Positions 1-64,000 of a DNA stretch of 64,000 nt are shown in pieces (position 1 is the first letter of the stretch; the number at the start of each line of letters is the position of its first letter). The notes beneath the pieces were generated by a model. The model was not told the DNA's origin. It was given only the letters and a program-made list of their open reading frames with translations, and searched no databases. Source of the DNA: Nonomuraea muscovyensis (lineage in GTDB: Bacteria; Actinomycetota; Actinomycetes; Streptosporangiales; Streptosporangiaceae); contig NZ_JACHJB010000002.1 in the NCBI RefSeq assembly GCF_014207745.1, positions 1,550,001 through 1,614,000 of the forward strand, read 5' to 3'. Both the position numbers and the translations under genes were made by a program.

Positions 1-223
1 GCTGGCTGGGGTCGGCGACCTCCCGGGCCAGGTCGAAGCCGCGCGCGTCGCGCAGAGGGTTCTCCTCCTCGAAGTCCCATCTCGCCCGGCGGGCGCGGGC
101 CGCCGAGGCGGCCAGGTAGGCGTTCACCACCTGGGAGGAGGTGACCATCGCGTTGGCGCCCGGCTGACCTGGTACGGAAATGCCGTACTCGGTCTCGATG
201 CCCATCACCCGACGCACCGTCAT
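1..223 (-). CDS. dop: Pup deamidase/depupylase Dop, N-terminal part (cut by window edge)
   Basis: The first 74 codons are visible; the gene runs off the left edge. The product begins [19 protein letters not shown], the start typical of Dop, whose glutamate-rich GIETEYG loop belongs to the ATP/Mg site of this glutamine-synthetase-like fold. Dop converts the C-terminal Gln of Pup to Glu and removes Pup from substrates in the cytoplasm. ATG at 221-223 is preferred because the family starts here. Dop normally sits beside pup and the prcBA genes, which would lie just outside the window. The proteasome ATPase gene is upstream on the same strand but separated by an acyltransferase gene and a terminator. 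Dop rather than PafA is chosen from the N-terminal sequence and the arc linkage. Confidence 0.93.
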
Positions 224-309
224 GCAACATCCTCTGTTCGTCCGGATCTGCCTATCCGCCGTTTATATGCCCGAGCCTATGCCCTTCACAGTGCCCCAGG
301 GTCACAGAG

Positions 310-1440
310 TTATGGCACCGACGCCTTTTCGACCTGTGCGGCGGGAGCCTGGCGGGCGCGGGGTCGTCGGCGTGGCCTGAGGAGGCGCTGGATGGGCCGC
401 TCGGCAAAGGAGTAGACGAGATATGACAGGAGCACGGCAGCCAGCGTGGTGAGCGTGGCGGTGAGCCAGGGCGGCAGCCGGTCGTGCAGCAGCGGGATGA
501 GGGCGACCGCGAGCACGGAGTGGAACAGGTAGAGCGGGTAGGTGGTGCCGCCCAGCGCGGTGAGGGTTCTGGACGGGCGGAGCCGGAAGAGGCCGAGCGC
601 GACGACGGCCATCACGGTGAAGATCGCGGTGACGGTGAGGATGACGCCGGCGTCGGTGACGGGCATGTTGGCGAAGCCCGCGGCGTCGATGCGGCGGTGC
701 ACGCGGTCGAGGGCCGAGTGGATGGACATGGCCCAGCCGGCCACGACGTAGAGCCAGGGTAACCAGGCGTTGCCGTGCTTGTGGATGAGGTAGAGCGCCA
801 TGCCGGCCACGAAGTAGGGGGCGTAGCGGGGCATGAAGACCTCGGTGAGGAGCTCGTGGCCGAGAAGTTCGGCGGCGAGCGCGGCGGCGAGCCAGAGGCC
901 GCAGAAGACCAGGACGCGGGCGTACGTGATGCCGATGATCACGAGGATGGAGATCAGCAGGTAGAACCGCAGCTCGGCCCAGAGCGACCAGTAGACGCCG
1001 GTGGCGTCGGTGACGCCGAACAGGCGCTGCAACATGGTGGCGTTGAGCAGGTAGTCGCCCGTGGAGAGCTTGGGGTCGAGCGCCTTGGCGGCGGTGAGCC
1101 CGTACAGGGCGGCGACGGCGGCCAGGCTCAGCCAGTAGGCGGGATAGAGGCGGACGACCCGCGACCAGGCGAAGGCGCCCAGCCCGCGGCCCCAGGCGCT
1201 CATGAGGATGACGAAGCCGCTGATGACGAAGAACAGCTCGACGCCGAGGATGCCGAGGCCGGCCAGGGGGGCCACGGCGGGGAAGAGCTCGGCGGGCCGG
1301 TCGCCCCATGCGGAGGCGTAGGCGACGAGGTAGTGGAAGGCGAGCACGGCGAGCGCGGCGATGAACCGCAGCAGGTCGAGCTCGGCCAGTCTGCCGTCCC
1401 CCGGGGCGCGCCGCGGCCGGTTGCGGTTGTGCACGGTCAT
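310..1440 (-). CDS. Acyltransferase 3 (OafA/YrhL-type) integral membrane protein
   Basis: A 376-residue multi-spanning membrane protein. The N-terminus reads LDLLRFIAALAVLAFHYLV, the classic acyltransferase-3 motif with Arg and, at the end of the first helix, the conserved His. About ten hydrophobic segments follow and the tail is very Arg/Pro rich. The family moves acetyl or other acyl groups onto extracytoplasmic sugars, lipids or antibiotics; the acceptor cannot be read from sequence. It lies between arc/mpa and dop on their strand, an odd place for an envelope enzyme. A strong terminator separates it from arc, and 86 bases separate it from dop. It may therefore be an insertion into the Pup-proteasome cluster. 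Confidence 0.88.
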   Translation of the reverse strand: MTVHNRNRPRRAPGDGRLAELDLLRFIAALAVLAFHYLVAYASAWGDRPAELFPAVAPLAGLGILGVELFFVISGFVILMSAWGRGLGAFAWSRVVRLYPAYWLSLAAVAALYGLTAAKALDPKLSTGDYLLNATMLQRLFGVTDATGVYWSLWAELRFYLLISILVIIGITYARVLVFCGLWLAAALAAELLGHELLTEVFMPRYAPYFVAGMALYLIHKHGNAWLPWLYVVAGWAMSIHSALDRVHRRIDAAGFANMPVTDAGVILTVTAIFTVMAVVALGLFRLRPSRTLTALGGTTYPLYLFHSVLAVALIPLLHDRLPPWLTATLTTLAAVLLSYLVYSFAERPIQRLLRPRRRPRARQAPAAQVEKASVP

Positions 1441-1559
1441 TGGACGTCACACCCGTCACTTCGGTTCCCGGCAAACCCTGCTTTCACACCTGTCACGCAC
1501 CGGTGTGACAGGGGCTGTTCCGACAGAGTGGCAGGGCTTCAGGCCGGGCGCCGGGCGAA

Positions 1560-1600
1560 CGGAAAGGGCCGCGCGGGGTTCTCCCGCGCGGCCCTTTCCG
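1560..1600. terminator. Strong bidirectional hairpin terminator after arc/mpa
   Basis: A perfect 18-base-pair inverted repeat (arms 1560-1577 and 1583-1600) with a 5-base loop, starting 10 bases past the arc stop codon. The stem is G+C rich at its tip and A+T richer (GGAAA/TTTCC) at its base; no long T run follows, as usual in actinobacteria. It should end arc transcription before the acyltransferase gene. Confidence 0.8.
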
Positions 1601-1610
1601 TCTAAACGTC

Positions 1611-3374
1611 CTACAGGTACTGGCCGGTGTTGGCGACGGTGTCGATGGACCGGCCGGCCTCGGCGCCCTGCTTGCCGGAGACGAGCGTGCGGATGTAGAC
1701 GATCCGCTCGCCCTTCTTGCCGGAGATGCGGGCCCAGTCGTCGGGGTTGGTGGTGTTGGGCAGGTCCTCGTTCTCGGAGAACTCGTCCACGCAGGCCGTG
1801 AGCAGGTGCTGCACCCGCAGGCCCTTCTGGCCGGTCTCGAGGAACTGCTTGATGGCCATCTTCTTGCCCCGGTCGACGATGTTCTGGATCATCGCGCCGG
1901 AGTTGAAGTCCTTGAAGTAGAGGACTTCCTTGTCGCCGTTGGCGTAGGTCACCTCGAGGAAGCGGTTCTCCTCGCTCTCGGTGTACATCCGCTCGACGAC
2001 GCTCTGGATCATGCCGTGGATGGTGGCCTCGGCGGACCCGCTGTGCTCGGACAGGTCGTCCGGGTGGAGCGGGAGGTCCTCGACGAGGTACTTGGAGAAG
2101 ATGTCCTTGGCCGCCTCGGCGTCCGGTCGCTCGATCTTGATCTTGACGTCCAGGCGGCCGGGCCGCAGGATCGCCGGGTCGATCATGTCCTCGCGGTTGG
2201 AGGCGCCGATGACGATGACGTTCTCCAGGCCTTCGACACCGTCGATCTCCGACAGGAGCTGCGGGACGATGGTGTTCTCGACGTCGGACGACACGCCGGA
2301 GCCTCGGGTGCGGAAGATCGAGTCCATCTCGTCGAAGAACACGATCACCGGGGTGCCCTCGGAGGCCTTCTCCCGTGCGCGCTGGAAGACCAGGCGGATG
2401 TGCCGCTCGGTCTCGCCGACGTACTTGTTGAGCAGCTCGGGGCCCTTGATGTTGAGGAAGAAGCTCTTGCCGGACTGGCCGGTCTTCTCCGCGACCTGCT
2501 TGGCCAGGGAGTTGGCGACGGCCTTGGCGATGAGCGTCTTGCCGCATCCGGGCGGGCCGTAGAGCAGCACGCCCTTGGGCGGGCGCAGCTTGTGCTCGCG
2601 GAACAGGTCGGCGTGCAGGTAGGGCAGCTCGACGGCGTCCCTGATCTGCTCGATCTGGCGCGAGAGGCCGCCGATCTCCTCGTAGGAGATGTCGGGGACC
2701 TCCTCGAGCACGAGCTCCTCGACCTCGGACTTGGGGATGCGCTCGTAGACGTAGCCCGAGCGGGGCTCGAGCAGCAGCGAGTCACCGGCCCTGATGGGCT
2801 GGCCGACCAGAGACTCCGCCAGCCGGACGACGCGCTCCTCGTCGGCGTGCGAGATGACCAGGGCGCGCGAGCCCCCGTCGAGGAGCTCCTTGAGCATCAC
2901 GATCTCACCGACCTCTTCGTAGCCGAGTGCCTCGACCACGTTGAGCGCCTCGTTGAGCATGACCTCCTGGCCGCGCCTGAGGTTGTCGACGTCGACGGCC
3001 GGGCTGACATTCACCCGCAGCTTGCGGCCGCCGGTGAACACCTCGATCGTGCCGTCTTCTCGGGCCTCCAGGAAGGTGCCGAAACCGGATGGCGGCTGCG
3101 CCAGCCGGTCGACCTCCTCCTTGAGGGCGACGATCTGGTCCCGGGCCTCCTTCAGTGTGGCGACCAGGCGCTCGTTCTGGCCGGTCACGGCCGCGAGATT
3201 CGCCTGTGCCTCGTGAAGGCGCTCTTCGAGGACCCTGGCCTGACGGGGTGACTCGGCCAGCTTCCGCCTCAGCGCGGTGATCTCCTCCTGCAGGAAGGAG
3301 ACCTGTGTTGAAAGATCAGCGACCTCCCGTTCGCGCTGCGCGGCTCGAGCCTCTGCATCATCGCGAGCTGCCAC
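1611..3374 (-). CDS. arc: Proteasome-associated AAA+ ATPase ARC/Mpa
   Basis: A 587-residue hexameric unfoldase that recognises pupylated proteins and feeds them to the 20S proteasome. Residues 1-95 form the coiled coil that binds Pup. Residues about 97-240 are the tandem OB domains. The AAA+ module follows, with Walker A GPPGCGKT at 273-280 and Walker B VIVFFDE at 343-349. The protein ends in GQYL, the C-terminal motif that docks in the proteasome alpha ring and opens its gate. The start is GTG at 3374, preceded by an almost ideal Shine-Dalgarno AAGGAGGTGA (3381-3390). It is the expected partner of dop at the window edge. Length and motifs match the family in full. Confidence 0.97.
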
Positions 3375-3380
3375 GCCCCG

Positions 3381-3390
3381 TCACCTCCTT
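3381..3390 (-). promoter_or_regulatory. Full-length Shine-Dalgarno of arc/mpa
   Basis: On the minus strand the bases read AAGGAGGTGA, complementary to the whole anti-SD tail of 16S rRNA. They lie 6 bases from the GTG start and support strong initiation at that codon. Confidence 0.8.
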
Positions 3391-3525
3391 CCCAGTCGAG
3401 GGCGACTACTTAGGACCTTACCTATCTCGGGCCCCTCCGTAACCTGGCCGGGCAGTGTTCGTAGAGTGACATACAGTGTTCGGTGAATTATCCCTAATGG
3501 TGCGTTTGATACTGCCAGCATCTGA

Positions 3526-3547
3526 ACACGGGCGCTTGTTCCCGTGT
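3526..3547 (-). terminator. Possible terminator downstream of trmI
   Basis: Inverted repeat ACACGGG / CCCGTGT (7 base pairs, 8-base loop) lies between the trmI stop and the arc start. It could end trmI transcription; the stem is short, so the call is weak. The surrounding 200 bases are A+T richer than the genes and should hold the arc promoter, but no convincing -10/-35 pair can be named. Confidence 0.35.
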
Positions 3548-3578
3548 CAGGCAACAACGCACCCTCGTGGCCAAATTG

Positions 3579-4439
3579 TCATAGTTCTTCGGTGGTTCCC
3601 TTCGGTCGTCGGCGGCGCGGCGGGGGTGTCACGCCGTCCGCCATGCGACGGGCCGTGACGAGGAAACCCGTGTGCCCGATCATCCGATGGTCGGGTCGTA
3701 CCGCGAGCCCTTCGACATGCCAGTCGCGAACCAGGGTCTCCCACGCATGGGGCTCGGTGAAACTCCCGTGATCGCGAATCGCCTCGACGGTTTTCGACAT
3801 CTGCGTCGTCGTGGCCACGTAGCAGCAGATCACACCGCCCGGGGTGAGGGCCTTGGCGGCGGCGTCGACGCACTCCCACGGGGCGAGCATGTCGAGGATC
3901 ACCCGGTCGACGTCGATCTCGTCGATGGCCGAGACCAGGTCGCCCACGACCAGCCGCCAGTTGTCGGCCGGACCGCCCTCCTCGGTGCCGAAGAACCTCT
4001 CCACGTTGCCCCGGGCGATGTCGGCGAAGTCCTGGCGCCGCTCGTAGGAGGTGACGTGCCCGTCGGGGCCGACCGCGCGCAGCAGGAAGCAGGTCAGCGC
4101 GCCGGAGCCGACGCCGGCCTCGATGACGCGCGCGCCGGGGAAGACGTCGGCCATGCCGACGATCTGCGAGGCGTCCTTGGGGTAGATGACCGCCGCGCCG
4201 CGCGGCATGGCCAGCACGTAGTCCTGCAGCAGGTGGCGGAAGGCGAGGTACTGGGTGCCGCCGGAGGAGCGCACCACGGAGCCCTCCGGCTGCCCGATCA
4301 GGTCGCTGTGCGGGATGGCGCCCTTGTGCGTGTGGAAGACGCCGTCCTGCTTGAGCGTGAACGTGTGGCGCTTGTTCTTGGGGTCGGTGAGCTGCACCTG
4401 ATCCCCGACCTGGAACGGCCCATGCCTGCGGAAACCCAT
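3579..4439 (-). CDS. trmI: tRNA (adenine58-N1)-methyltransferase TrmI
   Basis: A 286-residue SAM-dependent methyltransferase that makes m1A58 in the T loop of tRNA, acting as a homotetramer. The N-terminal domain (1-75) is followed by a Rossmann fold with SAM motif VIEAGVGSGALT at 105-116, and by the MPRGAAVIYPKD and ILDMLAPWE segments typical of the family. The ATG at 4437-4439 (MGFRRHGPF) is chosen because the family begins here; a longer open frame would overlap the divergent GNAT gene. TrmI next to the proteasome ATPase is conserved across actinobacteria, including Mycobacterium. The basic tail (PPRRRRPK) is ordinary for the family. Confidence 0.95.
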   Translation of the reverse strand: MGFRRHGPFQVGDQVQLTDPKNKRHTFTLKQDGVFHTHKGAIPHSDLIGQPEGSVVRSSGGTQYLAFRHLLQDYVLAMPRGAAVIYPKDASQIVGMADVFPGARVIEAGVGSGALTCFLLRAVGPDGHVTSYERRQDFADIARGNVERFFGTEEGGPADNWRLVVGDLVSAIDEIDVDRVILDMLAPWECVDAAAKALTPGGVICCYVATTTQMSKTVEAIRDHGSFTEPHAWETLVRDWHVEGLAVRPDHRMIGHTGFLVTARRMADGVTPPPRRRRPKGTTEEL

Positions 4440-4494
4440 GGCGGCAAGGTTATAGGGCTTTCGGGGGGCGGCTGACGCGCGATATCTATGGGGG

Positions 4495-5583
4495 ATGCTC
4501 CCCCGAGATGTGATCGCCGCAGGTCCGCTGGTGCTGCGCCCGCCGGTCGAGGCGGACGCCGAGGCGATCGTGACCGCCTGCGACGACCCGGTGGCGGCCG
4601 GGTGGCTCGCGCTGCCCTCGCCGTACACGCCGGACGACGCCCGCGCCCACCTGGCGGCGGCCGAGGCCAGATGGCGCGCCGGCGGCGCCGAGTACGCGAT
4701 CACGGAGGGCGGCGTGCGCGTGGGGTCCGTCGGCGTCACACCGCCCGACCGGTGGGGCGCGGTCTCGATGGGCTACCTGGTGGCGCCTGGGGCGCGGGGG
4801 CGCGGGGTGGCGACGACGGCGGCTCGGGCGGTCACGCAGTGGCTGTTCGACCAGGGCGTGCACCGGGTGGAGCTCCAGGTGGCGGTGGAGAACGTCGCCA
4901 GCCTGCTGGTGGCCTATCGGGCGGGGTTCCACGAGGAGGGGCGGCGGCGCGAGGCCAAGGTGGCGCGTGACGGCCGCCGGGTCGACGCCATCGTGCTCTC
5001 CAGGCTGGCCGGCGAGCCGGGCGAGGGCGCGCCGCCGTACCTGCCGCCGTTCGAGGGCGGCGAGCTGACCGACGGCGTGGTGCGGCTGACCCCGCTCGCC
5101 GTGTCGGACGCCGCCGACTACCACACGATGATGGCCGACCCGAGCGTGGCCGTCTACCGGCTGGGGCCGCGAACGACCCTGGAGGACGACGAGCGGCGCT
5201 GCCGCAACACCGGCTACTGGTGGGCCTCGGGGCAGCGGGTCGAGCTGGCGATCCGCGACGCGGGCTCCGACGTCTTCACCGGTCATCTTCAGCTCATGCA
5301 GGTGGTGCCGGCGCTCGGGCAGGCCATGGTGGGCTACTCCCTGCGGCCGGAGTTCCGGGGCAAGGGGCTGATGACTCGGGCGGTCCGGCTGCTGGTGGAC
5401 TGGGCGTTCGCCCGCACGACGCTGCACCGGATCGTGGCGGGCACCGACGCGACCAACACGGCGTCGCACGCGGTGCTGCACCGGGCGGGGTTCGTCCGGG
5501 AGTGCGTGCACCGGGAGCTGTTCCCCACCGCGGACGGCTCACGGTCGGACGACATGCAATGGGTACGGCTGCGGCCGCGGTAG
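4495..5583 (+). CDS. Protein with two tandem GNAT (RimJ/RimL-type) acetyltransferase domains
   Basis: A 362-residue protein made of two complete GNAT folds. Domain 1 spans roughly 10-170 with acetyl-CoA loop GARGRGVAT near 98. Domain 2 spans about 190-360 with loop FRGKGLMTRA near 287. Both keep the late VAYRAGF / VLHRAGFVRE helix seen in RimJ/RimL enzymes that acetylate N-terminal amines or small amines. The substrate is unknown. The gene is divergent from trmI with only 55 bases between, so promoters must overlap. The duplication appears ancient because the halves differ strongly. Confidence 0.88.
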   Translation: MLPRDVIAAGPLVLRPPVEADAEAIVTACDDPVAAGWLALPSPYTPDDARAHLAAAEARWRAGGAEYAITEGGVRVGSVGVTPPDRWGAVSMGYLVAPGARGRGVATTAARAVTQWLFDQGVHRVELQVAVENVASLLVAYRAGFHEEGRRREAKVARDGRRVDAIVLSRLAGEPGEGAPPYLPPFEGGELTDGVVRLTPLAVSDAADYHTMMADPSVAVYRLGPRTTLEDDERRCRNTGYWWASGQRVELAIRDAGSDVFTGHLQLMQVVPALGQAMVGYSLRPEFRGKGLMTRAVRLLVDWAFARTTLHRIVAGTDATNTASHAVLHRAGFVRECVHRELFPTADGSRSDDMQWVRLRPR

Positions 5584-5661
5584 GAGATTTTCCGCTTCAC
5601 GCCCGGAAACGGCAGAAATTTCCCTTTCCCGTTGAGGTCTGGTCAAGTGCCGCATGGGGGG

Positions 5662-5696
5662 TGATACTCCGTGTCACCGCCATTGATACTTCCGTG
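5662..5696 (+). repeat. Tandem direct repeat upstream of the GAF-like gene
   Basis: TGATACTCCGTG at 5662-5673 recurs as TGATACTTCCGTG at 5684-5696, 22 bases apart start to start, close to two helical turns. Each copy runs on into a GAC/TCAC-type end. The pair sits 45-80 bases before the GAF-like start in an A+T richer stretch and could be a tandem binding site for a regulator. Confidence 0.45.
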
Positions 5697-5740
5697 ACCG
5701 GGGCCGCGCCATCTCGCCCCCTCTGCCGAGGGACACCAGG

Positions 5741-6295
5741 ATGCCTTGCAACCGCGTCGATGCCGCCATGCGCCACCTCATGACCTCGCTGTCCGGGCTC
5801 GACGCCGCCGGACTCGTCGACCTGCTCGCCGGGACCGCGGCCGCGGTCACCGGCGCCCCCTGCGCCGGGTTCGTGCGGGTGGACCCGCTCGGCGAGGAGG
5901 CCGACGTCGTCCACGTCCACGCGCCGCCGGGCGACCCGCTGCGGGTACGGGCGTGGCTGGCCGAGTCGGGGGTGCTCAAGGCCCTCGCCGTGCCGCCGCG
6001 GCGGGCGCTGCTCCCCCGGGACGCCTCGGTGGGCGAGCCGGGGTTCCTGGCCCTTCCGGTGCCGCCGGTGCCGCCGGTCAGGCGGGAGGAGGTGCTCGTC
6101 TGGGTGGCCGGGCGGGACTTCGGCGAGTGCGAGGAGCACCTGCTGAGCCGCTTGGCGACGGCCGCGGGGCGCGCCCTGGAGGCGGCCAGCGGGCTGGAGG
6201 CGGCCGTCCGCATCCTGCGTGGCGTTCACGCCTTCACCGGCGCGGACGGCGCGCGCCCGGCCCCTGCGACGGCCTCCCGACCGGCACCCCCTTGA
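5741..6295 (+). CDS. Small GAF-like domain protein
   Basis: A 184-residue soluble protein. Residues about 10-160 follow the layout of a GAF sensor domain: an amphipathic first helix (RHLMTSLSGLDAAGLVDLL), a central beta region and a final helix (HLLSRLATAAGRALEAA) of the type that links GAF to an output domain. No output domain follows; the protein ends in a Pro/Ala-rich tail. It could be a stand-alone sensor or the front of a lost kinase. ATG at 5741 is supported by GAGGG eight bases upstream. Ligand residues cannot be assigned. Confidence 0.55.
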   Translation: MPCNRVDAAMRHLMTSLSGLDAAGLVDLLAGTAAAVTGAPCAGFVRVDPLGEEADVVHVHAPPGDPLRVRAWLAESGVLKALAVPPRRALLPRDASVGEPGFLALPVPPVPPVRREEVLVWVAGRDFGECEEHLLSRLATAAGRALEAASGLEAAVRILRGVHAFTGADGARPAPATASRPAPP

Positions 6296-6536
6296 CCCGC
6301 CTCGCCGCCCGCGCCGGCATGACCGGCCGCCCGGCACGACGGGACGCGCGCCTGGCCCCCTCCGCGTGACGGCATCGCGAGGGGGCGGATCGCGGGAAGC
6401 GGGCCGCCCCCTCGGGGACGGCCCGGCCCCGCCGTATGAGCGGCCGGGTCCTCAGGCGGCGCCCATCGAAGGACGGTGCTCCCGGCCGTTCCGAGGGCCG
6501 GGGGCGCCCCATCGGGAGGCTCCCGGGTGGAGGGGG

Positions 6537-8057
6537 TCAGCCGCGGTGGGGCTCGAAGCGCATGGTGCGGGACACGCCCACGCGGACCGTGGTGCCGGGG
6601 GCGATGGTGACGGGCTCGTTGGGCGGGATGTCGTAGAAGTTGGGGTCGCCCGGCGGCTGGATCTGGGTGCCGTTGACCGAGCCGAGGTCCACCAGGTTGA
6701 CGTCCCAGCCGTCGAGCGCGACGCGCAGGTGGCGGCGGGAGACGGAGCCGTCGGGACTGGTGACCTTGGCGGGCCTGGCCGAGCCGCCCGCCACCTCGGG
6801 GGCGCGTTCGGGATCACGGCCGAGGAGGTAGTCGGACTCCAGCGGCAACGCGGTGCCGTCGTCGAGGACGAGGACGCCGAGCGAGGGGCGCGGCCCCTTG
6901 TACGGGACGAGGGTGCGCTGCACCAGGGCGATGCCGCAGACCGCGCAGTAGGACACGCGGGGGTCGTTGAAGTGGTCGTTCTTGCAGTCGACCCCGTAGA
7001 CCAGGGGGCGGTCGCCGTGCTCGGCCTGGTCGTGCTGCGGCTGGCCGGGCTGCTCGTAGGGGTCCTGGGGGCCCAGCGGCTGCGGGCCCGGCTGGTCGGC
7101 GTGGTCGGGCGCCTGCTGCGGGCCGGCGTCGAAGTAGTCGGGCACGGCCGACAGGTGCGGGCCGGGCTGGCCGAAGGGGTCGGGCGGGCCCGGCTGCTCG
7201 TAGTCGCCGGAGGCGGGGCCGCCGCCCGCGGGCGCGGGCTCGTCGAGGCTGGAGAAGGAGCTGTGCTGCTCCTGGCGGTAGGGGGACGGCTCGGCGGCCT
7301 GGGGCCCCGAGGGCGGCCCGGGCTGGAAGCCGTGCTGGGCCGGCGCCGAGTGCTGGCCCGCGGGGAGGCCCTGCGGCACGGGCGGGTGGTCGCCCGACAT
7401 CGGGTAGGGCGGGTTGTTCACGGCGGGCCGCTCGGGGGCGGGCGCGGCCTGGACGGGGTCCGGCGTGGGCTGCACGGGCTCGGGGCGGGCGGGCTCGGGC
7501 GCGGCCTGGACCAGGTCGGGCTCGAAGTGCAGGGCGGTGTTGGGCAGCTCACCGGTGAGCTGGCGGGACGGCGTGCCGGTCTGCTCGCCGAACTCGCCCG
7601 CGAGGCCGGCGCCGTGGACGACGCCGCCGTCGAACCGGACGGCCGGATGTGCCCGCCCGGCGCCGGGCAGGGTGAGCTCGACGCGGGTGACCGGGCCGCC
7701 GATGAGCCGGTCGGCCCAGGTGAGCGAGTCACTGCCGGCCAGGCGGGTCTCGCCGTCGGCGGTGCTGATCGTGGCGGCGGCCGCGCCGCTGACCAGGACG
7801 GCGACACCGCCGTCGCCGACGGGGCCGGCCACGGCGCAGGTGGCGGGGTCGCCGGTCATGTTGGCGGCGAGCACCTGCGCGGCGCGCCGGGCGAGCGCCC
7901 TGCCGTCGCCGCCGGCGGCGACGGTGGAGCGCAGCGCCTCGATCAGGTCACCCGCCGCGGCCTCCCCTGCGTCGCAGGCCAGCAGCAGCCCGCCCAGGTA
8001 GGCGACCAGCCCGTCGCCAGGAAGCGGGCGAACCAGCCCGAAGCCCTGGTCGGTCAT
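6537..8057 (-). CDS. FHA-domain protein with zinc-ribbon motif and long Pro/Gln-rich linker
   Basis: A 506-residue cytoplasmic protein. The N-terminal 150 residues form an unrecognised globular domain. Residues about 165-345 are a low-complexity linker rich in Pro, Gln, Gly and Glu. A short Cys/His motif CKNDHFNDPRVSYCAVC comes next, a probable zinc knuckle. The C-terminal FHA domain keeps the phosphothreonine-binding residues LLGRDPE, SRRHL and GSVNGT. FHA domains dock on pThr proteins made by Ser/Thr kinases, none of which is in the window. Transcription runs opposite to the preceding gene and away from the M50 protease. Confidence 0.85.
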   Translation of the reverse strand: MTDQGFGLVRPLPGDGLVAYLGGLLLACDAGEAAAGDLIEALRSTVAAGGDGRALARRAAQVLAANMTGDPATCAVAGPVGDGGVAVLVSGAAAATISTADGETRLAGSDSLTWADRLIGGPVTRVELTLPGAGRAHPAVRFDGGVVHGAGLAGEFGEQTGTPSRQLTGELPNTALHFEPDLVQAAPEPARPEPVQPTPDPVQAAPAPERPAVNNPPYPMSGDHPPVPQGLPAGQHSAPAQHGFQPGPPSGPQAAEPSPYRQEQHSSFSSLDEPAPAGGGPASGDYEQPGPPDPFGQPGPHLSAVPDYFDAGPQQAPDHADQPGPQPLGPQDPYEQPGQPQHDQAEHGDRPLVYGVDCKNDHFNDPRVSYCAVCGIALVQRTLVPYKGPRPSLGVLVLDDGTALPLESDYLLGRDPERAPEVAGGSARPAKVTSPDGSVSRRHLRVALDGWDVNLVDLGSVNGTQIQPPGDPNFYDIPPNEPVTIAPGTTVRVGVSRTMRFEPHRG

Positions 8058-8391
8058 GAGCCCTCCTCCACGCGGGCGGTGCCGCGGTCATTGGTGGCCT
8101 CGCTGCGCTCGGTCACTCAACTCTCCTCCCCGGAAGCCGGCGCCGGCACGGCACCGCGCTGCCGTGCCGGTCACCCGGCCTTACGCATACCCGGACGACG
8201 GGACGCCGCAGCGGCCTACCCCGTCTCGGGGACCGAGACGGCCCGGCCGCGGCAGAGCCCTTGACACTGTAAGTCTGATCGAAGGGAACCCTATCGGCCA
8301 GTCGTCGCATCCTCGAACCCCCGGGGCGCGATCCGGCCGATCACCGGCTCCGACCCTAGCCGGGCCCCGCCGGTCATTGCAGGGGGACGGG
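8058..8391. other. Intergenic region with two perfect hairpins
   Basis: No gene is seen in these 334 bases. They hold a 10-base-pair hairpin (arms 8143-8152 and 8161-8170) and a 9-base-pair hairpin (8221-8229 and 8233-8241, 3-base loop). A TTGACA sequence lies at 8261-8266 on the plus strand without a good -10 partner. The M50 gene ends here on the left of its frame and the FHA gene starts here, so the hairpins are probably the M50 terminator and leader structure of the FHA gene. Confidence 0.6.
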
Positions 8392-9528
8392 TCAGACCCC
8401 GGTGAAGACGCGGTTGACGTCGGCCGTGGCCAGCACACCGTAGATCTCACCGCCCCGCTCGACGAGGAGGTACTCGCCGGCCGGGGTCTCGCGCATGGCG
8501 TCGATGAGCGACTCACCCACCAGGTCGGCGGCGAGCACCAGCGACGGCTCCAGCGACTTGGCCATGGACCCGACGTTGACCCAGGGGCGGCGGTGCTCGG
8601 GGGTGGCCTGCACGGCGGCCTCGTTGACGATGGCGAGCGGGCGGCCTTCGTGGTCGACGACGACGAGGGCGCCGGCCCGCTGCTCGGCCGCCTGCCGCAA
8701 CGCCTCCGACAGCGGCGTCTCGGCGGTGACGGGGATGGCCCTGCGGGCCAGCGCGCGGGCGTTGACCTGCGGGATGCGGGCGCGGATGCGGGCCGCGCTG
8801 AGCGACTGGCTGGCGCCCATCCAGATGAACGAGGCCAGCACCAGGGGCCACAGCAGGCCGGGGTAGTCGACCTCCTGTCCGCTCATCATCGCCATGGCGA
8901 ACGGCGAGACGACGAGCAGCACGGCGAGCACCCGGCCGCCCCAGGCGGCGGCGACGGTGCCGGTGACGGGCCGGCGGGTGAGCTTCCAGACGACGGCGCG
9001 CAGCATCCGGCCGCCGTCGAGCGGCAGCCCGGGCAGGAGGTTGAACACGCCGACGATCAGGTTGGCCACCCACAGCTGCCAGACGAGCACTTCGAGGATG
9101 TCGCCGCCGTTGAACAGGTAGACGTCGGCGGCCAGGCCGATCCCGCCCAGCCCGAGAGAGAGCGCCGGCCCGGCGGCGGCGATCATGAACTCCTTGCCCG
9201 GCGTGGGCGGCTCCTTCTCGATCTCCGACACGCCGCCGAGAAGATAGAGCGTGATGCGGCGCACCGGCAGGCCGTAGGCCTTGGCGAGCACGCTGTGGGC
9301 CAGCTCGTGCAGCAGCACGGAGACGTACAGCAGCACCGCGAAAACGAACGCCACCGCGTAGGCGACCGTCTGGTCGAGCTCGGGCAGCATGGTCTGCACG
9401 CGGCCGCCGATGACCCAGGTGATGAGGGCGGCGACGATGAACCACGTCCACGAGACGTAAACCGGAATGCCGAACGGCTTTCCCATCCGAAGGCCGGAGA
9501 ACTCCTGCCGCGGGCTCTGCTCGCTCAC
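8392..9528 (-). CDS. Site-2 (M50) intramembrane metalloprotease with CBS domains
   Basis: A 378-residue membrane protein of the SpoIVFB/Rip3-like M50B group. The zinc motif HELAH is at 74-78 within a membrane helix. The second active-site motif NLLPGLPLDGG is at 163-173 and supplies the third zinc ligand Asp. After about six membrane segments, residues 250-378 carry two CBS repeats, which usually bind adenine nucleotides and gate activity. The family cleaves membrane-embedded anti-sigma factors or signal peptides; no anti-sigma gene is nearby. It is divergent from the RecB-family nuclease, an arrangement seen near trmI in related genomes. Confidence 0.93.
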   Translation of the reverse strand: MSEQSPRQEFSGLRMGKPFGIPVYVSWTWFIVAALITWVIGGRVQTMLPELDQTVAYAVAFVFAVLLYVSVLLHELAHSVLAKAYGLPVRRITLYLLGGVSEIEKEPPTPGKEFMIAAAGPALSLGLGGIGLAADVYLFNGGDILEVLVWQLWVANLIVGVFNLLPGLPLDGGRMLRAVVWKLTRRPVTGTVAAAWGGRVLAVLLVVSPFAMAMMSGQEVDYPGLLWPLVLASFIWMGASQSLSAARIRARIPQVNARALARRAIPVTAETPLSEALRQAAEQRAGALVVVDHEGRPLAIVNEAAVQATPEHRRPWVNVGSMAKSLEPSLVLAADLVGESLIDAMRETPAGEYLLVERGGEIYGVLATADVNRVFTGV

Positions 9529-9643
9529 CGCACTCCTCGACGTGTGTCACATGATGGCGCTGCCTCGATGCTACGCGCCCGATCAGGTGATCCCGATCCC
9601 GGCGAGGTCTATTCTGTCGGCTTCTTGACCTAGAGTGCGGTGC

Positions 9644-10504
9644 ATGACGTCGACCGAGCCGGTGATCATCGGAGCTCTCTCCCCGTCCCGGGCGGGCGAC
9701 TACATGACGTGTCCGCTGCTCTACAGGTTCCGCGTGATCGACCAGTTGCCGGAGCGGCCGTCCCAGGCGGCGGTGCGCGGCACGGTGGTGCACGCGGTGC
9801 TGGAGCGGCTCTACGACCTGCCGGCGCCGCGGCGTTCGGTGCAGGCGGCGCTGGAGCTGCTGGAGCCGCAGTGGCGGCGGCTGCTGGCCGACGAGCCGGC
9901 CTACGCGCAGATGTTCGCCGACGAGGCGGAGCAGGCCGGGTGGCTGGCCCAGGCGCGGGGCATGCTGGAGCGCTACTTCACGCTGGAGGACCCGACGCGG
10001 CTGGAGCCCGCCGAGCGGGAGCTCTACGTGGAGGCGGTGCTCGACGGGGGGCTGATGCTGCGGGGCTACGTCGATCGGCTCGATGTGGCGCCGACCGGCG
10101 AGGTGCGGGTGGTCGACTACAAGACGGGCAGCGCGCCCACGCGTGACTTCGAGGCCAAGGCGCTGTTCCAGATGAAGTTCTACGCGCTGGTGCTGTGGCG
10201 GCTGCGGGGCGAGGTGCCGCGGTTACTCCAGCTCGTCTATCTGGGCGGGGCGGGCGAGGTGCTGCGTTACGCGCCCGACGAGGCCGACCTGCTGGCGACC
10301 GAACGCAAGGTGCGGGCGTTGTGGGAGGCGATCGAGCGGTCCCTGCGGTCGGGAGAGTGGCGGGCGCGGCGCAGCCGGCTGTGCGACTGGTGCGACCACC
10401 AGGCGTTGTGCCCGGAGTTCGGCGGCACCCCGCCGCCGGTCCCCGACCGTCAGCCGGGCGACACCGTCCGCTCCAACCGCCGCGCCGCCACCGACGAGCT
10501 GTAG
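9644..10504 (+). CDS. RecB-family PD-(D/E)XK nuclease with Fe-S cluster
   Basis: A 286-residue nuclease. The core has His50 (RGTVVHAVLE), Asp144 (GYVDRLD), the D158-Y-K160 catalytic pair and Q176-x3-Y180. Cys23 and C247-x2-C250-x5-C256 form the four-cysteine staple of AddB/Cas4-type iron-sulfur nucleases. It lacks a helicase domain and is a stand-alone nuclease, probably for DNA repair. ATG 9644 is used; an in-frame GTG at 9635 would add three residues. Its neighbourhood (arc, trmI) is conserved in actinobacteria. Confidence 0.9.
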   Translation: MTSTEPVIIGALSPSRAGDYMTCPLLYRFRVIDQLPERPSQAAVRGTVVHAVLERLYDLPAPRRSVQAALELLEPQWRRLLADEPAYAQMFADEAEQAGWLAQARGMLERYFTLEDPTRLEPAERELYVEAVLDGGLMLRGYVDRLDVAPTGEVRVVDYKTGSAPTRDFEAKALFQMKFYALVLWRLRGEVPRLLQLVYLGGAGEVLRYAPDEADLLATERKVRALWEAIERSLRSGEWRARRSRLCDWCDHQALCPEFGGTPPPVPDRQPGDTVRSNRRAATDEL

Positions 10505-10537
10505 CAGGCGGCGGGTTCTCCACCGCGGGGGCACAGC

Positions 10538-10660
10538 GTGTTCACCACGCCGGCGGCGCGGTCGATCCGGGAGAACGACACGATCGCGCTGCCGTTCGGC
10601 GCCGGGCGCACGTCGCCGGGCGCCGTGGACGACGTCGCCCGGGTGGTCGCGAGCGGCAGG
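10538..10660 (+). pseudogene. Remnant of an NmrA-family NAD(P)-binding protein
   Basis: About 38 codons read ARSIRENDTIALPFGAGRTS followed by PGAVDDVARVVA, which matches the middle of NmrA/SDR-like NAD(P)H-binding proteins (normally near residue 160-200 of about 280). Neither the Rossmann GxxGxxG start nor the C-terminus is present nearby. After VVA the frame turns into an unrelated Arg/Pro sequence. It looks like a deletion scar between the nuclease and the kinase. The assignment rests on motif memory only. Confidence 0.55.
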
Positions 10661-10766
10661 CCGGGCACAGCACGCCGGGAGCGGCCGCCGTCCGGCCCCT
10701 GGGCAGGAGGTCGTCTCCTCCCACGGGAGGAGGCTCCGGGCTTTCGACCGGGCCTAGATTGAAGCG

Positions 10767-11924
10767 GTGCGCACTGACCGAACCCTGCTCAGCGACACGC
10801 TGCTGGCTGTGGCGGTGGCGGCGGCCTCGGTGGGGCTGTTCGTCCTCTACGGGCCCGAGCAGCCGGCCGAGGGGCTGCGGGCGCCCGACGCGTCCGGGGT
10901 GGCGCTGGTGCTGCTGGCCTGCGTCCCGGTGGCGGCGCGCAGGAGGTGGCCGGTGGCGGGGCTGTGCGCGGCGCTCGTGCCCGAGACGCTGCTGTCCGCG
11001 CTCGGCTACGGCACGGGCGTGGCCGGGCTGGCGGGGCTGGTGATGCTGTACTCGGTGGCCTCCTACCGGGGCCTGGCGGTGGCACTGGGCGCCCTGCTGC
11101 TGGCCGGCACGCTGTACGTGACCGGCGCGCTGGCCGGGCCCGGGGCGGGGATGGGCGTGAGCGACCATCTGATGGTCGTGGTGGTTCTGCTGGCGGTGTG
11201 GGGGGCGGGCAGGAGCCTGCGGCTGCGCCGGGCCTACCTGGAGGAGCTGAAGGACCGCGCGGCCAGGCTGGAGCGCGCGCACGCGGCCGACACGCGGGCG
11301 GCGCGGGCGGAAGAACGGTCGAGGATCGCCCGTGAGCTGCACGACGTGGTCGCCCACCACGTCAGCGTGATGACCGTGCAGGCGTCGGCGGCGGGCAAGG
11401 TGCTGGCGTCCGATCCGGAGCTGGCGCGCGAGGCGCTCGCGGCGATCGAGCACACGGGCCGGATGGCGATGGCGGAGATGCGCAACATCGTCGGGGTGCT
11501 GCGCGCCGACGCGCGGGCCGAGCTGGGCCCGCAGCCGGGCACGGGAGACCTGCCGTCGCTGGCGGCCCAGATGCGTGAGGCGGGGCTGGTGACGCGGCTG
11601 AGCGTGGAGGGCTGCGCCGGGCCGGTCCCGGCCGGGGTGGACCTGGCCGCCTACCGGCTGGTGCAGGAGGGGCTCACCAACACGCTGCGGCACGCCGGGT
11701 CGGGGGCCGAGGCGGTGGTGACGGTCCGGCACCGGCCGGGCGAGCTGGACGTCAGCGTGGCCGACGACGGGAGGGGCGCGGGGCAGCCGTCCGGCGAGCC
11801 GGGCCACGGTCTGGTGGGCATTCGCGAGCGCGTGGCCCTTTATGGTGGAGTCCTCAGCGCCGGCCCGAGGCCGGGGGGCGGTTTCGAGGTGCGGGCGAGG
11901 TTCCCGTTGAAGGACGGACGATGA
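10767..11924 (+). CDS. NarL-type sensor histidine kinase (HisKA_3)
   Basis: A 385-residue membrane kinase. Residues 8-150 hold four to five membrane helices without a large extracytoplasmic loop, so it probably senses a membrane signal. The dimerisation and phosphoacceptor motif EERSRIARELHDVVAHH places the phosphorylated His at 192. The ATPase domain has the N box around Asn305 (LTNTLRHA), G1 box DDGRG at 333-337 and G2 box GHGLVGI near 347. The start is GTG. Its stop overlaps the next gene by four bases (ATGA), so it is coupled to its response regulator. The target genes are not evident. Confidence 0.93.
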   Translation: MRTDRTLLSDTLLAVAVAAASVGLFVLYGPEQPAEGLRAPDASGVALVLLACVPVAARRRWPVAGLCAALVPETLLSALGYGTGVAGLAGLVMLYSVASYRGLAVALGALLLAGTLYVTGALAGPGAGMGVSDHLMVVVVLLAVWGAGRSLRLRRAYLEELKDRAARLERAHAADTRAARAEERSRIARELHDVVAHHVSVMTVQASAAGKVLASDPELAREALAAIEHTGRMAMAEMRNIVGVLRADARAELGPQPGTGDLPSLAAQMREAGLVTRLSVEGCAGPVPAGVDLAAYRLVQEGLTNTLRHAGSGAEAVVTVRHRPGELDVSVADDGRGAGQPSGEPGHGLVGIRERVALYGGVLSAGPRPGGGFEVRARFPLKDGR

Positions 11925-12604
11925 CGATCAGAGTGCTGCTGGTGGACGACCAGCCGCTGCTGCGCACGGGGTTCCGCCTGATCCTCGAGGCCGAGCCGGA
12001 CATCACCGTGGTGGGGCAGGCGGGCGACGGCACGGGCGCCCAGGAGCAGACCAGAGCGCTGCTGCCCGACGTGGTGCTGATGGACATCCGGATGCCCGGC
12101 GTCGACGGCATCGAGGCGACCCGCCGGATCGTGCGGGAGGCGGCGCCGTCGGCGCACGTGCCGAAGGTGCTGGTGCTGACGACGTTCGATCTGGACGAGT
12201 ACATCGTGGAGGCGCTGCGCTCGGGAGCGTCGGGGTTCCTGCTGAAGGACGTGCCGCCGGACGAGCTGGTGCAGGCGATCCGGGTCGTGGCGGCGGGCGA
12301 GGCGATCGTGGCGCCGAGCGTGACGCGGCGGCTGCTCGACCGGTTCGCCGCGCGGCTGCCGTCGGCCTACGAGCAGACGAAGCCGGCCCGGCTGGACCGG
12401 CTGACCGAGCGGGAGCTGGAGGTGCTGCGGCTGATCGCCAAGGGCATGTCCAACGCCGAGATCGCCGCCAAGCTGGTGGTGAGCGAGACGACGGTCAAGA
12501 CGCATGTCGGCAACGTGCTGACCAAGCTGGGGCTGCGTGACCGGGTGCAGGCCGTGGTGCTGGCGTACGAGACGGGGCTGATCACGCCGGGCGCCCTGTC
12601 CTGA
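11921..12604 (+). CDS. NarL/FixJ-family response regulator
   Basis: A 227-residue transcription factor. The receiver domain (1-120) has the acidic pair Asp9/Asp10, phosphoacceptor Asp55 in VVLMDIRMPG, and the late Lys in GFLLKD. A linker leads to a LuxR-type helix-turn-helix at about 160-225 (LTERELEVLRLIAKGMSNAE). It overlaps the kinase gene by four bases and will be its cognate partner. The downstream terminator ends the unit. Confidence 0.95.
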   Translation: MTIRVLLVDDQPLLRTGFRLILEAEPDITVVGQAGDGTGAQEQTRALLPDVVLMDIRMPGVDGIEATRRIVREAAPSAHVPKVLVLTTFDLDEYIVEALRSGASGFLLKDVPPDELVQAIRVVAAGEAIVAPSVTRRLLDRFAARLPSAYEQTKPARLDRLTERELEVLRLIAKGMSNAEIAAKLVVSETTVKTHVGNVLTKLGLRDRVQAVVLAYETGLITPGALS

Positions 12605-12633
12605 CGGGCGGGCGGCCACGGCCGCGCTCCGCG

Positions 12634-12693
12634 GGAAGCAGCGCGAAGCACCGCGAAGCACCCGCGCAGCGCAGGAAGCAGCGCGAAGCACCG
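12634..12693 (+). repeat. Short GAAGCA-type direct repeats
   Basis: A 20-base unit at 12634-12653 recurs exactly at 12674-12693, and shorter GCGAAGCA units fill the gap, giving five GAAGCA copies in 60 bases. It lies in the intergenic space between the response regulator and the convergent peptide importer and does not code for a protein. Confidence 0.7.
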
Positions 12694-12703
12694 GCGGGAA
12701 AAG

Positions 12704-12737
12704 CCCCGCCCCGGCCGGTGGAGGTGCCGGGGCGGGG
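12704..12737. terminator. Bidirectional terminator between convergent operons
   Basis: Perfect 11-base-pair G+C stem (arms 12704-12714 and 12727-12737) with a 12-base loop, placed between the stop codons of the response regulator and of oppF. Confidence 0.7.
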
Positions 12738-12752
12738 TGTCGAGCCGGCGGG

Positions 12753-13781
12753 TCAGGCGGTGGCCGGAGCGCCGGCGGAGCCCGCCGGCACTTCCGGGGC
12801 GTTCTCCGGGAAGTGGCAGGCCACCCGGTGACCGCCCGCCAGCTCCTCCAGCGGCGGCTCGACCGTCTTGCAGATCTCCTGGGCCTTCCAGCAGCGCGTG
12901 TGGAAGCGGCACGCCGGCGGCGGGTTGAGCGGGCTGGGTACGTCGCCGGTGAGGCGGATCCGCTCGCGTCCGGCACGCGCCCTCGGGTCGGGCACCGGCA
13001 CCGCCGACAGCAGGGCGTTGGTGTAGGGGTGCATGGGCGCGCTGTAGAGGCGCTTGCGGTCGGCGATCTCGACGATCTTGCCGAGGTACATCACGGCGAC
13101 CCGGTCGCTGATGTGGCGCACCACCGACAGGTCGTGCGCGATGACGACGTAGGTGAGGTCGAGCTCGTTCTGCAGGTCCTCCAGCAGGTTGACGACCTGC
13201 GCCTGGATGGACACGTCGAGCGCGGAGACCGGCTCGTCCGCGATGATCAGCTTGGGCTTGAGCGCGAGCGTGCGGGCGATGCCGATGCGCTGCCGCTGGC
13301 CGCCGGAGAACTCGTGCGGGTAGCGGTTGTAGTGCTCGGGGTTGAGGCCGACGAGTTCGAGGATCTCCTGGACGGCCTTCTTGACGCCCTGCTCGGGCGT
13401 GACGCCCTGGATGCGGAACGGGGCGCCGACGATGGCGCCGACCGTGTGCCGCGGGTTGAGCGACGAGTAGGGGTCCTGGAAGATCATCTGCATGTCGCGG
13501 CGGAGGGGCCGCAGGCTCGACTGCCCCGCGTGGGTGATGTCGCGCCCCTCGAAGACGACCTTGCCGCCGGTGGGTTCCAGGAGCCGGGTGACCAGCCTGC
13601 CGGTGGTGGACTTGCCGCAGCCCGACTCGCCCACCAGGCCGAGTGTCTCGCCCTTGAACACCTCGAAGCTGATCCCGTCGACCGCCTTGACGGCGCCGAC
13701 CTGCCGCTTGAGCAGGCCCTTGTGGACGGGGAAGTGCTTTTGCAGGTCCTGTACGGACAGAAGCGGCTCGTTCTCGCTCAC
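12753..13781 (-). CDS. Oligopeptide/dipeptide ABC transporter ATP-binding protein (DppF/OppF-type)
   Basis: A 342-residue ATPase. Walker [10 protein letters not shown], the signature [12 protein letters not shown] and Walker B LIIADEP with SALD are all intact. The C-terminal oligopeptide-ABC extension with Cys-containing CRFHTRC typical of DppF/OppF is present. The GTG at 13779-13781 is chosen ([13 protein letters not shown]); longer open sequence upstream belongs to the overlapping dppD-like gene in another frame. The GTGA overlap shows translational coupling. It is the last gene of the five-gene importer. Confidence 0.93.
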
Positions 13782-14812
13782 TGGATCTCCAGCACTGGCT
13801 TGATCTCGTTCTCCCACAACCTGCGCCGCTCGGCCTTGTCGAGGTGGCAGCGCACGAGGTGGCCGCCCTCGGTCTCGGCGAGCGCCGGCACCTCGGTGCC
13901 GGACTTGCCGCCGGTCAGCTCGGCGTAGGGGCAGCGGGGGTGGAAGGCGCAGCCCTGCGGGACGTTGATGAGGGACGGCGGGCTCCCCTTGATCGGCAGC
14001 AGCCGCTCGGTGCGATCCCGGTCGAGCCGGGGCATGGAGCCCAGCAGCCCCCAGGTGTAGGGGTGCTCGGGGCGGTAGAAGATGTCGTCGGTGGCGCCGT
14101 ACTCGATGCACTTGCCCGCGTACATGACGAGGATCTCGTCGGACAGCTCGGCGACCACGCCCAGGTCGTGGGTGATGATGATCAGCGCGGAGTTGAACTC
14201 GCGCTGCAGGTCGCGCATGAGGTCGAGGATCTGCGCCTGCACGGTGACGTCGAGGGCGGTGGTCGGCTCGTCGGCGATGAGCAGCTCGGGGTCGCACGAC
14301 AGCGCCATCGCGATCATGGCGCGCTGGCGCATGCCGCCGGAGAACTCGTGCGGGTAGGAGTCGACGCGCCGCGCGGGCTCGGGGATGCCGACGCGGCCGA
14401 GCATGTCGACGGCGTGCTTCCTGGCGACCGACTTGGAGACGGCGTGGTGGATCCGGTACGCCTCGATGATCTGGTCGCCGACCGTGTAGTAGGGGTGCAT
14501 GGCCGACAGCGGATCCTGGAAGATCATCGCCATCTTCTTGCCGCGCAGCCCGCGCACGTGCTCCTGGGAGGCGGAGACGAGCTCCTCGCCGTCGAGCCAG
14601 ATCTCGCCGGAGATCTTCGCCCGGCCACCCTTGTGCAGGCCGAGGATGCCGAGGCTGGTGACGCTCTTGCCGGAGCCCGACTCGCCGACGATGCCGAGGG
14701 TCTTGCCCCGCTCCAGCTCGAAGGTGAGGCCGTCGACGGACTTGACCAGGCCGTCGTCGGTCGGGAAGTGGATGCGCAGGTCCTTGACGTCGAGGAAGCT
14801 CTGAGGGCTCAC
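13778..14812 (-). CDS. Oligopeptide/dipeptide ABC transporter ATP-binding protein (DppD/OppD-type)
   Basis: A 344-residue ATPase, partner of the next gene in a heterodimeric motor. Walker [10 protein letters not shown], signature [12 protein letters not shown] and Walker [13 protein letters not shown] are intact. The C-terminal [11 protein letters not shown] segment is the Cys cluster of the DppD/OppD group, which binds an iron-sulfur cluster in some homologues. Start GTG at 14812 ([12 protein letters not shown]) overlaps the permease stop by four bases. Confidence 0.93.
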
Positions 14813-15828
14813 GTCAGCCTCACTCTCGGGTCGACGACGGCGTAGAGGAGGTCGACGATCAGGTTGGCCAGGATGACGAACAGCGCGGCCAGGAGGGTGA
14901 CCCCCATGACCTTGGGCAGGTCCTGGTTGGTGATGGCGTCGATGGCGTACTTGCCGAGACCGTTGAGCGAGTAGGCGGTCTCGGTGAGCACGGCGCCGCC
15001 GATGAGCAGGCCGAAGTCGAGACCGAAGATCGTGATGATGGGCGTCAGGGCGCCGCGCAGGCCGTGTTTGACGATCACCTTGCGCTCGACGAGGCCCTTG
15101 GCCCGGGCCGTGCGGATGTAGTCCTCGTTCATCGTCTCCAGCATGCCTGCCCGGGTGAGGCGCGCGTACGTGGCGGCGAACAGGAACGCCAGCGTGATCC
15201 ACGGCAACAGCAGGCCGTAGGCCCAACGGGCGGGTGAGTCTTCGATGGTGACGTAGTAGCCGCCCTGGGCGGCCCAGCTGAACGGGTTGCCGTAGGCGAA
15301 GACCTGCAGCGAGATGAGGCCGGTGAAGAAGATGGGCAGCGAGACGCCGGCGAGTGCGACGATCATCGCGAACCGGTCGAACACGGTGCCTCTTCGTAGG
15401 GCCGACAGCACGCCGATGCCGACGCCGAGCAGCACCCAGATCAGCGCGGCGCCGACGGCCAGCGACAGGGTGACGGGCAGCCGGTTCATCAGGTCGGGGA
15501 AGACGGGCTGGCGGGTGATGAAGGAGTAGCCGAGGCACGGGGCCGGGCACTGCTCGACGCCCGCTCCGTAGTCGTACTCGGCTCCGGACACGATGCCCTT
15601 GACGTACCTGCCGTACTGCACGACCAGGGGGTCGTTGAAGCCGAGGCGTTCGGCGGCCAGCTTGGCCGTCTCCTCGGTGGCCGTCCGGCCGACGTAGCGG
15701 CTGGCCATGCCCTCGGCGGTGGCCCCCGCGAGCCGCGGCACGAGGAAGAAGATCGCGAAGGTGGCCATGCTCACAATGGCGAGCATGATCACTGCGCTGA
15801 TCAGGCGTCTGATGATGTATGTGAACAC
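14809..15828 (-). CDS. Peptide ABC transporter permease (DppB-type)
   Basis: A 339-residue inner-membrane permease that begins [20 protein letters not shown], the usual DppB start. It has six membrane helices and the EAA coupling loop [10 protein letters not shown]. An extra loop with two Cys (QCPAPC, about residue 95) sits in the first extracytoplasmic region, between helices 1 and 2; I see this as a lineage feature, not a defect. The gene follows dppA after a hairpin and has no clear Shine-Dalgarno. Confidence 0.93.
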
Positions 15829-15841
15829 AGTGCCCGGCCCG

Positions 15842-15874
15842 GCGGCCGCCCCGGGGTTCGCCCGGGACGGCCGC
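15842..15874 (-). terminator. Intercistronic hairpin between dppA- and dppB-like genes
   Basis: A 14-base-pair stem with one mismatch (arms 15842-15855 and 15861-15874) and a 5-base loop, beginning 13 bases before the permease start. It may work as a partial terminator or 3'-end stabiliser that lets the binding protein outnumber the permease. It may also mask the permease ribosome site. Confidence 0.6.
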
Positions 15875-15942
15875 CTGCGGCCTTCACCTGCCTTACTGCT
15901 CGGTCGGTTGGCCTACAGCTACTCCGGCGGCTGCGGCGTGGG

Positions 15943-17709
15943 TTACTGGACGCCCATCGCCACGTAGTCGTACATCTGCTGGCCGTCGTTGACCATGACG
16001 TTGGTCAGGCCCTTGCCGCGGATGAGCAGCGACTTGGCCACGATGCCGGGCAGGATGACCGACTCCTCCATGACGCGCTTGTCGATGGCGGCGTAGAGCT
16101 GCTCGCGCTTGGCCGTGTCGGCCTCCTGGAGCGCCTGGTCGAACATCTTGTCGACGTCGGGGATCCGGACGGAGACGTTGGACGAGCCGCCGCCCTCGCG
16201 GATGACGCGGCTGTCGGTCATCTGCTGCAGGAAGCCGTAGCCGTCAGGCCAGTCGGAGCCCCAGCCGTTGATGGCCAGGCCCAGCTTCTCCTTGACCACG
16301 AACGACGGCTTGCCGGCGTAGAGGGAGAAGTAGTCCTTCAGCGGGTACGGCTTGAGCGTCACGTTGATGCCGACGCGGGCCAGCGACTCCTTGAGCGCCT
16401 CGGCCGTCTTCTTCTCCTTGTCGCGCTCGGCGCGGTAGGAGATGTTCGTCTCGAAGCCGTTGGGCTGGCCGCACTTGGCCAGGTGCTCCTTGGCCTTGGT
16501 CAGGTCGCCCTTGCCCTCGGGGCTCGGGTAGAGGTCGATCTTCTGGTAGCCGGGGATGCCCGGGGGCAGCAGGCTGGTGGCGATCTCGCCGCCGGTGGTG
16601 CCGCCGTAGGCCGCGACGTAGCCGGTCTTGTCGGCGGCGTACTGGATCGCGATCCGGCAGTCCTTGTTGTCCAGCGGCTTCACCGTCGGGCTGATCGAGG
16701 TGTACCAGAGCCGCTGCAGCGTGGGGTTGTCGGTGCGCGCCTTCATCGCCGGGTCAGGCAGGATCTTGCTGAGCGCGGCGGGCTGGACACCGGTGCCCTC
16801 GACGGCGACGTGCAGGTCGCCGGAGATGAGGCGGTTGTCGATGTCGTCGGCGTTGACGTTGGTCGACACCTCGTAGCGGTCGGGCAGCGCCGGCCGGTTG
16901 GGGTCGGTCGCCGGGTCCCACTGGTCGTTGCGGACCAGGCTGAAGCCCTTGCCGATCTCGTTCTTCTCGAACTTGTACGGGCCCGAGGAGAGCACGTGCT
17001 CCTGGTACTTGGTGCCCGTGTCCTTGGCCTCGGGCACCGGCATGGTGACCGACATCTGGGTTAGGTAGTCGAAGCCGCTGAAGGGCTGCTTCAGGTGGAA
17101 GACGACCGTCTTGTCGTCGGGCGTCTCGATGGCGGAGCTGAAGTCCGCGCCCTTCGACTTGTACGGGCCCTTGTAGTCCTTCGGCCAGTTGAGCAGCTCG
17201 TTGAGGTACGTCGGGCCGTTGGGGAAGGTCTCCCGGTCGTAGGAGCGGGCCACGCCGTAGGCCACGTCCTTGGACGTGATCGGGGTGCCGTCCTCGTACT
17301 TCAGGCCGTCACGCAGGGTGTAGGTCCAGGTCTTGAAGTCCTCGCTCGGCTTGCCGAGTTCGGCGGCGAGGTCGGGCACCGGCTTGGCGCCCTCGGCGCC
17401 GGGCTTGCCGGGGAACATCGTCAGGGCGCGGCCGTACAGGCGGATGAAGTTCCACGAGTAGCCGTAGTAGGTGTCGGCCGGGTCCAGCGAGTCCCAGTCG
17501 CCGGAGTTGGCCATCTTGATGGTGCCGCCCTTCTTCGTGGAAGGGTTGAACACCCCCGTGAGAGCGGCGTCGGCCTTGTCCTGGGCGGCGGGCTGGCCAC
17601 CGGGCTCGCCGGACGACTGCGGAGCGGTGCTGGTGCCTCCGCAGGCCGACAGGCCCAGGGCGAGTGCCACGGTGACCGCGGACACCGCCAGCGCTGGCTT
17701 TCTTCTCAT
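15943..17709 (-). CDS. Peptide ABC transporter substrate-binding lipoprotein (SBP family 5)
   Basis: A 588-residue lipoprotein. The signal peptide ends in lipobox LSAC with the lipidated Cys at 23. A Gly/Ser/Gln linker leads to a full-length family-5 binding domain (IKMANSGDWDSLDPADTYYG at its start), which binds peptides or nickel-like cargo outside the membrane and hands them to the permeases. Length is normal. It lies between the DppC-type and DppB-type permease genes, whereas most operons start with this gene. Confidence 0.94.
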   Translation of the reverse strand: MRRKPALAVSAVTVALALGLSACGGTSTAPQSSGEPGGQPAAQDKADAALTGVFNPSTKKGGTIKMANSGDWDSLDPADTYYGYSWNFIRLYGRALTMFPGKPGAEGAKPVPDLAAELGKPSEDFKTWTYTLRDGLKYEDGTPITSKDVAYGVARSYDRETFPNGPTYLNELLNWPKDYKGPYKSKGADFSSAIETPDDKTVVFHLKQPFSGFDYLTQMSVTMPVPEAKDTGTKYQEHVLSSGPYKFEKNEIGKGFSLVRNDQWDPATDPNRPALPDRYEVSTNVNADDIDNRLISGDLHVAVEGTGVQPAALSKILPDPAMKARTDNPTLQRLWYTSISPTVKPLDNKDCRIAIQYAADKTGYVAAYGGTTGGEIATSLLPPGIPGYQKIDLYPSPEGKGDLTKAKEHLAKCGQPNGFETNISYRAERDKEKKTAEALKESLARVGINVTLKPYPLKDYFSLYAGKPSFVVKEKLGLAINGWGSDWPDGYGFLQQMTDSRVIREGGGSSNVSVRIPDVDKMFDQALQEADTAKREQLYAAIDKRVMEESVILPGIVAKSLLIRGKGLTNVMVNDGQQMYDYVAMGVQ

Positions 17710-17761
17710 CAGTTGCTACACCCCTTGTGGTTGGGAGGCAGGGAATCGGGGAGATCGGAAG

Positions 17762-18760
17762 TCATCGGTTGCCCCGCGGGTCCAGGGCGTCGCGCAGGCC
17801 GTCTCCGAAGAGGTTGAAGGCCAGCACGGTGATGAAGATCGCCAGGCCGGGGAAGATGGCGAAGTGCGGCACGGTGTAGATGCGGGCCGCGTCGGCCAGC
17901 ATCCCGCCCCAGGTGGGGGTGGGCGGGCGCACGCCGACCCCGAGGAACGACAGGGCGGCCTCGAACAGGATGTTCGTCGGGATCAGCAGCGTCGCGTAGA
18001 TGAGGATGGGCGCCATCAGGTTGGGCAGCAGCTCGCGGACGATGATGTACGGCCCGCGGGCGCCGAGGCTCCTGGCGGCGTCGACGAACTCGCGTTCGCG
18101 CAGCGACAGGGTCTGGCCGCGGATGATGCGCCCGATGTACGGCCAGTTGAAGAACCCGATGATGAAGATCAGCAGCGAGACGCGCAGCGTGTCGCCGGAC
18201 AGGCCGAACGCCTGGTCGGGCACCACGCCGGCAAGGGCGATGGCGAACACCAGCAGCGGGAAGGCCAGGAAGACGTCCATGGCGCGGCTGATGAGGGTGT
18301 CGACCCAGCCGCCGAAGTAGCCGGCCGTGACGCCGAGGATGGTGCCGATGCCGACCGACAGGAGGGTGGCGAGGAAGGCGATGAGCAGCGAGACGCGGGC
18401 GCCGTAGACGATGCGGCTGAAGATGTCGCGGCCCCAGACCGGCTCGACGCCGAACAGGAAGTCCCAGCCGATCCCGCCGAACCTGTCCTTGGGGATCTGC
18501 GTCTCCTGGTCGATCATCTCGCGGTGGAACTCCAGCGGCGGATGACCGAACAGCTTGACGATGATCGGCGCGCAGATCGCCACCAGGACGAGGAAGATGA
18601 TCACGCCCGCGCCGGCCATGGCGATCTTGTCGCGCTTGAGGCGCAGCCAGGCGATCTGGCCGAGCGAGCGTCCCTGGATCGCCGTGCCGCCAGCGCCGGC
18701 CGCGACCGCCTCGGGTTCGGCGTGGGAGGCGGACTCGGGGACGTCGAGTGGTGCCGTCAC
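17762..18760 (-). CDS. Peptide ABC transporter permease (DppC-type)
   Basis: A 332-residue permease. A 35-residue Ala/Glu-rich cytoplasmic tail precedes the DppC start (LGQIAWLRLKRDKIAMAG). Six membrane helices follow, with the EAA loop EFVDAARSLGARGPYIIVRE. It is the first gene of the unit, 52 bases before the binding protein. GTG and ATG starts nearby are not resolved; the ATG-like start at 18760 is kept. Confidence 0.92.
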   Translation of the reverse strand: MTAPLDVPESASHAEPEAVAAGAGGTAIQGRSLGQIAWLRLKRDKIAMAGAGVIIFLVLVAICAPIIVKLFGHPPLEFHREMIDQETQIPKDRFGGIGWDFLFGVEPVWGRDIFSRIVYGARVSLLIAFLATLLSVGIGTILGVTAGYFGGWVDTLISRAMDVFLAFPLLVFAIALAGVVPDQAFGLSGDTLRVSLLIFIIGFFNWPYIGRIIRGQTLSLREREFVDAARSLGARGPYIIVRELLPNLMAPILIYATLLIPTNILFEAALSFLGVGVRPPTPTWGGMLADAARIYTVPHFAIFPGLAIFITVLAFNLFGDGLRDALDPRGNR

Positions 18761-19073
18761 GCGCCCTCCTCCCCCTGCGCCCGGTGGCGCTTCGAGGGTC
18801 GCGTGACCAAGGTACTGCGCATGCGCTTCAGGCCCCCTGGGTGTCAGACCACGTCCACGACGGCCGTCATCCGGTCAGGGTGACAACCGTGTCATTTCGG
18901 AACCGCACGTCACGGCCCCAGGGTGCAGAATCTATGCCTTGAGCTGCGCTGACCAGCCCTCAGCCCCGCTATGTGGCTCAACTGTGATTCATGCGAAACT
19001 CATTCGTATCGATCTTGACCTGAATTGTGCTAGGCACATCTTGGTTGTGTCGCAGAACTGTGACAGTGGCCGT
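18761..19073. other. Intergenic region upstream of the peptide importer, A+T-rich with dyads
   Basis: No gene is seen in these 313 bases. They must hold the importer promoter on the minus strand. TGACA-ACCG-TGTCA (18881-18894) is a dyad 120 bases before the first gene. ATGCGAA-ACTCA-TTCGTAT (18991-19009) is a near-perfect 19-base dyad. The stretch 18965-19060 is clearly A+T-richer than its surroundings. Confidence 0.6.
18991..19009. promoter_or_regulatory. Candidate operator dyad
   Basis: Inverted repeat ATGCGAA-ACTCA-TTCGTAT, six of seven positions pairing across a 5-base centre, in a low-G+C intergenic stretch. The regulator is unknown. Confidence 0.4.
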
Positions 19074-19580
19074 TCAGCCGATGCCGCGTCGCCGAAGAAT
19101 GTCCTCGATGTCGGAGAAGTCGTCGTCGCTCTTGCGCTCCTTGGGGGCCGCCACCGCAGGCTTGCCCGTCTGCGCGGGTGCCGCCGGGGCCTGCGGCCGT
19201 GCCCGCACCTGCCCCTGAGCACTGCCCTGAGCACTGCCCTGCGCCTGTGCCGGGGCGCCTGGCGACGCCTTGGCGAGCTTGCGCCCGCGCATCACGCCCG
19301 ACACCACGAACAGCACCACCGACAGCCCGGCCACCGCGACGCCCGCCCACACGACGGGGTTGAACACCAGGCTCGTGACGAACCCGACGACGGTCGTGCC
19401 GATGGTCCACAGCGCCTGCAGCGCGCCGGTGAGATAGGCGGCCAGGGGCAGCAGCGCCCACGCCGCCGCCCGCATGCCCGCCGCGGCCCCGCGCCGCCGG
19501 AAGGCCAGGAAGCTGAACACCAACCCCGCGATGGTGACACCCGCGCACAGCGGCAACCACGCGATCTGATCGAAAGTCAT
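19074..19580 (-). CDS. Small conserved actinobacterial membrane protein
   Basis: A 168-residue protein with three or four membrane helices in residues 1-105. A hydrophilic tail follows with Ala/Gln repeats (QGSAQGSAQGQ) and an acidic end DDDFSDIEDILRRRGI. ATG at 19580 is chosen because GAGGGG precedes it; a longer open frame has no ribosome site. The conserved acidic tail suggests a docking motif. Function is unknown. Similar proteins are sometimes labelled cellulose synthase, but no glycosyltransferase motif is present. Confidence 0.7.
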   Translation of the reverse strand: MTFDQIAWLPLCAGVTIAGLVFSFLAFRRRGAAAGMRAAAWALLPLAAYLTGALQALWTIGTTVVGFVTSLVFNPVVWAGVAVAGLSVVLFVVSGVMRGRKLAKASPGAPAQAQGSAQGSAQGQVRARPQAPAAPAQTGKPAVAAPKERKSDDDFSDIEDILRRRGIG

Positions 19581-19757
19581 CCGGTCGCCCCTCTTGTCGA
19601 CTGTGCCTTCCATCCTGGCACGCGTCCCGCTTCCGCCCTCCTCCCCGAGAACGACTCGCCCCCTAGGGGTGGTTCCCGTCACAGACGGCACACGAGAGGC
19701 GCAGGGCGCGTTGACGACAGCCCGGCGCCCCTGGGCGGGCGCCGGAAGGGGCGGGCG

Positions 19758-20402
19758 TCAGGAGGTGATGAGGTCGCGCAGGTGCCCGACGGTGACGGAG
19801 GCGAGCGACGAGACCACCAGGCGGCCGGGCGCCGGCTCGACGGGCAGCACGCTGGGGACGGCGACCACCGCGCAGCCGGCGGCCGTGCCCGCGGCTACGC
19901 CGTTGGGCGAGTCCTCCAGCACCACGCACCGGACCGGCCGGACGCCCAGCAGGGCGGCGGCCGTCAGGTAGGGCTCGGGGTCGGGCTTGGTCCGCTCGAC
20001 GTCGTCGGCCGTGACGACCGCGTCGAACCGGTCGTGGCCGACGTGCCCGAGCACCGCCTCGGCGATCTCCTTCAGGGACGAGGTGACGAGCGCGACCGGG
20101 ACGCCCTCGGCGCGCAGGGCGTCGACCAGCTCGGCGGCGCCGGGCATGACGCTGACCCCGCCGGCCAGCCGGGCGACCATGCCACCCGCCATCCACTCCC
20201 ACACCGTCTCCGGCGCGGTGGACGCGCCGGACACGGCGAGCATGTAGTCGACCGTCCGCTCCATGGAACCGCCCACCAGGTGGGCCTGGTGGGCGGGTGT
20301 CCACTCGGCGCCGAGCCGGGCCATCACCTCGGTCTCGATCTCCAGCCACACCTTCTCGGTGTCGACCAGCAGCCCGTCCATGTCGAAGAAGACGGCTTCC
20401 AT
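19758..20402 (-). CDS. HAD-superfamily phosphatase (subfamily IA, beta-PGM-like)
   Basis: A 214-residue cytoplasmic hydrolase. Motif I is FFDMDGLLVDT with nucleophile Asp8 and acid/base Asp10. Motif II is LVTSS, motif III the Lys of RTKPDPEPY, and motif IV VLEDSPNG. A helical cap lies at about 20-85. Substrates are probably sugar phosphates or related metabolites. It sits 54 bases downstream of metH on the same strand and may be cotranscribed; this pairing recurs in actinobacteria. Confidence 0.9.
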   Translation of the reverse strand: MEAVFFDMDGLLVDTEKVWLEIETEVMARLGAEWTPAHQAHLVGGSMERTVDYMLAVSGASTAPETVWEWMAGGMVARLAGGVSVMPGAAELVDALRAEGVPVALVTSSLKEIAEAVLGHVGHDRFDAVVTADDVERTKPDPEPYLTAAALLGVRPVRCVVLEDSPNGVAAGTAAGCAVVAVPSVLPVEPAPGRLVVSSLASVTVGHLRDLITS

Positions 20403-20456
20403 GCACTCCCCGATCGTTCGCGCGCTCTTCCGGGCCCGCCCACCGGGCGGGGCCGG

Positions 20457-23400
20457 TCAGACGTTGAAGTACTTGGCCTCGGGGTGGTGGGCCACCAGCG
20501 CGGAGGTGGCCTGCTCCGGGTGGAGCTGGAACTCCTCCGACAGCGTGACCCCGATCCGCTCCGGGTCGAGCAGCTGGAACAGCTGCACCTGGTCCTCCAG
20601 GTTGGGACAGGCCGGGTAGCCGAACGAGTAGCGGCAGCCCTGGATGTTGACCTTGAGCATGTCGTCGAGCGACTCGTCGCCGCCGATGCCCCACTCCGAG
20701 CGGACCCGGGCGTGCCAGTATTCGGCGAGCGCCTCGGTGAGCTGCACGGACAGGCCGTGGAGCTCGAGGTAGTCGCGGTAGGCGTCCTTGGCGAACAGCT
20801 CGGCCGTCGCCTCGGAGATCTTGCCGCCCATGGTGGCCACCTGGAAGGCGACCACGTCGGTCTCGCCCGAGTCGCGCGGCCGGAAGAAGTCGGACAGGCA
20901 CAGGTGCCGGTCGCGGCGCTGGCGCGGGAAGGTGAAGCGGGTGCGCTCGTCGCCCGCGTCGTCGAGGATGATCAGCGAGTCGCCGTCGCTGACGCACGGG
21001 AAGTAGCCGTAGACGACGGCGGCCTCCAGCAGCCCCTCGGTCTGGATGCGTTCCAGCCACATCCGCAGTCGCGGCCGGCCCTCGGTCTCGACGAGCTCCT
21101 CGTAGCCGGGGCCGTCGCCGCCGCGGGTGGGCTTGAGCCCCCACTGGCCGAGGAACAGCGCCCGCTCGTCGAGGAAGGCGGCGTAGTCGGCCAGCGAGAT
21201 GCCCTTGACGATGCGGTCGCCGTGGAAGGGCGCCTTGGGCAGGGGGTTGTCGAGGGCCACGTCGGAGCGGGCGGGCAGCTCCTCGACGGGGGTGCGCTCC
21301 AGCACGGCGCCGGTCTTGACGCGGCGCTCGCGCAGCGGCGGCAGCGTGGCGCCCGCGACGCCGCGCTTGACGGCCATGAACGCGTCCATCAGCCGCAGCC
21401 CCTCGAAGGCGTCGCGGGCGTAGCGGACCTCGCCCGCGAACAGCCCGGCGAGATCCTGCTCGACGTAGGCGCGGGTGAGCGCGGCGCCGCCCAGCAGCAC
21501 CGGGTAGCGGTCGGCCAGGCCCCTGGAGTTCATCTCCTCCAGGTTCTCCTTCATCACGACCGTCGACTTGACCAGCAGGCCGGACATGCCGATGACGTCG
21601 GCCCGCTGGTCGTCGGCGGCCTCCAGGATGGCCGAGACGGGCTGCTTGATGCCGAGGTTGACGACCTCGTAGCCGTTGTTGGACAGGATGATGTCGACGA
21701 GGTTCTTGCCGATGTCGTGCACGTCGCCCTTGACCGTGGCCAGCACGATGCGGCCCTTGGTCTCGCCCTCGACGCGGTCCATGTGCGGTTCGAGGTGGGC
21801 GACGGCGGCCTTCATGACCTCGGCCGACTGCAGCACGAACGGCAGCTGCATCTGGCCCGAGCCGAACAGCTCGCCGACCGTCTTCATGCCGTCGAGCAGC
21901 ACGTCGTTGATGATCTCCAGGGCGGGCCGCTGCGCCAGACCTGCCTCGAGGTCGGCCTCCAGCCCCTTGCGCTCGCCGTCGATGATGCGCCGCTTGAGCC
22001 GCTCCCACAGCGGCAGCGCGGCCAGCTCCTCGGCCTTGCCCGCGCGCATGGCGGCCGCGTCGACGCCCTCGAACAGGTCCATGAACCGCTGCAGCGGGTC
22101 GTAGCCCTCGCGGCGGCGGTCGTAGACCATGTCGAGGGCGACCTGGCGCTGCTCGTCGGGGATGCGCGCCATGGGCAGGATCTTGGAGGCGTGCACGATC
22201 GCGGAGTCGAGCCCGGCGTTGACGCACTCGTTGAGGAAGACGGAGTTGAGCACCATCCGGGCGGCCGGGTTGAGGCCGAAGGAGATGTTGGACAGGCCCA
22301 GCGTGGTCTGCACGCCCGGGTAGCGGCGCTTGAGCTCGCGGATGGCCTCGATGGTCTCCACGCCGTCGCGCCGGGTCTCCTCCTGGCCGGTCGCGATGGG
22401 GAAGGTGAGACAGTCGACGATGATGTCCTCGACCCGCATGCCCCAGTTGTCGACGAGGTCCTCGATGAGGCGTACGGCGACGCGGACCTTCCACTCGGCG
22501 GTGCGGGCCTGGCCCTCCTCGTCGATGGTGAGCGCCACCACGGCCGCGCCGTGCTCCTTGACCAGCCGCATGATCTTCTGGAAGCGGGAGTCGGGGCCGG
22601 CGCCGTCCTCGTAGTTGACGGAGTTGACGGCGGCGCGCCCGCCGAGCATCTCCAGCCCGGCCCGCAGCACCTCGGGCTCGGTGGAGTCGAGCATGATCGG
22701 CAGCGTCGAGGCGGTGGCGAAGCGGAACGCCAGCTCCTTCATGTCGGACACGCCGTCGCGGCCGACGTAGTCGACGCACAGGTCGAGCATGTGGGCGCCG
22801 CCACGCGCCTGCTCGCGCGCCATCTCGACGCAGTCGTCCCAGCGGCCCTCCAGCATGGCCTCACGGAAGACCTTGGAGCCGTTGGTGTTGCAGCGCTCGC
22901 CGATGGCGAGGTAGGAGGTGTCCTGCCGGAACGGGACGCTCTGGTAGAGGGAGGAGGCGCCCGGCTCCGGGTGCGGCCGGCGGGCGGCGGGCTCCTTGCC
23001 GCGGACCCGCTCGACGACCTGGCGCAGGTGCTCGGGGGTGGTGCCGCAGCAGCCGCCGACGAGGGACAGGCCGAATTCACGGGTGAAGGTGTCGTGGGCG
23101 TCGGCCAGCTCCTGCGCGCTCAGCGGGTAGTAGGCGCCGTCGGAGGTGAGCACCGGCAGGCCGGCATTGGGCATGCACGACAGGCGGGCCCGCGAGTGGC
23201 GGGAGAGGTAGCGCAGGTGCTCGCTCATCTCGGCGGGGCCGGTGGCGCAGTTGAGGCCGATCACGTCGACGCCGAGCGGCTCGATCGCCGTCAGCGCGGC
23301 GCCGATCTCGGAGCCGAGGAGCATCGCGCCGTTGGTCTCGATCGTCACCTGGGCGATGATCGGCACGTCGCGGCCGGCCGCCTCGGCGGCCGTCCGGGCG

Positions 23401-23921
23401 CCGATGACGGCGGCCTTGACCTGGAGCAGGTCCTGGCAGGTCTCGATGATGAGGGCGTCGGCGCCGCCCGCGATGAGGCCGGCGGCGTTGTCGCGGTAGG
23501 CGTCGCGCAGGCTGGCGTACGGCAGGTGGCCGAGGGTGGGCAGCTTGGTGCCGGGGCCGATGGAGCCGAGCACGAAGCGCGGGTGGTCGGGGGTGGACCA
23601 GTGGTCGGCCCGCTGCCGGGCGATGCGGGCGCCGGCCTCGGAGTATTCGTAGACGCGCTCGGAGATGTCGTACTCGCCGAGGGCGGCGAGGTTTGCGCCG
23701 AAAGTGTTGGTCTCGACGCAGTCGACGCCGACGGCGAAGTAGGCGTCGTGGACGCCCTGGACGATGTCGGGCCTGGTGACGTTGAGCACCTCGTTGCAGC
23801 CCTCGTGGCCCTCGAAGTCGTCGAGGGTGGGGTCCTGAGCCTGCAACATCGTCCCCATGGCCCCGTCGGCGACCATGACTCGCTGGGACAACACCTCGCG
23901 GAAGGACGGAGAGCTGCTCAT
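20457..23921 (-). CDS. metH: Cobalamin-dependent methionine synthase MetH
   Basis: A 1154-residue enzyme that transfers methyl from methyltetrahydrofolate to homocysteine through cobalamin. The homocysteine domain (1-310) keeps zinc ligands Cys225 and Cys291/Cys292. The pterin domain spans about 330-620. The cobalamin cap and Rossmann domain follow at about 640-880, with D733-V-H735-D-I-G giving the axial His735. The C-terminal SAM-binding reactivation domain runs to the end (residues about 900-1154). ATG at 23921 is chosen from the family start FREVLSQRVMVADGAMGT. No Shine-Dalgarno is visible; two hairpins fill the leader. Confidence 0.97.
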   Translation of the reverse strand: MSSSPSFREVLSQRVMVADGAMGTMLQAQDPTLDDFEGHEGCNEVLNVTRPDIVQGVHDAYFAVGVDCVETNTFGANLAALGEYDISERVYEYSEAGARIARQRADHWSTPDHPRFVLGSIGPGTKLPTLGHLPYASLRDAYRDNAAGLIAGGADALIIETCQDLLQVKAAVIGARTAAEAAGRDVPIIAQVTIETNGAMLLGSEIGAALTAIEPLGVDVIGLNCATGPAEMSEHLRYLSRHSRARLSCMPNAGLPVLTSDGAYYPLSAQELADAHDTFTREFGLSLVGGCCGTTPEHLRQVVERVRGKEPAARRPHPEPGASSLYQSVPFRQDTSYLAIGERCNTNGSKVFREAMLEGRWDDCVEMAREQARGGAHMLDLCVDYVGRDGVSDMKELAFRFATASTLPIMLDSTEPEVLRAGLEMLGGRAAVNSVNYEDGAGPDSRFQKIMRLVKEHGAAVVALTIDEEGQARTAEWKVRVAVRLIEDLVDNWGMRVEDIIVDCLTFPIATGQEETRRDGVETIEAIRELKRRYPGVQTTLGLSNISFGLNPAARMVLNSVFLNECVNAGLDSAIVHASKILPMARIPDEQRQVALDMVYDRRREGYDPLQRFMDLFEGVDAAAMRAGKAEELAALPLWERLKRRIIDGERKGLEADLEAGLAQRPALEIINDVLLDGMKTVGELFGSGQMQLPFVLQSAEVMKAAVAHLEPHMDRVEGETKGRIVLATVKGDVHDIGKNLVDIILSNNGYEVVNLGIKQPVSAILEAADDQRADVIGMSGLLVKSTVVMKENLEEMNSRGLADRYPVLLGGAALTRAYVEQDLAGLFAGEVRYARDAFEGLRLMDAFMAVKRGVAGATLPPLRERRVKTGAVLERTPVEELPARSDVALDNPLPKAPFHGDRIVKGISLADYAAFLDERALFLGQWGLKPTRGGDGPGYEELVETEGRPRLRMWLERIQTEGLLEAAVVYGYFPCVSDGDSLIILDDAGDERTRFTFPRQRRDRHLCLSDFFRPRDSGETDVVAFQVATMGGKISEATAELFAKDAYRDYLELHGLSVQLTEALAEYWHARVRSEWGIGGDESLDDMLKVNIQGCRYSFGYPACPNLEDQVQLFQLLDPERIGVTLSEEFQLHPEQATSALVAHHPEAKYFNV

Positions 23922-23926
23922 GCAGA

Positions 23927-23974
23927 GCAGCTTATCGGCTGCGCCAGGGGCGGAGGCGTAGGCGTTCCGCCCCT
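23927..23974 (-). promoter_or_regulatory. Two-hairpin leader just upstream of metH
   Basis: Hairpin 1 pairs 23946-23954 with 23966-23974 (9 perfect base pairs, 11-base loop). Hairpin 2 pairs 23927-23931 with 23938-23942 (GCAGC/GCTGC, 6-base loop) and ends 5 bases before the start codon, where the ribosome site should be. No B12 box or SAM riboswitch core is recognised. Confidence 0.45.
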
Positions 23975-24249
23975 TGGACACGCCGCCCGGTCGCCCGCGA
24001 CGCCCGGCGGGCGGGCCGTCCGGGCTTCGGGACGCCGCTCCCCCGTCCCGCGCGCCGTCCGCCGCGGTCAAGCGTGCGCGTGGTGGCTGCCGGGGCCTGC
24101 CGCCGGAACGTCCTGCCTGGTCACACCGCCCCGCGGCGCCCCGGCGCCCACCGCGCGGGTGGGGCGGTGAGCTAGATCGCCGCACACGGTGACATGAGCA
24201 CCACCTCACCGCATAGGCTAGGCCCGATGGAGGAAAGAGGAGGCGCCAC
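23975..24249. other. Divergent promoter region between metH and the PAC2 gene
   Basis: Very G+C-rich, with several short open frames but no coding signature. The end (24236-24243) carries the AGAGGAGG ribosome site of the PAC2 gene. I recognise no riboswitch. Confidence 0.5.
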
Positions 24250-25104
24250 GTGATCGAGCTCGAAGGGCTCCCCGAGCTCGTCGACCCGGTGCTCATTGCC
24301 GCGTTCGAGGGGTGGAACGACGCGGGCGAGGCTTCCAGCGGCGTGATCGCCCACCTCGAGACCGCCTGGAAGGCCGAGCCGCTGGTGGCGCTCGACCCCG
24401 ACGACTACTACGACTTCCAGGTGACCCGCCCGGTCGTGCAGATGGGCGACGGGCTGACCCGCTCGATCGAGTGGCCGACCACGCGGCTGCTGCGCGCCCG
24501 CCCGCCGGGCGTCGAGCGTGACGTGGTGCTGCTGCGCGGCATCGAGCCCAACATGCGCTGGCGTTCGTTCTGCGCCGACATCGTCGAGGTCTGCCGCGAA
24601 CTGGACGTGGAGCTGGCCGTGATGCTGGGCGCGCTGCTCAACGACTCGCCCCACACCCGGCCGGTGCCGATCCTGGGCGGGGCCACCGACGAGGCGCTGG
24701 CCCGCTCGACCAACCTGGAGCTGAGCCGCTACGAGGGGCCGACCGGCATCGTCGGGGTGCTGCAGCACGCCTTCGGCGAGGCGGGCCTGGACGCGGTGTC
24801 GCTGTGGGCGTCGGTGCCGCACTACGTGGCGCAGCCGCCCAACCCGAAGGCGACGCTGGCGCTGCTGCGCCGCCTGGAGGACCTGCTGGAGATCCCGATG
24901 CCGCTGGGCGACCTCGACGAGGAGGCCCGGGCGTGGGAGCGCGGCGTGGACGAACTGGCCTCGCAGGACAGCGAGGTAGCCGAGTACGTCAAGGAGCTGG
25001 AGGATCGCAAGGACGCGGCCGAGCTGCCGGAGGCGAGCGGCGACGCGATCGCCGCCGAGTTCGAGCGCTACCTGCGGCATCGCGACACCGACACTGACAG
25101 CTAA
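24250..25104 (+). CDS. PAC2-family protein
   Basis: A 284-residue cytoplasmic protein of the PAC2 (proteasome assembly chaperone 2-like) family. It has the typical opening LVDPVLIAAFEGWNDAGEAS and the RGIEPNMRW and LGALLNDSPHTRPVPI segments. The C-terminus is acidic and helical. Start GTG follows AGAGGAGG at good spacing. Eukaryotic PAC2 helps build the 20S proteasome; bacterial members sit near, but are not proven to act on, the proteasome. Divergence from metH is conserved in Mycobacterium. Confidence 0.9.
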   Translation: MIELEGLPELVDPVLIAAFEGWNDAGEASSGVIAHLETAWKAEPLVALDPDDYYDFQVTRPVVQMGDGLTRSIEWPTTRLLRARPPGVERDVVLLRGIEPNMRWRSFCADIVEVCRELDVELAVMLGALLNDSPHTRPVPILGGATDEALARSTNLELSRYEGPTGIVGVLQHAFGEAGLDAVSLWASVPHYVAQPPNPKATLALLRRLEDLLEIPMPLGDLDEEARAWERGVDELASQDSEVAEYVKELEDRKDAAELPEASGDAIAAEFERYLRHRDTDTDS

Positions 25105-25236
25105 CTCACAGGTGCACAGCGCGTCACTTTTCGGGTGTTCCGGGCCATAATCGGGGCCGTGAAACGCTGACAGTAAACGGTCCGATTCAAGGGGAGAGAC
25201 ATCCCTGAACGCCGCGACGCCACGCTGACCCCCCAA

Positions 25237-25812
25237 GTGACTGCGCACGTTAGGCCCGCCATGGTGACTTCCCATGTAGACCCGCACCAGCGAAGTCAGG
25301 ACACGAGACGACGCGTGCTGGAGATGGCGCTCACGCTCAGGGACGGACGTCCCGGCGGTTCGATCGACCACTTCCTCGCGCTGCTGCAGTATCGCCTTCC
25401 CTTCTGGCTCAGCGTCCTGCACGACCTGTCCGAGCGCGTGGGTCAGGGACGCGTGAGCGACAACCTGGTCCCGATCGCCCGGGCGGGCATCGACTACCAC
25501 CTGGAGGTGCAGTCGGCGGCGCTGCCGGCGTTCACCTCGCCGAACGTGACCGTGCGCTTCCGCGAGGCGCTGCGCGAGGCGGGGCTCGGGCCGACGGCCG
25601 AGGTGGTGCCGCTCGCGGCCTACCTGGACGGGGAGCGGCGCCTCGGCCGGGTCGGCGCCCGCGTCGACCCGGAGGCGAGTGCCCGGCTGCTGCTCGCGGG
25701 GTGCTTCCACCGGGCCTACCTCGAGATGTTCGTGGGCGCCGACGCCGGTCCGTCGCTGGACGCCAGCGCCGAGGAGATCGTCCGCGAGCTCCGCCTGGAG
25801 CCCCCCGCGTGA
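25237..25812 (+). CDS. TetR-like ligand-binding domain protein without recognisable HTH
   Basis: A 191-residue helical protein. Its second half (ASARLLLAGCFHRAYLEMFVG, then SAEEIVRELRLEP) resembles the C-terminal ligand domain of TetR regulators. The first 60 residues hold one TetR-like helix (TRRRVLEMALTLRDG) but no second and third DNA-contacting helices. It may be a decayed regulator or a stand-alone sensor. GTG 25237 is used; ATG 25261 is an alternative and neither has a clear ribosome site. Only 2 bases separate it from the convergent cbiX stop. Confidence 0.6.
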   Translation: MTAHVRPAMVTSHVDPHQRSQDTRRRVLEMALTLRDGRPGGSIDHFLALLQYRLPFWLSVLHDLSERVGQGRVSDNLVPIARAGIDYHLEVQSAALPAFTSPNVTVRFREALREAGLGPTAEVVPLAAYLDGERRLGRVGARVDPEASARLLLAGCFHRAYLEMFVGADAGPSLDASAEEIVRELRLEPPA

Positions 25813-25814
25813 GC

Positions 25815-26510
25815 TCAGGCGGTGGCGGCCGGCGACAGCAGCGCGACCTCGTCGAAGCGGCTCCACACCAGGGCCGCCACGTCGGGGTCCGCGCCCAGCG
25901 GCTCGCTGACCAGGTCGGCGCCCGCGCCGGTGAGGCGGCCGTGGAAGAAGCCGGGCGCCAGCACGTACGAGGCGATCGCCACCCGCGCGGCCGGGCCGGA
26001 CCGGAGGCAGTCCAGCGCCTCGTCCAGTGTGGGCGTGCCGGCCGAGGCGAAGGCGGCGGTCACCGGCCGGGCCAGCCGCAGCGCGAGCCGGCGCGCCTGG
26101 GCGCGGACGTCGGCGAGCGCGGCCGGGTCGGAAGAGCCGGCGGCGCCGAGGATGACGGCGTCGGTGGAGCGCAGCCCGGCGCGGGCCAGCTTGCGGGCGA
26201 GCGCGGAGGTGAGCAGCCGGTGCGGGCCGAGCGGCGCGGCGACGAGCGCGTCCGGCCGGTGCGCGGCGATGACGGCGGGCAGGTCGATGTGCACGTGGTA
26301 GCCGCCGGCCAGCAGCAGGGGCGCCACGACGACGGGGCCGTCGACCGCCCGCAGCACGTCGGCGAGCAGGGGCCGGCTGATCTCCAGGTAGGCCTGCTCG
26401 ACGCGGTGGCCGGGCCGCCGCCGGCGGACGGCGGCGGCCAGCTCGGCGAGCGTTCGCTCCCCCGCGGCGCTGCGGGTGCCGTGCGCGGCGAGCACGAGGG
26501 TCGGCGTCAC
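25815..26510 (-). CDS. Sirohydrochlorin chelatase (CbiX-like)
   Basis: A 231-residue protein with two CbiX repeats, the long form found in actinobacteria. The active-site motif LVLAAHGTRS opens repeat 1 and gives a metal-binding His; AGGYHVHIDLP gives a second. Repeat 2 starts with VILGAAGSSDP, where the first His is replaced. It inserts Co or Fe into sirohydrochlorin for cobalamin or siroheme. GTG 26510 is used, overlapping the hemD stop by four bases, so both are cotranslated. Confidence 0.85.
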   Translation of the reverse strand: MTPTLVLAAHGTRSAAGERTLAELAAAVRRRRPGHRVEQAYLEISRPLLADVLRAVDGPVVVAPLLLAGGYHVHIDLPAVIAAHRPDALVAAPLGPHRLLTSALARKLARAGLRSTDAVILGAAGSSDPAALADVRAQARRLALRLARPVTAAFASAGTPTLDEALDCLRSGPAARVAIASYVLAPGFFHGRLTGAGADLVSEPLGADPDVAALVWSRFDEVALLSPAATA

Positions 26511-27676
26511 AGGCCCGCCTCGTGGGCGCAGGCGAGCCGGTAGCCGCGTTTGACGACGGTCTCCACGATGCCGGACGGCCCGAGGGCGCGGCGCAGGCGG
26601 GTGATCGCCATCTCGACGGCGTGCTCGGCGGACTCCCTGGCGAGGCTGCCCGGCAGGACCGTGCGCAGCTCGGTGCGGGAGACGACGTGGCCGGGCTTGT
26701 CGGCCAGCCGCTTGAGCACCGCCATCGGCGCGGGCGGCAGCGGCCGCAGCTCGCCGCCGACCACGACGGCGTGGCCGCGGATCTCCAGCCGGTGGCCGCC
26801 CGCGACGAGCCGGGTGACGCCGTGCTCGGGCAGGTGCCTGGCTAGAGCGCGGGCGAGGGAGCCGAGCCGGGCGCGGTCGGGTTGCAACGTCGGGATGCCG
26901 CGCGAGACGAGCGGGTCGGCGGTGACGGGGCCGACGCAGGCGGCCACGACCCGCCCGCCGAACGCGGCCAGCAGCGGCTCCTCCATCCCTTCGGCGCGGG
27001 CGGCGGCGATCATGGCGTGCACGGCGGGGGCGCTGGTGAAGGCCACGGCGTCGATGGCGCCGGAGATGGTCTGGGTGATCAGGCGCCGCAGCGGCGACGG
27101 GTCGCGGTACGGCAGCCACCGGTAGACGGGGATCTCGATGACCTCGGCGCCCGCCCCGCTCAGGGCGGCCACGAACTCGGTCAGCGGCTCGCCGTGGAGC
27201 TGGACGGCGATGCGGCGGCCGCGCAGGTTCTGGCGGAGCAGATACTCCTTGACCTCGCGGCAGGAGTCGCTGTCGGGCGTCCAGTGGTCGTCGAGCCCGG
27301 CGGCGCGCACCGCCCCTCTGGCCTTGGGGCCACGGGTGAGCAGCCGGGCGGTGGACAGGCGGGCGACCAGGTCGGCGGACAGGCCCCAGCCCTCGGCGGC
27401 GGCCATCCAGCCGCGGAAGCCGACGCCGGTGGTGACGACCACGTCGTCCAGCGGCTGGGCCAGGCTGAGCCGGGTGGCGGCCAGCAGGTCGGCGTCCTCG
27501 GCGAGCGGCACGAGCCGGATCGCGGGCGCGCTGACGACCCGGGCGCCGCGCCGTTCGAGCAGCGCGCCGAACTCCTCGCGGCGGCGGGTCGCGGTGACGC
27601 CGACGGTGAAGCCGGACAGGGCGTTGGGCGCCGTCTCGTGGGGCCGGGGCGGCTCTTCGGCGGGGAGTTCGCTCAC
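26507..27676 (-). CDS. Uroporphyrinogen-III synthase fused to winged-helix domain
   Basis: A 389-residue fusion. Residues 20-265 are a HemD fold (GFTVGVTATRRREEFGALLERR; VVTTGVGFRGW; VAFTSAPAVHAMI; ACVGPVTA). Residues about 285-385 form an OmpR/PhoB-type winged helix (MAVLKRLADKPGHVVSRTEL, then VEMAITRLRRALG and KRGYRLA). The family is known in actinobacteria, where it is annotated as bifunctional synthase/transcriptional regulator next to a chelatase and nitrite-assimilation genes; the latter are absent here. GTG start with AGGAGG seven bases upstream (27684-27689). Confidence 0.9.
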   Translation of the reverse strand: MSELPAEEPPRPHETAPNALSGFTVGVTATRRREEFGALLERRGARVVSAPAIRLVPLAEDADLLAATRLSLAQPLDDVVVTTGVGFRGWMAAAEGWGLSADLVARLSTARLLTRGPKARGAVRAAGLDDHWTPDSDSCREVKEYLLRQNLRGRRIAVQLHGEPLTEFVAALSGAGAEVIEIPVYRWLPYRDPSPLRRLITQTISGAIDAVAFTSAPAVHAMIAAARAEGMEEPLLAAFGGRVVAACVGPVTADPLVSRGIPTLQPDRARLGSLARALARHLPEHGVTRLVAGGHRLEIRGHAVVVGGELRPLPPAPMAVLKRLADKPGHVVSRTELRTVLPGSLARESAEHAVEMAITRLRRALGPSGIVETVVKRGYRLACAHEAGL

Positions 27677-27924
27677 GCGGACACCTCCTGAAGGGTCGGG
27701 ACGACCGGCGGGGCGGGTGGGCCTGGCCGGGCCCCGAGCACCTGGCCAGACATCACAGGCACGCGAACCGGAAGTGAGATCACGTGCTTGATACTGCTTT
27801 CAGGCCGTTTCGCCCCTGGGTCCCCTCTGTTACCGCTGTGCTACAACCCTCGATCTCCGCGGTTGGCCGTCACAGGGGGCGGGAAGGGTGCGAGATGATC
27901 GAGGCGGCCTATCGGGGAGGTGCG

Positions 27925-28410
27925 GTGACGGTCCGGCCGATTCGGATGTTCGGCGATCCGGCGCTGCGCGCCGTGGCGGAGCCCGTCCGGGACTTCGACC
28001 GCGAGCTGCGCGGCCTGGTCAAGTCCCTGACGTCGACGCTGCGGGCGGGCGCGGGACGCGCGGGCCTGGCGGCGCCGCAGCTCGGGGTGCCGCTGCGGGT
28101 GGTCGTCTACTCCTACGAGGGCAAGGCGGGCCACCTGGTCAATCCACGCCTGGAGCTGTCGGAGCGGCGGGTGACCGCCGACGAGGCGTGCCTGTCGGCA
28201 CCGGGCGTGTGGTGGCCGTTGGAGCGCTCCTACATGGCGACGGCGCGCGGCCGCGACATGTTCGGCAAGCCCGTCACGGTGCGGGCGCTGGGCGTGCTGG
28301 CCAGGGTGCTGCAGCACGAGTGCGACCATCTCGACGGGGTGCTGTTCAGCGATCACCTGGAAGAGGAGGAACGGGCACGGTTTCTGGCCGCAGCGGCACC
28401 ATCGGGGTGA
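27925..28410 (+). CDS. def: Peptide deformylase
   Basis: A 161-residue metalloenzyme that removes the N-formyl group from new proteins. Motif 1 is GLAAPQLG at 47-54, motif 2 EACLS with metal ligand Cys89, and motif 3 HECDH at 131-135 with the catalytic Glu. Motif 2 reads EACLS where EGCLS is usual. GTG 27925 is chosen from the preceding GGGGAGG and the family start TVRPIRMFGDPALR; an in-frame ATG at 27895 would add ten residues. The 3' end overlaps the convergent whiB gene by 65 bases. Confidence 0.93.
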   Translation: MTVRPIRMFGDPALRAVAEPVRDFDRELRGLVKSLTSTLRAGAGRAGLAAPQLGVPLRVVVYSYEGKAGHLVNPRLELSERRVTADEACLSAPGVWWPLERSYMATARGRDMFGKPVTVRALGVLARVLQHECDHLDGVLFSDHLEEEERARFLAAAAPSG

Positions 28411-28636
28411 GCGAGCGGCGCTGCGAGGGGTCGGTGCCGCCCCAGACGCCGTTCATCTGACGGGTGTCGATGGCGTAGTCGAGACAGGGCTGCCGCACCG
28501 GACAGCCCCGGCAGACCTCCTTGGCTCGCTCCACCTGCTCACGCCCCGGTCCTTCGAGCGTGATGGGGAAGAACAGCTCCGGGTCCATGGTCTGGCAGGC
28601 CGCCCTGCGCGACCAGTCGAGCATCATCATGCTCAC
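28346..28636 (-). CDS. WhiB-family iron-sulfur regulator
   Basis: A 96-residue WhiB-like protein with the four cluster ligands Cys14, Cys42, Cys45 and Cys51 (CxxC within VCRGCPVRQPC) and the G-V-W-G-G turn at 63-67. WhiB proteins bind a 4Fe-4S cluster and sigma region 4 to control transcription. The basic patch after the turn is weak (DPSQRRS) and the C-terminus is Pro/Val-rich. The start is GTG 28636 or one of three ATG codons just after it. The subgroup cannot be set. Its tail lies antisense to the end of def. Confidence 0.93.
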   Translation of the reverse strand: MSMMMLDWSRRAACQTMDPELFFPITLEGPGREQVERAKEVCRGCPVRQPCLDYAIDTRQMNGVWGGTDPSQRRSLTPMVPLRPETVPVPPLPGDR

Positions 28637-28771
28637 CTGCCCTACCCGCGTCGTTGCGAGGCATACCTCGGTAATACGGACATACCCTAGCGACCTGCGG
28701 AAACTTCCGAAAGTAGTCAGTCCCAGTCGGCGAGGAACCGGTCGGGCGACCGGCGGCCAGTCAAGAGATCC

Positions 28772-29365
28772 TCACCAGCGGCTCCAGCCCATCGCCCGCG
28801 ACCAGCGGGCGCCCGCGCCCACGGGCGTGGCGGCCTCGAGGTCGCTCAGCACGCGGTCGGCCACGTCGGTCAGGTCCGCGGCCACCTCGGGCGCCTGCTC
28901 GACCTCCTCCGGGCGGGTCACCTCGGTCGGCACCAGGATGCCGCGCGCCCCGGCGGCCCGGGCGGCGTCCATGTCGCGGCCGATGTCGCCCACCACGACG
29001 CAGTCGCGCGGGCTGACGTCGAGCACCGCGGCCGCCCTGATCACCAGGCCGGGCGCGGGTTTGCGGCAGGTGCAGCCGTCGGCGTCGTCGTGGACGCAGA
29101 TCGCCCACGCGTCGAACGGCCCGAGCAGCTCCTCCACGCGGGCGTTGACCTGGTCCATCTCGTCGGGCGAGATCAGCCCCTTGGCCACGCCCGACTGGTT
29201 GGTGACGACGGCCACCGGCACGTCGGCCCGGCGCAGCCGCGCCAGCGCCTCGGCGGCTCCCGGCATGAGCTCGACCCGGTCCGGATCACCGTTGTACGGA
29301 ACGTCCCTGATGAGGGTCCCGTCACGGTCGAACAGCACGGCACCGGGACGTCGTCGTTCGTACAC
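28772..29365 (-). CDS. HAD-IIIA phosphatase (GmhB/histidinol-phosphatase type)
   Basis: A 197-residue cytoplasmic phosphatase. Motif I is LFDRDGTLIRD, motif II VVTNQSG, and the zinc loop is CVHDDADGCTCRKP, the Cys/His knuckle of GmhB (heptose bisphosphatase) and HisB-N. Motif IV is VVGDIGRDMDAA. Start GTG 29365 follows GGAGGTGG. No other heptose or histidine genes are nearby, so substrate is open; in other actinobacteria such enzymes serve heptose or sugar-nucleotide pathways. Confidence 0.88.
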   Translation of the reverse strand: MYERRRPGAVLFDRDGTLIRDVPYNGDPDRVELMPGAAEALARLRRADVPVAVVTNQSGVAKGLISPDEMDQVNARVEELLGPFDAWAICVHDDADGCTCRKPAPGLVIRAAAVLDVSPRDCVVVGDIGRDMDAARAAGARGILVPTEVTRPEEVEQAPEVAADLTDVADRVLSDLEAATPVGAGARWSRAMGWSRW

Positions 29366-29817
29366 CTTCCACCTCCGCGAGGGCCTTGCGCGGCTCCGTC
29401 GAGCCGCCCGCCAGCTACCCGGCCGACCACCCCGCAAACAACTACTCAGCGTGAGCGATTGTCGGCCAAGAAGCGTGTTTGCGCACGTAGAAAGCTTGCG
29501 GCAGGTTTGAGAGCCGCTCCTTTCGGTAGCGCTTCTCCTATCTGCGGGGGAGGGACCGGACGAGATTTCTCGGCATCGACGTGATCTTCCACGGCCCCGC
29601 CGCCGCTCCGGTGGCAGACGGCCACGTCGCCGCCGCGGCAGGGGGAACGGTTCAGCCGCCGCGAGCACGGCAGGCGGCCGCCGGCCTTCGCCGTCCGGGA
29701 GCTCCCCGAGCAGGCGGCCGCCTGGTGCCTGCGCGAGGATCACCTGGCGGGTGGCCGAGCCGAGCTGTCGCACCTCCAGCGGCTGGGACGGCTGGGCGCG
29801 TGAACCCCGCCCGGCGG
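29366..29817. other. Intergenic region between the GmhB-like gene and mshC
   Basis: These 452 bases hold no convincing gene. 29435-29545 is A+T-richer and should contain the GmhB-gene promoter. An open stretch 29606-29803 in the plus strand, without a start codon, ends in an amphipathic segment (EQAAAWCLREDHLAGG then SHLQRLGRLGA). It reads like the C-terminal scrap of a lost gene, but I cannot name it. Confidence 0.4.
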
Positions 29818-31101
29818 TTAGAGGGCCACCCCGAGCAGGGCGTCGACCAGGTCGCGGACCAGCCGGGGCGCCGCCGCGTCCGTGCCCGCGCCCTCGCCGC
29901 CGGCGGAGCCCGTGCTCTCGGCAGCGCCCGTGCCGGTGGTGTCCGTGCCGTCACCGAGCGCCCGGTGCGTCCAGGCGTCGATCGCGGCCAGCGCGCCCGG
30001 CGCGTCGAGGTCGTCGGCGAGGAGCTCGCGCACCCGCGCCAGCAGATCGCCCGCCGGCGGGCCGGCGGGCAGCGCGACCGCAGCGCGCCAGCGGTCCAGC
30101 CTCCGCTCGGCCGCGGCGAGCTGGCCGGGGGTGTACTCCCAGTCGGCGCGGTAGTGGTGGGCCAGCAGCACGAGCCGCACCGCCATCGGGTCGTGGGCCG
30201 TGCGCAGCTTGGAGACGAACACGAGGTTGCCGCGGGACTTCGACATCTTCTCGCCGTCGAGGGCCACCATGCCGGCGTGCGTGTACGACTTGGCGAACGG
30301 CCACTCGCCGGTGGCGGCGTGCCCCTCGGAGGCGCCGCACTCGTGGTGCGGGAAGATCAGGTCGGAGCCGCCGCCCGCCACGTCGAACCCGGCGCCCAGG
30401 TGGTCGAGCGCGATGGCGGTGCACTCGATGTGCCAGCCGGGCCGGCCCCGGCCCAGCGGTGATTCCCACGACGGCTCGCCCGGCCGTTCGGCCTGCCACA
30501 GCCTCCAGTCGAGCGGGTGGCGCTTGCCCGGCCGGTCGGGGTCGCCGCCGCGCTCGGCAAACAGCTTCAGCATCAGCCGCTCGTCGTAGCCGGACACCTG
30601 GCCGAACTTGGGCGCGTCGGCCGAGCTGAAGTAGACGTCGCCGTCGAGCTCGTAGGTGACGCCCTTGGCCCGCAGCGACTCGATCAGCTCGGCGACCCGG
30701 CCGATCACCTCGGTGACGCCGACGTAGTCGCGGGGCGGCACGATGCGCAGCGCCTCCATGTCCGTGCGGAACAGCTCGATCTCCCGCTCGGCGAGGTCCT
30801 GCCAGGCGACGCCGGTCTGCTCGGCGCGTTCGAGCAGGGGATCGTCGACGTCGGTGGTGTTCTGCGTGTAGTGCACGTCGTGACCGTTGTCGCGCCAGAC
30901 GCGGCCCGCCAGGTCGAAGGCGAGGTAGGTGTTGGCGTGGCCGAGGTGGGTGGCGTCGTACGGGGTGATGCCGCAGACGTACATCCTCGCGGTGGGGCCA
31001 GGATCGGTCTGGCGCACCTGCCCGGTGGCGGTGTCGTGGAGCCGCAGCGGGACGCCGGCGCCGGGCAGGTCGGGGATGTTCGGGGCGGACCACGATCTCA
31101 T
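29818..31101 (-). CDS. mshC: Cysteine:glucosaminyl-inositol ligase MshC (mycothiol synthesis)
   Basis: A 427-residue class-I aminoacyl-tRNA-synthetase-like enzyme that joins Cys to GlcN-inositol using ATP, the third step to mycothiol. It is told from CysS by CGITPYD at 43-49 (CysS has CGPTVY), with zinc ligand Cys43. The HIGH motif is HLGH at 52-55 and EKMSKSRG lies near 290. Later zinc ligands are in HIECTA and FPHHECG. Near residue 395 there is a Gly/Thr/Ala-rich insert before a final helix. It is the last gene of a same-strand cluster. Confidence 0.96.
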
Positions 31102-31111
31102 AGCTTTGAGC

Positions 31112-31771
31112 CTATCTGTCCCGGTCGGCTGTCAGGTCGGTGAAGTCGTACGTCACACCGTCGGTGTCCAGCGTGACCCGCATGACCGACAGCGAGGCGA
31201 ACACGCGCCCGCCGGGCGTCTCGTGCCGGACGAGAAGCGCCTCGGGGGCGTTGGACGGCTCGCCGGTGACCAGCCCGTGCCAGCCGCCGGCGGACGGGGA
31301 GGCGGCGAAGCGGGGCAGGTGGGCGGCCACGCGCGGGTGTGCCGGGTCGAGGCCGGTGTTGACGATCATGCTGGTGCCGTCGGGCAGGTCAGCGGTGGTC
31401 AGCCGGGCGCCGTCCCAGCTCGCCAGGCGAGCCCGTCCGGGCTCGGCGAGCACGAGGTGGAACGGGTCGTAGCGGGCCAGGTCGGCCTCGGGCAGCGCAC
31501 CGGTGGCGGCGGCGCGCAGGGCCAGGTCGCCGCGGGAGGTCTTGACGGTCTCGGGGGCGGGGGTGCCGTGGCCGTTCAGCAGCGCCGCGGCGCGGCGGGC
31601 CGCCGGGTGGACGGCGAGCCAGGTGCCGCCGGCCTTGAGGTCGCGCCCGCCGAGCACGCCCGGGTGTTCGGGCCAGTGTTCGCCCGGCCCCTCCCAGGGC
31701 CGGTCGGTGTACTCGTCGCGCACGCCCAGGAGGGTGAGTGGCCACCCCGTTCTTACGATCACGGTGCACAT
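31112..31771 (-). CDS. NRDE/TANGO2-family protein
   Basis: A 219-residue Ntn-like-fold protein. The family opening Met-Cys-T-x-I/V is present (MCTVIV), with Cys2 the presumed N-terminal nucleophile. The family motif NRDE is altered to VRDE ([12 protein letters not shown]). Later conserved LNG and GDL segments are present. Members are linked to heme or lipid metabolism in eukaryotes, but bacterial function is not known. ATG 31771 is required to place Cys at position 2; longer in-frame sequence is rejected. It lies 10 bases upstream of mshC. Confidence 0.85.
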
Positions 31772-31794
31772 GGGGCAAAGCGTAGTAAACCGGA

Positions 31795-32559
31795 TCAGAT
31801 GGGCGGCCAGGGGATGGCCGGCCAGTCCTCCGACGGGTAGGGGTGCACGCCGGTGTCGAGCAGCCGCCGCACCCGGTGCCAGGTGGCCTCCACCTCGGCC
31901 GACGTCAGCAGATCGCGCAGCCTGCGGCCCAGCGCCCCCGACTCCAGGTCGCGTTCGAGCTTGGCGAGCACCCCCACCGCCTCGCGGGAGAGCGGCTTGC
32001 CGCGCCACTGCCAGAGCACGGTGCGCAGTTTGTCCTCGGTGGCGAAGCAGACGCCGTGGTCGACCCCGTAGACGTGGCCGGTGGGCAGCGGCAGCAGGTG
32101 GCCGCCCTTGCGGTCGGCGTTGTTGACGATGGCGTCGAAGACGGCCATCCGGCGCACCACGGGGTTGCGGCTGCGCACCAGGCGCATGAGGTCGATCTCG
32201 CGTTCGGTGTCGATCCACAGCTGGCACATGCCGGGCCCGAACGGGCCGTCGCGGTAGACCGTCGGCGGGACGATGCGCCAGCCGGTCGCCTGGGACACCT
32301 CGAACGCCGCCACCTCACGGGCGGCGAGGGTGCCGTCGGGGAAGTCCCACAGCGGGCGCTCCCCGCGTACGGGCTTGTAGACACAGGCGGCGGTGCGCCC
32401 GCCGAGCGTGACCGAGCAGTAGAGGGTCATGTTGGTCGCCTCCACCAGGCGGCCCGCCACGTCCAGGCGCCCGTCGCGGAGCAGTTGGAGCGCCCTGTCG
32501 TCGTCCATGACCGGCGCGTGTGAGGGCCTGACCACCGGCTCGCTCTCCGGCGCGCTCAT
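31795..32559 (-). CDS. SCO1664-family protein, kinase-like fold
   Basis: A 254-residue cytoplasmic protein of an actinobacterial family that resembles a reduced phosphoinositide 3/4-kinase. The candidate ATP lysine is in CVYKPVRGERPLWDFP. A catalytic-loop-like FDAIVNNADRKGGHLL and a metal-binding-like GVDHGVCF follow. First member of the stop-start overlap with the DUF3090 gene (4 bases). The DUF3090 protein, this protein and the phosphatase form a conserved trio in actinobacteria; substrate unknown. Confidence 0.87.
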   Translation of the reverse strand: MSAPESEPVVRPSHAPVMDDDRALQLLRDGRLDVAGRLVEATNMTLYCSVTLGGRTAACVYKPVRGERPLWDFPDGTLAAREVAAFEVSQATGWRIVPPTVYRDGPFGPGMCQLWIDTEREIDLMRLVRSRNPVVRRMAVFDAIVNNADRKGGHLLPLPTGHVYGVDHGVCFATEDKLRTVLWQWRGKPLSREAVGVLAKLERDLESGALGRRLRDLLTSAEVEATWHRVRRLLDTGVHPYPSEDWPAIPWPPI

Positions 32560-33104
32560 GAAGCCGCCTCACCCCCGCGGTATCCGTTGAGTCGGACGCA
32601 GACGTGCCCTTCGGCGTCGAGCGGCTGCCCGCACAGGGGACACGGCGGCCGGCCGGCCGCGACGAGCCGCAGCGCCCGCTGGGTGAACGCCCGCGCGGCC
32701 CCCGCGCTGATGCGCACCCGGAGCATGGCCGGCTCGGGCGCGTCGAGATCCTCGTCATCGACGATCTCCTGCGCCTCGATCACCACCTGAGCCGTCTCCG
32801 GGTCCCACGCCAGTGCCATGGTGCCGACCCGGAAGTCCTCGGCCAGCGGCACGTCGAGCGGGTCGTCGTCGGTCAGGTCGGCGGGTGCGAGAGCGGGCAC
32901 CTGGGTGATGCCCCCGCTGCGGCGCAGCACCTCGTCGAGCAACTCGTCCAGCCTGCCCGCGAGTGCGGCGACCTGGAGTTTCTCCAGCGCGACCGTGGTC
33001 AGTCTGCCCTCGGCTCTGGCCTGCAGAAAGAAGGCTCGGGCGCCCGGTTGCCCCAGGGCACCGGCCACGAACCTCTCTGGTGGGTCGTAGTCGAAGACCG
33101 GCAT
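32556..33104 (-). CDS. DUF3090 family protein
   Basis: A 182-residue protein of the second trio family. It starts PVFDYDPPERFVAGALGQPG, has a long helical middle and an acidic loop (DDDPLDVPLAEDF), and ends with a CPLCGQPLDAEGHVC motif that looks like a zinc ribbon (two CxxC-like sites with His). No enzyme motif is visible. It is coupled by 4-base overlap to the kinase-like gene and lies 9 bases after the phosphatase gene. Confidence 0.88.
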   Translation of the reverse strand: MPVFDYDPPERFVAGALGQPGARAFFLQARAEGRLTTVALEKLQVAALAGRLDELLDEVLRRSGGITQVPALAPADLTDDDPLDVPLAEDFRVGTMALAWDPETAQVVIEAQEIVDDEDLDAPEPAMLRVRISAGAARAFTQRALRLVAAGRPPCPLCGQPLDAEGHVCVRLNGYRGGEAAS

Positions 33105-33113
33105 AGCCTGACC

Positions 33114-33800
33114 TTACGTGGTCCCGGGTCCGCCGCCGACGGCGGCATCGCTCCCGGTGATGTTTTCTCCCCCGTCTTTCTCCTCCGAATCCTCGGGGAG
33201 CCGCAATTCCCCCATATCGTTAAGCCTGAGAAGAAAGGGGCGCAAGGGGGCATAGCGAATGATGGTGAGAGCGCCCGGATCAGCAGTTATCCGCTGAAAG
33301 TGATCGAGATGCAGGCCCAGCGCGTCCGCCACGATCGCCTTGATCACGTCGCCGTGGCTGCACACCAGGTAGACAGCCTTCTCCCCGAGGCGACGATTCC
33401 AGTCGCGGACCGCGGCCACGGCCCGGTGCTGCATATCGGCCAGCGACTCCCCTTCCGGAAATGTCGCCGCACTGGGATGGGCCTGCACGACCTGCCACAG
33501 GGGGTCCTCGGCGAGCTCCTTCAGCGGCCGCCCGGTCCACCCCCCGTACCCGCACTCGACGAACCGCTCGTCGACCAGCACGTCCCTCCCGCCTCCGGCC
33601 GCGACCGCGCCGGCCGTCTCCACACACCGCTCCAGCGGGCTGGAGACGATCGCGTCGAGCCGGATGCCGGCGAGGCGCCCGGCGAGCGCGGCGGCCTGGG
33701 AGCGGCCCGCGTCGCTCAGGTGGACTCCGGGCGTGCGGCCGGCCAGGACCGGCCCGGTGAGGGCCGTGAGCCCGTGGCGGGCGAGAAGCAGCGTCGTCAC
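33114..33800 (-). CDS. Histidine-phosphatase family protein (MSMEG_4193 type)
   Basis: A 228-residue phosphoglycerate-mutase-like phosphatase. The RHG motif LLLARHGLT gives the phospho-His at residue 9. IVSSPLERCVETA supplies the second Arg, and the late His is in VCSHGDVIKAI. The C-terminal 35 residues are polar and disordered. GTG 33800 is chosen because the family starts at TTLLLARHG. First gene of the trio-NRDE-mshC unit. Substrate unknown. Confidence 0.9.
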   Translation of the reverse strand: MTTLLLARHGLTALTGPVLAGRTPGVHLSDAGRSQAAALAGRLAGIRLDAIVSSPLERCVETAGAVAAGGGRDVLVDERFVECGYGGWTGRPLKELAEDPLWQVVQAHPSAATFPEGESLADMQHRAVAAVRDWNRRLGEKAVYLVCSHGDVIKAIVADALGLHLDHFQRITADPGALTIIRYAPLRPFLLRLNDMGELRLPEDSEEKDGGENITGSDAAVGGGPGTT

Positions 33801-33864
33801 GGGCCCAGTGTCGCAGGCGCGGATCACGGCGTTTCACCGGCCCGGACGGTAACCTGGCGGGACC

Positions 33865-34812
33865 ATGCAGCAACGCTATGTCGGCCGTAGCGGCCTGTCG
33901 GTCTCCCGCCTGGGGCTCGGCACGATGACCTGGGGGCGCGACACCGACGCCGAGGAGGCGTCGGCACAGCTCCGCACGTTCGTGGACGCTGGGGGCACGC
34001 TCGTCGACACCGCCGACGTCTACACGGGCGGCGACGCCGAGCGGCTCCTCGGCCGGATGCTGCGCGACTCGGTGCCGCGCTCGGAGGTGGTGATCTCCAC
34101 CAAGGCCGTGGTGACCCCGATGGGCCGCCGGCCGCGCGACGCCTCCCGCCGCCACCTGATCGCCGCCGTGGACGCCTCGCTCGCCAGGCTCGGCGTCGAC
34201 TACGTCGACCTGTGGCAGCTGCACACCTACGACGAGGAGGTGCCGCTGGAGGAGACGCTGGCCGCGCTCGACGCGATCGTCTCCTCCGGCCGCGCGGTCT
34301 ACGCGGGCGTGTGCGACTACACCGGCTGGCAGCTCGCCGCGGCGGCGGTCACCCAGCGCGCCGTGCCCGGCCGCGTCCCCATCACCTCGGCCCAGGCCGA
34401 ATACTCCCTGCTGGCCCGCGAGCCCGAGCGGGAGCTGCTGCCCGCCGCCGAGCACGTGGGCGCGGGCGTGCTGGCCTGGTCGCCGCTCGGCCGGGGGGTG
34501 CTGACCGGCAAGTACCGCACCGGCGTCCCATCCGACTCGCGGGCCGCGACCCCGCACTTCGCCGACTTCGTCCGGCCCTATCTCGACGAGCGCAGCCGCC
34601 GGGTCGTCGAGTCCGTGATGACGGCCGCCGACGGGCTCGGCGTCTCACCGCTGGCGGTGGCCCTGTCCTGGGTGCGCGACCAGCCGGGGGTGGCGGCGGC
34701 CATCGTCGGCGCCCGCACCCGCACCCAGCTCTCCGGAGCGCTGGCGGCCGAGGAGGTCGTGCTGCCGCGCGAGATCCGCGAGGCCCTCGACGACGTCTCC
34801 TCCCCCGACTGA
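33865..34812 (+). CDS. Aldo/keto reductase
   Basis: A 315-residue NADPH-dependent oxidoreductase with the (beta/alpha)8 fold. Catalytic residues are visible as Asp and Tyr in DTADVY, Lys in STKAVV and His in QLHTYD. The late phosphate-binding IVGARTRTQL fits the YhdN/Tas-like bacterial group. Divergent from the mshC unit with 64 bases between. Substrate cannot be told from sequence. Confidence 0.93.
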   Translation: MQQRYVGRSGLSVSRLGLGTMTWGRDTDAEEASAQLRTFVDAGGTLVDTADVYTGGDAERLLGRMLRDSVPRSEVVISTKAVVTPMGRRPRDASRRHLIAAVDASLARLGVDYVDLWQLHTYDEEVPLEETLAALDAIVSSGRAVYAGVCDYTGWQLAAAAVTQRAVPGRVPITSAQAEYSLLAREPERELLPAAEHVGAGVLAWSPLGRGVLTGKYRTGVPSDSRAATPHFADFVRPYLDERSRRVVESVMTAADGLGVSPLAVALSWVRDQPGVAAAIVGARTRTQLSGALAAEEVVLPREIREALDDVSSPD

Positions 34813-34994
34813 CGGCCGCCGCCGCGGGCGCCCCGCGCGCCGCCCGCGCGCTCCCCCGGGAGCTGCGCGAGCGAACGGGAGTCGGCCTCGCGTGTCACTA
34901 GTCCATACCAGATCGTGTGTTTGACGAGAAACACCTGCCTTGCACGCCCGATGTCCGTAAAGATTTCTTTTGAAGGCGATGCGGGAGGGGACCG

Positions 34995-35879
34995 ATGGGG
35001 AGCAGGACCGCGATCTCGGCTGGGGTCCTGGCGGTGGCGCTGGTGGCGATACCGCTCGCCCTGCCGATATCGGCGGCCCTGGCGGACGACTGTCCCGGTG
35101 GCGGCGGCCTGCTCGGCGGCGTGACCGACGCGGTGTGCGACACGGTCGACAAGGTCACCGGCACGGTCGACACGCTCACCGGCGACACGCTCAAGCCGGT
35201 CACCGGCGGCCTCAACGAGACGACGGACAAGGTGCTCGGCAAGGTCGGCGAGGTGGCCCCCACCCGCAAGCCCGGCGACGACGCCGGGTCCGACCCCACC
35301 CCGTCCCAGACCGCCCTGCTGCCCGAACCACTCGACGAGGTGTGCCTGCCGGTGCTGGCCTGCACCGCCGACCGGCGCGCGATCGGCGACCCCTCGACCC
35401 CCGCCCCCGACGTCACCAGCCCCGCCCCGCGCTCCTCCCGGTCACCCGGCTCGGACTCCGGCACCGACTCCACTGACGACGACAGCGCGATCGAGCGGCG
35501 CGCGCGGGAGGAGGCGACCGTGACGCCGCCCACCTCGACGCCGTGGCCTCCCGACAGCGAGCCGCACCAGCTCCATTCCGACCCCGTCGACGAGCCGGTG
35601 ACCGACGAGCCGACGGCCGACCCCGACGACGCGCGCATCGACCTGCTGTGGCCCAACCCGCTGGTCAAGGACCTGACGCTGCCGATGGGCGACCGAGACG
35701 TCGTACGGCCCAGCCCGCCGGCCTCCGACGTGCTGGGCACGTCACTGACGATCGCGCTGCTGATCTCGGCCATCGCCGCCACCCGCATCGTGCAGCAGCG
35801 CCGCCAGCGGGTCGAGCAGCCGGAGTCCATCCCCTTCGAACCTGCCCCGGCCAACACCGGCCGCCACCGCCTGGCCTGA
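34995..35879 (+). CDS. Secreted, membrane-anchored Thr/Pro/Asp-rich protein
   Basis: A 294-residue protein. A Sec signal peptide ends near ALA-DD (residue 31). A Thr/Asp/Val region with TVDTLTGDTLKP-like repeats (about 45-85) is followed by a long low-complexity Ser/Pro/Asp stretch. One membrane helix lies at about 246-264 (LGTSLTIALLISAIAATRI), then a short basic cytoplasmic tail. There are four Cys (in DDCPG, VCDTV, EVCLP and LACTA) that may pair. GGGAGGGG lies 4 bases before ATG. Function unknown; likely a wall-spanning structural protein. Confidence 0.75.
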   Translation: MGSRTAISAGVLAVALVAIPLALPISAALADDCPGGGGLLGGVTDAVCDTVDKVTGTVDTLTGDTLKPVTGGLNETTDKVLGKVGEVAPTRKPGDDAGSDPTPSQTALLPEPLDEVCLPVLACTADRRAIGDPSTPAPDVTSPAPRSSRSPGSDSGTDSTDDDSAIERRAREEATVTPPTSTPWPPDSEPHQLHSDPVDEPVTDEPTADPDDARIDLLWPNPLVKDLTLPMGDRDVVRPSPPASDVLGTSLTIALLISAIAATRIVQQRRQRVEQPESIPFEPAPANTGRHRLA

Positions 35880-36101
35880 CCCCGGGGCGGCTCCCCCGTC
35901 GGTGGAGGCGGTCTCCGGCCCCGTACGGGCGTGCGCCTCCCGGGGCCCGGACGCGACGCATCCGCCGTCCTCATGCGACCGCCAGGGCACGTGGTCGGCG
36001 GGACCTGGCCACCGTCGGCGAGCGGGCCGTGGGTGGGCGCCGCGCGGTGGTGCCGAGCCGTGAGGAGAGGACCTGTGCGCGTCGTGCGGTGAAGGAGGGG
36101 G

Positions 36102-36132
36102 GCCGCACGTGAGGAGGCTTGTCACGTGCGGC
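36102..36132 (-). terminator. Terminator downstream of fabI
   Basis: Perfect 11-base-pair stem (arms 36102-36112 and 36122-36132) with a 9-base loop, beginning 8 bases after the fabI stop codon on the minus strand. Confidence 0.65.
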
Positions 36133-36139
36133 GGGGCGG

Positions 36140-36904
36140 TCAGGCTCCGATGGCGTGGACGCCGCCGTCGACGTGGACGATCTCGCCCGTCGTGGCGGGG
36201 AACCAGTCGGACATCAGGGCGACGCACGCCTTGGCCGCCGGGACCGTGTCGGACAGGTCCCAGCCGAGCGGCGCCTTGTCCGGCCAGCTGTCCTCGAACT
36301 CCCTGAAGCCCGGGATGGACTTGGCGGCCATGGTGCGCAGCGGGCCCGCGGCGACGAGGTTGACCCGGATGCCCTGCTTGCCGAGGTCGCGGGCGAGGTA
36401 GCGGGAGGCCGACTCCAGGCCCGCCTTGGCCACGCCCATCCAGTCGTAGACCGGCCAGGCCTTGGAGGCGTCGAAGTCGAGGCCGACGACGGCGCCGCCC
36501 TCCTTCATCAGCGGCAGGCAGGCCACGGCCAGCGACTTGAACGAGTAGGTGGACACGTGCAGGGCGGTCGAGACGTCCTCCCACGTGGTGTTGAGGAAGT
36601 TGCCGCCGAGCGCGCTCTGCGGGGCGAAGCCGATCGAGTGGACGACGCCGTCGAGGCCGTCGACGTGCTCGCCGACGCGGTCGGCGAGGGTGTCGAGGTG
36701 CTCGGTGTTCTGGACGTCGAGCTCCAGGACGGGAGCCTGCTGCGGGAGCCGCTTGGCGATGCGCTCGACGAGGCTCAGCCGGCCGAAGCCGGTGAGCACC
36801 ACGGTGGCGCCCTCCTCCTGGGCGAGCTTGGCGACCGAGAACGCGATCGAGGCGTCGGTCAGCACGCCGGTGACGAGGATGCGCTTGCCTTCGAGGATGC
36901 CCAT
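36140..36904 (-). CDS. fabI: Enoyl-[ACP] reductase FabI/InhA-type
   Basis: A 254-residue SDR enzyme that reduces trans-2-enoyl-ACP, the last step of each fatty-acid elongation cycle. The start MGILEGKRILVTGVLTDASIA is of the InhA/FabI form. The HSIGF segment lies at 89-93 and the catalytic Tyr153-x6-Lys160 pair in YDWMGVAK. C-terminal GEIVHVDGG is intact. It follows fabG by two bases and both form an operon. This class is the target of isoniazid/triclosan-type inhibitors. Confidence 0.95.
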   Translation of the reverse strand: MGILEGKRILVTGVLTDASIAFSVAKLAQEEGATVVLTGFGRLSLVERIAKRLPQQAPVLELDVQNTEHLDTLADRVGEHVDGLDGVVHSIGFAPQSALGGNFLNTTWEDVSTALHVSTYSFKSLAVACLPLMKEGGAVVGLDFDASKAWPVYDWMGVAKAGLESASRYLARDLGKQGIRVNLVAAGPLRTMAAKSIPGFREFEDSWPDKAPLGWDLSDTVPAAKACVALMSDWFPATTGEIVHVDGGVHAIGA

Positions 36905-36906
36905 GG

Positions 36907-37602
36907 TCAGTGCCCCATTCCGAGTCCGCCGTCGACGGGGATCACGGCCCCGGTGATGTAGGAGGCGTCGTCGCCGGCCAGGAAGCGGACGACGCGCGCG
37001 ACCTCGGCCGGCTTGGCCTGCCTGCCGAGGGGGATGTTCTTGACGATGGCCTCGGAGTCGAGCCCGGCCGTCATGTCGGTCTCGACGAATCCGGGCGCGA
37101 CGACGTTGACCGTGATGCCGCGCGAGCCGTACTCGCGGGCCATGGAGCGGCCGAAGCCGATCAGGCCGGCCTTGGAGGCGGCGTAGTTGGTCTGGCCGGC
37201 CGAGCCCGACAGGGCCACGACCGAGGAGACGAGGATGATCCGGCCGCGCTTGAGCTTCATCATGGGCCGGATGGCGCGCTTGGCGACGCGGTAGGCGCCG
37301 GTCAGGTTGGCGTCGAGGACCTCGGTGAAGGTCTCCTCCTTCATCATGGCGAGGAGGGTGTCCTTGGTGATGCCGGCGTTGGCGACCAGCACCTCGACGG
37401 GGCCCTGCTCGGCCTCGACCTTGTCGAAGGCGGCCTCGACGTCGGCGGTGCTGGTGACGTCGCAGCGCACCCCGAACAGCCCCTCCGGGGGCTCTCCCGA
37501 TCGGTAGGTGACGGCGACGGCGTCGCCGGCCGCGGCGAGTTCGCGGGCGATCGCGAGGCCGATGCCGCGATTGCCTCCGGTGACGAGTACAGAGCGTGCC
37601 AT
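36907..37602 (-). CDS. fabG: 3-oxoacyl-[ACP] reductase FabG
   Basis: A 231-residue SDR enzyme. Cofactor motif TGGNRGIG lies at 8-15, NAG at about 76, and the Ser-Tyr-Lys triad in LVSSVVALSG and YAASKAG. The late GFVETDMT loop is typical of FabG. It supplies 3-hydroxyacyl-ACP for the cycle that ends with the adjacent FabI; the MabA-InhA-like order matches mycobacteria. The divergent tldD start is 77 bases upstream. Confidence 0.95.
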   Translation of the reverse strand: MARSVLVTGGNRGIGLAIARELAAAGDAVAVTYRSGEPPEGLFGVRCDVTSTADVEAAFDKVEAEQGPVEVLVANAGITKDTLLAMMKEETFTEVLDANLTGAYRVAKRAIRPMMKLKRGRIILVSSVVALSGSAGQTNYAASKAGLIGFGRSMAREYGSRGITVNVVAPGFVETDMTAGLDSEAIVKNIPLGRQAKPAEVARVVRFLAGDDASYITGAVIPVDGGLGMGH

Positions 37603-37679
37603 GGGATCAGACGCTATCTCCTACCGGCCGGTATGCGATTGTCCGGGTGGCACAAGATCACAGGGTTAGGATCGTGGAC

Positions 37680-39169
<1,490 letters not shown>

Positions 39170-39173
<4 letters not shown>

Positions 39174-40561
39174 GCATCACCGACGGTTCGCCGTCTCCGC
39201 AGGAGATGGTGGAGCGGGCTCTGGAGCTGTCCGCGAGCGACGGCTGCATCGTGCTCGCCGACGAGGGTTCCACCGCCAACCTGCGTTTCGCGGGCAACAC
39301 TCTGACCACCAACGGCGTCGCCCGTTCCGCCCGGCTCACCGTGATCGCGATCGCGGGTGACCGCGTGGGCGTGGTGTCGCGTGCCGCCGTACGACCCGAC
39401 CAGCTCGCCGACGTGGTGGCCGCGGCCGACCGGGCGGCGCGCGAGGCGACGCCGGCCGAGGACGCCCGCCCGCTCGTGGAGGGGGTGCCCGCCAGCGCCC
39501 ACTGGGACGAGCCGGTCACGCCCACCGACATCGGCGTGTTCGAGGGGTTCGCGCCCGCGCTGGGCGAGGCGTTCGCCGCCGCCGAGGCGGGCGGCAGGAA
39601 GCTGTACGGCTTCGCCGAGCACTCCAGGACCACGACGTTCCTCGGCACGTCCGCCGGGCTGCGGCTGCGCCACGACCAGCCGACCGGCCGGCTGGAGCTC
39701 AACGCCAAGTCCGCCGACCTCAAGCGCTCGGCGTGGACGGGCGTGGCGACCCGCGACTTCGCCGACGTGGACGTGACGGGGCTCGACTCGTCGCTGGCGC
39801 GGCGGCTGGAGTGGGCCAAGAACCGGATCGACCTGCCGGCCGGCCGCTACGAGACGCTGCTGCCGCCCAGTTCGGTGGCCGACCTCATGCTCTACATGCT
39901 GTGGTCGGCGGGCGCCAGGGACGCCCTCGACGGCCGTTCGGTGTTCGCCAAGCAGGGCGGCGGCACCCGGGTGGGCGAGCGACTGGCCGCCCTGCCGGTC
40001 ACGCTGTCCGGCGACCCGTCCGCGCCGGGCATCGAGTGCGCGCCGTTCGTCATGGCGCACGCCTCCAGCCGCGAGTCGTCGGTGTTCGACAACGGCCTGT
40101 CCCTGTCCCCCACCGACTGGGTGCAGGACGGCACGCTGGAGGCGCTGCTGCAGACCCGCCACTCGGCGGATCTGAGCGGGCTGCCGGTGACCCCGGCCAT
40201 CGACAACCTGATCATGAGGGGTCCGGAGGGCGGACGGTCGCTGGAGGACATGATCGCCTCCACCGAGCGGGGGCTGCTGCTGACCTGCCTGTGGTACATC
40301 CGCGAGGTCGATCCGCAGACGCTGCTGCTGACCGGGCTGACCCGTGACGGCGTCTACCTGGTGGAGCACGGCGAGGTCGTGGGCGAGGTCAACAACTTCC
40401 GCTTCAACGAGAGCCCCGTCGACCTGCTCGGCCGGATCACCGAGGTGGGCTCCAGCGCGCAGACGCTGCCGCGCGAGTGGAACGACTACTGGACGCGGAC
40501 GGTCATGCCGGCGCTGCGGGTGCCGGACTTCAACATGTCGACGGTCAGCCAGGCGAGCTGA
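39170..40561 (+). CDS. tldE: TldE/PmbA partner subunit
   Basis: A 463-residue partner of TldD that lacks the zinc motif, as expected. The fold matches (LRFAGNTLTTNGVARSARL; PSSVADLMLYMLW; DTG-like linkers). GTG 39170 overlaps the tldD stop by four bases, so the heterodimer is made in step. The end overlaps the convergent lipoprotein gene by 17 bases. Many longer in-frame upstream codons belong to tldD sequence and are rejected. Confidence 0.94.
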
Positions 40562-41594
40562 CCGGGGCGGATCCGCCCGGTTCGATCGTGAAGGTGTGCA
40601 CCCGGCTCCACCGCTGCCCGGTGACGACCCGGGCGGTGCCGGCCTTCAGGTCGTACACGACCGACCAGCGGGTGTGCGGCTGGGCGACCTGGCGCAGCAG
40701 GTCGAGGGCGTCGGTGCGGGTGCCGATGCCCTCGGCGAGCGTGCGGTAGCGGGTGTCGGCCAGCCGGGCGCGGCGGTCGGCGCCCGCCATCGTGATGTTG
40801 GTCAGGACGCGGTCGTCGATCACGTGCATCCGGCCCTGCCCGTACTCGACGACCACCGAGCGGCCCGAGCGGTCGGCCAGCAGGTAGTGCACCTGGGGGC
40901 CGCCGGTGAAGTCGACGTCGTAGCGGCGCATCAGCGCGACGGCCTCGTCCACGGTGGCGGCGCGGTCGAGGACGAGGCGCATGACGCGCACGCTGCTCAC
41001 CAGGGCGCGGCCGGGCGTCCGCGCGGGGAGTTCGGCGTCGGGCGTCTGGGCCAGGCCGACGGCCAGGCCCTTCTCGTTCATGCCGTCGAACGGCGCCAGC
41101 ACGGCGTGGCCCAGCCGTCTGCGGTCGGCGGGGTCCTTCAGGTCGGCCGGGTCCTTCCCGTCGAGCAGGTACGACACGTCCACGAGGGACAGGGAGGCGT
41201 GGCCGTCGGGCGGGTCGGCGCGCACCACCATGGCCGGGTTGGGGTCCCAGTCGAAGTTACGGCCGAACTCCGCGCCCCGGTGGAACAGGGAGCAGGCCCA
41301 GCCGTCCTCGCCGCGGCCCAGTTCGGCGTCGGTGAGCGGCGCCTCGATGTCGTAGCCGCCGTGGTAGGTCATCTCGTACAGCGGCAGGTCGTCCACCTGG
41401 CGCAGGCCGGCGACCGTGCGGGCCCGCTCGTCGGGCGTCTGGCGCAGCAACGCCCCTCCCTCGCCCTGCCGTGGCGCGGTGCCCGGGGCGTACGTGGTCT
41501 CGGGGGCCGAGGTGCGGCCGGTGGGCGCGCACGCGACAGCGGTCGGCACGGTCAGGAGCAACGCCGCCAGCAGCGCCGCGGTGGGGCCACGCAT
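40545..41594 (-). CDS. Ntn-hydrolase lipoprotein (C45 / acyl-CoA:6-APA acyltransferase-like)
   Basis: A 349-residue protein. The signal peptide ends in lipobox AVAC (Cys22), so it is probably anchored outside the membrane. The C45-like core has nucleophile candidate Cys101 in GWACSLFHRG and the following GRNFDWDP, where Arg112 and Asp115 match the R-N-x-D motif of penicillin/bile-acid amide hydrolases. MNEKGLAVG and LNITM-type segments follow. It may cut amide bonds of lipids, acyl homoserine lactones or beta-lactams; this is inference. Its 3' end overlaps tldE by 17 bases. Confidence 0.82.
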   Translation of the reverse strand: MRGPTAALLAALLLTVPTAVACAPTGRTSAPETTYAPGTAPRQGEGGALLRQTPDERARTVAGLRQVDDLPLYEMTYHGGYDIEAPLTDAELGRGEDGWACSLFHRGAEFGRNFDWDPNPAMVVRADPPDGHASLSLVDVSYLLDGKDPADLKDPADRRRLGHAVLAPFDGMNEKGLAVGLAQTPDAELPARTPGRALVSSVRVMRLVLDRAATVDEAVALMRRYDVDFTGGPQVHYLLADRSGRSVVVEYGQGRMHVIDDRVLTNITMAGADRRARLADTRYRTLAEGIGTRTDALDLLRQVAQPHTRWSVVYDLKAGTARVVTGQRWSRVHTFTIEPGGSAPVSSPG

Positions 41595-41674
41595 GCCCGC
41601 AGTGTCTCGTCCCGGGCCCGGCTTGTCAGCCCCTGTACGGGAAAGTCCTCGTGCCGGACCCGGGCGACGGCCGG

Positions 41675-41887
41675 TCAGGCGTCCTCTAGCCGGAACCCCA
41701 CCTTCATGCCCACCTGGAAGTGGGCCACCTCCCCCGCCTCGATGTGCCCGCGGACCTCCGTCACCTCGAACCAGTCGAGGTGACGCAGGGTCTGCGAGGC
41801 ACGTCTGATGCCGTTGCGGATGGCCTCGTCAACGCTCTCAGCCGAGGTACCGACGATCTCGGTGACCCGGTACGTTCGATCCGTCAT
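41675..41887 (-). CDS. Dodecin (flavin-storage protein)
   Basis: A 70-residue protein that forms hollow dodecamers binding FMN, riboflavin or CoA. It has the family start YRVTEIVGTSAESVDEAIRN and the flavin-stacking Trp in DWFEVTEVRGHI. AAGGAGGG precedes the ATG at 41887, ruling out longer frames. It is divergent from the DUF3099 gene with 99 bases between. Confidence 0.95.
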   Translation of the reverse strand: MTDRTYRVTEIVGTSAESVDEAIRNGIRRASQTLRHLDWFEVTEVRGHIEAGEVAHFQVGMKVGFRLEDA

Positions 41888-41986
41888 CTCCGCACCCTCC
41901 TTACTCGAAGGCCATGATCGCATGACCGGTCCCGCCCGTCCGGGGGGCCGTCGCACCCGGCATGTCCGAGGTCTACCGTGGGAAGC

Positions 41987-42301
41987 ATGAAGTGGGGACG
42001 CGAGAAGCAGGACGTCCACCAGGTCACCGATGCCAGACCGTCGCTGAGCGCGGACATCCACAGCCGCGAGATCCGCTACCTCGTCAAGATGGGGATCCGG
42101 ACGATCTGCCTGATCCTGGCGGTGGTGGTGCCGTTGCCGTGGCCGTACCGGCTGCTGTTCATCGCCGGCGCGGTCTTTTTGCCATACATAGCCGTAATCG
42201 GGGCCAATGAGAGGGGAACCGACGCCCCTCCTCCGACCTTTCAGACCCCCGAAGCTAACCAAACCGAGATACCACTGCACCGACGCGAGATCGGGTCGTG
42301 A
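41987..42301 (+). CDS. DUF3099 small membrane protein
   Basis: A 104-residue protein with the DUF3099 core VTDARPSLSADIHSREIRYL followed by two closely spaced membrane helices (about 38-52 and 58-73) and a polar C-terminus. ATG 41987 is preferred; GTG 41978 is possible. Function unknown. It lies directly upstream of the 6C RNA, separated by 8 bases from its -35 box. Confidence 0.88.
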   Translation: MKWGREKQDVHQVTDARPSLSADIHSREIRYLVKMGIRTICLILAVVVPLPWPYRLLFIAGAVFLPYIAVIGANERGTDAPPPTFQTPEANQTEIPLHRREIGS

Positions 42302-42308
42302 CTAAGTC

Positions 42309-42340
42309 TTGACGCATCCCATGGGTTGTAGGTGTACGCT
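42309..42340 (+). promoter_or_regulatory. Promoter of the 6C RNA
   Basis: -35 TTGACG at 42309-42314 and -10-like TACGCT at 42335-42340. The spacing of 20 is long for a housekeeping sigma factor, but a shifted TGTACG (42333) gives 18. The predicted RNA start is about 42346, just before hairpin 1. Confidence 0.55.
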
Positions 42341-42345
42341 TTAGC

Positions 42346-42462
42346 CAAGCACTCCGGTCCCCCGTCGGAGTGCTGGTGCCGGCGTTCCGGGCCCCCGTCG
42401 GAACGCCGATGAAGCGACGCCGGGTGGTTTGCCCCCGTAACCACCCGGCGTCGCCCTTTTCC
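42346..42462 (+). ncRNA. 6C RNA (actinobacterial C-loop small RNA)
   Basis: Three consecutive perfect hairpins. Hairpin 1 pairs 42349-42356 with 42366-42373. Hairpin 2 pairs 42380-42389 with 42399-42408. Hairpin 3 pairs 42414-42429 with 42439-42454 (16 base pairs) and runs into TTTT, so it doubles as the terminator. Each loop shows CCCCCGT. The 6C RNA of actinobacteria is defined by stem-loops with C-runs that bind G-rich ribosome sites of target mRNAs; here all three loops, including the terminator, bear the run. No protein is encoded. Confidence 0.85.
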
Positions 42463-42503
42463 GGGGTTGATCCTTCTCGTGGACGATCGTTCCACTACAG
42501 TCA

Positions 42504-42588
42504 CCCCGTCCGATAGGGCCGCTTTCCCGAAATCGTTTACCCGTCGTGGCACGGGAAATTCACAGGAAGCTTTCAGGATCGGACGGGG
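42504..42588. other. Unassigned structured element, 85 nt with nested helices
   Basis: An 11-base-pair perfect outer stem (42504-42514 with 42578-42588) encloses a 7-base-pair inner stem TTTCCCG/CGGGAAA (42523-42529 with 42552-42558) and an AAGCTT palindrome (42567-42572). It lies in the A+T-richer gap between the 6C RNA and the convergent DUF6457 gene. It could be a small RNA, a 3' UTR structure or a protein site; orientation unknown. Confidence 0.45.
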
Positions 42589-42615
42589 GCTTGACATGGT
42601 GAGTTGAGTCGAGTG

Positions 42616-42873
42616 TCAGTCGCCGGTCAGAGTCTGGGCGGTCGCCTCTCCCCAGTTGGCAGCCAGGGTCTTCAGCCGCTCCACGGCGTCCTGCGGCGCG
42701 GTGCCGGCGCCCTCGGCGAGGCCGAGCAGGTAGGCGGTCAGCGGCGCGGCGGGCCGGGCGACGCCGTGCGCCACGTCCTTGGTGAGGTCGAGGATCAGGT
42801 CACGGTCGACGCGGGCCGGGTCGATGCCCAGCTCCTTGCAGGCCAGGGCGGTCCACTCGTTCAGCACGTTCAT
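42616..42873 (-). CDS. DUF6457 family small protein next to mobA
   Basis: An 85-residue helical protein starting MNVLNEWTALACKELGID, with a conserved DLILDLTKDVAHGVARPAAP segment and LLGLAEG. Short proteins of this kind follow mobA in actinobacteria, and here the ATGA overlap couples it to mobA. It may assist molybdenum cofactor work; direct evidence is lacking. No Cys cluster or catalytic motif. Confidence 0.82.
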   Translation of the reverse strand: MNVLNEWTALACKELGIDPARVDRDLILDLTKDVAHGVARPAAPLTAYLLGLAEGAGTAPQDAVERLKTLAANWGEATAQTLTGD

Positions 42874-43484
42874 CGGGGTGCCGGCGCGCGTCCGGGATGC
42901 TCGCGGCCCGGGGGCGCGCCTCCTCCTGTCGTTGTGTCGTTGACGCGGGCGTGGGTCAGGTCGTCCATTGTGTCGCAGTCGAACCAGGCTCGCTCGGGCA
43001 GCGGCACCCGGGCCGCGACGAGCGGGGCGAGCAGGCCGCGCAGCGACCGGCCCGCGTACCGGTGCAGTTCGTCGCGGAGCACGCGCGTGTCCCACACGCC
43101 GAGGAGCCACTGCTCGCGCCCGTCGCCGTCGACGGCGACGGCCCCGCCGGGCCGCCCGCCCGCGTCCAGGAGCGCGGTCACGTGGGAGGGGCCGAGGAAC
43201 GGCAGGTCGCCGGCGAGCAGGGCCACCCGCGCCGCCGTGACCTCGCGCAGCCCGGCCCGCAGCGCGGGCACCGGGCCGCCGCCCGGCGGGTCCTCGCGGG
43301 TGAACACGACACCGGGCAGCTCGCGGGCAGGGCCGACCACCACGACCCGGCCGGCGTCGGGCACGGCCGCCACGACCCGCTGCAGCAGGGTGCGGCCGCC
43401 CACGGTCAGGCCCGGCTTGTCCACCCCGCCCAGCCGTCGCGCCTCTCCCCCCGCCAGGATCACCGCGTCGTAACCGCCGCTCAT
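42870..43484 (-). CDS. mobA: Molybdenum cofactor guanylyltransferase MobA
   Basis: A 204-residue nucleotidyltransferase that adds GMP to molybdopterin. The GTP motif is ILAGGEARRLGGVDKPGL, followed by VVVVGPAR, and Asp of LLAGDLPFL for metal. The tail is Gly/Pro rich. ATG 43484 is chosen; upstream ATG/GTG codons add only Gly-rich residues. It lies 204 bases after moaA on the same strand. Confidence 0.88.
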   Translation of the reverse strand: MSGGYDAVILAGGEARRLGGVDKPGLTVGGRTLLQRVVAAVPDAGRVVVVGPARELPGVVFTREDPPGGGPVPALRAGLREVTAARVALLAGDLPFLGPSHVTALLDAGGRPGGAVAVDGDGREQWLLGVWDTRVLRDELHRYAGRSLRGLLAPLVAARVPLPERAWFDCDTMDDLTHARVNDTTTGGGAPPGREHPGRAPAPR

Positions 43485-43688
43485 GCCCCCACCCGAACCG
43501 CCACCCGCATCGGCACCCATACCCCCACCGTACGCACCACCCGCCCGCACCGGGCGGGCACTCCCGGGATCAGGTGGCGCCCGGCGCGGGCGGCGCGAGG
43601 CATGCCGGTGACAGATGCGCCGGTGGAGCCGGCGCGCGAGCACCGGCCGGGCGCGCGCGCCTCCGTGCGCCCGAAGCGCGCCGGCCGG

Positions 43689-44678
43689 TCAGCCGCCGAT
43701 GGCCGACATCGGGCGGGAGGGCTGCAGGAACGACGGGTCGTCGATGCCGTGCCCCGCGCGCTTGCCGGCCACGGCGGCGATCCACCGCTCGGCCAGCTCG
43801 TCGTCCGAGGCGCCCGCCCGCATGGCCGTCTTGAGGTCGGACTCCTCCCGGGCGAACAGGCAGTTGCGCACCTGCCCGTCGGCGGTGAGCCGGACGCGGT
43901 CGCAGGCGCCGCAGAAGGGGCGGGTCACCGAGCCGATGACGCCCACCCGCGCGGGCCCGCCGTCCACCAGGAACCGCTCGGCCGGGGCGCTGCCCCGCTC
44001 CTCCAGGTCGTCGGGGGTGAGGTCGAACGAGCCGGACAGCAGGCCGAGGATCTCGTCGGCGGTCACCATGCCCTCGCGGCTCCAGCCGTGCTGGGCGTCA
44101 AGCGGCATCTGCTCGATGAAGCGCAGCTCGTAGCCCTGCTCCAGGCAGAACCGCAGCAGGGGGACGGCCTCGTGGTCGTTGACGCCGCGCATCAGCACCG
44201 TGTTGACCTTGACGGGGCGCAGGCCCACCTCGTGCGCGGCCGTCAGGCCGGCGATCACGTCGGCGTGCCGGTCGCGGTGCGCCAGCCGCTTGAAGGTGTC
44301 ACGGTCGAGCGTGTCGAGGGAGACGTTGACCCGGTCGAGCCCCGCCTGCGCCAGCGGCGCGGCGAGCCTGGCCAGGCCGATGCCGTTGGTGGTCAGCGAG
44401 ATCTGCGGCCGGGGGCTCAGCTCGGCGGTGCGGGCGACGATCTCGGGCAGCTCGCGGCGCAGCAGCGGCTCGCCGCCGGTGTAGCGGACCTCGGTGACGC
44501 CGAGCCGCTCGACGCCGATGGTGACCAGCCGGACGATCTCCTCGCCGGTCAGCAGCTTGGCGTTGGGCAGCCAGTCGAGCCCCTCGGGCGGCATGCAGTA
44601 GGTGCACCGCAGGTTGCACTTGTCCGTGAGTGACACCCGCAGGTCTGTCGCCACCCGTCCGAACGAGTCTCGCAACAC
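43689..44678 (-). CDS. moaA: GTP 3',8-cyclase MoaA
   Basis: A 329-residue radical-SAM enzyme, first step of molybdopterin synthesis. The SAM cluster is C21-x3-C25-x2-C28, the C-terminal cluster C256-x2-C259-x13-C273 binds GTP, and the protein ends in SAIGG, with the conserved GG tail. GTG 44678 (VLRDSFGRVATDLRVSLTD) is preferred over GTG 44687 because AGGAGG at 44687-44692 sits eight bases before it and overlaps the other codon. Moco enzymes are not in the window. Confidence 0.96.
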   Translation of the reverse strand: MLRDSFGRVATDLRVSLTDKCNLRCTYCMPPEGLDWLPNAKLLTGEEIVRLVTIGVERLGVTEVRYTGGEPLLRRELPEIVARTAELSPRPQISLTTNGIGLARLAAPLAQAGLDRVNVSLDTLDRDTFKRLAHRDRHADVIAGLTAAHEVGLRPVKVNTVLMRGVNDHEAVPLLRFCLEQGYELRFIEQMPLDAQHGWSREGMVTADEILGLLSGSFDLTPDDLEERGSAPAERFLVDGGPARVGVIGSVTRPFCGACDRVRLTADGQVRNCLFAREESDLKTAMRAGASDDELAERWIAAVAGKRAGHGIDDPSFLQPSRPMSAIGG

Positions 44679-44686
44679 GGGCGTCA

Positions 44687-44692
44687 CCTCCT
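44687..44692 (-). promoter_or_regulatory. Shine-Dalgarno that decides the moaA start
   Basis: AGGAGG on the minus strand, eight bases before the GTG at 44678. The alternative GTG at 44685-44687 would overlap this site and cannot use it. Confidence 0.75.
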
Positions 44693-44935
44693 GTCCGATC
44701 GCCGAGACAGCAAGCCTACGGCCCTCTCCGGCTCGCCCGAACTCCGCCCATCCCTAACCACAACGGCGCCCTCGCGGGCGTGATTCCCCGTACGCGCCGG
44801 GATGGACACTTCTTCGATCATGCATCGGGAGGAGCTCGGCGCCCGAGTCCCTCCCGGGAGGAGGAGGATAAATGGGTGGGGCTCGACACCATGATCGCGG
44901 CACACTGGGCCGCGGACGAAAAGGAGATCCCCGTC

Positions 44936-46090
44936 ATGCCGAACCAGCCCGCACCCAACCTGATGTCGTGGGCCAGCGAGATCGACGAAGGCGCGATCCT
45001 GCAGGCCGCGCGCACCGCCCGGCTGCCGTTCGTGGCCGGACACGTCGCGCTCATGCCCGACGCGCACGTCGGGATCGGCGCCACGGTCGGCTCCGTGATC
45101 CCCACCGAGGGAGCGATCATCCCGGCCGCCGTGGGCGTGGACATCGGCTGCGGCATGGTCGCCACCGAGACGACCCTGACGGCCGCCGACCTGCCCGACG
45201 ATCTCGCCCGGCTCATGCCGATCGTGGAGCGGCGCATCCCGGCCGGGGTCGGCAAGGGCCATGACGACCCGGCCGTGGACCGCACGCTCGCCGACCTCGG
45301 CCTGCCGTACACCAGCCTGACGCCCAAGCAGGAGACGAAGGTGGCGGCGCAGTTCGGCACGCTCGGCTCGGGCAACCACTTCGTCGAGGTGTGCCTCGAC
45401 GAGCGGGAGCGGGTGTGGACGGTGCTCCACTCGGGCTCGCGCGGCATCGGCAACCAGCTCGCGACCAAGCACATCGCCGGCGCCCGCGCGCTGATGCGCC
45501 GCCTGGCGATCGGCCTGGAGGACCCCGACCTGGCCTACTTCACGCAGAGCACGCCCGAGTTCACGGCCTACATCGAGGACATGCTGTGGGCGCAGCGCTA
45601 CGCCATGGCCTCGCGGGCGCGGATGGACAGGGTGCTGGTCGACGCCCTGTTCCGGGTGGTCGGCACGGGCTCGCGGGTGCGCACCATCAACTGCCACCAC
45701 AACTACTCCGAGCGGGAGACGCACGGCGGCAAGGACCTGTGGATCACCCGGAAGGGAGCCATCAAGGCCGCCTCCGGTGACGAGGGCGTGATCCCGGGGT
45801 CGATGGGGACGCGGTCCTACATCGTGCGCGGGGCCGGCAACCCGGCGTCGTACAACTCCTGCTCCCACGGGGCGGGGCGGCGGATGTCGCGCGGGCGGGC
45901 CAAGCGGGAGCTGTCGGCGCGCTCGCTGACCGAGGCGATGCGCGGCCGCACCTGGAACTCCGACCGGGCCGACGCTCTGGTGGACGAGCACCCGGAGGCG
46001 TACAAGCCGATCGACCAGGTGATGGCCGACCAGCGTGACCTGGTCGAGGTTCAGCACACGCTGAGCCAGGTGTTCAACTACAAGGGCTGA
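44936..46090 (+). CDS. rtcB: RNA 3'-phosphate ligase RtcB
   Basis: A 384-residue RNA-splicing ligase that joins 3'-phosphate or cyclic phosphate to 5'-OH ends with GTP and Mn2+. Metal ligands are seen in VDIGCGM (Asp69, Cys72), GSGNHF and CHHNY; guanylylated His is in NSCSHGAGR. ATG 44936 has AAGGAG nine bases upstream and matches the family start PNLMSWASEID. GTG 44876, with GGAGGAGG and coding-like codons after it, would add 20 residues and is a real alternative. No archease or rtcA lies nearby. Confidence 0.93.
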   Translation: MPNQPAPNLMSWASEIDEGAILQAARTARLPFVAGHVALMPDAHVGIGATVGSVIPTEGAIIPAAVGVDIGCGMVATETTLTAADLPDDLARLMPIVERRIPAGVGKGHDDPAVDRTLADLGLPYTSLTPKQETKVAAQFGTLGSGNHFVEVCLDERERVWTVLHSGSRGIGNQLATKHIAGARALMRRLAIGLEDPDLAYFTQSTPEFTAYIEDMLWAQRYAMASRARMDRVLVDALFRVVGTGSRVRTINCHHNYSERETHGGKDLWITRKGAIKAASGDEGVIPGSMGTRSYIVRGAGNPASYNSCSHGAGRRMSRGRAKRELSARSLTEAMRGRTWNSDRADALVDEHPEAYKPIDQVMADQRDLVEVQHTLSQVFNYKG

Positions 46091-46147
46091 TTCGGCCAGG
46101 TCAGCTCGGGTATGCGTCGTTCCGTGAACGTCGAGAGGGGCCCGGTC

Positions 46148-46714
46148 ATGCTTCGCCTCGTGACATCCGCCGCCGCGCTCGCCCTTGCCGCCGCGGGCTG
46201 CGCCAACCTGTCCGGCGACTACAACGATCCGACGCAACTGCACCGGCCGCAGAACGACGGAGCGAACGGCAGCGTGGGCGACGTGCACGTGCGCAACGCG
46301 TTCCTCCTCGGTCCGCCGGGGGCCGAGCAGCAGGGGCGGCCCGCGGCGGGGCAGGGGGCCGGGCAGGCGCCGCTGTACGCCGTGCTCGTCAACGACCGGC
46401 CCCAGCCGATCCGCCTGGAACGGGTGACCGTCGAGGGCGGCGGGACGGTACGGCTCGCGGGCACGGTCGAGGTGCCGGCCGGCGGCGTCGCGGGGGCCGA
46501 CCGGCCGATCGGCACGGTCAGCGGGCTGTCCACGCGCGCGTGGGTGCCGATGACGTTCATCTTCGCGGCCGGGCCCGAGCTGCGGCTCACGGTGCCGGTG
46601 CTGGCCAGGGCCGGCATGTACGCCACCTACAGCCCGGCGCCACAGGAGGCTCCCACGGGCTCGCCGCCGCCGGCCACGGCCACCCCGAGCCCCTCGCTCA
46701 CCGGCTCGCCGTGA
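46148..46714 (+). CDS. Small lipoprotein, PCu(A)C/DUF461-like
   Basis: A 188-residue lipoprotein. The signal peptide ends in lipobox AAGC (Cys18). The middle (VHVRNAFLLG, PLYAVLVNDRPQPIRLERVTV) follows the beta pattern of PCu(A)C-type extracytoplasmic chaperones, but the His/Met copper ligands are not present. The Pro/Thr/Ser tail is low complexity. ATG 46148 has GAGAGGGG upstream. It lies 57 bases after rtcB. Confidence 0.7.
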   Translation: MLRLVTSAAALALAAAGCANLSGDYNDPTQLHRPQNDGANGSVGDVHVRNAFLLGPPGAEQQGRPAAGQGAGQAPLYAVLVNDRPQPIRLERVTVEGGGTVRLAGTVEVPAGGVAGADRPIGTVSGLSTRAWVPMTFIFAAGPELRLTVPVLARAGMYATYSPAPQEAPTGSPPPATATPSPSLTGSP

Positions 46715-46742
46715 TCGCGTCGCGGACGGTACGGTCGCCCTT

Positions 46743-47771
46743 GTGCCGTCCGCTTCCGCTTCCGCCGCCGAGGGGCGCGGCCGGGCTCCCCTGGTGATCG
46801 CGCACCGCGGCGCCAGCGCCCACCGCCCCGAACACACGCTCCTGTCGTACGAGGCCGCCATCGCGATGGGCGCCGACTATCTCGAACCCGACCTCGTCGC
46901 GACGAAGGACCACGTGCTGGTGGCCCGGCACGAGAACGAGATCTCCGGCACCACCGACGTGGCCGGCCGCCCGGAGTTCGCCGGCCGGCGCACGACGAGG
47001 ACCATCGACGGCCGGCGGGTCACCGGCTGGTTCACCGAGGACTTCACCCTCGCCGAGCTGAAGACGCTGCGGGCCCGCGAGCGCGTCCCCGAGCTGCGGC
47101 CGGGCAACACCGCCTTCGACGGGCTGGCACAGGTGCCGACGTTCGAGGAGGTCGTCCGGCTCGCGCGGCGCCACGGCGTGGGCGTCTACCCGGAGACCAA
47201 GCACCCGAGCCACTTCGCCGCACTCGGGCTGCCGCTGGAGGAGCCGCTGCTGGCGGTCCTGGAGGCCTACGAGATGCGCGAGGTGTTCATCCAGTCGTTC
47301 GAGACGGCGAACCTCAAGGCGCTGCGCACCCGGACACGGCTGCCGCTGATCCAGCTCGTCCCCGTCGCGGGCGCCCCCTACGACCGGGTGGCGGCCGGCG
47401 ACCCGCGCACCTACGACGACATGGTGACCCCGCAGGGGCTGCGCGAGGTGGCCGCGTACGCCGACGGGATCGGCGTCGACACGCGGCGCGTCGTCCCCGC
47501 CGATCCGGACGGGCGGCTGCTGGAGCCGACGACGCTCGTCGGCGACGCGCACCGCGCGGGACTCCAGGTGCACGTGTGGACGATCCGCAACGAGAACTCC
47601 CAGCTCCCCCTCGACCACCGCCTGGGCGACCCGGCCGGCCCGGAGTTCGCGCGGGCGACGGGCGACGTGGCGGGCTGGCTCGCCCGGCTCCTCGACCTTG
47701 GCGTCGACGGCGTGTTCTGCGACGACCCGGCGATGGGAGCGGCCGTCGTCGCCCGGCACCGCCGCCGGTAG
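46743..47771 (+). CDS. Glycerophosphodiester phosphodiesterase
   Basis: A 342-residue GDPD of the GlpQ type. The catalytic HRG motif is IAHRGASAHRPEHTLLSYE, with metal-binding Glu/Asp in YLEPDLVATKD and a second His in ARHENEISGTTD. Later ETKHPSHF and WTIRNEN are conserved. It makes glycerol-3-phosphate from phosphodiesters. No signal peptide is visible, so it is probably cytoplasmic despite GlpQ similarity. Start GTG, 28 bases after the lipoprotein. Confidence 0.92.
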   Translation: MPSASASAAEGRGRAPLVIAHRGASAHRPEHTLLSYEAAIAMGADYLEPDLVATKDHVLVARHENEISGTTDVAGRPEFAGRRTTRTIDGRRVTGWFTEDFTLAELKTLRARERVPELRPGNTAFDGLAQVPTFEEVVRLARRHGVGVYPETKHPSHFAALGLPLEEPLLAVLEAYEMREVFIQSFETANLKALRTRTRLPLIQLVPVAGAPYDRVAAGDPRTYDDMVTPQGLREVAAYADGIGVDTRRVVPADPDGRLLEPTTLVGDAHRAGLQVHVWTIRNENSQLPLDHRLGDPAGPEFARATGDVAGWLARLLDLGVDGVFCDDPAMGAAVVARHRRR

Positions 47772-47844
47772 GCGGCCGGCCATCACCCGCGCCTGCCTGG
47801 CCCGACCCCTGCCCCGCCCGCCCATCCGCCCGCCCGGGGCCGGG

Positions 47845-48885
47845 TCAGCGGGGGGTGCCGCCGGGGGCGCCGGTGCTCTCGCGTACGACGAGGTCGGGCT
47901 CCACCATGCGCCGCGGCTCGCGCTCCTCCCCCGCCATGCGGTCGAGCAGCAGGTGGAAGGCGAGCCGGCCGACCTCGCGGAAGTCCTGGCGGACGGTGGT
48001 CAGCGGCGGCCAGTAGTAGGCCGCCTCCGGGATGTCGTCGAACCCGACGACGCTCACGTCCTCGGGCACGCGCCGGCCGGCCTCGCGCAGCGCCCGCAGC
48101 ACGCCCAGCGCCATCTGGTCGTTGGCCACGAAGACGGCCGTGACCGACGGGTCCTCGGCGAGCCGTCTGCCGAGCTGGTAGCCGGCGCGCGGGCTCCAGT
48201 CGCCGCGCAGCGGCTCCGGCACCGGCCGGCCCTCGGTCTCCAGCACGCCGCGCCAGCCCTCGATGCGGTCGCTGGCGTCGATCCAGTCGACCGGGCCGCC
48301 GAGATGCCAGACGGTCTCGTGGCCGAGGCTGAGCAGGTGCCGGGTGGCGCGGGCGGCCCCGGCGCGCTGGTCGACCGTCGCGACGGGCACCGGGATGCCC
48401 TCGCCGGCGTCGACGGCGACCACGGGCAGGTCGGGCGGCAGGTGGCGCAGGCCGTCGCTCGCCGACTCGTGGGGGGCGACGATGATGACGCCGTCGACCG
48501 ACTGCGAGCGCAACCGGTGCACGGCCTCCTCGATCGACCTGCGGCTGAGCGCGCTGAGGCTGGCGATGCTGACGGTGTAGCCGCTGAGCCGGGCCGTCTG
48601 CTCGATGCAGTAGAGGGTGGAGGCGGGGCCGTACAGGGTGGTGTCGATGCTGACCACGCCGAGCACGCCGGACCGGCCGGTCACGAGCTGCCGGGCCGCC
48701 GTGTTGGGCCAGTAGTCGAGCTCGCGGACCGCCGCGAGCACGCGGGCCCTGGTCTCGGCGCGCACCCGGTCGGGCGCGTTGAGCACCCGCGAGACGGTCA
48801 TCGCCGACACCCCGGCCAGTGCGGCGACGTCGCCGAGCACCGCGGGCCTGGACCGCGGTTTGGGATCGCCGGGACCGGCTGCCAT
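47845..48885 (-). CDS. LacI-family transcriptional regulator
   Basis: A 346-residue repressor. The HTH (VLGDVAALAGVSAMTVSRVLN) lies at about 16-40, with a hinge helix NTAARQLVTGRSG. The ligand domain is the periplasmic-binding fold (SVDGVIIVAPHES; FVANDQMALGVLRALRE; VSVVGFDDIPEAAYYWPPLTTVRQD). The effector is probably a sugar. No sugar operon adjoins it. An imperfect dyad GATAACGCTAAC at about 48909-48920 just upstream could be an autoregulatory operator. Confidence 0.93.
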   Translation of the reverse strand: MAAGPGDPKPRSRPAVLGDVAALAGVSAMTVSRVLNAPDRVRAETRARVLAAVRELDYWPNTAARQLVTGRSGVLGVVSIDTTLYGPASTLYCIEQTARLSGYTVSIASLSALSRRSIEEAVHRLRSQSVDGVIIVAPHESASDGLRHLPPDLPVVAVDAGEGIPVPVATVDQRAGAARATRHLLSLGHETVWHLGGPVDWIDASDRIEGWRGVLETEGRPVPEPLRGDWSPRAGYQLGRRLAEDPSVTAVFVANDQMALGVLRALREAGRRVPEDVSVVGFDDIPEAAYYWPPLTTVRQDFREVGRLAFHLLLDRMAGEEREPRRMVEPDLVVRESTGAPGGTPR

Positions 48886-48908
48886 GCGTTCACCCCCACT
48901 TCGTGGCG

Positions 48909-48920
48909 ATAACGCTAACA
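48909..48920. promoter_or_regulatory. Possible LacI-family operator upstream of the LacI gene
   Basis: GATAACGCTAAC is symmetric at eight of twelve positions about a central CG, as in LacI-family operators. It lies 23 bases before the regulator start and between two divergent genes. Confidence 0.3.
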
Positions 48921-48969
48921 GGCACGCCGCCTCTTCGCGTCACCCTCGGGTGCGCCCGCTTGGTGCGGG

Positions 48970-49629
48970 ATGCCCGATCTGACCTATACTGCGTCGCCCA
49001 GGCGGCGGGAGGTCGCGATCGTGGTTGTCTCGGTACCGGCAGTCCCGCCGACGGCCGGAACGCTCCGCTACCCGGCGGGTGCGCTGGTGATCCTCACGGG
49101 GCTGCCCGGCGCCGGCAAGTCCACCCTGCTGCGCCGCCTGTACGGCTTGGACGGCACCGAGGACGTGCCCGTGGCGGTCGGCGGGGTGACGGTGATCGAC
49201 TCGGCCCAGTCGCGCGCGTGGTGGGGCGGCAGGCCCGCCTGGGCGCCCAAGCCGGTGCGCACGGCCCTGGTGTTCGCCACCCACGTATGGCGGATCCGGC
49301 GGGCGCTGCGGGCGGGGCAGGCGGTGGTCGCGCACAACCGGGGCTGCGGTCCGGTCGTGCTGCGCGCCTTCGCCTGGCTGGCCGGCCGTTCGGGTGCGGC
49401 CTTCCACCTGCTGTTGCTGGACGCCACCGCGGAGGCGGCGCTCGCCGGGCAGCGGGCCAGGGGTCGCGTGGTGCCGGCGCGGACGTTCGCGGCACACCGG
49501 CGGCGCTGGGCGGCGCTGGTGACGCGGGCGCGGTCGGGGCTGCACGCCCCGGCGGCGGGCGCGCACGTGCTGGACCGCGCGGCGGCGGATCTCCTCGTGA
49601 GCATCGACTTCGACGGCGCGGCGCCGTAG
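48970..49629 (+). CDS. P-loop NTPase, small kinase-like protein
   Basis: A 219-residue protein with Walker A LTGLPGAGKSTLL near residue 46 and a likely Walker B (VVAHNRGCG). A 110-residue kinase-like fold follows: FHLLLLDATAEAALAGQRARGR resembles the lid of small-molecule kinases such as APS or chloramphenicol kinases. GTG 49021 is a good alternative start. Substrate unknown. It precedes the DUF4916 gene by 94 bases. Confidence 0.7.
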   Translation: MPDLTYTASPRRREVAIVVVSVPAVPPTAGTLRYPAGALVILTGLPGAGKSTLLRRLYGLDGTEDVPVAVGGVTVIDSAQSRAWWGGRPAWAPKPVRTALVFATHVWRIRRALRAGQAVVAHNRGCGPVVLRAFAWLAGRSGAAFHLLLLDATAEAALAGQRARGRVVPARTFAAHRRRWAALVTRARSGLHAPAAGAHVLDRAAADLLVSIDFDGAAP

Positions 49630-49723
49630 CCGGGAGCACGGCACGACCAGGCGGGGCAGCGCGGGGACCGGGGCGGGCGAGGTGGTCCCGCGTGGGGCGG
49701 CCGGGGGCAAGTACGATCAGCGA

Positions 49724-50260
49724 ATGACCGAAATGACCGAAACAGCGTCCGGTTGGCTCTCTCCCGAGGAGCTGGAGTCGCTGCGGGGCCGCATGCCGAT
49801 CCTGTACGTGGACGCCGTGCCGGTGCGGGTCGACGACACGGGCACCGTCACCCACGTCGGCCTGCTGCTGCGCATCGCCCCGGACGGAACCGTGAGCCGG
49901 GCCCTGGTCTCGGGCCGGGTGCTCTACCACGAGCGGGTACGCGACGCGCTGCTGCGCCACCTGGAGAAGGACCTCGGCCCCGTGGCGCTGCCCAACCTGC
50001 CGCCGTCGCCGGCGCCGTTCACCGTGGCGGAGTACTTCCCGACGCCGGGCGTCACGCCGTACCACGATCCGCGCCAGCACGCCGTGTCGCTGGCGTTCAT
50101 CGTGCCGGTGCGGGGCGACTGCCGGCCCCGGCAGGACGCGCTGGACCTGGTGTGGTTCACGCCGGAGGAGGCGGCCTCGCCGATGGTGCAGCAGGAGATG
50201 ACCGGCGGGCACGGGGTGCTGCTCAAGCAGGCGCTCGCGCACGTGGGTCGCCTGCCGTAA
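49724..50260 (+). CDS. DUF4916 (NUDIX-like) protein
   Basis: A 178-residue protein of an actinobacterial family with NUDIX-like fold. It starts GWLSPEELESLRGRMPILYVDAVPV and has HVGLLLRIAPDG, FPTPGVTPYHDPRQHAVSLAF and LVWFTPEEA. The GX5EX7REUXEEXGU catalytic box is not recognisable, so hydrolase activity is doubtful. ATG 49724 used; a second ATG two codons later is possible. Confidence 0.85.
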   Translation: MTEMTETASGWLSPEELESLRGRMPILYVDAVPVRVDDTGTVTHVGLLLRIAPDGTVSRALVSGRVLYHERVRDALLRHLEKDLGPVALPNLPPSPAPFTVAEYFPTPGVTPYHDPRQHAVSLAFIVPVRGDCRPRQDALDLVWFTPEEAASPMVQQEMTGGHGVLLKQALAHVGRLP

Positions 50261-50326
50261 CGCGGCGCTCGACAGGGTGCGGTCAGGTGAGCCGGCGAGT
50301 CTCGTCGGCGCGTTTTCGTCGTTTCC

Positions 50327-51637
50327 GTGTACAGACGGGCGGAGGGCTTCTTGGACACGCTGGCCTGGGTGAGCGTGGCGGTGTTCCTGGGCGCGTACGC
50401 GCTGATCGCTTCCGAGAGGGTGCATCGGGTCGCGGCCGCGCTCGGCGGCGCCGGGCTCATGCTGGCGATCCACGCCACCGACGCCGGTGCGGCGTTCTTC
50501 TCCGAGCACTCCGGGATCGACTGGAACGTCATCTTCCTGCTGCTCGGCATGATGATCATCGTGGGGGTGCTCAAGCAGACCGGCGTTTTCGAGTACCTCG
50601 CGATCTGGGCGGCCAAGCGGGCGCGGGGGCGGCCGTTCCGGCTCATGGTGCTGCTGGTGGTCATCACGGCGGTCGCCTCCGCGCTGCTCGACAACGTCAC
50701 CACGGTGCTGCTGATCGCGCCGGTGACGTTCCTGGTGTGCGAGCGGCTGGCGGTCTCGCCGGTGCCGTTCCTCATCGCCGAGGCGATGGCATCGAACATC
50801 GGTGGTGCCGCCACGCTGGTGGGTGACCCGCCGAACATCATCATCGCCAGCCGGGGCGGTCTGACGTTCAACGACTTCCTCGTGCACATGGCGCCGATGG
50901 TGATCGTGCTCATGGTGGTGTTCGTCGGGCTGTGCTGGCTGATGTTCGGGCGGGGTTTCCACCACGACCACGAGCGGGCGGCGGCCGTGATGGCGTTGGA
51001 CGAGAAGGAGGCCATCTCCGACCGGCGGCTGCTGTGGCAGTCGCTGGCCGTGCTGGGCCTGGTGATGGTCGCGTTCGTGTTGCACCCGGTGCTGCACTAC
51101 GAGCCGTCCGTGGTGGCGTTGCTCGGGGCGGGCATGCTGGTGGCGGCCACCAAGGTGACGACCGAGGACGCCATCGCCGAGGTGGAGTGGCCCACGCTGG
51201 TGTTCTTCGCCGGGCTGTTCGTCATGGTCGGCGCTCTGGTGGAGACCGGCGTCATCGAGCAGATCTCCCGGGCCGCCGTCGAGGCCACCGGGGGGCGGCT
51301 CGCTCTCACCACGATGGGCCTGCTCGGCGGTTCGGCCGTGATCTCGGCCGTCGTGGACAACATCCCGTACGTCGCGACCATGAGCCCGATCGTGGCGGAG
51401 CTGGTGGAGGCGAGCGGCGGTGAGCAGGCTCAGGTGCTGTGGTGGTCGCTGGCGTTCGGCGCCGACCTCGGGGGCAACGCGACCGCCGTCGGGGCGGCGG
51501 CCAACGTGGTGGTCCTCGGGATGGCGGCGCGCAACGGGACGCCGATCAGCTTCTGGCAGTTCACCAAGTACGGCCTGATCGTCACGGTCGTGACGGTCAC
51601 GCTGGTGGCGCCCTACCTGTGGCTGCGCTACCTGTGA
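50327..51637 (+). CDS. ArsB/NhaD-type ion transporter
   Basis: A 436-residue inner-membrane transporter of the ion transporter superfamily. About eleven membrane helices are visible. Two inverted repeats each carry a signature: [15 protein letters not shown] and GDPPNIII in the first half, [13 protein letters not shown] and [13 protein letters not shown] in the second. The cargo could be arsenite, Na+/H+ or dicarboxylate; no arsR, arsC or other ars gene is nearby, so arsenite is not assured. The start is GTG 50327 or TTG 50351 with GGAGGG. Confidence 0.87.
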
Positions 51638-51658
51638 GACTCCGGCCGGCGTCGCGGG

Positions 51659-52312
51659 TCAGGCGGCGGCGCCGGGGTGGTGCTGGTAGACCGCCACGGA
51701 GAACGGGCGGGGCGAGGTGTCGTGCACGTGGTGGGCGATCCGCGACATCGCCCCGTCATCCTCCACGAACCGGTGCAGCCGCTCGGCCTCCGGCCACGGG
51801 TGCACCATGACGAGGACCCCGCCGGGGGCCAGCACGCCGGTGAGCCGCTCCGACGCGCGCCGCAGCCGGTCTGGCCGGCCTACGTAGTAGAGGGTCTCCG
51901 CGCAGAAGACCAGGTCGAAGTCGCGGCCCGTGGCGAGGGTGACGAGGTCGGCCTGGACGAGCGCAGTCCGGGCCGCCGCCCCCCTGGTCCGGTCGCGGGC
52001 CCGCAGCAGCGCCCGGTGGGAGATGTCGATCGCCATGATGTCGGCCTGGGGGTGCGCCGAGGCCAGCAGCCCGGTGAAGACGCCCTCGCTGCAGCCCACC
52101 TCCAGGATCCGCCGGTACGCCCTGGCCGGCACCTGGCCGAGGGTGGCCTCGTACTTGTGCCGCTCGTAGCCGTCGGTGCCCAGCCGCCACGGGTCGGGGC
52201 TGCGGTGCCACCAGTCGAAGTAGCGCCGCAGCACCTCCCCCTGCCCGCGCGGGGACAGCAGGGAGACCGTCCTGAAGAAGGCCCGGTGCATGATCTCGGG
52301 AAGCTGTGCCAC
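51659..52312 (-). CDS. SAM-dependent methyltransferase (NodS-like)
   Basis: A 217-residue class-I methyltransferase. SAM motif I is ILEVGCSEGVFTGLL near residue 69, motif II IMAIDIS, motif III LVFCAETLYYVG, and motif IV GVLAPGGVLVMVHPW. The fold is that of NodS-like N-methyltransferases; substrate unknown. GTG 52312 follows GGAGGG at 10 bases. It is convergent with the transporter gene, 21 bases away, and stands alone. Confidence 0.88.
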   Translation of the reverse strand: MAQLPEIMHRAFFRTVSLLSPRGQGEVLRRYFDWWHRSPDPWRLGTDGYERHKYEATLGQVPARAYRRILEVGCSEGVFTGLLASAHPQADIMAIDISHRALLRARDRTRGAAARTALVQADLVTLATGRDFDLVFCAETLYYVGRPDRLRRASERLTGVLAPGGVLVMVHPWPEAERLHRFVEDDGAMSRIAHHVHDTSPRPFSVAVYQHHPGAAA

Positions 52313-52501
52313 GACGGTTCCACCCTCCGGCCGAGGTACATCTCCCCTCGAACCTAAGCCGCCCACCCTCCGTCCGTCATCGTTCCCCGGACCCACGGAC
52401 GATATGGCACTGGAGGAGGAGAGGCCGCACGCCGCCCCGAGCGGGCGGCGGTGATGGCTCGGCGGTGAGGAGGGGCTCGGTGAGGGGCGCCGGAACGCGG
52501 A

Positions 52502-52532
52502 ACGCCCGGCTCCCGTGGCGGGAGCCGGGCGT
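52502..52532 (-). terminator. Terminator of the small secreted-protein gene
   Basis: Perfect 13-base-pair stem (arms 52502-52514 and 52520-52532) with a 5-base loop, 19 bases beyond the stop codon on the minus strand. It is the clearest hairpin in the 239 bases between this gene and the methyltransferase; the rest shows nothing else. Confidence 0.75.
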
Positions 52533-52551
52533 GCGGCCTGCGATCGCCGGA

Positions 52552-53031
52552 TCAGTGGTGGCGGCCGACGACCTTGACCCAGTCGGTGCTCTCGGCCGGC
52601 TCCAGCCCGTGGGAGCCGTCGAAGACGGCCCGCCACGTGCCGGAGGTGTACGCGCGGGCGGTGGTGTGGAAGTAGCCGTCGCCGCTGGTCCGGACGGTGT
52701 CCACGTAGTGCCACCGGCCGCTGTGGCTCGGCTTGAAGAGGATGGTGATCCGCTTGTGGCCGAGCCGGTGCCACGATTCGGAGTCCGAGCAGTCGTCGGC
52801 GTGGTGGACGGAGACGAAGCCGCTGATGTAGTCCTCGTCGCACTGCACCGACAGCTTGCCCTCGAGGGTGAGCGTCTTGCCGCGCCAGACCGGCTCCGGG
52901 TTCGCGTCGAACTGGAGCCGGGTGTAGCCGCCGTCGTAACCGGGATCGGCCAGCGCCGGAGCGGCGGCGGCTCCCACCACGGTGACGCCGAGGGCGGCCG
53001 CCGCCAGGCCGGTGGCGAGTCGTCGCATCAT
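52552..53031 (-). CDS. Small secreted protein with Ig-like domain
   Basis: A 159-residue protein. The signal peptide (MMRRLATGLAAAALGVTVVG) ends at ALA-DP near residue 29. The mature part is one beta-sandwich with four Cys-containing loops: VQCDEDY and HADDCSD, which could form a disulfide. The closing block SGRWHYVDTVRTSGDGYFH then GTWRAVFDG matches the C-terminus of the next upstream gene in pattern. Function unknown. It has its own terminator. Confidence 0.8.
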   Translation of the reverse strand: MMRRLATGLAAAALGVTVVGAAAAPALADPGYDGGYTRLQFDANPEPVWRGKTLTLEGKLSVQCDEDYISGFVSVHHADDCSDSESWHRLGHKRITILFKPSHSGRWHYVDTVRTSGDGYFHTTARAYTSGTWRAVFDGSHGLEPAESTDWVKVVGRHH

Positions 53032-53167
53032 GATCGAAGTTCCTTCCCCGTGTGGACGCGCTCCGGGCGGAGCTCGTCAACACCAAAGATGTGTAAAAGG
53101 GAAGAAAAGTTGCAGTAAAAAAGATCACGATTCGGCCACATCAGCTGCGGCGGCTGTCCGGCCGGGC

Positions 53168-54541
53168 TCAGCCCCGGTGGCCGCCCATGTCGTAGACGCG
53201 GGACAGCGCCGGGGCGTAGTCCTCGGTGCCGGCGAAGCGGACACGCCACTGGCCGCCCGCGTGGCCCCTGACCGTCCTGGTGAAGGCGCCCGCCTCCCCC
53301 GTCTCGGTGGCGGCCACCTTCTCCCACGCGCCCGAGGAGTCGGCGCGCCAGAGGATCTCGACCGGCTGCTCGGCGTACGGCGCGTAGTCGGCGTGGCCGC
53401 GCGGCCCCACCCGGGTCAGCACCCCGCTCAGCCGCACGTGGGAGGAGCCCTGCGACTCGCCGAAGCGCACGGACGCCAACCTGGTCTCGCGGCGCAGCTG
53501 GAACGTGGTGGTCTTCGTGTCGCTCGCGCCGGCCGCGTTGCGCGCGGTGGCGGTGATCGTCCACGTGCCGGCCGGGTAGAAGCGGTTGAGGCCCTTGTCC
53601 GGCAGGAAGCGCCAGGTCTCCCATCCCTCGGCACGGCCCCGGCTCAGGGCCGCGCCACCGGTCGCGCCACCGGTCACGGCACGGGTCGCGGCACTGGTCG
53701 CCGGCCCGGTGGGAGTGGCGAGGCGGGTCGCGTGGTTGGGCCAGGCGGCCGGTCCCATCTCGCCCTGCCGGTCACTTCGCCCCCCGGGGACATGCGCGGG
53801 GACATGCGCGCGACCGGGGCGCACCGGCCAGCGCGACAGCGGCCACTCCGTGCTCGGCCGCCGCCCGGAGGGCCGCCCGCCGAGAGGGCCTCCAGGAGCC
53901 TTGCCCACGGCCCCGACTGCCTTGCCCGGCCTGCCGGTGACGGCCTTGACCATGGGGCCCGAGCCGTGCGGGAACGGGGCCGGACCGATGGCGGGCAGGG
54001 TGGTGGCCCGGGGCCGGGAGGGCACGTGCTGGACGGGGATCGACGTGGCGGGCGCGGGCCGTACGAGCGCCGGGTCGCCGGGCTCGACCTGCGCGGGAAG
54101 CGTGGACGGCCCCGGGGCGGGGACGGCCGGCGGACGGGGCTGGGCGGTGTCCGGAGGAGCCGCCCCCGAGTCGTCGGCGAGCTGCGGCGGCTCGCCGGGC
54201 TCGACCTGGACGGTCACCCCCTCCTTGCCCTGGGCCCCCTTGGCGATCACGTCGATCACCAGGCGGATCGAGTTCCCCGGCCCCACCACGGGGTCGGCCG
54301 GCCGGACGAGGATCTCGCGGATCGCCAGTTCCGTGGGGGCCGGGGCCGTCCCGCCCGACCGGACCACGGTGGTCGTGGCGGTGGTCGTCGCGGTGGTCGC
54401 GGTGGTCATGGTGGTGGTCGCGGAGGCGAGCCCCGAGGGAGCGGAGGACGTGAGGGTGTGCCCGGTCGCGGCGGAGGAAGCCGGCGCGGGCACCGTGAGC
54501 GCCCCCGCCGCGAGCGAGACGAGTACGAGTCTTCTGGTCAT
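53168..54541 (-). CDS. Secreted Thr/Pro-rich protein with C-terminal Ig-like domain
   Basis: A 457-residue protein. A signal peptide ends near SAA (residue 25). A Thr-rich run (TTTMTTATTATTTATTT) follows, then a DNA-level GGTGGTC-type repeat. Residues about 60-105 form a small domain (LAIREILVRPADPVVGPG, VIDVIAKGAQGKEGVTVQVE). A Pro/Arg-rich linker of about 170 residues follows. The C-terminal 150 residues hold two beta-sandwich modules ending ILWRADSSGAWEKVAATET, then GAFTRT and GQWRVRFAGTEDY. ATG 54541. Possibly wall-associated; no LPXTG motif. The linker varies in length among close relatives as a rule. Confidence 0.78.
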   Translation of the reverse strand: MTRRLVLVSLAAGALTVPAPASSAATGHTLTSSAPSGLASATTTMTTATTATTTATTTVVRSGGTAPAPTELAIREILVRPADPVVGPGNSIRLVIDVIAKGAQGKEGVTVQVEPGEPPQLADDSGAAPPDTAQPRPPAVPAPGPSTLPAQVEPGDPALVRPAPATSIPVQHVPSRPRATTLPAIGPAPFPHGSGPMVKAVTGRPGKAVGAVGKAPGGPLGGRPSGRRPSTEWPLSRWPVRPGRAHVPAHVPGGRSDRQGEMGPAAWPNHATRLATPTGPATSAATRAVTGGATGGAALSRGRAEGWETWRFLPDKGLNRFYPAGTWTITATARNAAGASDTKTTTFQLRRETRLASVRFGESQGSSHVRLSGVLTRVGPRGHADYAPYAEQPVEILWRADSSGAWEKVAATETGEAGAFTRTVRGHAGGQWRVRFAGTEDYAPALSRVYDMGGHRG

Positions 54542-54616
54542 GACACTCGACGCTAGGAACCGCCCGGTCATGACGAGGTCCAGGACACACGCCCCGGTTG
54601 GCAAAACGGCGCGCGG

Positions 54617-56449
54617 TCAGCCGGCGTAGAGGCCCTCGATGACGTCGGCGTACTTGGCGTGGATGACCCGCCGCTTCAGCTTCAGGCTCGGGGTGAGCTC
54701 CTCGGTCTCGGCCGTCCACTCGGTGCCGAGCAGGGCCCACCTCTTGATCTGCTGGACCCGGGCGAGCTTGGCGTTGGCCGCCGCGATGGCCGCCTCGACC
54801 TCCTTGAGCACCTCCGGGTGCTCGGCCAGCTCGGCGAGCGAGCCTTCGATGCCGCGCGCCGCCGCCCAGCCGGGCGCCACCTCGGCGTCGAGGGTGAGCA
54901 CGGCGACGGGGAAGGGCCGGTTGTCGCCGTAGGCGAGGGCCTGCCCGATGAGGGGGTGCTCCTTGAGGTGGTTCTCGATGCCGGCCGGGGAGATGTTCTC
55001 GCCGCCCGAGGTGATGATCAGCTCCTTCTTGCGGTCGACGACGCGGTAGAAGCCGTCGTCGTCGACGGTGCCGATGTCGCCGGTGTGCAGCCAGCCGTCG
55101 GCGTCGATCAGCTCGGCGGTGCCGTCGGGCCGGTTGAGGTAGCCGCGCGTGTTGAGCGGGCTGCGGGTGAGGATCTCGCCGTCCTCGGCGATGCGCACCT
55201 CGGCGCCGGGCTCGGCCCGGCCGACGCTGCCCAGCCGGTAGCAGTCGGGGCTGTTGGCGGTGAACGCCCCGGTCGTCTCCGTCATGCCGTACACGTCGAT
55301 GACCTTCAGCCCGAGGCCGGCGAAGAAGCGCTGCACCTCGCCGGGCAGCGGCGCGGCGCCGGTCGCGGTCCACCGGGCGCGGTCGAAGCCGATCATGCCG
55401 CGGATGATCGACAGCAGCGACTGGTCGGCCTGCTCGAACGCGGCCTGGATCTCCGGGGTGACGGTGTTGCCGTGCTGGCCGGCCTCGACGTGGGCGAGTC
55501 CCGCCGCCATGGCCCGGCGGACGGCCTCCTGCTGCTCCTGCGGCTGGGTGGCGAGGACGGCGAGCAGGCGGGCCATCATCTTCTCCCACACGCGCGGCAC
55601 GCCGAAGAACAGCATCGGCCTGACCTGGCCCAGCGTGGCACCCAGGTTGGCCAGGTCGGTGCAGAAGTGCACGTGCGACGCCTTGGCCAGCGGCAGGTAG
55701 AGGCTCAGCACCCGCTCGGCGATGTGCGCGTAGGTGAGGTAGGAGATCTGCGTGCCCAGCTCGGGCAGCGAGGTCATCCGGTTGGTCGCCTCGACCTCGT
55801 AGAGCACGTTGTGGTGGGTGAGCGGCACGCCCTTCGGCATGCCGGTGGTGCCGGAGGTGTAGAGGACGGTGACCACGTCCTCGGGCGTGACCGCGCGCCA
55901 GCGCGCCTCGACGGCGCCGGGGTCGGTGGCAAGCGCGGACCGGCCGAGGGCGAGGAAGTCGTCCCACGCCAGGAACCGCTCGTCGCCGGGGGCGCCCTCC
56001 AGCATGATGACGCGGCGCAGGCCGGGCAGCCGGTCCAGCACCGGCTCCCAGCGAGCCAGGTCGGCGGGCCCGCCGAGGACCGCGTACCGGGCGCCCACGT
56101 CGTCGGCCACGAACGCGATCTGCTCCGGCGCGAACGTCGAGTAGACCGTGCAGCCGACGCCGCCCGCGTGCACCGCGCCGAGGTCGGCGAGGACGTGCTC
56201 GCTGCGGTTGACCATCATCAGCGCCACCGCCTCGCCGGGCCGCAGCCCGAGCGCGGCGAAGGCGGCGGCGATCTCCAGGACCCGCTGCCGCGCCTCGGCG
56301 TAGCCGAGCGTCGCCCAGCCGCCCTCCACCGGGTCGGAGTAGGCGGGTGCGCCGGGGTGCCGCTCGGCGACCTGCCGGAGCTGCTCGCACACGGTACGGC
56401 CCGCGATCAGGCTCTCGATCTCGGCCCGGACCTCGAGGACATCGGCCAT
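54617..56449 (-). CDS. Long-chain acyl-CoA synthetase (FadD15-type)
   Basis: A 610-residue AMP-binding enzyme that activates fatty acids to acyl-CoA. P-loop YTSGTTGMPKG, the IIRGMIGFDRARWTATGAAPL block, YGMTETTG, the hinge DGWLHTGDIG and Lys-containing DRKKELII are intact. The C-terminus LKLKRRVIHAKYADVIEGLY is of the FadD15 group. It lies 75 bases after the secreted-protein gene, on the same strand but as an independent function. A promoter region of about 150 bases precedes it. Confidence 0.95.
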   Translation of the reverse strand: MADVLEVRAEIESLIAGRTVCEQLRQVAERHPGAPAYSDPVEGGWATLGYAEARQRVLEIAAAFAALGLRPGEAVALMMVNRSEHVLADLGAVHAGGVGCTVYSTFAPEQIAFVADDVGARYAVLGGPADLARWEPVLDRLPGLRRVIMLEGAPGDERFLAWDDFLALGRSALATDPGAVEARWRAVTPEDVVTVLYTSGTTGMPKGVPLTHHNVLYEVEATNRMTSLPELGTQISYLTYAHIAERVLSLYLPLAKASHVHFCTDLANLGATLGQVRPMLFFGVPRVWEKMMARLLAVLATQPQEQQEAVRRAMAAGLAHVEAGQHGNTVTPEIQAAFEQADQSLLSIIRGMIGFDRARWTATGAAPLPGEVQRFFAGLGLKVIDVYGMTETTGAFTANSPDCYRLGSVGRAEPGAEVRIAEDGEILTRSPLNTRGYLNRPDGTAELIDADGWLHTGDIGTVDDDGFYRVVDRKKELIITSGGENISPAGIENHLKEHPLIGQALAYGDNRPFPVAVLTLDAEVAPGWAAARGIEGSLAELAEHPEVLKEVEAAIAAANAKLARVQQIKRWALLGTEWTAETEELTPSLKLKRRVIHAKYADVIEGLYAG

Positions 56450-56596
56450 GCCACCGCCTCCTGTCAGTATTCACTTGCGCCAGGGGCATGCATCGCACCA
56501 CACGACCGGGATAGCGGCAAGACCCTGGCGGCAAACCGGCGCGACGAGCACGTAAAGTGAGGACTCGGGGGCGAAGCGTGACGCCGGGGGTGCGCC

Positions 56597-56773
56597 ATGA
56601 CGAACGAACGGACCTTCTTCGGGCACCCGTGGGGCCTGGCGACGCTGTTCGGCACCGAGATGTGGGAGCGCTTCAGCTGGTACGGGCTGCGCGAGATGAT
56701 GGCCGAGCACCACGTGCCGGCCCTGCCTGAACCGGGCGGCGGGCCATCCGGTAGTAATGACGAACGTGCCTGA
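56597..56773 (+). pseudogene. 5' stump of a POT-family (DtpT) peptide transporter
   Basis: Frame from ATG 56597: residues 1-34 read [20 protein letters not shown] and FSWYGLRE, the conserved N-terminus of proton-dependent oligopeptide transporters, normally about 500 residues. Then it turns into unrelated [17 protein letters not shown] and stops at 56773 after 58 residues. All transport helices are missing. It overlaps the TRIC gene start by 17 bases. A deletion appears to have joined the stump to the next gene. Confidence 0.75.
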
Positions 56774-57380
56774 GCTTCTCGACCTCATCGGGATCTTCGT
56801 CTTCGCGCTGTCGGGCGCGCTCATGGGCGTACGCAAGCGGCTCGACGTGGTCGGCATGGCCGTGCTCGCCGAGATGACCGCGCTGGGCGGTGGCGTGGTG
56901 CGCGACCTGGTGCTGAACGTCCGGCCGGCCGCCTTCCAGAGCGTCGGCTACGTGCTGGTGCCGCTGGTGGCCACGGCGATCGTCTTCTTCTGGCATCCGC
57001 ACGTGGCCCGGGTGATGCCGGCGATCCTCGTGCTGGACGCGGCGGGCCTGGGGCTCTTCTGCTCCGTCGGCACGCTCAAGGCTCTGGAGTACGGGTTGAG
57101 CCCGCTGCACGCGACGCTGCTCGGCGTCGCCACCGGGGTGGGCGGCGGCATGCTGCGCGACGTGCTGGCCGGAGAGATCCCGACGCTGCTGTACGACCGG
57201 CAGCTCTACGCGGTGCCGGCGCTGGTCGGCTCGGCGATGATGGCCGGGCTGTCCGCGATGGGCCTGCACGGCTGGCCGGTGACGCTGGCCTCCGCCGTGC
57301 TGGCCTTCGGGCTGCGCATCGCGGCGATGCGGTTCAGGTGGCGCGCCCCGCTGGCGAGGGGGGTCGCCCCGCCGGAGTGA
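56757..57380 (+). CDS. TRIC-type (YadS/UPF0126) cation channel
   Basis: A 207-residue membrane protein with about seven helices. It is a tandem of two homologous halves, each with the family motif GGGVVRD (about 42-48) and GGGMLRDVL (about 125-133). Bacterial TRIC homologues form trimers that pass K+ and related cations; some annotate them as glycine transporters. ATG 56757 has no ribosome site; the overlap with the upstream stump implies translation coupling to it. Confidence 0.87.
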
Positions 57381-57390
57381 CCGGGCCGCC

Positions 57391-58821
57391 TCACACCATC
57401 GCGGCGAGGGAGTCGGGCGGGCGGGCCGCCCCGGAGGGTCCCCGTTCGCGGGCCGTGGCGATGCGGGCCACGGCCTCCCGCAGCACCGGCGGCGCCAGCG
57501 TGTACGGCAGGCGCAGGTAGCCCTCCAGCGTGCCCTCGACGCCGAACCACGGCCCCGGCGCCAGCCGGACGCCGTGCCCGGCGGCGGCCTCGGCGAGGGA
57601 GACGGCCGAGCCCTCGTCCAGCCGCACCCACAGGGTGCCGCCGCCGCCCGGCACGGTGAAGTCCCAGCCGGGCAGGTGCTCGCGCAGCGCGGCCACGAGC
57701 GCCTCGCGGGAGGCGCGCAGGGTGCGCCGGCGCTCGGCCCGGGTCTCCTCGATCCGGTCGAACAGCCGGGTCACCACGAGCTGCTCCAGGACGGGGCTGG
57801 CGATGTCGACGGACGCCCGGTGCAGGGCCAGCCGGCGGGCCAGCGCGGCGGTGGTGCGTACCCAGCCGATGCGCAGCCCGCCCCACCACAGCTTGGAGGC
57901 CGAGCCGATGCTGACGATCCGGCTGTCGGTGTCGAACGCCGCCATCGGCGCCGTGCGCGGCACCTCGTCCAACGCCAGCTCCGACCACGTCTCGTCGATC
58001 ACCAGGGTGGTGTCGTGCCGCCGGGCCGCCCCGGCGACGGCGGCGCGGGTGGCGTCGTCCATGAGCGCGCCCGTGGGGTTGTGGAAGTCGGGCATGAGGT
58101 AGGCCACCCGGGCGGCCGACTGGCGCATGGCACAGGTGAGCAGGTCGAGCTGCCAGCCCTCGTGCGAGATGCCGACGGGCACCAGCCGGGCGCCGCGCAG
58201 GCGGGCCGCGTCGATGGCGTGCGGGTAGGTGGGCGACTCGACGAGCACGGGGTCGCCGGCGCCGAGCAGCAGGCCGGTGACGATCTGGATGGCGTGCTGG
58301 GAGCCGGTGGTGACGAGGATCTGCTCGGGCCTGGTGGCCACGCCGCGGGCGGTGTAGCGGGCGGCGATCCGCTCGCGCAGCACGGGCAGGCCCATCGGGT
58401 AGTAGCCGTTGCCCATGGCGTACCTGGGGAGGTCCTCGACCGCCTCGGCCATCGCCTCGCGCAGCGCGGACGGGGCGGGCGGGGCGGCGGCGTGCAGCTG
58501 GATCAGGCCGTCGGCGCCGGTGGACAGCCACGGGTTGTCCACGGTGGAGGCGGGGTCGGGCAGCGCGGTCCAGCTGCCCGAGCCCTGCCGGCTCTCCAGG
58601 TAGCCGCGCTCGCGCAGCAGGTCGTAGGCGGCGGTGACGGTGGTGCGGCTGACGCCGAGGGTCTGCGCCAGGTGCCGCTCGGCGGGCAGGCGCATCCGGA
58701 CGGGGATGCGCCCGTCCATGATGAGTGCCCGTACGGCGTCGGCCAGCGCCCGGTAGTACGGCCGCGCCTGCGGCGGCACGTCCACGAGCCGGGCCATCTG
58801 CGCCGCCCCCACATGCCTCAT
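57391..58821 (-). CDS. MocR-family PLP-dependent regulator (YczR-like)
   Basis: A 476-residue protein. A GntR winged helix (about 20-90, MRLPAERHLAQTLGVSRTTV) is fused to an aminotransferase-like domain with PLP lysine in SIGSASKLWWGG. Divergent from the YczE-type gene, the arrangement in Bacillus/Streptomyces where YczR controls yczE; effector is probably an amino acid or PLP-linked compound. ATG 58821 or Met at 58797. The far longer open frame upstream is rejected because it crosses the YczE gene. Confidence 0.9.
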   Translation of the reverse strand: MRHVGAAQMARLVDVPPQARPYYRALADAVRALIMDGRIPVRMRLPAERHLAQTLGVSRTTVTAAYDLLRERGYLESRQGSGSWTALPDPASTVDNPWLSTGADGLIQLHAAAPPAPSALREAMAEAVEDLPRYAMGNGYYPMGLPVLRERIAARYTARGVATRPEQILVTTGSQHAIQIVTGLLLGAGDPVLVESPTYPHAIDAARLRGARLVPVGISHEGWQLDLLTCAMRQSAARVAYLMPDFHNPTGALMDDATRAAVAGAARRHDTTLVIDETWSELALDEVPRTAPMAAFDTDSRIVSIGSASKLWWGGLRIGWVRTTAALARRLALHRASVDIASPVLEQLVVTRLFDRIEETRAERRRTLRASREALVAALREHLPGWDFTVPGGGGTLWVRLDEGSAVSLAEAAAGHGVRLAPGPWFGVEGTLEGYLRLPYTLAPPVLREAVARIATARERGPSGAARPPDSLAAMV

Positions 58822-58884
58822 GAGGCCACTTTTCAGGATTGGACCTGTTTTCGCAAGCCAGTGGCCTGCCACTGTGGGTCCACT
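58822..58884. promoter_or_regulatory. Divergent operator region of the MocR/YczE pair
   Basis: Only 63 bases separate the two starts. TGGACC (58840-58845) and GGTCCA (58877-58882) form one inverted repeat, and CAGTGG-CCTG-CCACTG (58859-58874) a second nested one. MocR proteins bind such divergent gaps. Confidence 0.5.
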
Positions 58885-59523
58885 ATGAGCGAAGCCACAC
58901 TTCCGTACGCCGAATCCCTGCCCGCCCGCCTGCTGCGCCTGTACGGCGGCCTGGCCCTGTACGGCGCGGGCATCGGCCTGCAGGTGGAGTCCGGGCTCGG
59001 CAACAACCCCTGGGACGCCTTCCACCAGGGCCTCGCCGGGCGGGCCGGACTGTCGATCGGCGCCGTCATCATCGTGGTCGGCGCTCTGGTGATGCTGGTG
59101 TGGATCCCGCTGCGGCAGCGCCCCGGCGTCGGCACGATCAGCAACGTGGTCTTCGTCGGATTGTTCGCCGACGCCGCGATCCTGCTGCTGCCCACGCCTT
59201 CCCACTGGACGCTGAGCTGGCTCTTCCTCCTGCTGGCCATCGTGTCGATCGCGCTGGCGACGGTCCTGTACATCGGCGCGGGCATGGGGCCGGGACCCCG
59301 CGACGGCCTGATGACGGGGCTGGTGCGCCTCGGCCTGTCGGTCCGGCTCGGCCGCTTCCTCATCGAGGTCACGGTCCTGGCCGTGGGCTGGCTGCTGGGC
59401 GGCACGGTCGGCGTGGGCACCGTCGTGTTCGCCGTGGCCATCGGCCCGCTGACGCAGGCGTTCGGCCGCTGGTTCCCGATGGAGGCGGCGCCACGGGTCG
59501 GCAGGGACCGCCCCGCCGAGTAG
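58885..59523 (+). CDS. YczE/YyaS/YitT-type membrane protein
   Basis: A 212-residue inner-membrane protein with six helices. The family block LYGAGIGLQVESGLGNNPWDAFHQGLA follows the first helix, and the GMGPGPRDGLMTGLVRL block forms the second half signature. YczE of B. subtilis supports lipopeptide production; the transported compound, if any, is unknown. It is controlled presumably by the divergent MocR protein. GH15 follows 9 bases later, so both may share one transcript. Confidence 0.88.
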   Translation: MSEATLPYAESLPARLLRLYGGLALYGAGIGLQVESGLGNNPWDAFHQGLAGRAGLSIGAVIIVVGALVMLVWIPLRQRPGVGTISNVVFVGLFADAAILLLPTPSHWTLSWLFLLLAIVSIALATVLYIGAGMGPGPRDGLMTGLVRLGLSVRLGRFLIEVTVLAVGWLLGGTVGVGTVVFAVAIGPLTQAFGRWFPMEAAPRVGRDRPAE

Positions 59524-59532
59524 CGTCAAGGC

Positions 59533-61329
59533 ATGCGGATCGAGGACTACGCGCTCATCGGGGACATGCAGTCGGCCGCCCTGGTCGCCAGGGACGGCTC
59601 GATCGACTGGCTCTGCCTGCCGAGGTTCGACTCCCCCGCGTGCTTCGCGGCCCTGCTCGGCGGCGAGCGCAACGGTCACTGGTGGCTCGGCCCCACCGGC
59701 CGCCGGCCCGCCGACCGGCGCCGCTACCGCCCCGACACGCTCATCCTGGAGAGCGAGTGGGACACCCCCACCGGCACGGTCCGCGTGATCGACTTCATGC
59801 CACCGCGCGACGTCAACCCCGACGTGGTGCGCATCGTCGAGGGCGTGTCGGGCACCGTCGAGATGTCCACGCAGCTCCGGGTGCGCTTCGACTACGGCAG
59901 GATCGTGCCGTGGGTGCGCCGGACCGACGGCCACCTGCAGGCGGTCGGCGGACCCGACTCGGTGTGGCTGCACTCCCCCGTCCCCCTCAAGGGCGGCGAC
60001 TACGCGCACCGCGCCACGTTCCGCGTCGAGGCGGGCCAGCGCCTGCCGTTCGTGTTCACCTGGCATCCCTCCCACGAGCCGATGCCGCCGCAGATCCACT
60101 GTGAGACGCAGCTCGCCGAGACCGAGGCCATGTGGACCGAATGGGTGCGCCGCTGCAGCCACCAGGGCCCCTGGCGCGACGCCGTGGTGCGCTCGCTCAT
60201 CACGCTCAAGGCGCTCACCTACGCCCCCACCGGCGGCATCGTGGCCGCCCCCACCACCTCCCTGCCGGAGGATCTCGGCGGGGTGCGCAACTGGGACTAC
60301 CGCTTCTGCTGGCTGCGCGACGCCACGATGACGATCGACGCGCTGATCGGCAACGGCTACCTCGACGAGGCCGCCGCCTGGCGCGGCTGGCTGCTGCGCG
60401 CCATCGCCGGCCGCCCGCAGGACCTGCAGATCATGTACGGCGTGGCGGGCGAGCGCCGGCTGCCCGAGATGCAGCTCGACTGGCTCGACGGCTACGCGCG
60501 TTCACGGCCGGTCCGGATCGGCAACGACGCGGTCAACCAGCTCCAGCTCGACGTCTACGGCGAGGTGATGAGCTGCCTGCTCCTGGCCCGCGACTCCGGC
60601 CTGCCGGTCGACCACCGCGCCTGGTCCATCCAGCGCGAGCTGGTCACCTACGTCGAGGAGCACTGGGACGAGCCCGACGAGGGCCTGTGGGAGGTACGCG
60701 GCCCGCGCCGCCACTTCACCCACTCCAAGATGATGTGCTGGGTCGCCCTCGACCGGGCGGTCCGCAACGTCGAGCGTTTCGGCGCGACGGGGCCCGTGGA
60801 CCGGTGGCGGGCCACCCGCGACGCCATCCACGCCGAGATCTGCGCCAAGGGCTACGACGCCCGCCGCAACACCTTCACCCAGTCCTACGGCTCCTTCGAG
60901 CTGGACGCGGCGCTGCTGCTGATGCCGATCGTCGGCTTCCTGCCGCCCGACGACCCGCGCGTGGTCGGCACGGTGGCGGCCGTCGAGAAGGAGCTGATGG
61001 CCGACGGTTTCGTGCTGCGCTACCCGGTGGCCGCCGACAACGACGTCGACGGGCTGCCGGGCGGCGAGGGGGCGTTCCTGGCGTGCAGCTTCTGGCTGGT
61101 GGAGGTGATGGCCATGCAGGGGCGCAAGGAGGAGGCACGGGAGTTGTTCGAGCGGCTGCTGTCGCTGCGCAACGATGTGGGGCTGCTGGCCGAGGAGTAC
61201 GACCCCCGCTATGACCGGCTCGTGGGCAACTTCCCCCAGGCGTTCAGCCACGTGCCCCTCATCCACGCGGCACGGGCCCTGTCCGACGACGCGCGCCCGG
61301 AGGGCACGCTGTCCGGCGGCACGCCGTAG
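59533..61329 (+). CDS. GH15 glycoside hydrolase (trehalase/glucoamylase-like)
   Basis: A 598-residue cytoplasmic enzyme without signal peptide. The N-terminal beta domain (1-200) has IEDYALIGDMQSAALVARDG and SIDWLCLPRFDSP. The (alpha/alpha)6 barrel carries WDYRFCWLRDAT, catalytic Glu in DEGLWEVRG (about 378) and in LLAEEYD (about 559). Close actinobacterial homologues are trehalases or glucoamylases; trehalose is the likeliest substrate. It starts with ATG 9 bases after the YczE gene. Confidence 0.92.
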   Translation: MRIEDYALIGDMQSAALVARDGSIDWLCLPRFDSPACFAALLGGERNGHWWLGPTGRRPADRRRYRPDTLILESEWDTPTGTVRVIDFMPPRDVNPDVVRIVEGVSGTVEMSTQLRVRFDYGRIVPWVRRTDGHLQAVGGPDSVWLHSPVPLKGGDYAHRATFRVEAGQRLPFVFTWHPSHEPMPPQIHCETQLAETEAMWTEWVRRCSHQGPWRDAVVRSLITLKALTYAPTGGIVAAPTTSLPEDLGGVRNWDYRFCWLRDATMTIDALIGNGYLDEAAAWRGWLLRAIAGRPQDLQIMYGVAGERRLPEMQLDWLDGYARSRPVRIGNDAVNQLQLDVYGEVMSCLLLARDSGLPVDHRAWSIQRELVTYVEEHWDEPDEGLWEVRGPRRHFTHSKMMCWVALDRAVRNVERFGATGPVDRWRATRDAIHAEICAKGYDARRNTFTQSYGSFELDAALLLMPIVGFLPPDDPRVVGTVAAVEKELMADGFVLRYPVAADNDVDGLPGGEGAFLACSFWLVEVMAMQGRKEEARELFERLLSLRNDVGLLAEEYDPRYDRLVGNFPQAFSHVPLIHAARALSDDARPEGTLSGGTP

Positions 61330-61383
61330 GGCCGGTCCCGCCACGGAGGATGCGCCGTAGCGCGGCGCGGGCACGCGCGCGGG

Positions 61384-62340
61384 TCAGGCGGCGAGGCGGG
61401 CGAGCACGCGCGCGAACTCCGGCGGCGGCGCCACGACCAGCCGCGTCTGCCCGCCGTGCAGCACGATGTCGGCCTTGATGAGCCGCAGGCGCCCCTCGTG
61501 CCACCAGTAGACCTGCGCGCTGAGCCCGCCGGTGCGCGCGGCGTGCACGCGCAGCCGCTCGATGGCGCGCACCGCGCCGATCCCGGTCACGGGGTAGACG
61601 AGCAGCGTGTACGGGTCGGGCAGCACGGCGAGCACGCCGTCGGCGGGCACCGGCAGGTAGTCGGCGAGCCAGCGCAGGTGTGTGGCCGTGGACGGGCCCT
61701 CGCCGGTCAGGCGCGAGACCGGGGTGCCCGAGAGGTGGATGTCCTCCACCGACAGCCGCTCGCGCCGGACGTTCGAGGCGGCCATCTCCAGCGCCCGGCC
61801 CGGCGCCACGGGCCAGCAGCCCGCCTCCTCCGGGCGCACCAGGCGGGAGCCCACGGTCAGCAGCTCCACCAGGTCGGCGTTGAGGTGGCGGCCCACCACC
61901 CGGGTCAGGTCGGGCACCTCGTCGACGGCCTCGACCCGGGTGCGCAGCGACGGCCCCGCCTGGGCGAGGTCGCACACGTCGAGCGGGTCGCCGGCGACGG
62001 CGACGGCGTGGGTGAGGTGCTCGGAGACCAACATGGGCCAGTCCTCCCTGGTCCGCCGCCCGGCGACGCGCCGCAGCCCGGTCAGCCGTACGACGATCTC
62101 CCGGCCGCGCTCCCCGTCGCGCCGCACGGCGTCCAGCGCGCCGGGGCCCGGGCCGAGACCGTCGGGGTCAGGGACGTCGGGGCCCGGGTCGGGCGCGGGG
62201 GCGAGGGTCAGGGAGTGGCCGTCGACGGCGAAGGCGCAGTTGTAGCCCCGGGATTCGGCGACGAGCGCGAGCAGTGAGTCGAGGTCGATGTCCTCGGCCG
62301 CCCTGTGCGAGGGCTTCCGATCGCGTCTGAGCCAGGCCAC
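61384..62340 (-). CDS. Conserved actinobacterial protein of unknown function
   Basis: A 318-residue soluble protein. The start AWLRRDRKPSHRAAEDIDLDSL precedes a core with VVRLTGLRRVAG, LVSEHLTHAVAVAG, LRTRVEAVDEVPDLTRVVG and YTLLVYPVTGIG. No enzyme or membrane motif is recognised. GTG 62340 is set by GGGGAGGC (62347-62354). It lies 41 bases after the LD-carboxypeptidase gene and may be cotranscribed, suggesting a cell-wall link. Confidence 0.65.
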   Translation of the reverse strand: MAWLRRDRKPSHRAAEDIDLDSLLALVAESRGYNCAFAVDGHSLTLAPAPDPGPDVPDPDGLGPGPGALDAVRRDGERGREIVVRLTGLRRVAGRRTREDWPMLVSEHLTHAVAVAGDPLDVCDLAQAGPSLRTRVEAVDEVPDLTRVVGRHLNADLVELLTVGSRLVRPEEAGCWPVAPGRALEMAASNVRRERLSVEDIHLSGTPVSRLTGEGPSTATHLRWLADYLPVPADGVLAVLPDPYTLLVYPVTGIGAVRAIERLRVHAARTGGLSAQVYWWHEGRLRLIKADIVLHGGQTRLVVAPPPEFARVLARLAA

Positions 62341-62381
62341 GCGCACGCCTCCCCATGTCCGTTTCGTCCCGGTATGTCTCT

Positions 62382-63278
62382 CTACCTTGCCTGGTCGCCG
62401 TCGCGGAACAGACCAGCCAGCGAGCACGATTCGGTATCGATAACCCCAAGCGTCCCAAGCCACACACTCAGCTGGGGTGATCCGTGCCCAACGGGCAGGC
62501 CGGCCAGGATCGGCACTCCCAGCGGGGCCAGCCGGTCGCGCAGCACCGGGTAGGGATCGCCGCAGTCCACCCACGAGCCGAGCGCGACGCCCCGCACACC
62601 GTCGAAGGAGCCGGCCTGCAGGAGCTGGGTGAGCATCCGGTCGATCCGGTAGGGCTCCTCGCCGATGTCCTCCAGCAACACGATGCGCCCGGCGAACGAC
62701 GGCTGGTAGCGGGTGCCGCACATCGAGGCTAGCAGCGACAAATTGCCGCCCGCCAGTAGTCCTTCGGCCCGGCCCGGCACGAGCACCCGGTCGCCGGTCA
62801 CCGGTGGCGGCGCGCCGAACAGCGCCTCCCGCAGGTGCTCGAACGACCGCGGCTCCGGCTCGCGCTCGTCGGCGATCGTCACGCAGGCGGGCATCGGCCC
62901 GTGCAGGGTGGGCACGCCCAGCTCGGCGGCGAAGGCGTGGTGCAGCGCCGTGATGTCGCTGGAGCCGAGGAGGACCTTCGGGCCGGCCGCCCGCATGGCG
63001 TCCCAGTCGAGCAGGCCGAGCAGCCGCGCCGCGCCATAGCCGCCCCTGGAGCAGAACACCGCGGACACCGCCGGATCGCACCAGGCGGCCTGCAGGTCGG
63101 CGGCGCGGTCGGCGTCGGAGCCGGCCAGGTAGGGCAGCTCCTGCCGGTCGAGCACCCGCCCTCCGACGACGACCTTGAGCCCCAGCCCCTGCTCCAGGCG
63201 CTCCACACCCCTGCTGAGCAGGGCGGCGTCCGGGGGGCCCGACGGCGAGACGACGGCGACGGTGTCACCAGGCTGCAT
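62382..63278 (-). CDS. LD-carboxypeptidase (S66, LdcA-like)
   Basis: A 298-residue serine peptidase that trims the terminal D-Ala from muropeptide tetrapeptides. The triad is visible as Ser107 (GSSDITAL), Glu203 (LLEDIGEEPY) and His265 (PVGHGSPQ). The FCSRGGYGAARLL loop is intact. ATG 63278 follows AAGGAG. No signal peptide, so it is the cytoplasmic recycling form. First gene of a two-gene unit; divergent from the sulfotransferase 54 bases away. Confidence 0.93.
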   Translation of the reverse strand: MQPGDTVAVVSPSGPPDAALLSRGVERLEQGLGLKVVVGGRVLDRQELPYLAGSDADRAADLQAAWCDPAVSAVFCSRGGYGAARLLGLLDWDAMRAAGPKVLLGSSDITALHHAFAAELGVPTLHGPMPACVTIADEREPEPRSFEHLREALFGAPPPVTGDRVLVPGRAEGLLAGGNLSLLASMCGTRYQPSFAGRIVLLEDIGEEPYRIDRMLTQLLQAGSFDGVRGVALGSWVDCGDPYPVLRDRLAPLGVPILAGLPVGHGSPQLSVWLGTLGVIDTESCSLAGLFRDGDQAR

Positions 63279-63332
63279 AGATCGACTCCTTGGCTCGGCC
63301 ACCCGCCAAACGGTGTCACACTTGCATGTCGT

Positions 63333-64000
63333 ATGCGACTTCCGCCCCACATCCTCGTGGTCAACGGCATCAAGGTCCGCAGGCCGGTCTTCCTGCTGGG
63401 AGCCCCGCATTCCGGCGCGGACCTGCTCGGCCGCGCCCTCAAACGCTCCCCCGGCTTCCATCTGACGATGGGCCGCCCGTGCGTCGCCCACGTCGTGTAC
63501 GCCTTCGCGCGCAAGCCGTCGATCGGCGAGGGCTCGGGAGCGGTCCGGGTGCTGCGCGACGCCCTGGCCGAGTCGTGGCAGGTGCTGCGCGGCTCCTGCG
63601 GGCAGTGCGCCGAGCCGTGCCGGGAGGCGGGCGGCGTGACGGCCGGCGGCCCGTGCGTGGCGCCCGGCTCGGTGACGAGGTTCGGCGACGCGAGCCCCGA
63701 CCTGCTCTACTCCGCCCCGGTGCTGCTGCGGGCCTTCCCCGACGCGCGGTTCGTGCAGCTCATCCGCGACGGCCGCGACGTGGTGGCCGACATGCTGGGC
63801 GACCCGGCGTGCCTGGCGTGGTTCAAGCCGGCGATGCTGAGCGAGCACACCGAGTTCCCCAACGCCTTCCTCGGCGTCAACCGCGACGAGCACGTCGAGA
63901 AGTGGAAGGGCATGCCGGTGGCGGGCAAGTGCGCGCTGCGCTGGCGCAGCGCGGTGCGGCTCAGCGCCACGCTCCGCCGCGACCTGCCGGAGGACCAGCT
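63333..64000 (+). CDS. Sulfotransferase-family protein, N-terminal part (cut by window edge)
   Basis: The frame stays open from ATG 63333 to the window end (222 codons). The PAPS 5'-phosphosulfate loop reads PVFLLGAPHSGADLLGRAL where most families have RSGT. The 3'-phosphate region is FPDARFVQLIRDGRDVVADML. Between them is a Cys-rich insert (SCGQCAEPCR ... GGPC). It would transfer sulfate to a hydroxyl or amine, or be a sulfotransferase-fold relative. Other starts are possible; the acceptor is unknown. Confidence 0.8.
   Translation, partial: MRLPPHILVVNGIKVRRPVFLLGAPHSGADLLGRALKRSPGFHLTMGRPCVAHVVYAFARKPSIGEGSGAVRVLRDALAESWQVLRGSCGQCAEPCREAGGVTAGGPCVAPGSVTRFGDASPDLLYSAPVLLRAFPDARFVQLIRDGRDVVADMLGDPACLAWFKPAMLSEHTEFPNAFLGVNRDEHVEKWKGMPVAGKCALRWRSAVRLSATLRRDLPEDQ

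Follow-up and report, generated by a model that had tools for sequence, protein, structure and literature searches.

Here, we propose that three adjoining genes, which encode a histidine phosphatase, a DUF3090 protein, and a SCO1664-type kinase-like protein, form a reversible phosphorylation cassette with a long history in Actinomycetota and Chloroflexota and no role specific to mycothiol, a reading to which we assign a probability of roughly 0.55. It draws on the genes, their coupling and distribution, and the conserved catalytic residues within a predicted kinase fold. The SCO1664-type protein would act as an ATP-dependent kinase and belong to the atypical PI4KII/Fam20/HipA class, and the MSMEG_4193-type histidine phosphatase from the same operon would strip off the phosphate, acting against the kinase. 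DUF3090, acidic and with a zinc ribbon, would be a partner whose production keeps pace with that of the kinase and whose part is either to present the substrate or to be phosphorylated itself; our first guess at what the kinase phosphorylates is a protein. The mycothiol ligase gene mshC may have joined downstream of an already old cassette in the class to which the analyzed DNA belongs. A core function is suggested by retention: the kinase and DUF3090 occur together in nearly half of the sampled Actinomycetota, over half of the sampled Chloroflexota have the kinase, and the kinase sequence is well conserved. A search of open-licence papers, made partly with narrow terms, brought up no study of function for either the kinase or DUF3090.

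Gene content of the locus

The trio lies in a 64,000-nucleotide stretch of Nonomuraea muscovyensis DNA, referred to here as the window. As the initial annotation had it, five tightly packed genes run from the phosphatase to mshC. All are on the minus strand, with either an overlap or a gap of no more than 23 bp between neighbors, and the row ends at 33827 rather than 33800. The first gene (33114-33827) encodes the MSMEG_4193 family phosphatase (TIGR03848, 290.9 bits against a cut-off of 203.85; PF00300, E 1e-46) and is followed after 9 bp by DUF3090 (32556-33104; TIGR03847, 232.5 bits against a cut-off of 117.25; PF11290, 220.8 bits), which overlaps by 4 bp the gene for the SCO1664-type kinase with a PI4KII/Fam20-like fold (31795-32559; TIGR03843, 334.6 bits against a cut-off of 172.4). 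After 23 bp comes a gene for a TANGO2/NRDE-type protein with an N-terminal cysteine (31112-31771; PF05742, 60.9 against 22.6 bits, E 2.8e-16; N-terminus MCT; no match in an NCBIfam search), and 10 bp further on lies mshC, the mycothiol cysteine ligase gene (29818-31101; TIGR03447, 622.7 bits against a cut-off of 485.1).

An Rfam scan of the window gave no match above any gathering score, and a promoter and terminator scan gave no promoter-like site and a single terminator at chance level. Searches of all three trio proteins with PADLOC returned no family at E 0.01 and thus no match to known anti-phage defence, and for this reason a defence-system reading was dropped.

Distribution and coupling of the trio

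The kinase was found in 73 of 159 Actinomycetota genomes and DUF3090 in the identical 73, so the gene order lies far beyond chance. That the three families co-occur in actinobacteria, as first annotated, is confirmed at the level of loci: all three genes are present at 51 of 53 distinct Actinomycetota kinase loci, and the two loci lacking DUF3090 are L017, at a contig end, and L048. The gap from DUF3090 to the kinase is at most 100 bp in all 50 Actinomycetota loci measured (median, a 4-bp overlap; 31 touching or overlapping); at locus L069, it is 939 bp. Across 80 named loci, 65 hold all three genes inside the flank taken, and kinase pairs without DUF3090 retain the phosphatase in 10 of the 80 and at L048. 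Genome G008 has a second kinase copy without DUF3090.

In Chloroflexota, the kinase was found in 84 of 151 genomes. At 40 loci examined from these 84 genomes, DUF3090 is beside the kinase in 31, and a same-strand histidine phosphatase gene is no more than 2.5 kb away in 16. DUF3090 occurs without the kinase in 20 Chloroflexota genomes, in 5 of which the gene after it encodes a protein bearing a DSP/PTP signature, and the kinase occurs without DUF3090 in 5 of the 84. In these 5 genomes, as in the DUF3090-less pairs, a phosphatase is retained where a partner is missing. The neighbors of the trio differ between lineages. Presence lists behind the co-occurrence counts were compiled by hand, their P values ignore relatedness, and kinase rows that were below the cut-off or fragmentary were kept (G010, G073, and G084 in Actinomycetota; G232 and G241 in Chloroflexota).

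The idea of a phosphorylation cycle thus survives in part, being plausible from the kinase fold, its residues, and the coupling to a phosphatase, but the coupling is looser in Chloroflexota, and the locus counts for phosphatase and DUF3090 in that phylum lowered our confidence in the cassette reading. A broader proposal, doubtful but conceivable, is that a PI4KII-type kinase runs a native phosphoinositide-like or protein cycle in both phyla, with an interchangeable phosphatase (histidine or DSP/PTP) and an interchangeable partner (DUF3090 or an AAA-VWA chaperone). If true, such a cycle of interchangeable parts would give two phyla a common signalling or quality-control circuit that has yet to be described. 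Two genetic handles are at hand, namely the DUF3090-less pairs beside AAA and VWA genes and the DUF3090 genes beside a DSP/PTP phosphatase.

Relation to mycothiol

The initial annotation tied the trio to mycothiol, with phosphorylation possibly of an inositol-type molecule linked to that thiol. Proximity speaks for this: the trio is present in every one of the 13 genomes whose MshC passes the cut-off (P = 2e-5 across 159 genomes, uncorrected for relatedness) and in 30 of 31 when more distant MshC-like ligases are counted, and in 12 of the 13, mshC lies 31 to 1,604 bp downstream of the kinase. This proximity is not new, having been in print since 2013, when Chandra and Chater pointed to the linkage and raised the idea of a common network (PMC4255298).

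The distribution does not bear the claim out. With mshC as the marker, MshC over the cut-off was found in 13 of 159 Actinomycetota against 73 for the trio, leaving 60 of the 73 trio genomes without it, and in none of 10 Chloroflexota checked, a phylum in which 84 of 151 genomes have the kinase. Judged by mshC alone, therefore, the trio is widespread among genomes that lack mycothiol genes, and mshC is nested within the distribution of the trio, not the reverse. In G008, which belongs to the same class as the window, mshC is on a separate contig, and the distant MshC-like ligase gene of 17 trio genomes lies either on a different contig (11 genomes) or at least 108 kb away (6 genomes). The 18 ligases counted below the cut-off scored 369 to 446 bits; 43 of the 73 trio genomes had no MshC-like ligase scoring over 365 bits, a threshold set by eye, with G058 (345), G124 (331), and G146 (318) just under it. 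Because the trio is widespread and stands beside mshC in some bacteria only, its task is probably something other than making mycothiol. A mycothiol-specific trio was rejected on the distributions of trio and MshC over both phyla, and we regard phosphorylation of an inositol-type intermediate of mycothiol as very unlikely. With mycothiol set aside, the key question becomes the substrate of the bacterial PI4KII-type kinase.

Predicted kinase and phosphatase

A kinase fold had been suggested for the SCO1664-type protein, and modeling agrees: the AlphaFold2 model (pLDDT, 90.7) predicts a complete PI4KII/Fam20/HipA-type fold, and the catalytic residues are invariant. In VIA-align comparisons, it matched PI4KIIbeta with a Z of 18.6 (rmsd, 3.5; 221 residues aligned), Fam20 with about 16, CtkA with 14, and HipA with 11. 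The kinase profile matched PI4KIIbeta at E 1.9e-4 over the whole chain and 0.014 over the best stretch. PF00454 was found at E 0.01 or better in 46 of 53 family members, with the window kinase under the gathering score (22.4 against 27.1 bits); HipA_2 matched 3 of the 53 and Fam20C matched 1. A single-sequence search of solved structures with the kinase found none, and a family missing from the match lists of these fold searches is not thereby excluded. Pseudokinases occur in this fold class, and FAM20A is among the profile matches.

The alignment of 53 kinases, with median pairwise identities of 41 to 48%, has 27 invariant positions, including K62, D149, and D167. K62, in a YKP motif (32374-32376, minus strand), is invariant in 53 of 53 and, from the fold, is the presumed ATP-binding lysine. 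In the catalytic loop, N146-N-A-D149-R-K-G-G-H154 (32098-32124, minus strand), which pairs with NTDRGNDNW of PI4KIIbeta in the profile alignment, N147, D149, R150, K151, and H154 are invariant in all 53. D167-H-G169 (32053-32061, minus strand), with D167 invariant and G169 in at least 90% of the 53, would be the metal-binding motif.

The phosphatase has a conserved active site as well. Of 35 aligned phosphatases, 32 have R17 and H18 of the RHG motif (R17 H18 G19; 33771-33779, minus strand) and all 35 have E91 and H158; the window protein has all four residues. Its orthologue Rv2135c is a proven acid phosphatase in which mutase activity was absent (PMC3866925), and the window protein is a predicted phosphatase.

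These matches raise the alternative of a lipid cycle native to bacteria, in which the SCO1664-type protein would be a phosphoinositide kinase working on lipids of the phosphatidylinositol type and the phosphatase would undo its reaction. Type II PI4-kinases, lipid kinases of eukaryotes, are the top fold matches, about 2.5 Z units above Fam20, yet the fold alone does not reveal the substrate, and the class also holds protein and sugar kinases. Type II PI4-kinases carry a palmitoylated, CC-rich cysteine motif; the window kinase, unlike them, has no CC pair in its sequence. Rv2135c was reported in membrane fractions (PMC3866925). Among Actinomycetota, 70 of the 73 trio genomes and 45 of the 86 without the trio have inositol-1-phosphate synthase (Ino1), whereas in Chloroflexota it is present in 75 of 84 genomes with the kinase and 64 of 67 without (P = 0.23, no association), and the 9 kinase-bearing genomes without an Ino1 match are possibly incomplete drafts. 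Dependence on inositol, as judged by Ino1, is thus strong in one phylum and absent in the other, and co-occurrence does not discriminate. Of the ten papers returned by a literature search for bacterial phosphoinositides, none dealt with bacteria to judge by the titles. We consider a lipid cycle of this kind unlikely.

DUF3090 and neighboring genes

DUF3090 had been called a zinc-ribbon partner, and the four ligands of C155-x2-C158-x8-H167-x-C169 (32598-32642, minus strand) are indeed invariant in 51 of 51 aligned sequences. Single-sequence searches of solved structures with DUF3090 gave matches at E 0.1 or worse only, and a profile search gave none. Structural comparison with VIA-align placed repeats of PUR-alpha at the top (Z, 9.7; rmsd, 3.2; 112 aligned) and Whirly and MRP1/2 at Z 5.3 to 6.0, which might point to a cassette acting on nucleic acid or in DNA repair, where DUF3090 would do the nucleic-acid binding. 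A UDG-type gene cluster, one member of which was confirmed by Pfam, occurs in 22 of 80 named neighborhoods, and Rv2134c appears at -1.42 among BCG mutants with altered sub-MIC rifampicin sensitivity, beside rnhC and uvrA (PMC11329110). However, chains of other kinds score Z 6.6 to 6.7, between PUR-alpha and Whirly, Foldseek gave no match below E 0.001, the UDG-type figure is a raw count, and neighbors vary by lineage. A nucleic-acid role is further weakened by the strong acidity of DUF3090 (median pI, 4.5; median net charge, -14; 51 proteins), and we judge it highly improbable.

A different partner is suggested where DUF3090 is missing. All 11 kinase-phosphatase loci without DUF3090 are divergent from an AAA gene, with a VWA gene adjoining in 10, and the same AAA gene is in the flank of 1 of the 70 other named loci (L094), as if the cassette regulated a MoxR/chelatase-like AAA ATPase and VWA chaperone pair. 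Consistent with this, 51 of 52 Actinomycetota with a strong VWA match (159 genomes) carry the trio, the exception, G052, being 82% complete, and in Chloroflexota, DUF3090 and VWA co-occur above chance (54 of 63 VWA genomes; P = 1e-5). Weak VWA matches were left out of these counts (G030 and G105 in Actinomycetota; G190, G230, G264, G272, G320, and G328 in Chloroflexota). Against it, the DUF3090-less pairs probably reflect one event because a single clade of 12 rows (support, 100) contains them all, along with L108, a locus with all three genes. Moreover, 22 of 73 trio Actinomycetota lack VWA, 20 VWA loci elsewhere have no trio gene among five genes per side, the P values ignore relatedness, and the kinase is unassociated with VWA in Chloroflexota (39 of 63; P = 0.24). 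Dependence on the AAA-VWA pair, strong in Actinomycetota and absent for the Chloroflexota kinase, is quite unlikely and is kept only as a lead.

Comparison with known systems

Set against known families, the proposed phosphorylation cassette is a typical SCO1664-DUF3090-MSMEG_4193 trio, with all three window proteins above the curated cut-offs and in the usual gene order, and nothing basic differs; particular to the window copy is the TANGO2-like gene between kinase and mshC, whose cluster is absent from the 40 other neighborhoods clustered. A near-complete kinase domain of type II PI4-kinases aligns with the window kinase, including an equivalent catalytic loop, but identity is 17 to 18%, the SCO1664-type kinase is not known to act on lipids, and the final asparagine of the NTDRGNDN motif is replaced by histidine in the window kinase. 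Fam20, a secretory-pathway kinase, CtkA, and HipA, a toxin, share the fold class at scores below PI4KII. We take a linked arrangement of vWA protein, kinase, and PP2C phosphatase to be a triad of the TerY-P type. Linkage of a vWA protein with a protein kinase and a PP2C phosphatase is described in the literature (PMC7159879), and there, as in the DUF3090-less lineage, kinase and phosphatase stand next to a vWA protein. The window-type cassette differs in its PI4KII-like kinase and histidine phosphatase, and its vWA link is seen only in the DUF3090-less lineage.

Gene order and neighborhood

The proposed order phosphatase-DUF3090-kinase-NRDE-mshC was borne out: all five genes lie on the minus strand, and four of the five, encoding a histidine phosphatase (33114-33827), a DUF3090 protein (32556-33104), an SCO1664-type kinase (31795-32559), and MshC (29818-31101), score over NCBIfam cut-offs, while the fifth, a TANGO2/NRDE protein (31112-31771), matches PF05742. 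The first three genes (here, the trio) overlap or lie 9 bp apart and were therefore read as one operon. All three families are already known and have curated models, and the trio in the window, from a genome of 9.2 Mb, is an ordinary example of a known, unexplained cassette. When the window was clustered with 40 other neighborhoods, each at most 20 kb long (n = 41), the trio was the sole set recurring across lineages, the next clusters being present in at most 10 of 41 neighborhoods; the TANGO2-like gene had no relative among the 40 others.

Several side observations concern the surroundings. The slot between the kinase and mshC holds a CysQ/inositol monophosphatase-like protein (by eye) in three genomes of one family (f4). 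In the window, a Dop/PafA-like fragment (by eye) lies at the left edge (region 1-3374), and an ARC-type proteasomal ATPase (Pfam OB domains) lies ∼28 kb from the trio. A 91-base tRNA-Val (7346-7436, plus strand; ARAGORN) falls within a predicted 506-amino-acid minus-strand gene (6537-8057); one of these two calls is probably false. DNA-repair-type genes adjoin or lie near the trio in several lineages, as seen without comparison to a background rate (loci L043, L068, L082, L076, L095, and others of Acidimicrobiia type; L036 and L041; L094 and L097; L034, L047, L065, and L066), and include a UDG superfamily member (Pfam, L095) and Ogt-like, Fpg/Nei-like, and RecO-like genes identified by eye.

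Relation to mycothiol

Chandra and Chater 2013 (PMC4255298) describe SCO1664 as “invariably” closely linked to mshC and suggest its membership of a mycothiol network as possible. Across 159 evenly drawn Actinomycetota genomes, the kinase was present in 73 (70 over cut-off) and DUF3090 in the identical 73. MshC over its cut-off was found in 13 of the 159, all of the window's class and all carrying the trio, and an MshC-like ligase below the cut-off (369 to 446 bits) in another 18 (G016, G031, G039, G080, G102, G134, and 12 others), 17 of them with the trio; the 365-bit line for MshC-like proteins was set by eye, with genomes G058 (345), G124 (331), and G146 (318) just under it. Even when these 18 genomes are counted at that line, 43 of the 73 trio genomes have no MshC-like ligase. 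Since all 13 MshC genomes and many others have the trio, the distribution of mshC falls inside that of the trio: the trio is present wherever the mycothiol ligase is, but not vice versa.

The kinase also occurs in 84 of 151 Chloroflexota genomes (82 over cut-off) and DUF3090 in 99 of 151. Among 20 named kinase-bearing genomes examined for MshC, it passed the cut-off in 4 (Arthrobacter, Kocuria, Propioniciclava, and Citricoccus) and in none of 10 Chloroflexota, three of which (G162, G164, and G165) have a second ligase at 354 to 386 bits. The sub-cut-off proteins are possibly unrecognized thiol or amide ligases. The initial annotation had tied the trio to mycothiol, perhaps through an inositol-type molecule; with MshC over cut-off in just 13 of 73 trio Actinomycetota and in none of the 10 Chloroflexota checked, that tie is not supported. 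Linkage of mshC to the trio is real but confined to one class: the distance from mshC to the kinase is 31 to 1604 bp in 12 of the 13 genomes with MshC over cut-off, and the two genes are on separate contigs in the 13th (G008). Among the 17 trio genomes with a sub-cut-off ligase, 11 have it on a different contig from the kinase, and in the other 6 the two genes are separated by 108 kb to 2.7 Mb.

DUF3090 and possible exchange of partners

We take Rv2134c and MSMEG_4192 to be DUF3090 proteins. Rv2134c is tabulated at -1.42 among BCG mutants with altered rifampicin sensitivity (PMC11329110), and MSMEG_4192 is over-represented in a dibucaine screen (PMC10127668) and included in a ClpC1 interactome (PMC10433963). 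Published work also gives DUF3090 as a putative metal-binding protein (PMC9425974) and places it among Streptomyces syntenic orphan clusters (PMC13118837). A DUF3090 model (pLDDT 89.6) retrieved nothing below E 0.001 with Foldseek; VIA-align placed PUR-alpha repeats first (Z 9.2 to 9.7), with the remaining chains, including Whirly and MRP1/2, at Z 6.7 and below. The C-terminal CxxC...HxC is invariant (51/51). Members of the family are acidic, with a median pI of 4.5, a sequence property that argues for a role in protein interaction rather than nucleic-acid binding.

Twenty Chloroflexota genomes have DUF3090 but no kinase. In five of these (L213 to L217), and at the second DUF3090 copy of genome G243 (L232), the codirectional next gene encodes a 170- to 201-amino-acid protein with a CxGGxGRTG signature, both scanned copies of which match DSP/PTP phosphatase models, and neither the kinase nor the histidine phosphatase is at the locus. 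Eight other kinase-less genomes have a hydroxyacid dehydrogenase-like gene (by eye) preceding DUF3090 and no trio-type histidine phosphatase labeled beside it. These loci suggest that DUF3090 can pair with a phosphatase of another type.

Within the best 80 of 592 named loci, 65 have all three trio genes in the fetched flank, 10 (Arthrobacter, Kocuria, Citricoccus, and Propioniciclava) lack DUF3090 but have the kinase-phosphatase pair, and 5 miss a gene or end at a contig edge; a second copy in G008 (L048) is an eleventh such pair (with L081, L083, L088, L096, L102, L111, L118, L126, L133, and L134). An AAA ATPase gene is divergent from the pair in 11/11, with a VWA gene called beside it in 10/11; among the remaining 70 of these best 80 loci, the same AAA gene is in the flank only at L094. 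These 11 kinases group with that of L108, a locus carrying the full trio, in a single clade of 12 rows (support 100); the arrangement is probably one event, retained across two families. At 20 VWA loci of other genomes, an AAA gene was in the locus in 17, and no trio gene was among the five genes displayed per side. VWA and the trio co-occur strongly in Actinomycetota, the trio being present in 51 of 52 genomes with VWA. In Chloroflexota, uncorrected for relatedness, VWA is associated with DUF3090 (54/63 VWA genomes, p = 1e-5) and not with the kinase (39/63, p = 0.24). The AAA protein may be the orthologue of Rv0958/MSMEG_5512. PMC7092591 reports no DNA association of MSMEG_5512 on testing.

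A proposed phosphorylation cycle and the kinase fold

Coupling within the trio is tight in the window's phylum, where the full trio stands at 51 of 53 distinct kinase loci. DUF3090 and the kinase are ≤100 bp apart in 50/50 measured; at L069, 939 bp separate the two. At 40 Chloroflexota kinase loci, a nonrandom set that we selected from 84 kinase genomes, 31 have DUF3090 near the kinase (≤2.5 kb, same strand). The histidine phosphatase is equally near at 16, and DUF3090 accompanies it at every one of these. The bond of kinase to DUF3090 is thus firmer there than that of kinase to phosphatase, which, as judged at these loci, weakens the idea of a kinase opposed by a phosphatase. A phosphorylation cycle, as initially suggested, is still our best reading of the trio, favored by the intact-looking kinase residues and tempered by the looser Chloroflexota coupling. 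The phosphatase orthologue Rv2135c is described in PMC3866925 as a tetrameric acid phosphatase without mutase activity and with a Km of ∼8 to 14 mM on the substrates it acted on, so high that none of those assayed there is likely natural.

Interest in the trio lies in the two swap cases (AAA/VWA beside the pairs, DSP/PTP beside DUF3090) and in a PI4KII-type kinase fold. K62, N147, D149, R150, K151, H154, and D167 are invariant in 53/53 kinases, as are R179, T180, and W183; the residue set looks catalytically intact, from which we infer enzymatic activity. PF00454 is matched by 46 of 53 family members, and the window kinase alone is under its gathering score. With an AlphaFold2 model of the window kinase (mean pLDDT 90.7), type II PI4-kinases rank first in both Foldseek (E 3.7e-7) and VIA-align (Z 18.6, rmsd 3.5, 221 aligned), followed by VIA-align Z by Fam20 (∼16), CtkA (14), and HipA (11). 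A sequence profile of the kinase likewise finds PI4KIIbeta (E 1.9e-4), aligning the kinase loop NNADRKGGH with RNTDRGNDN of that enzyme.
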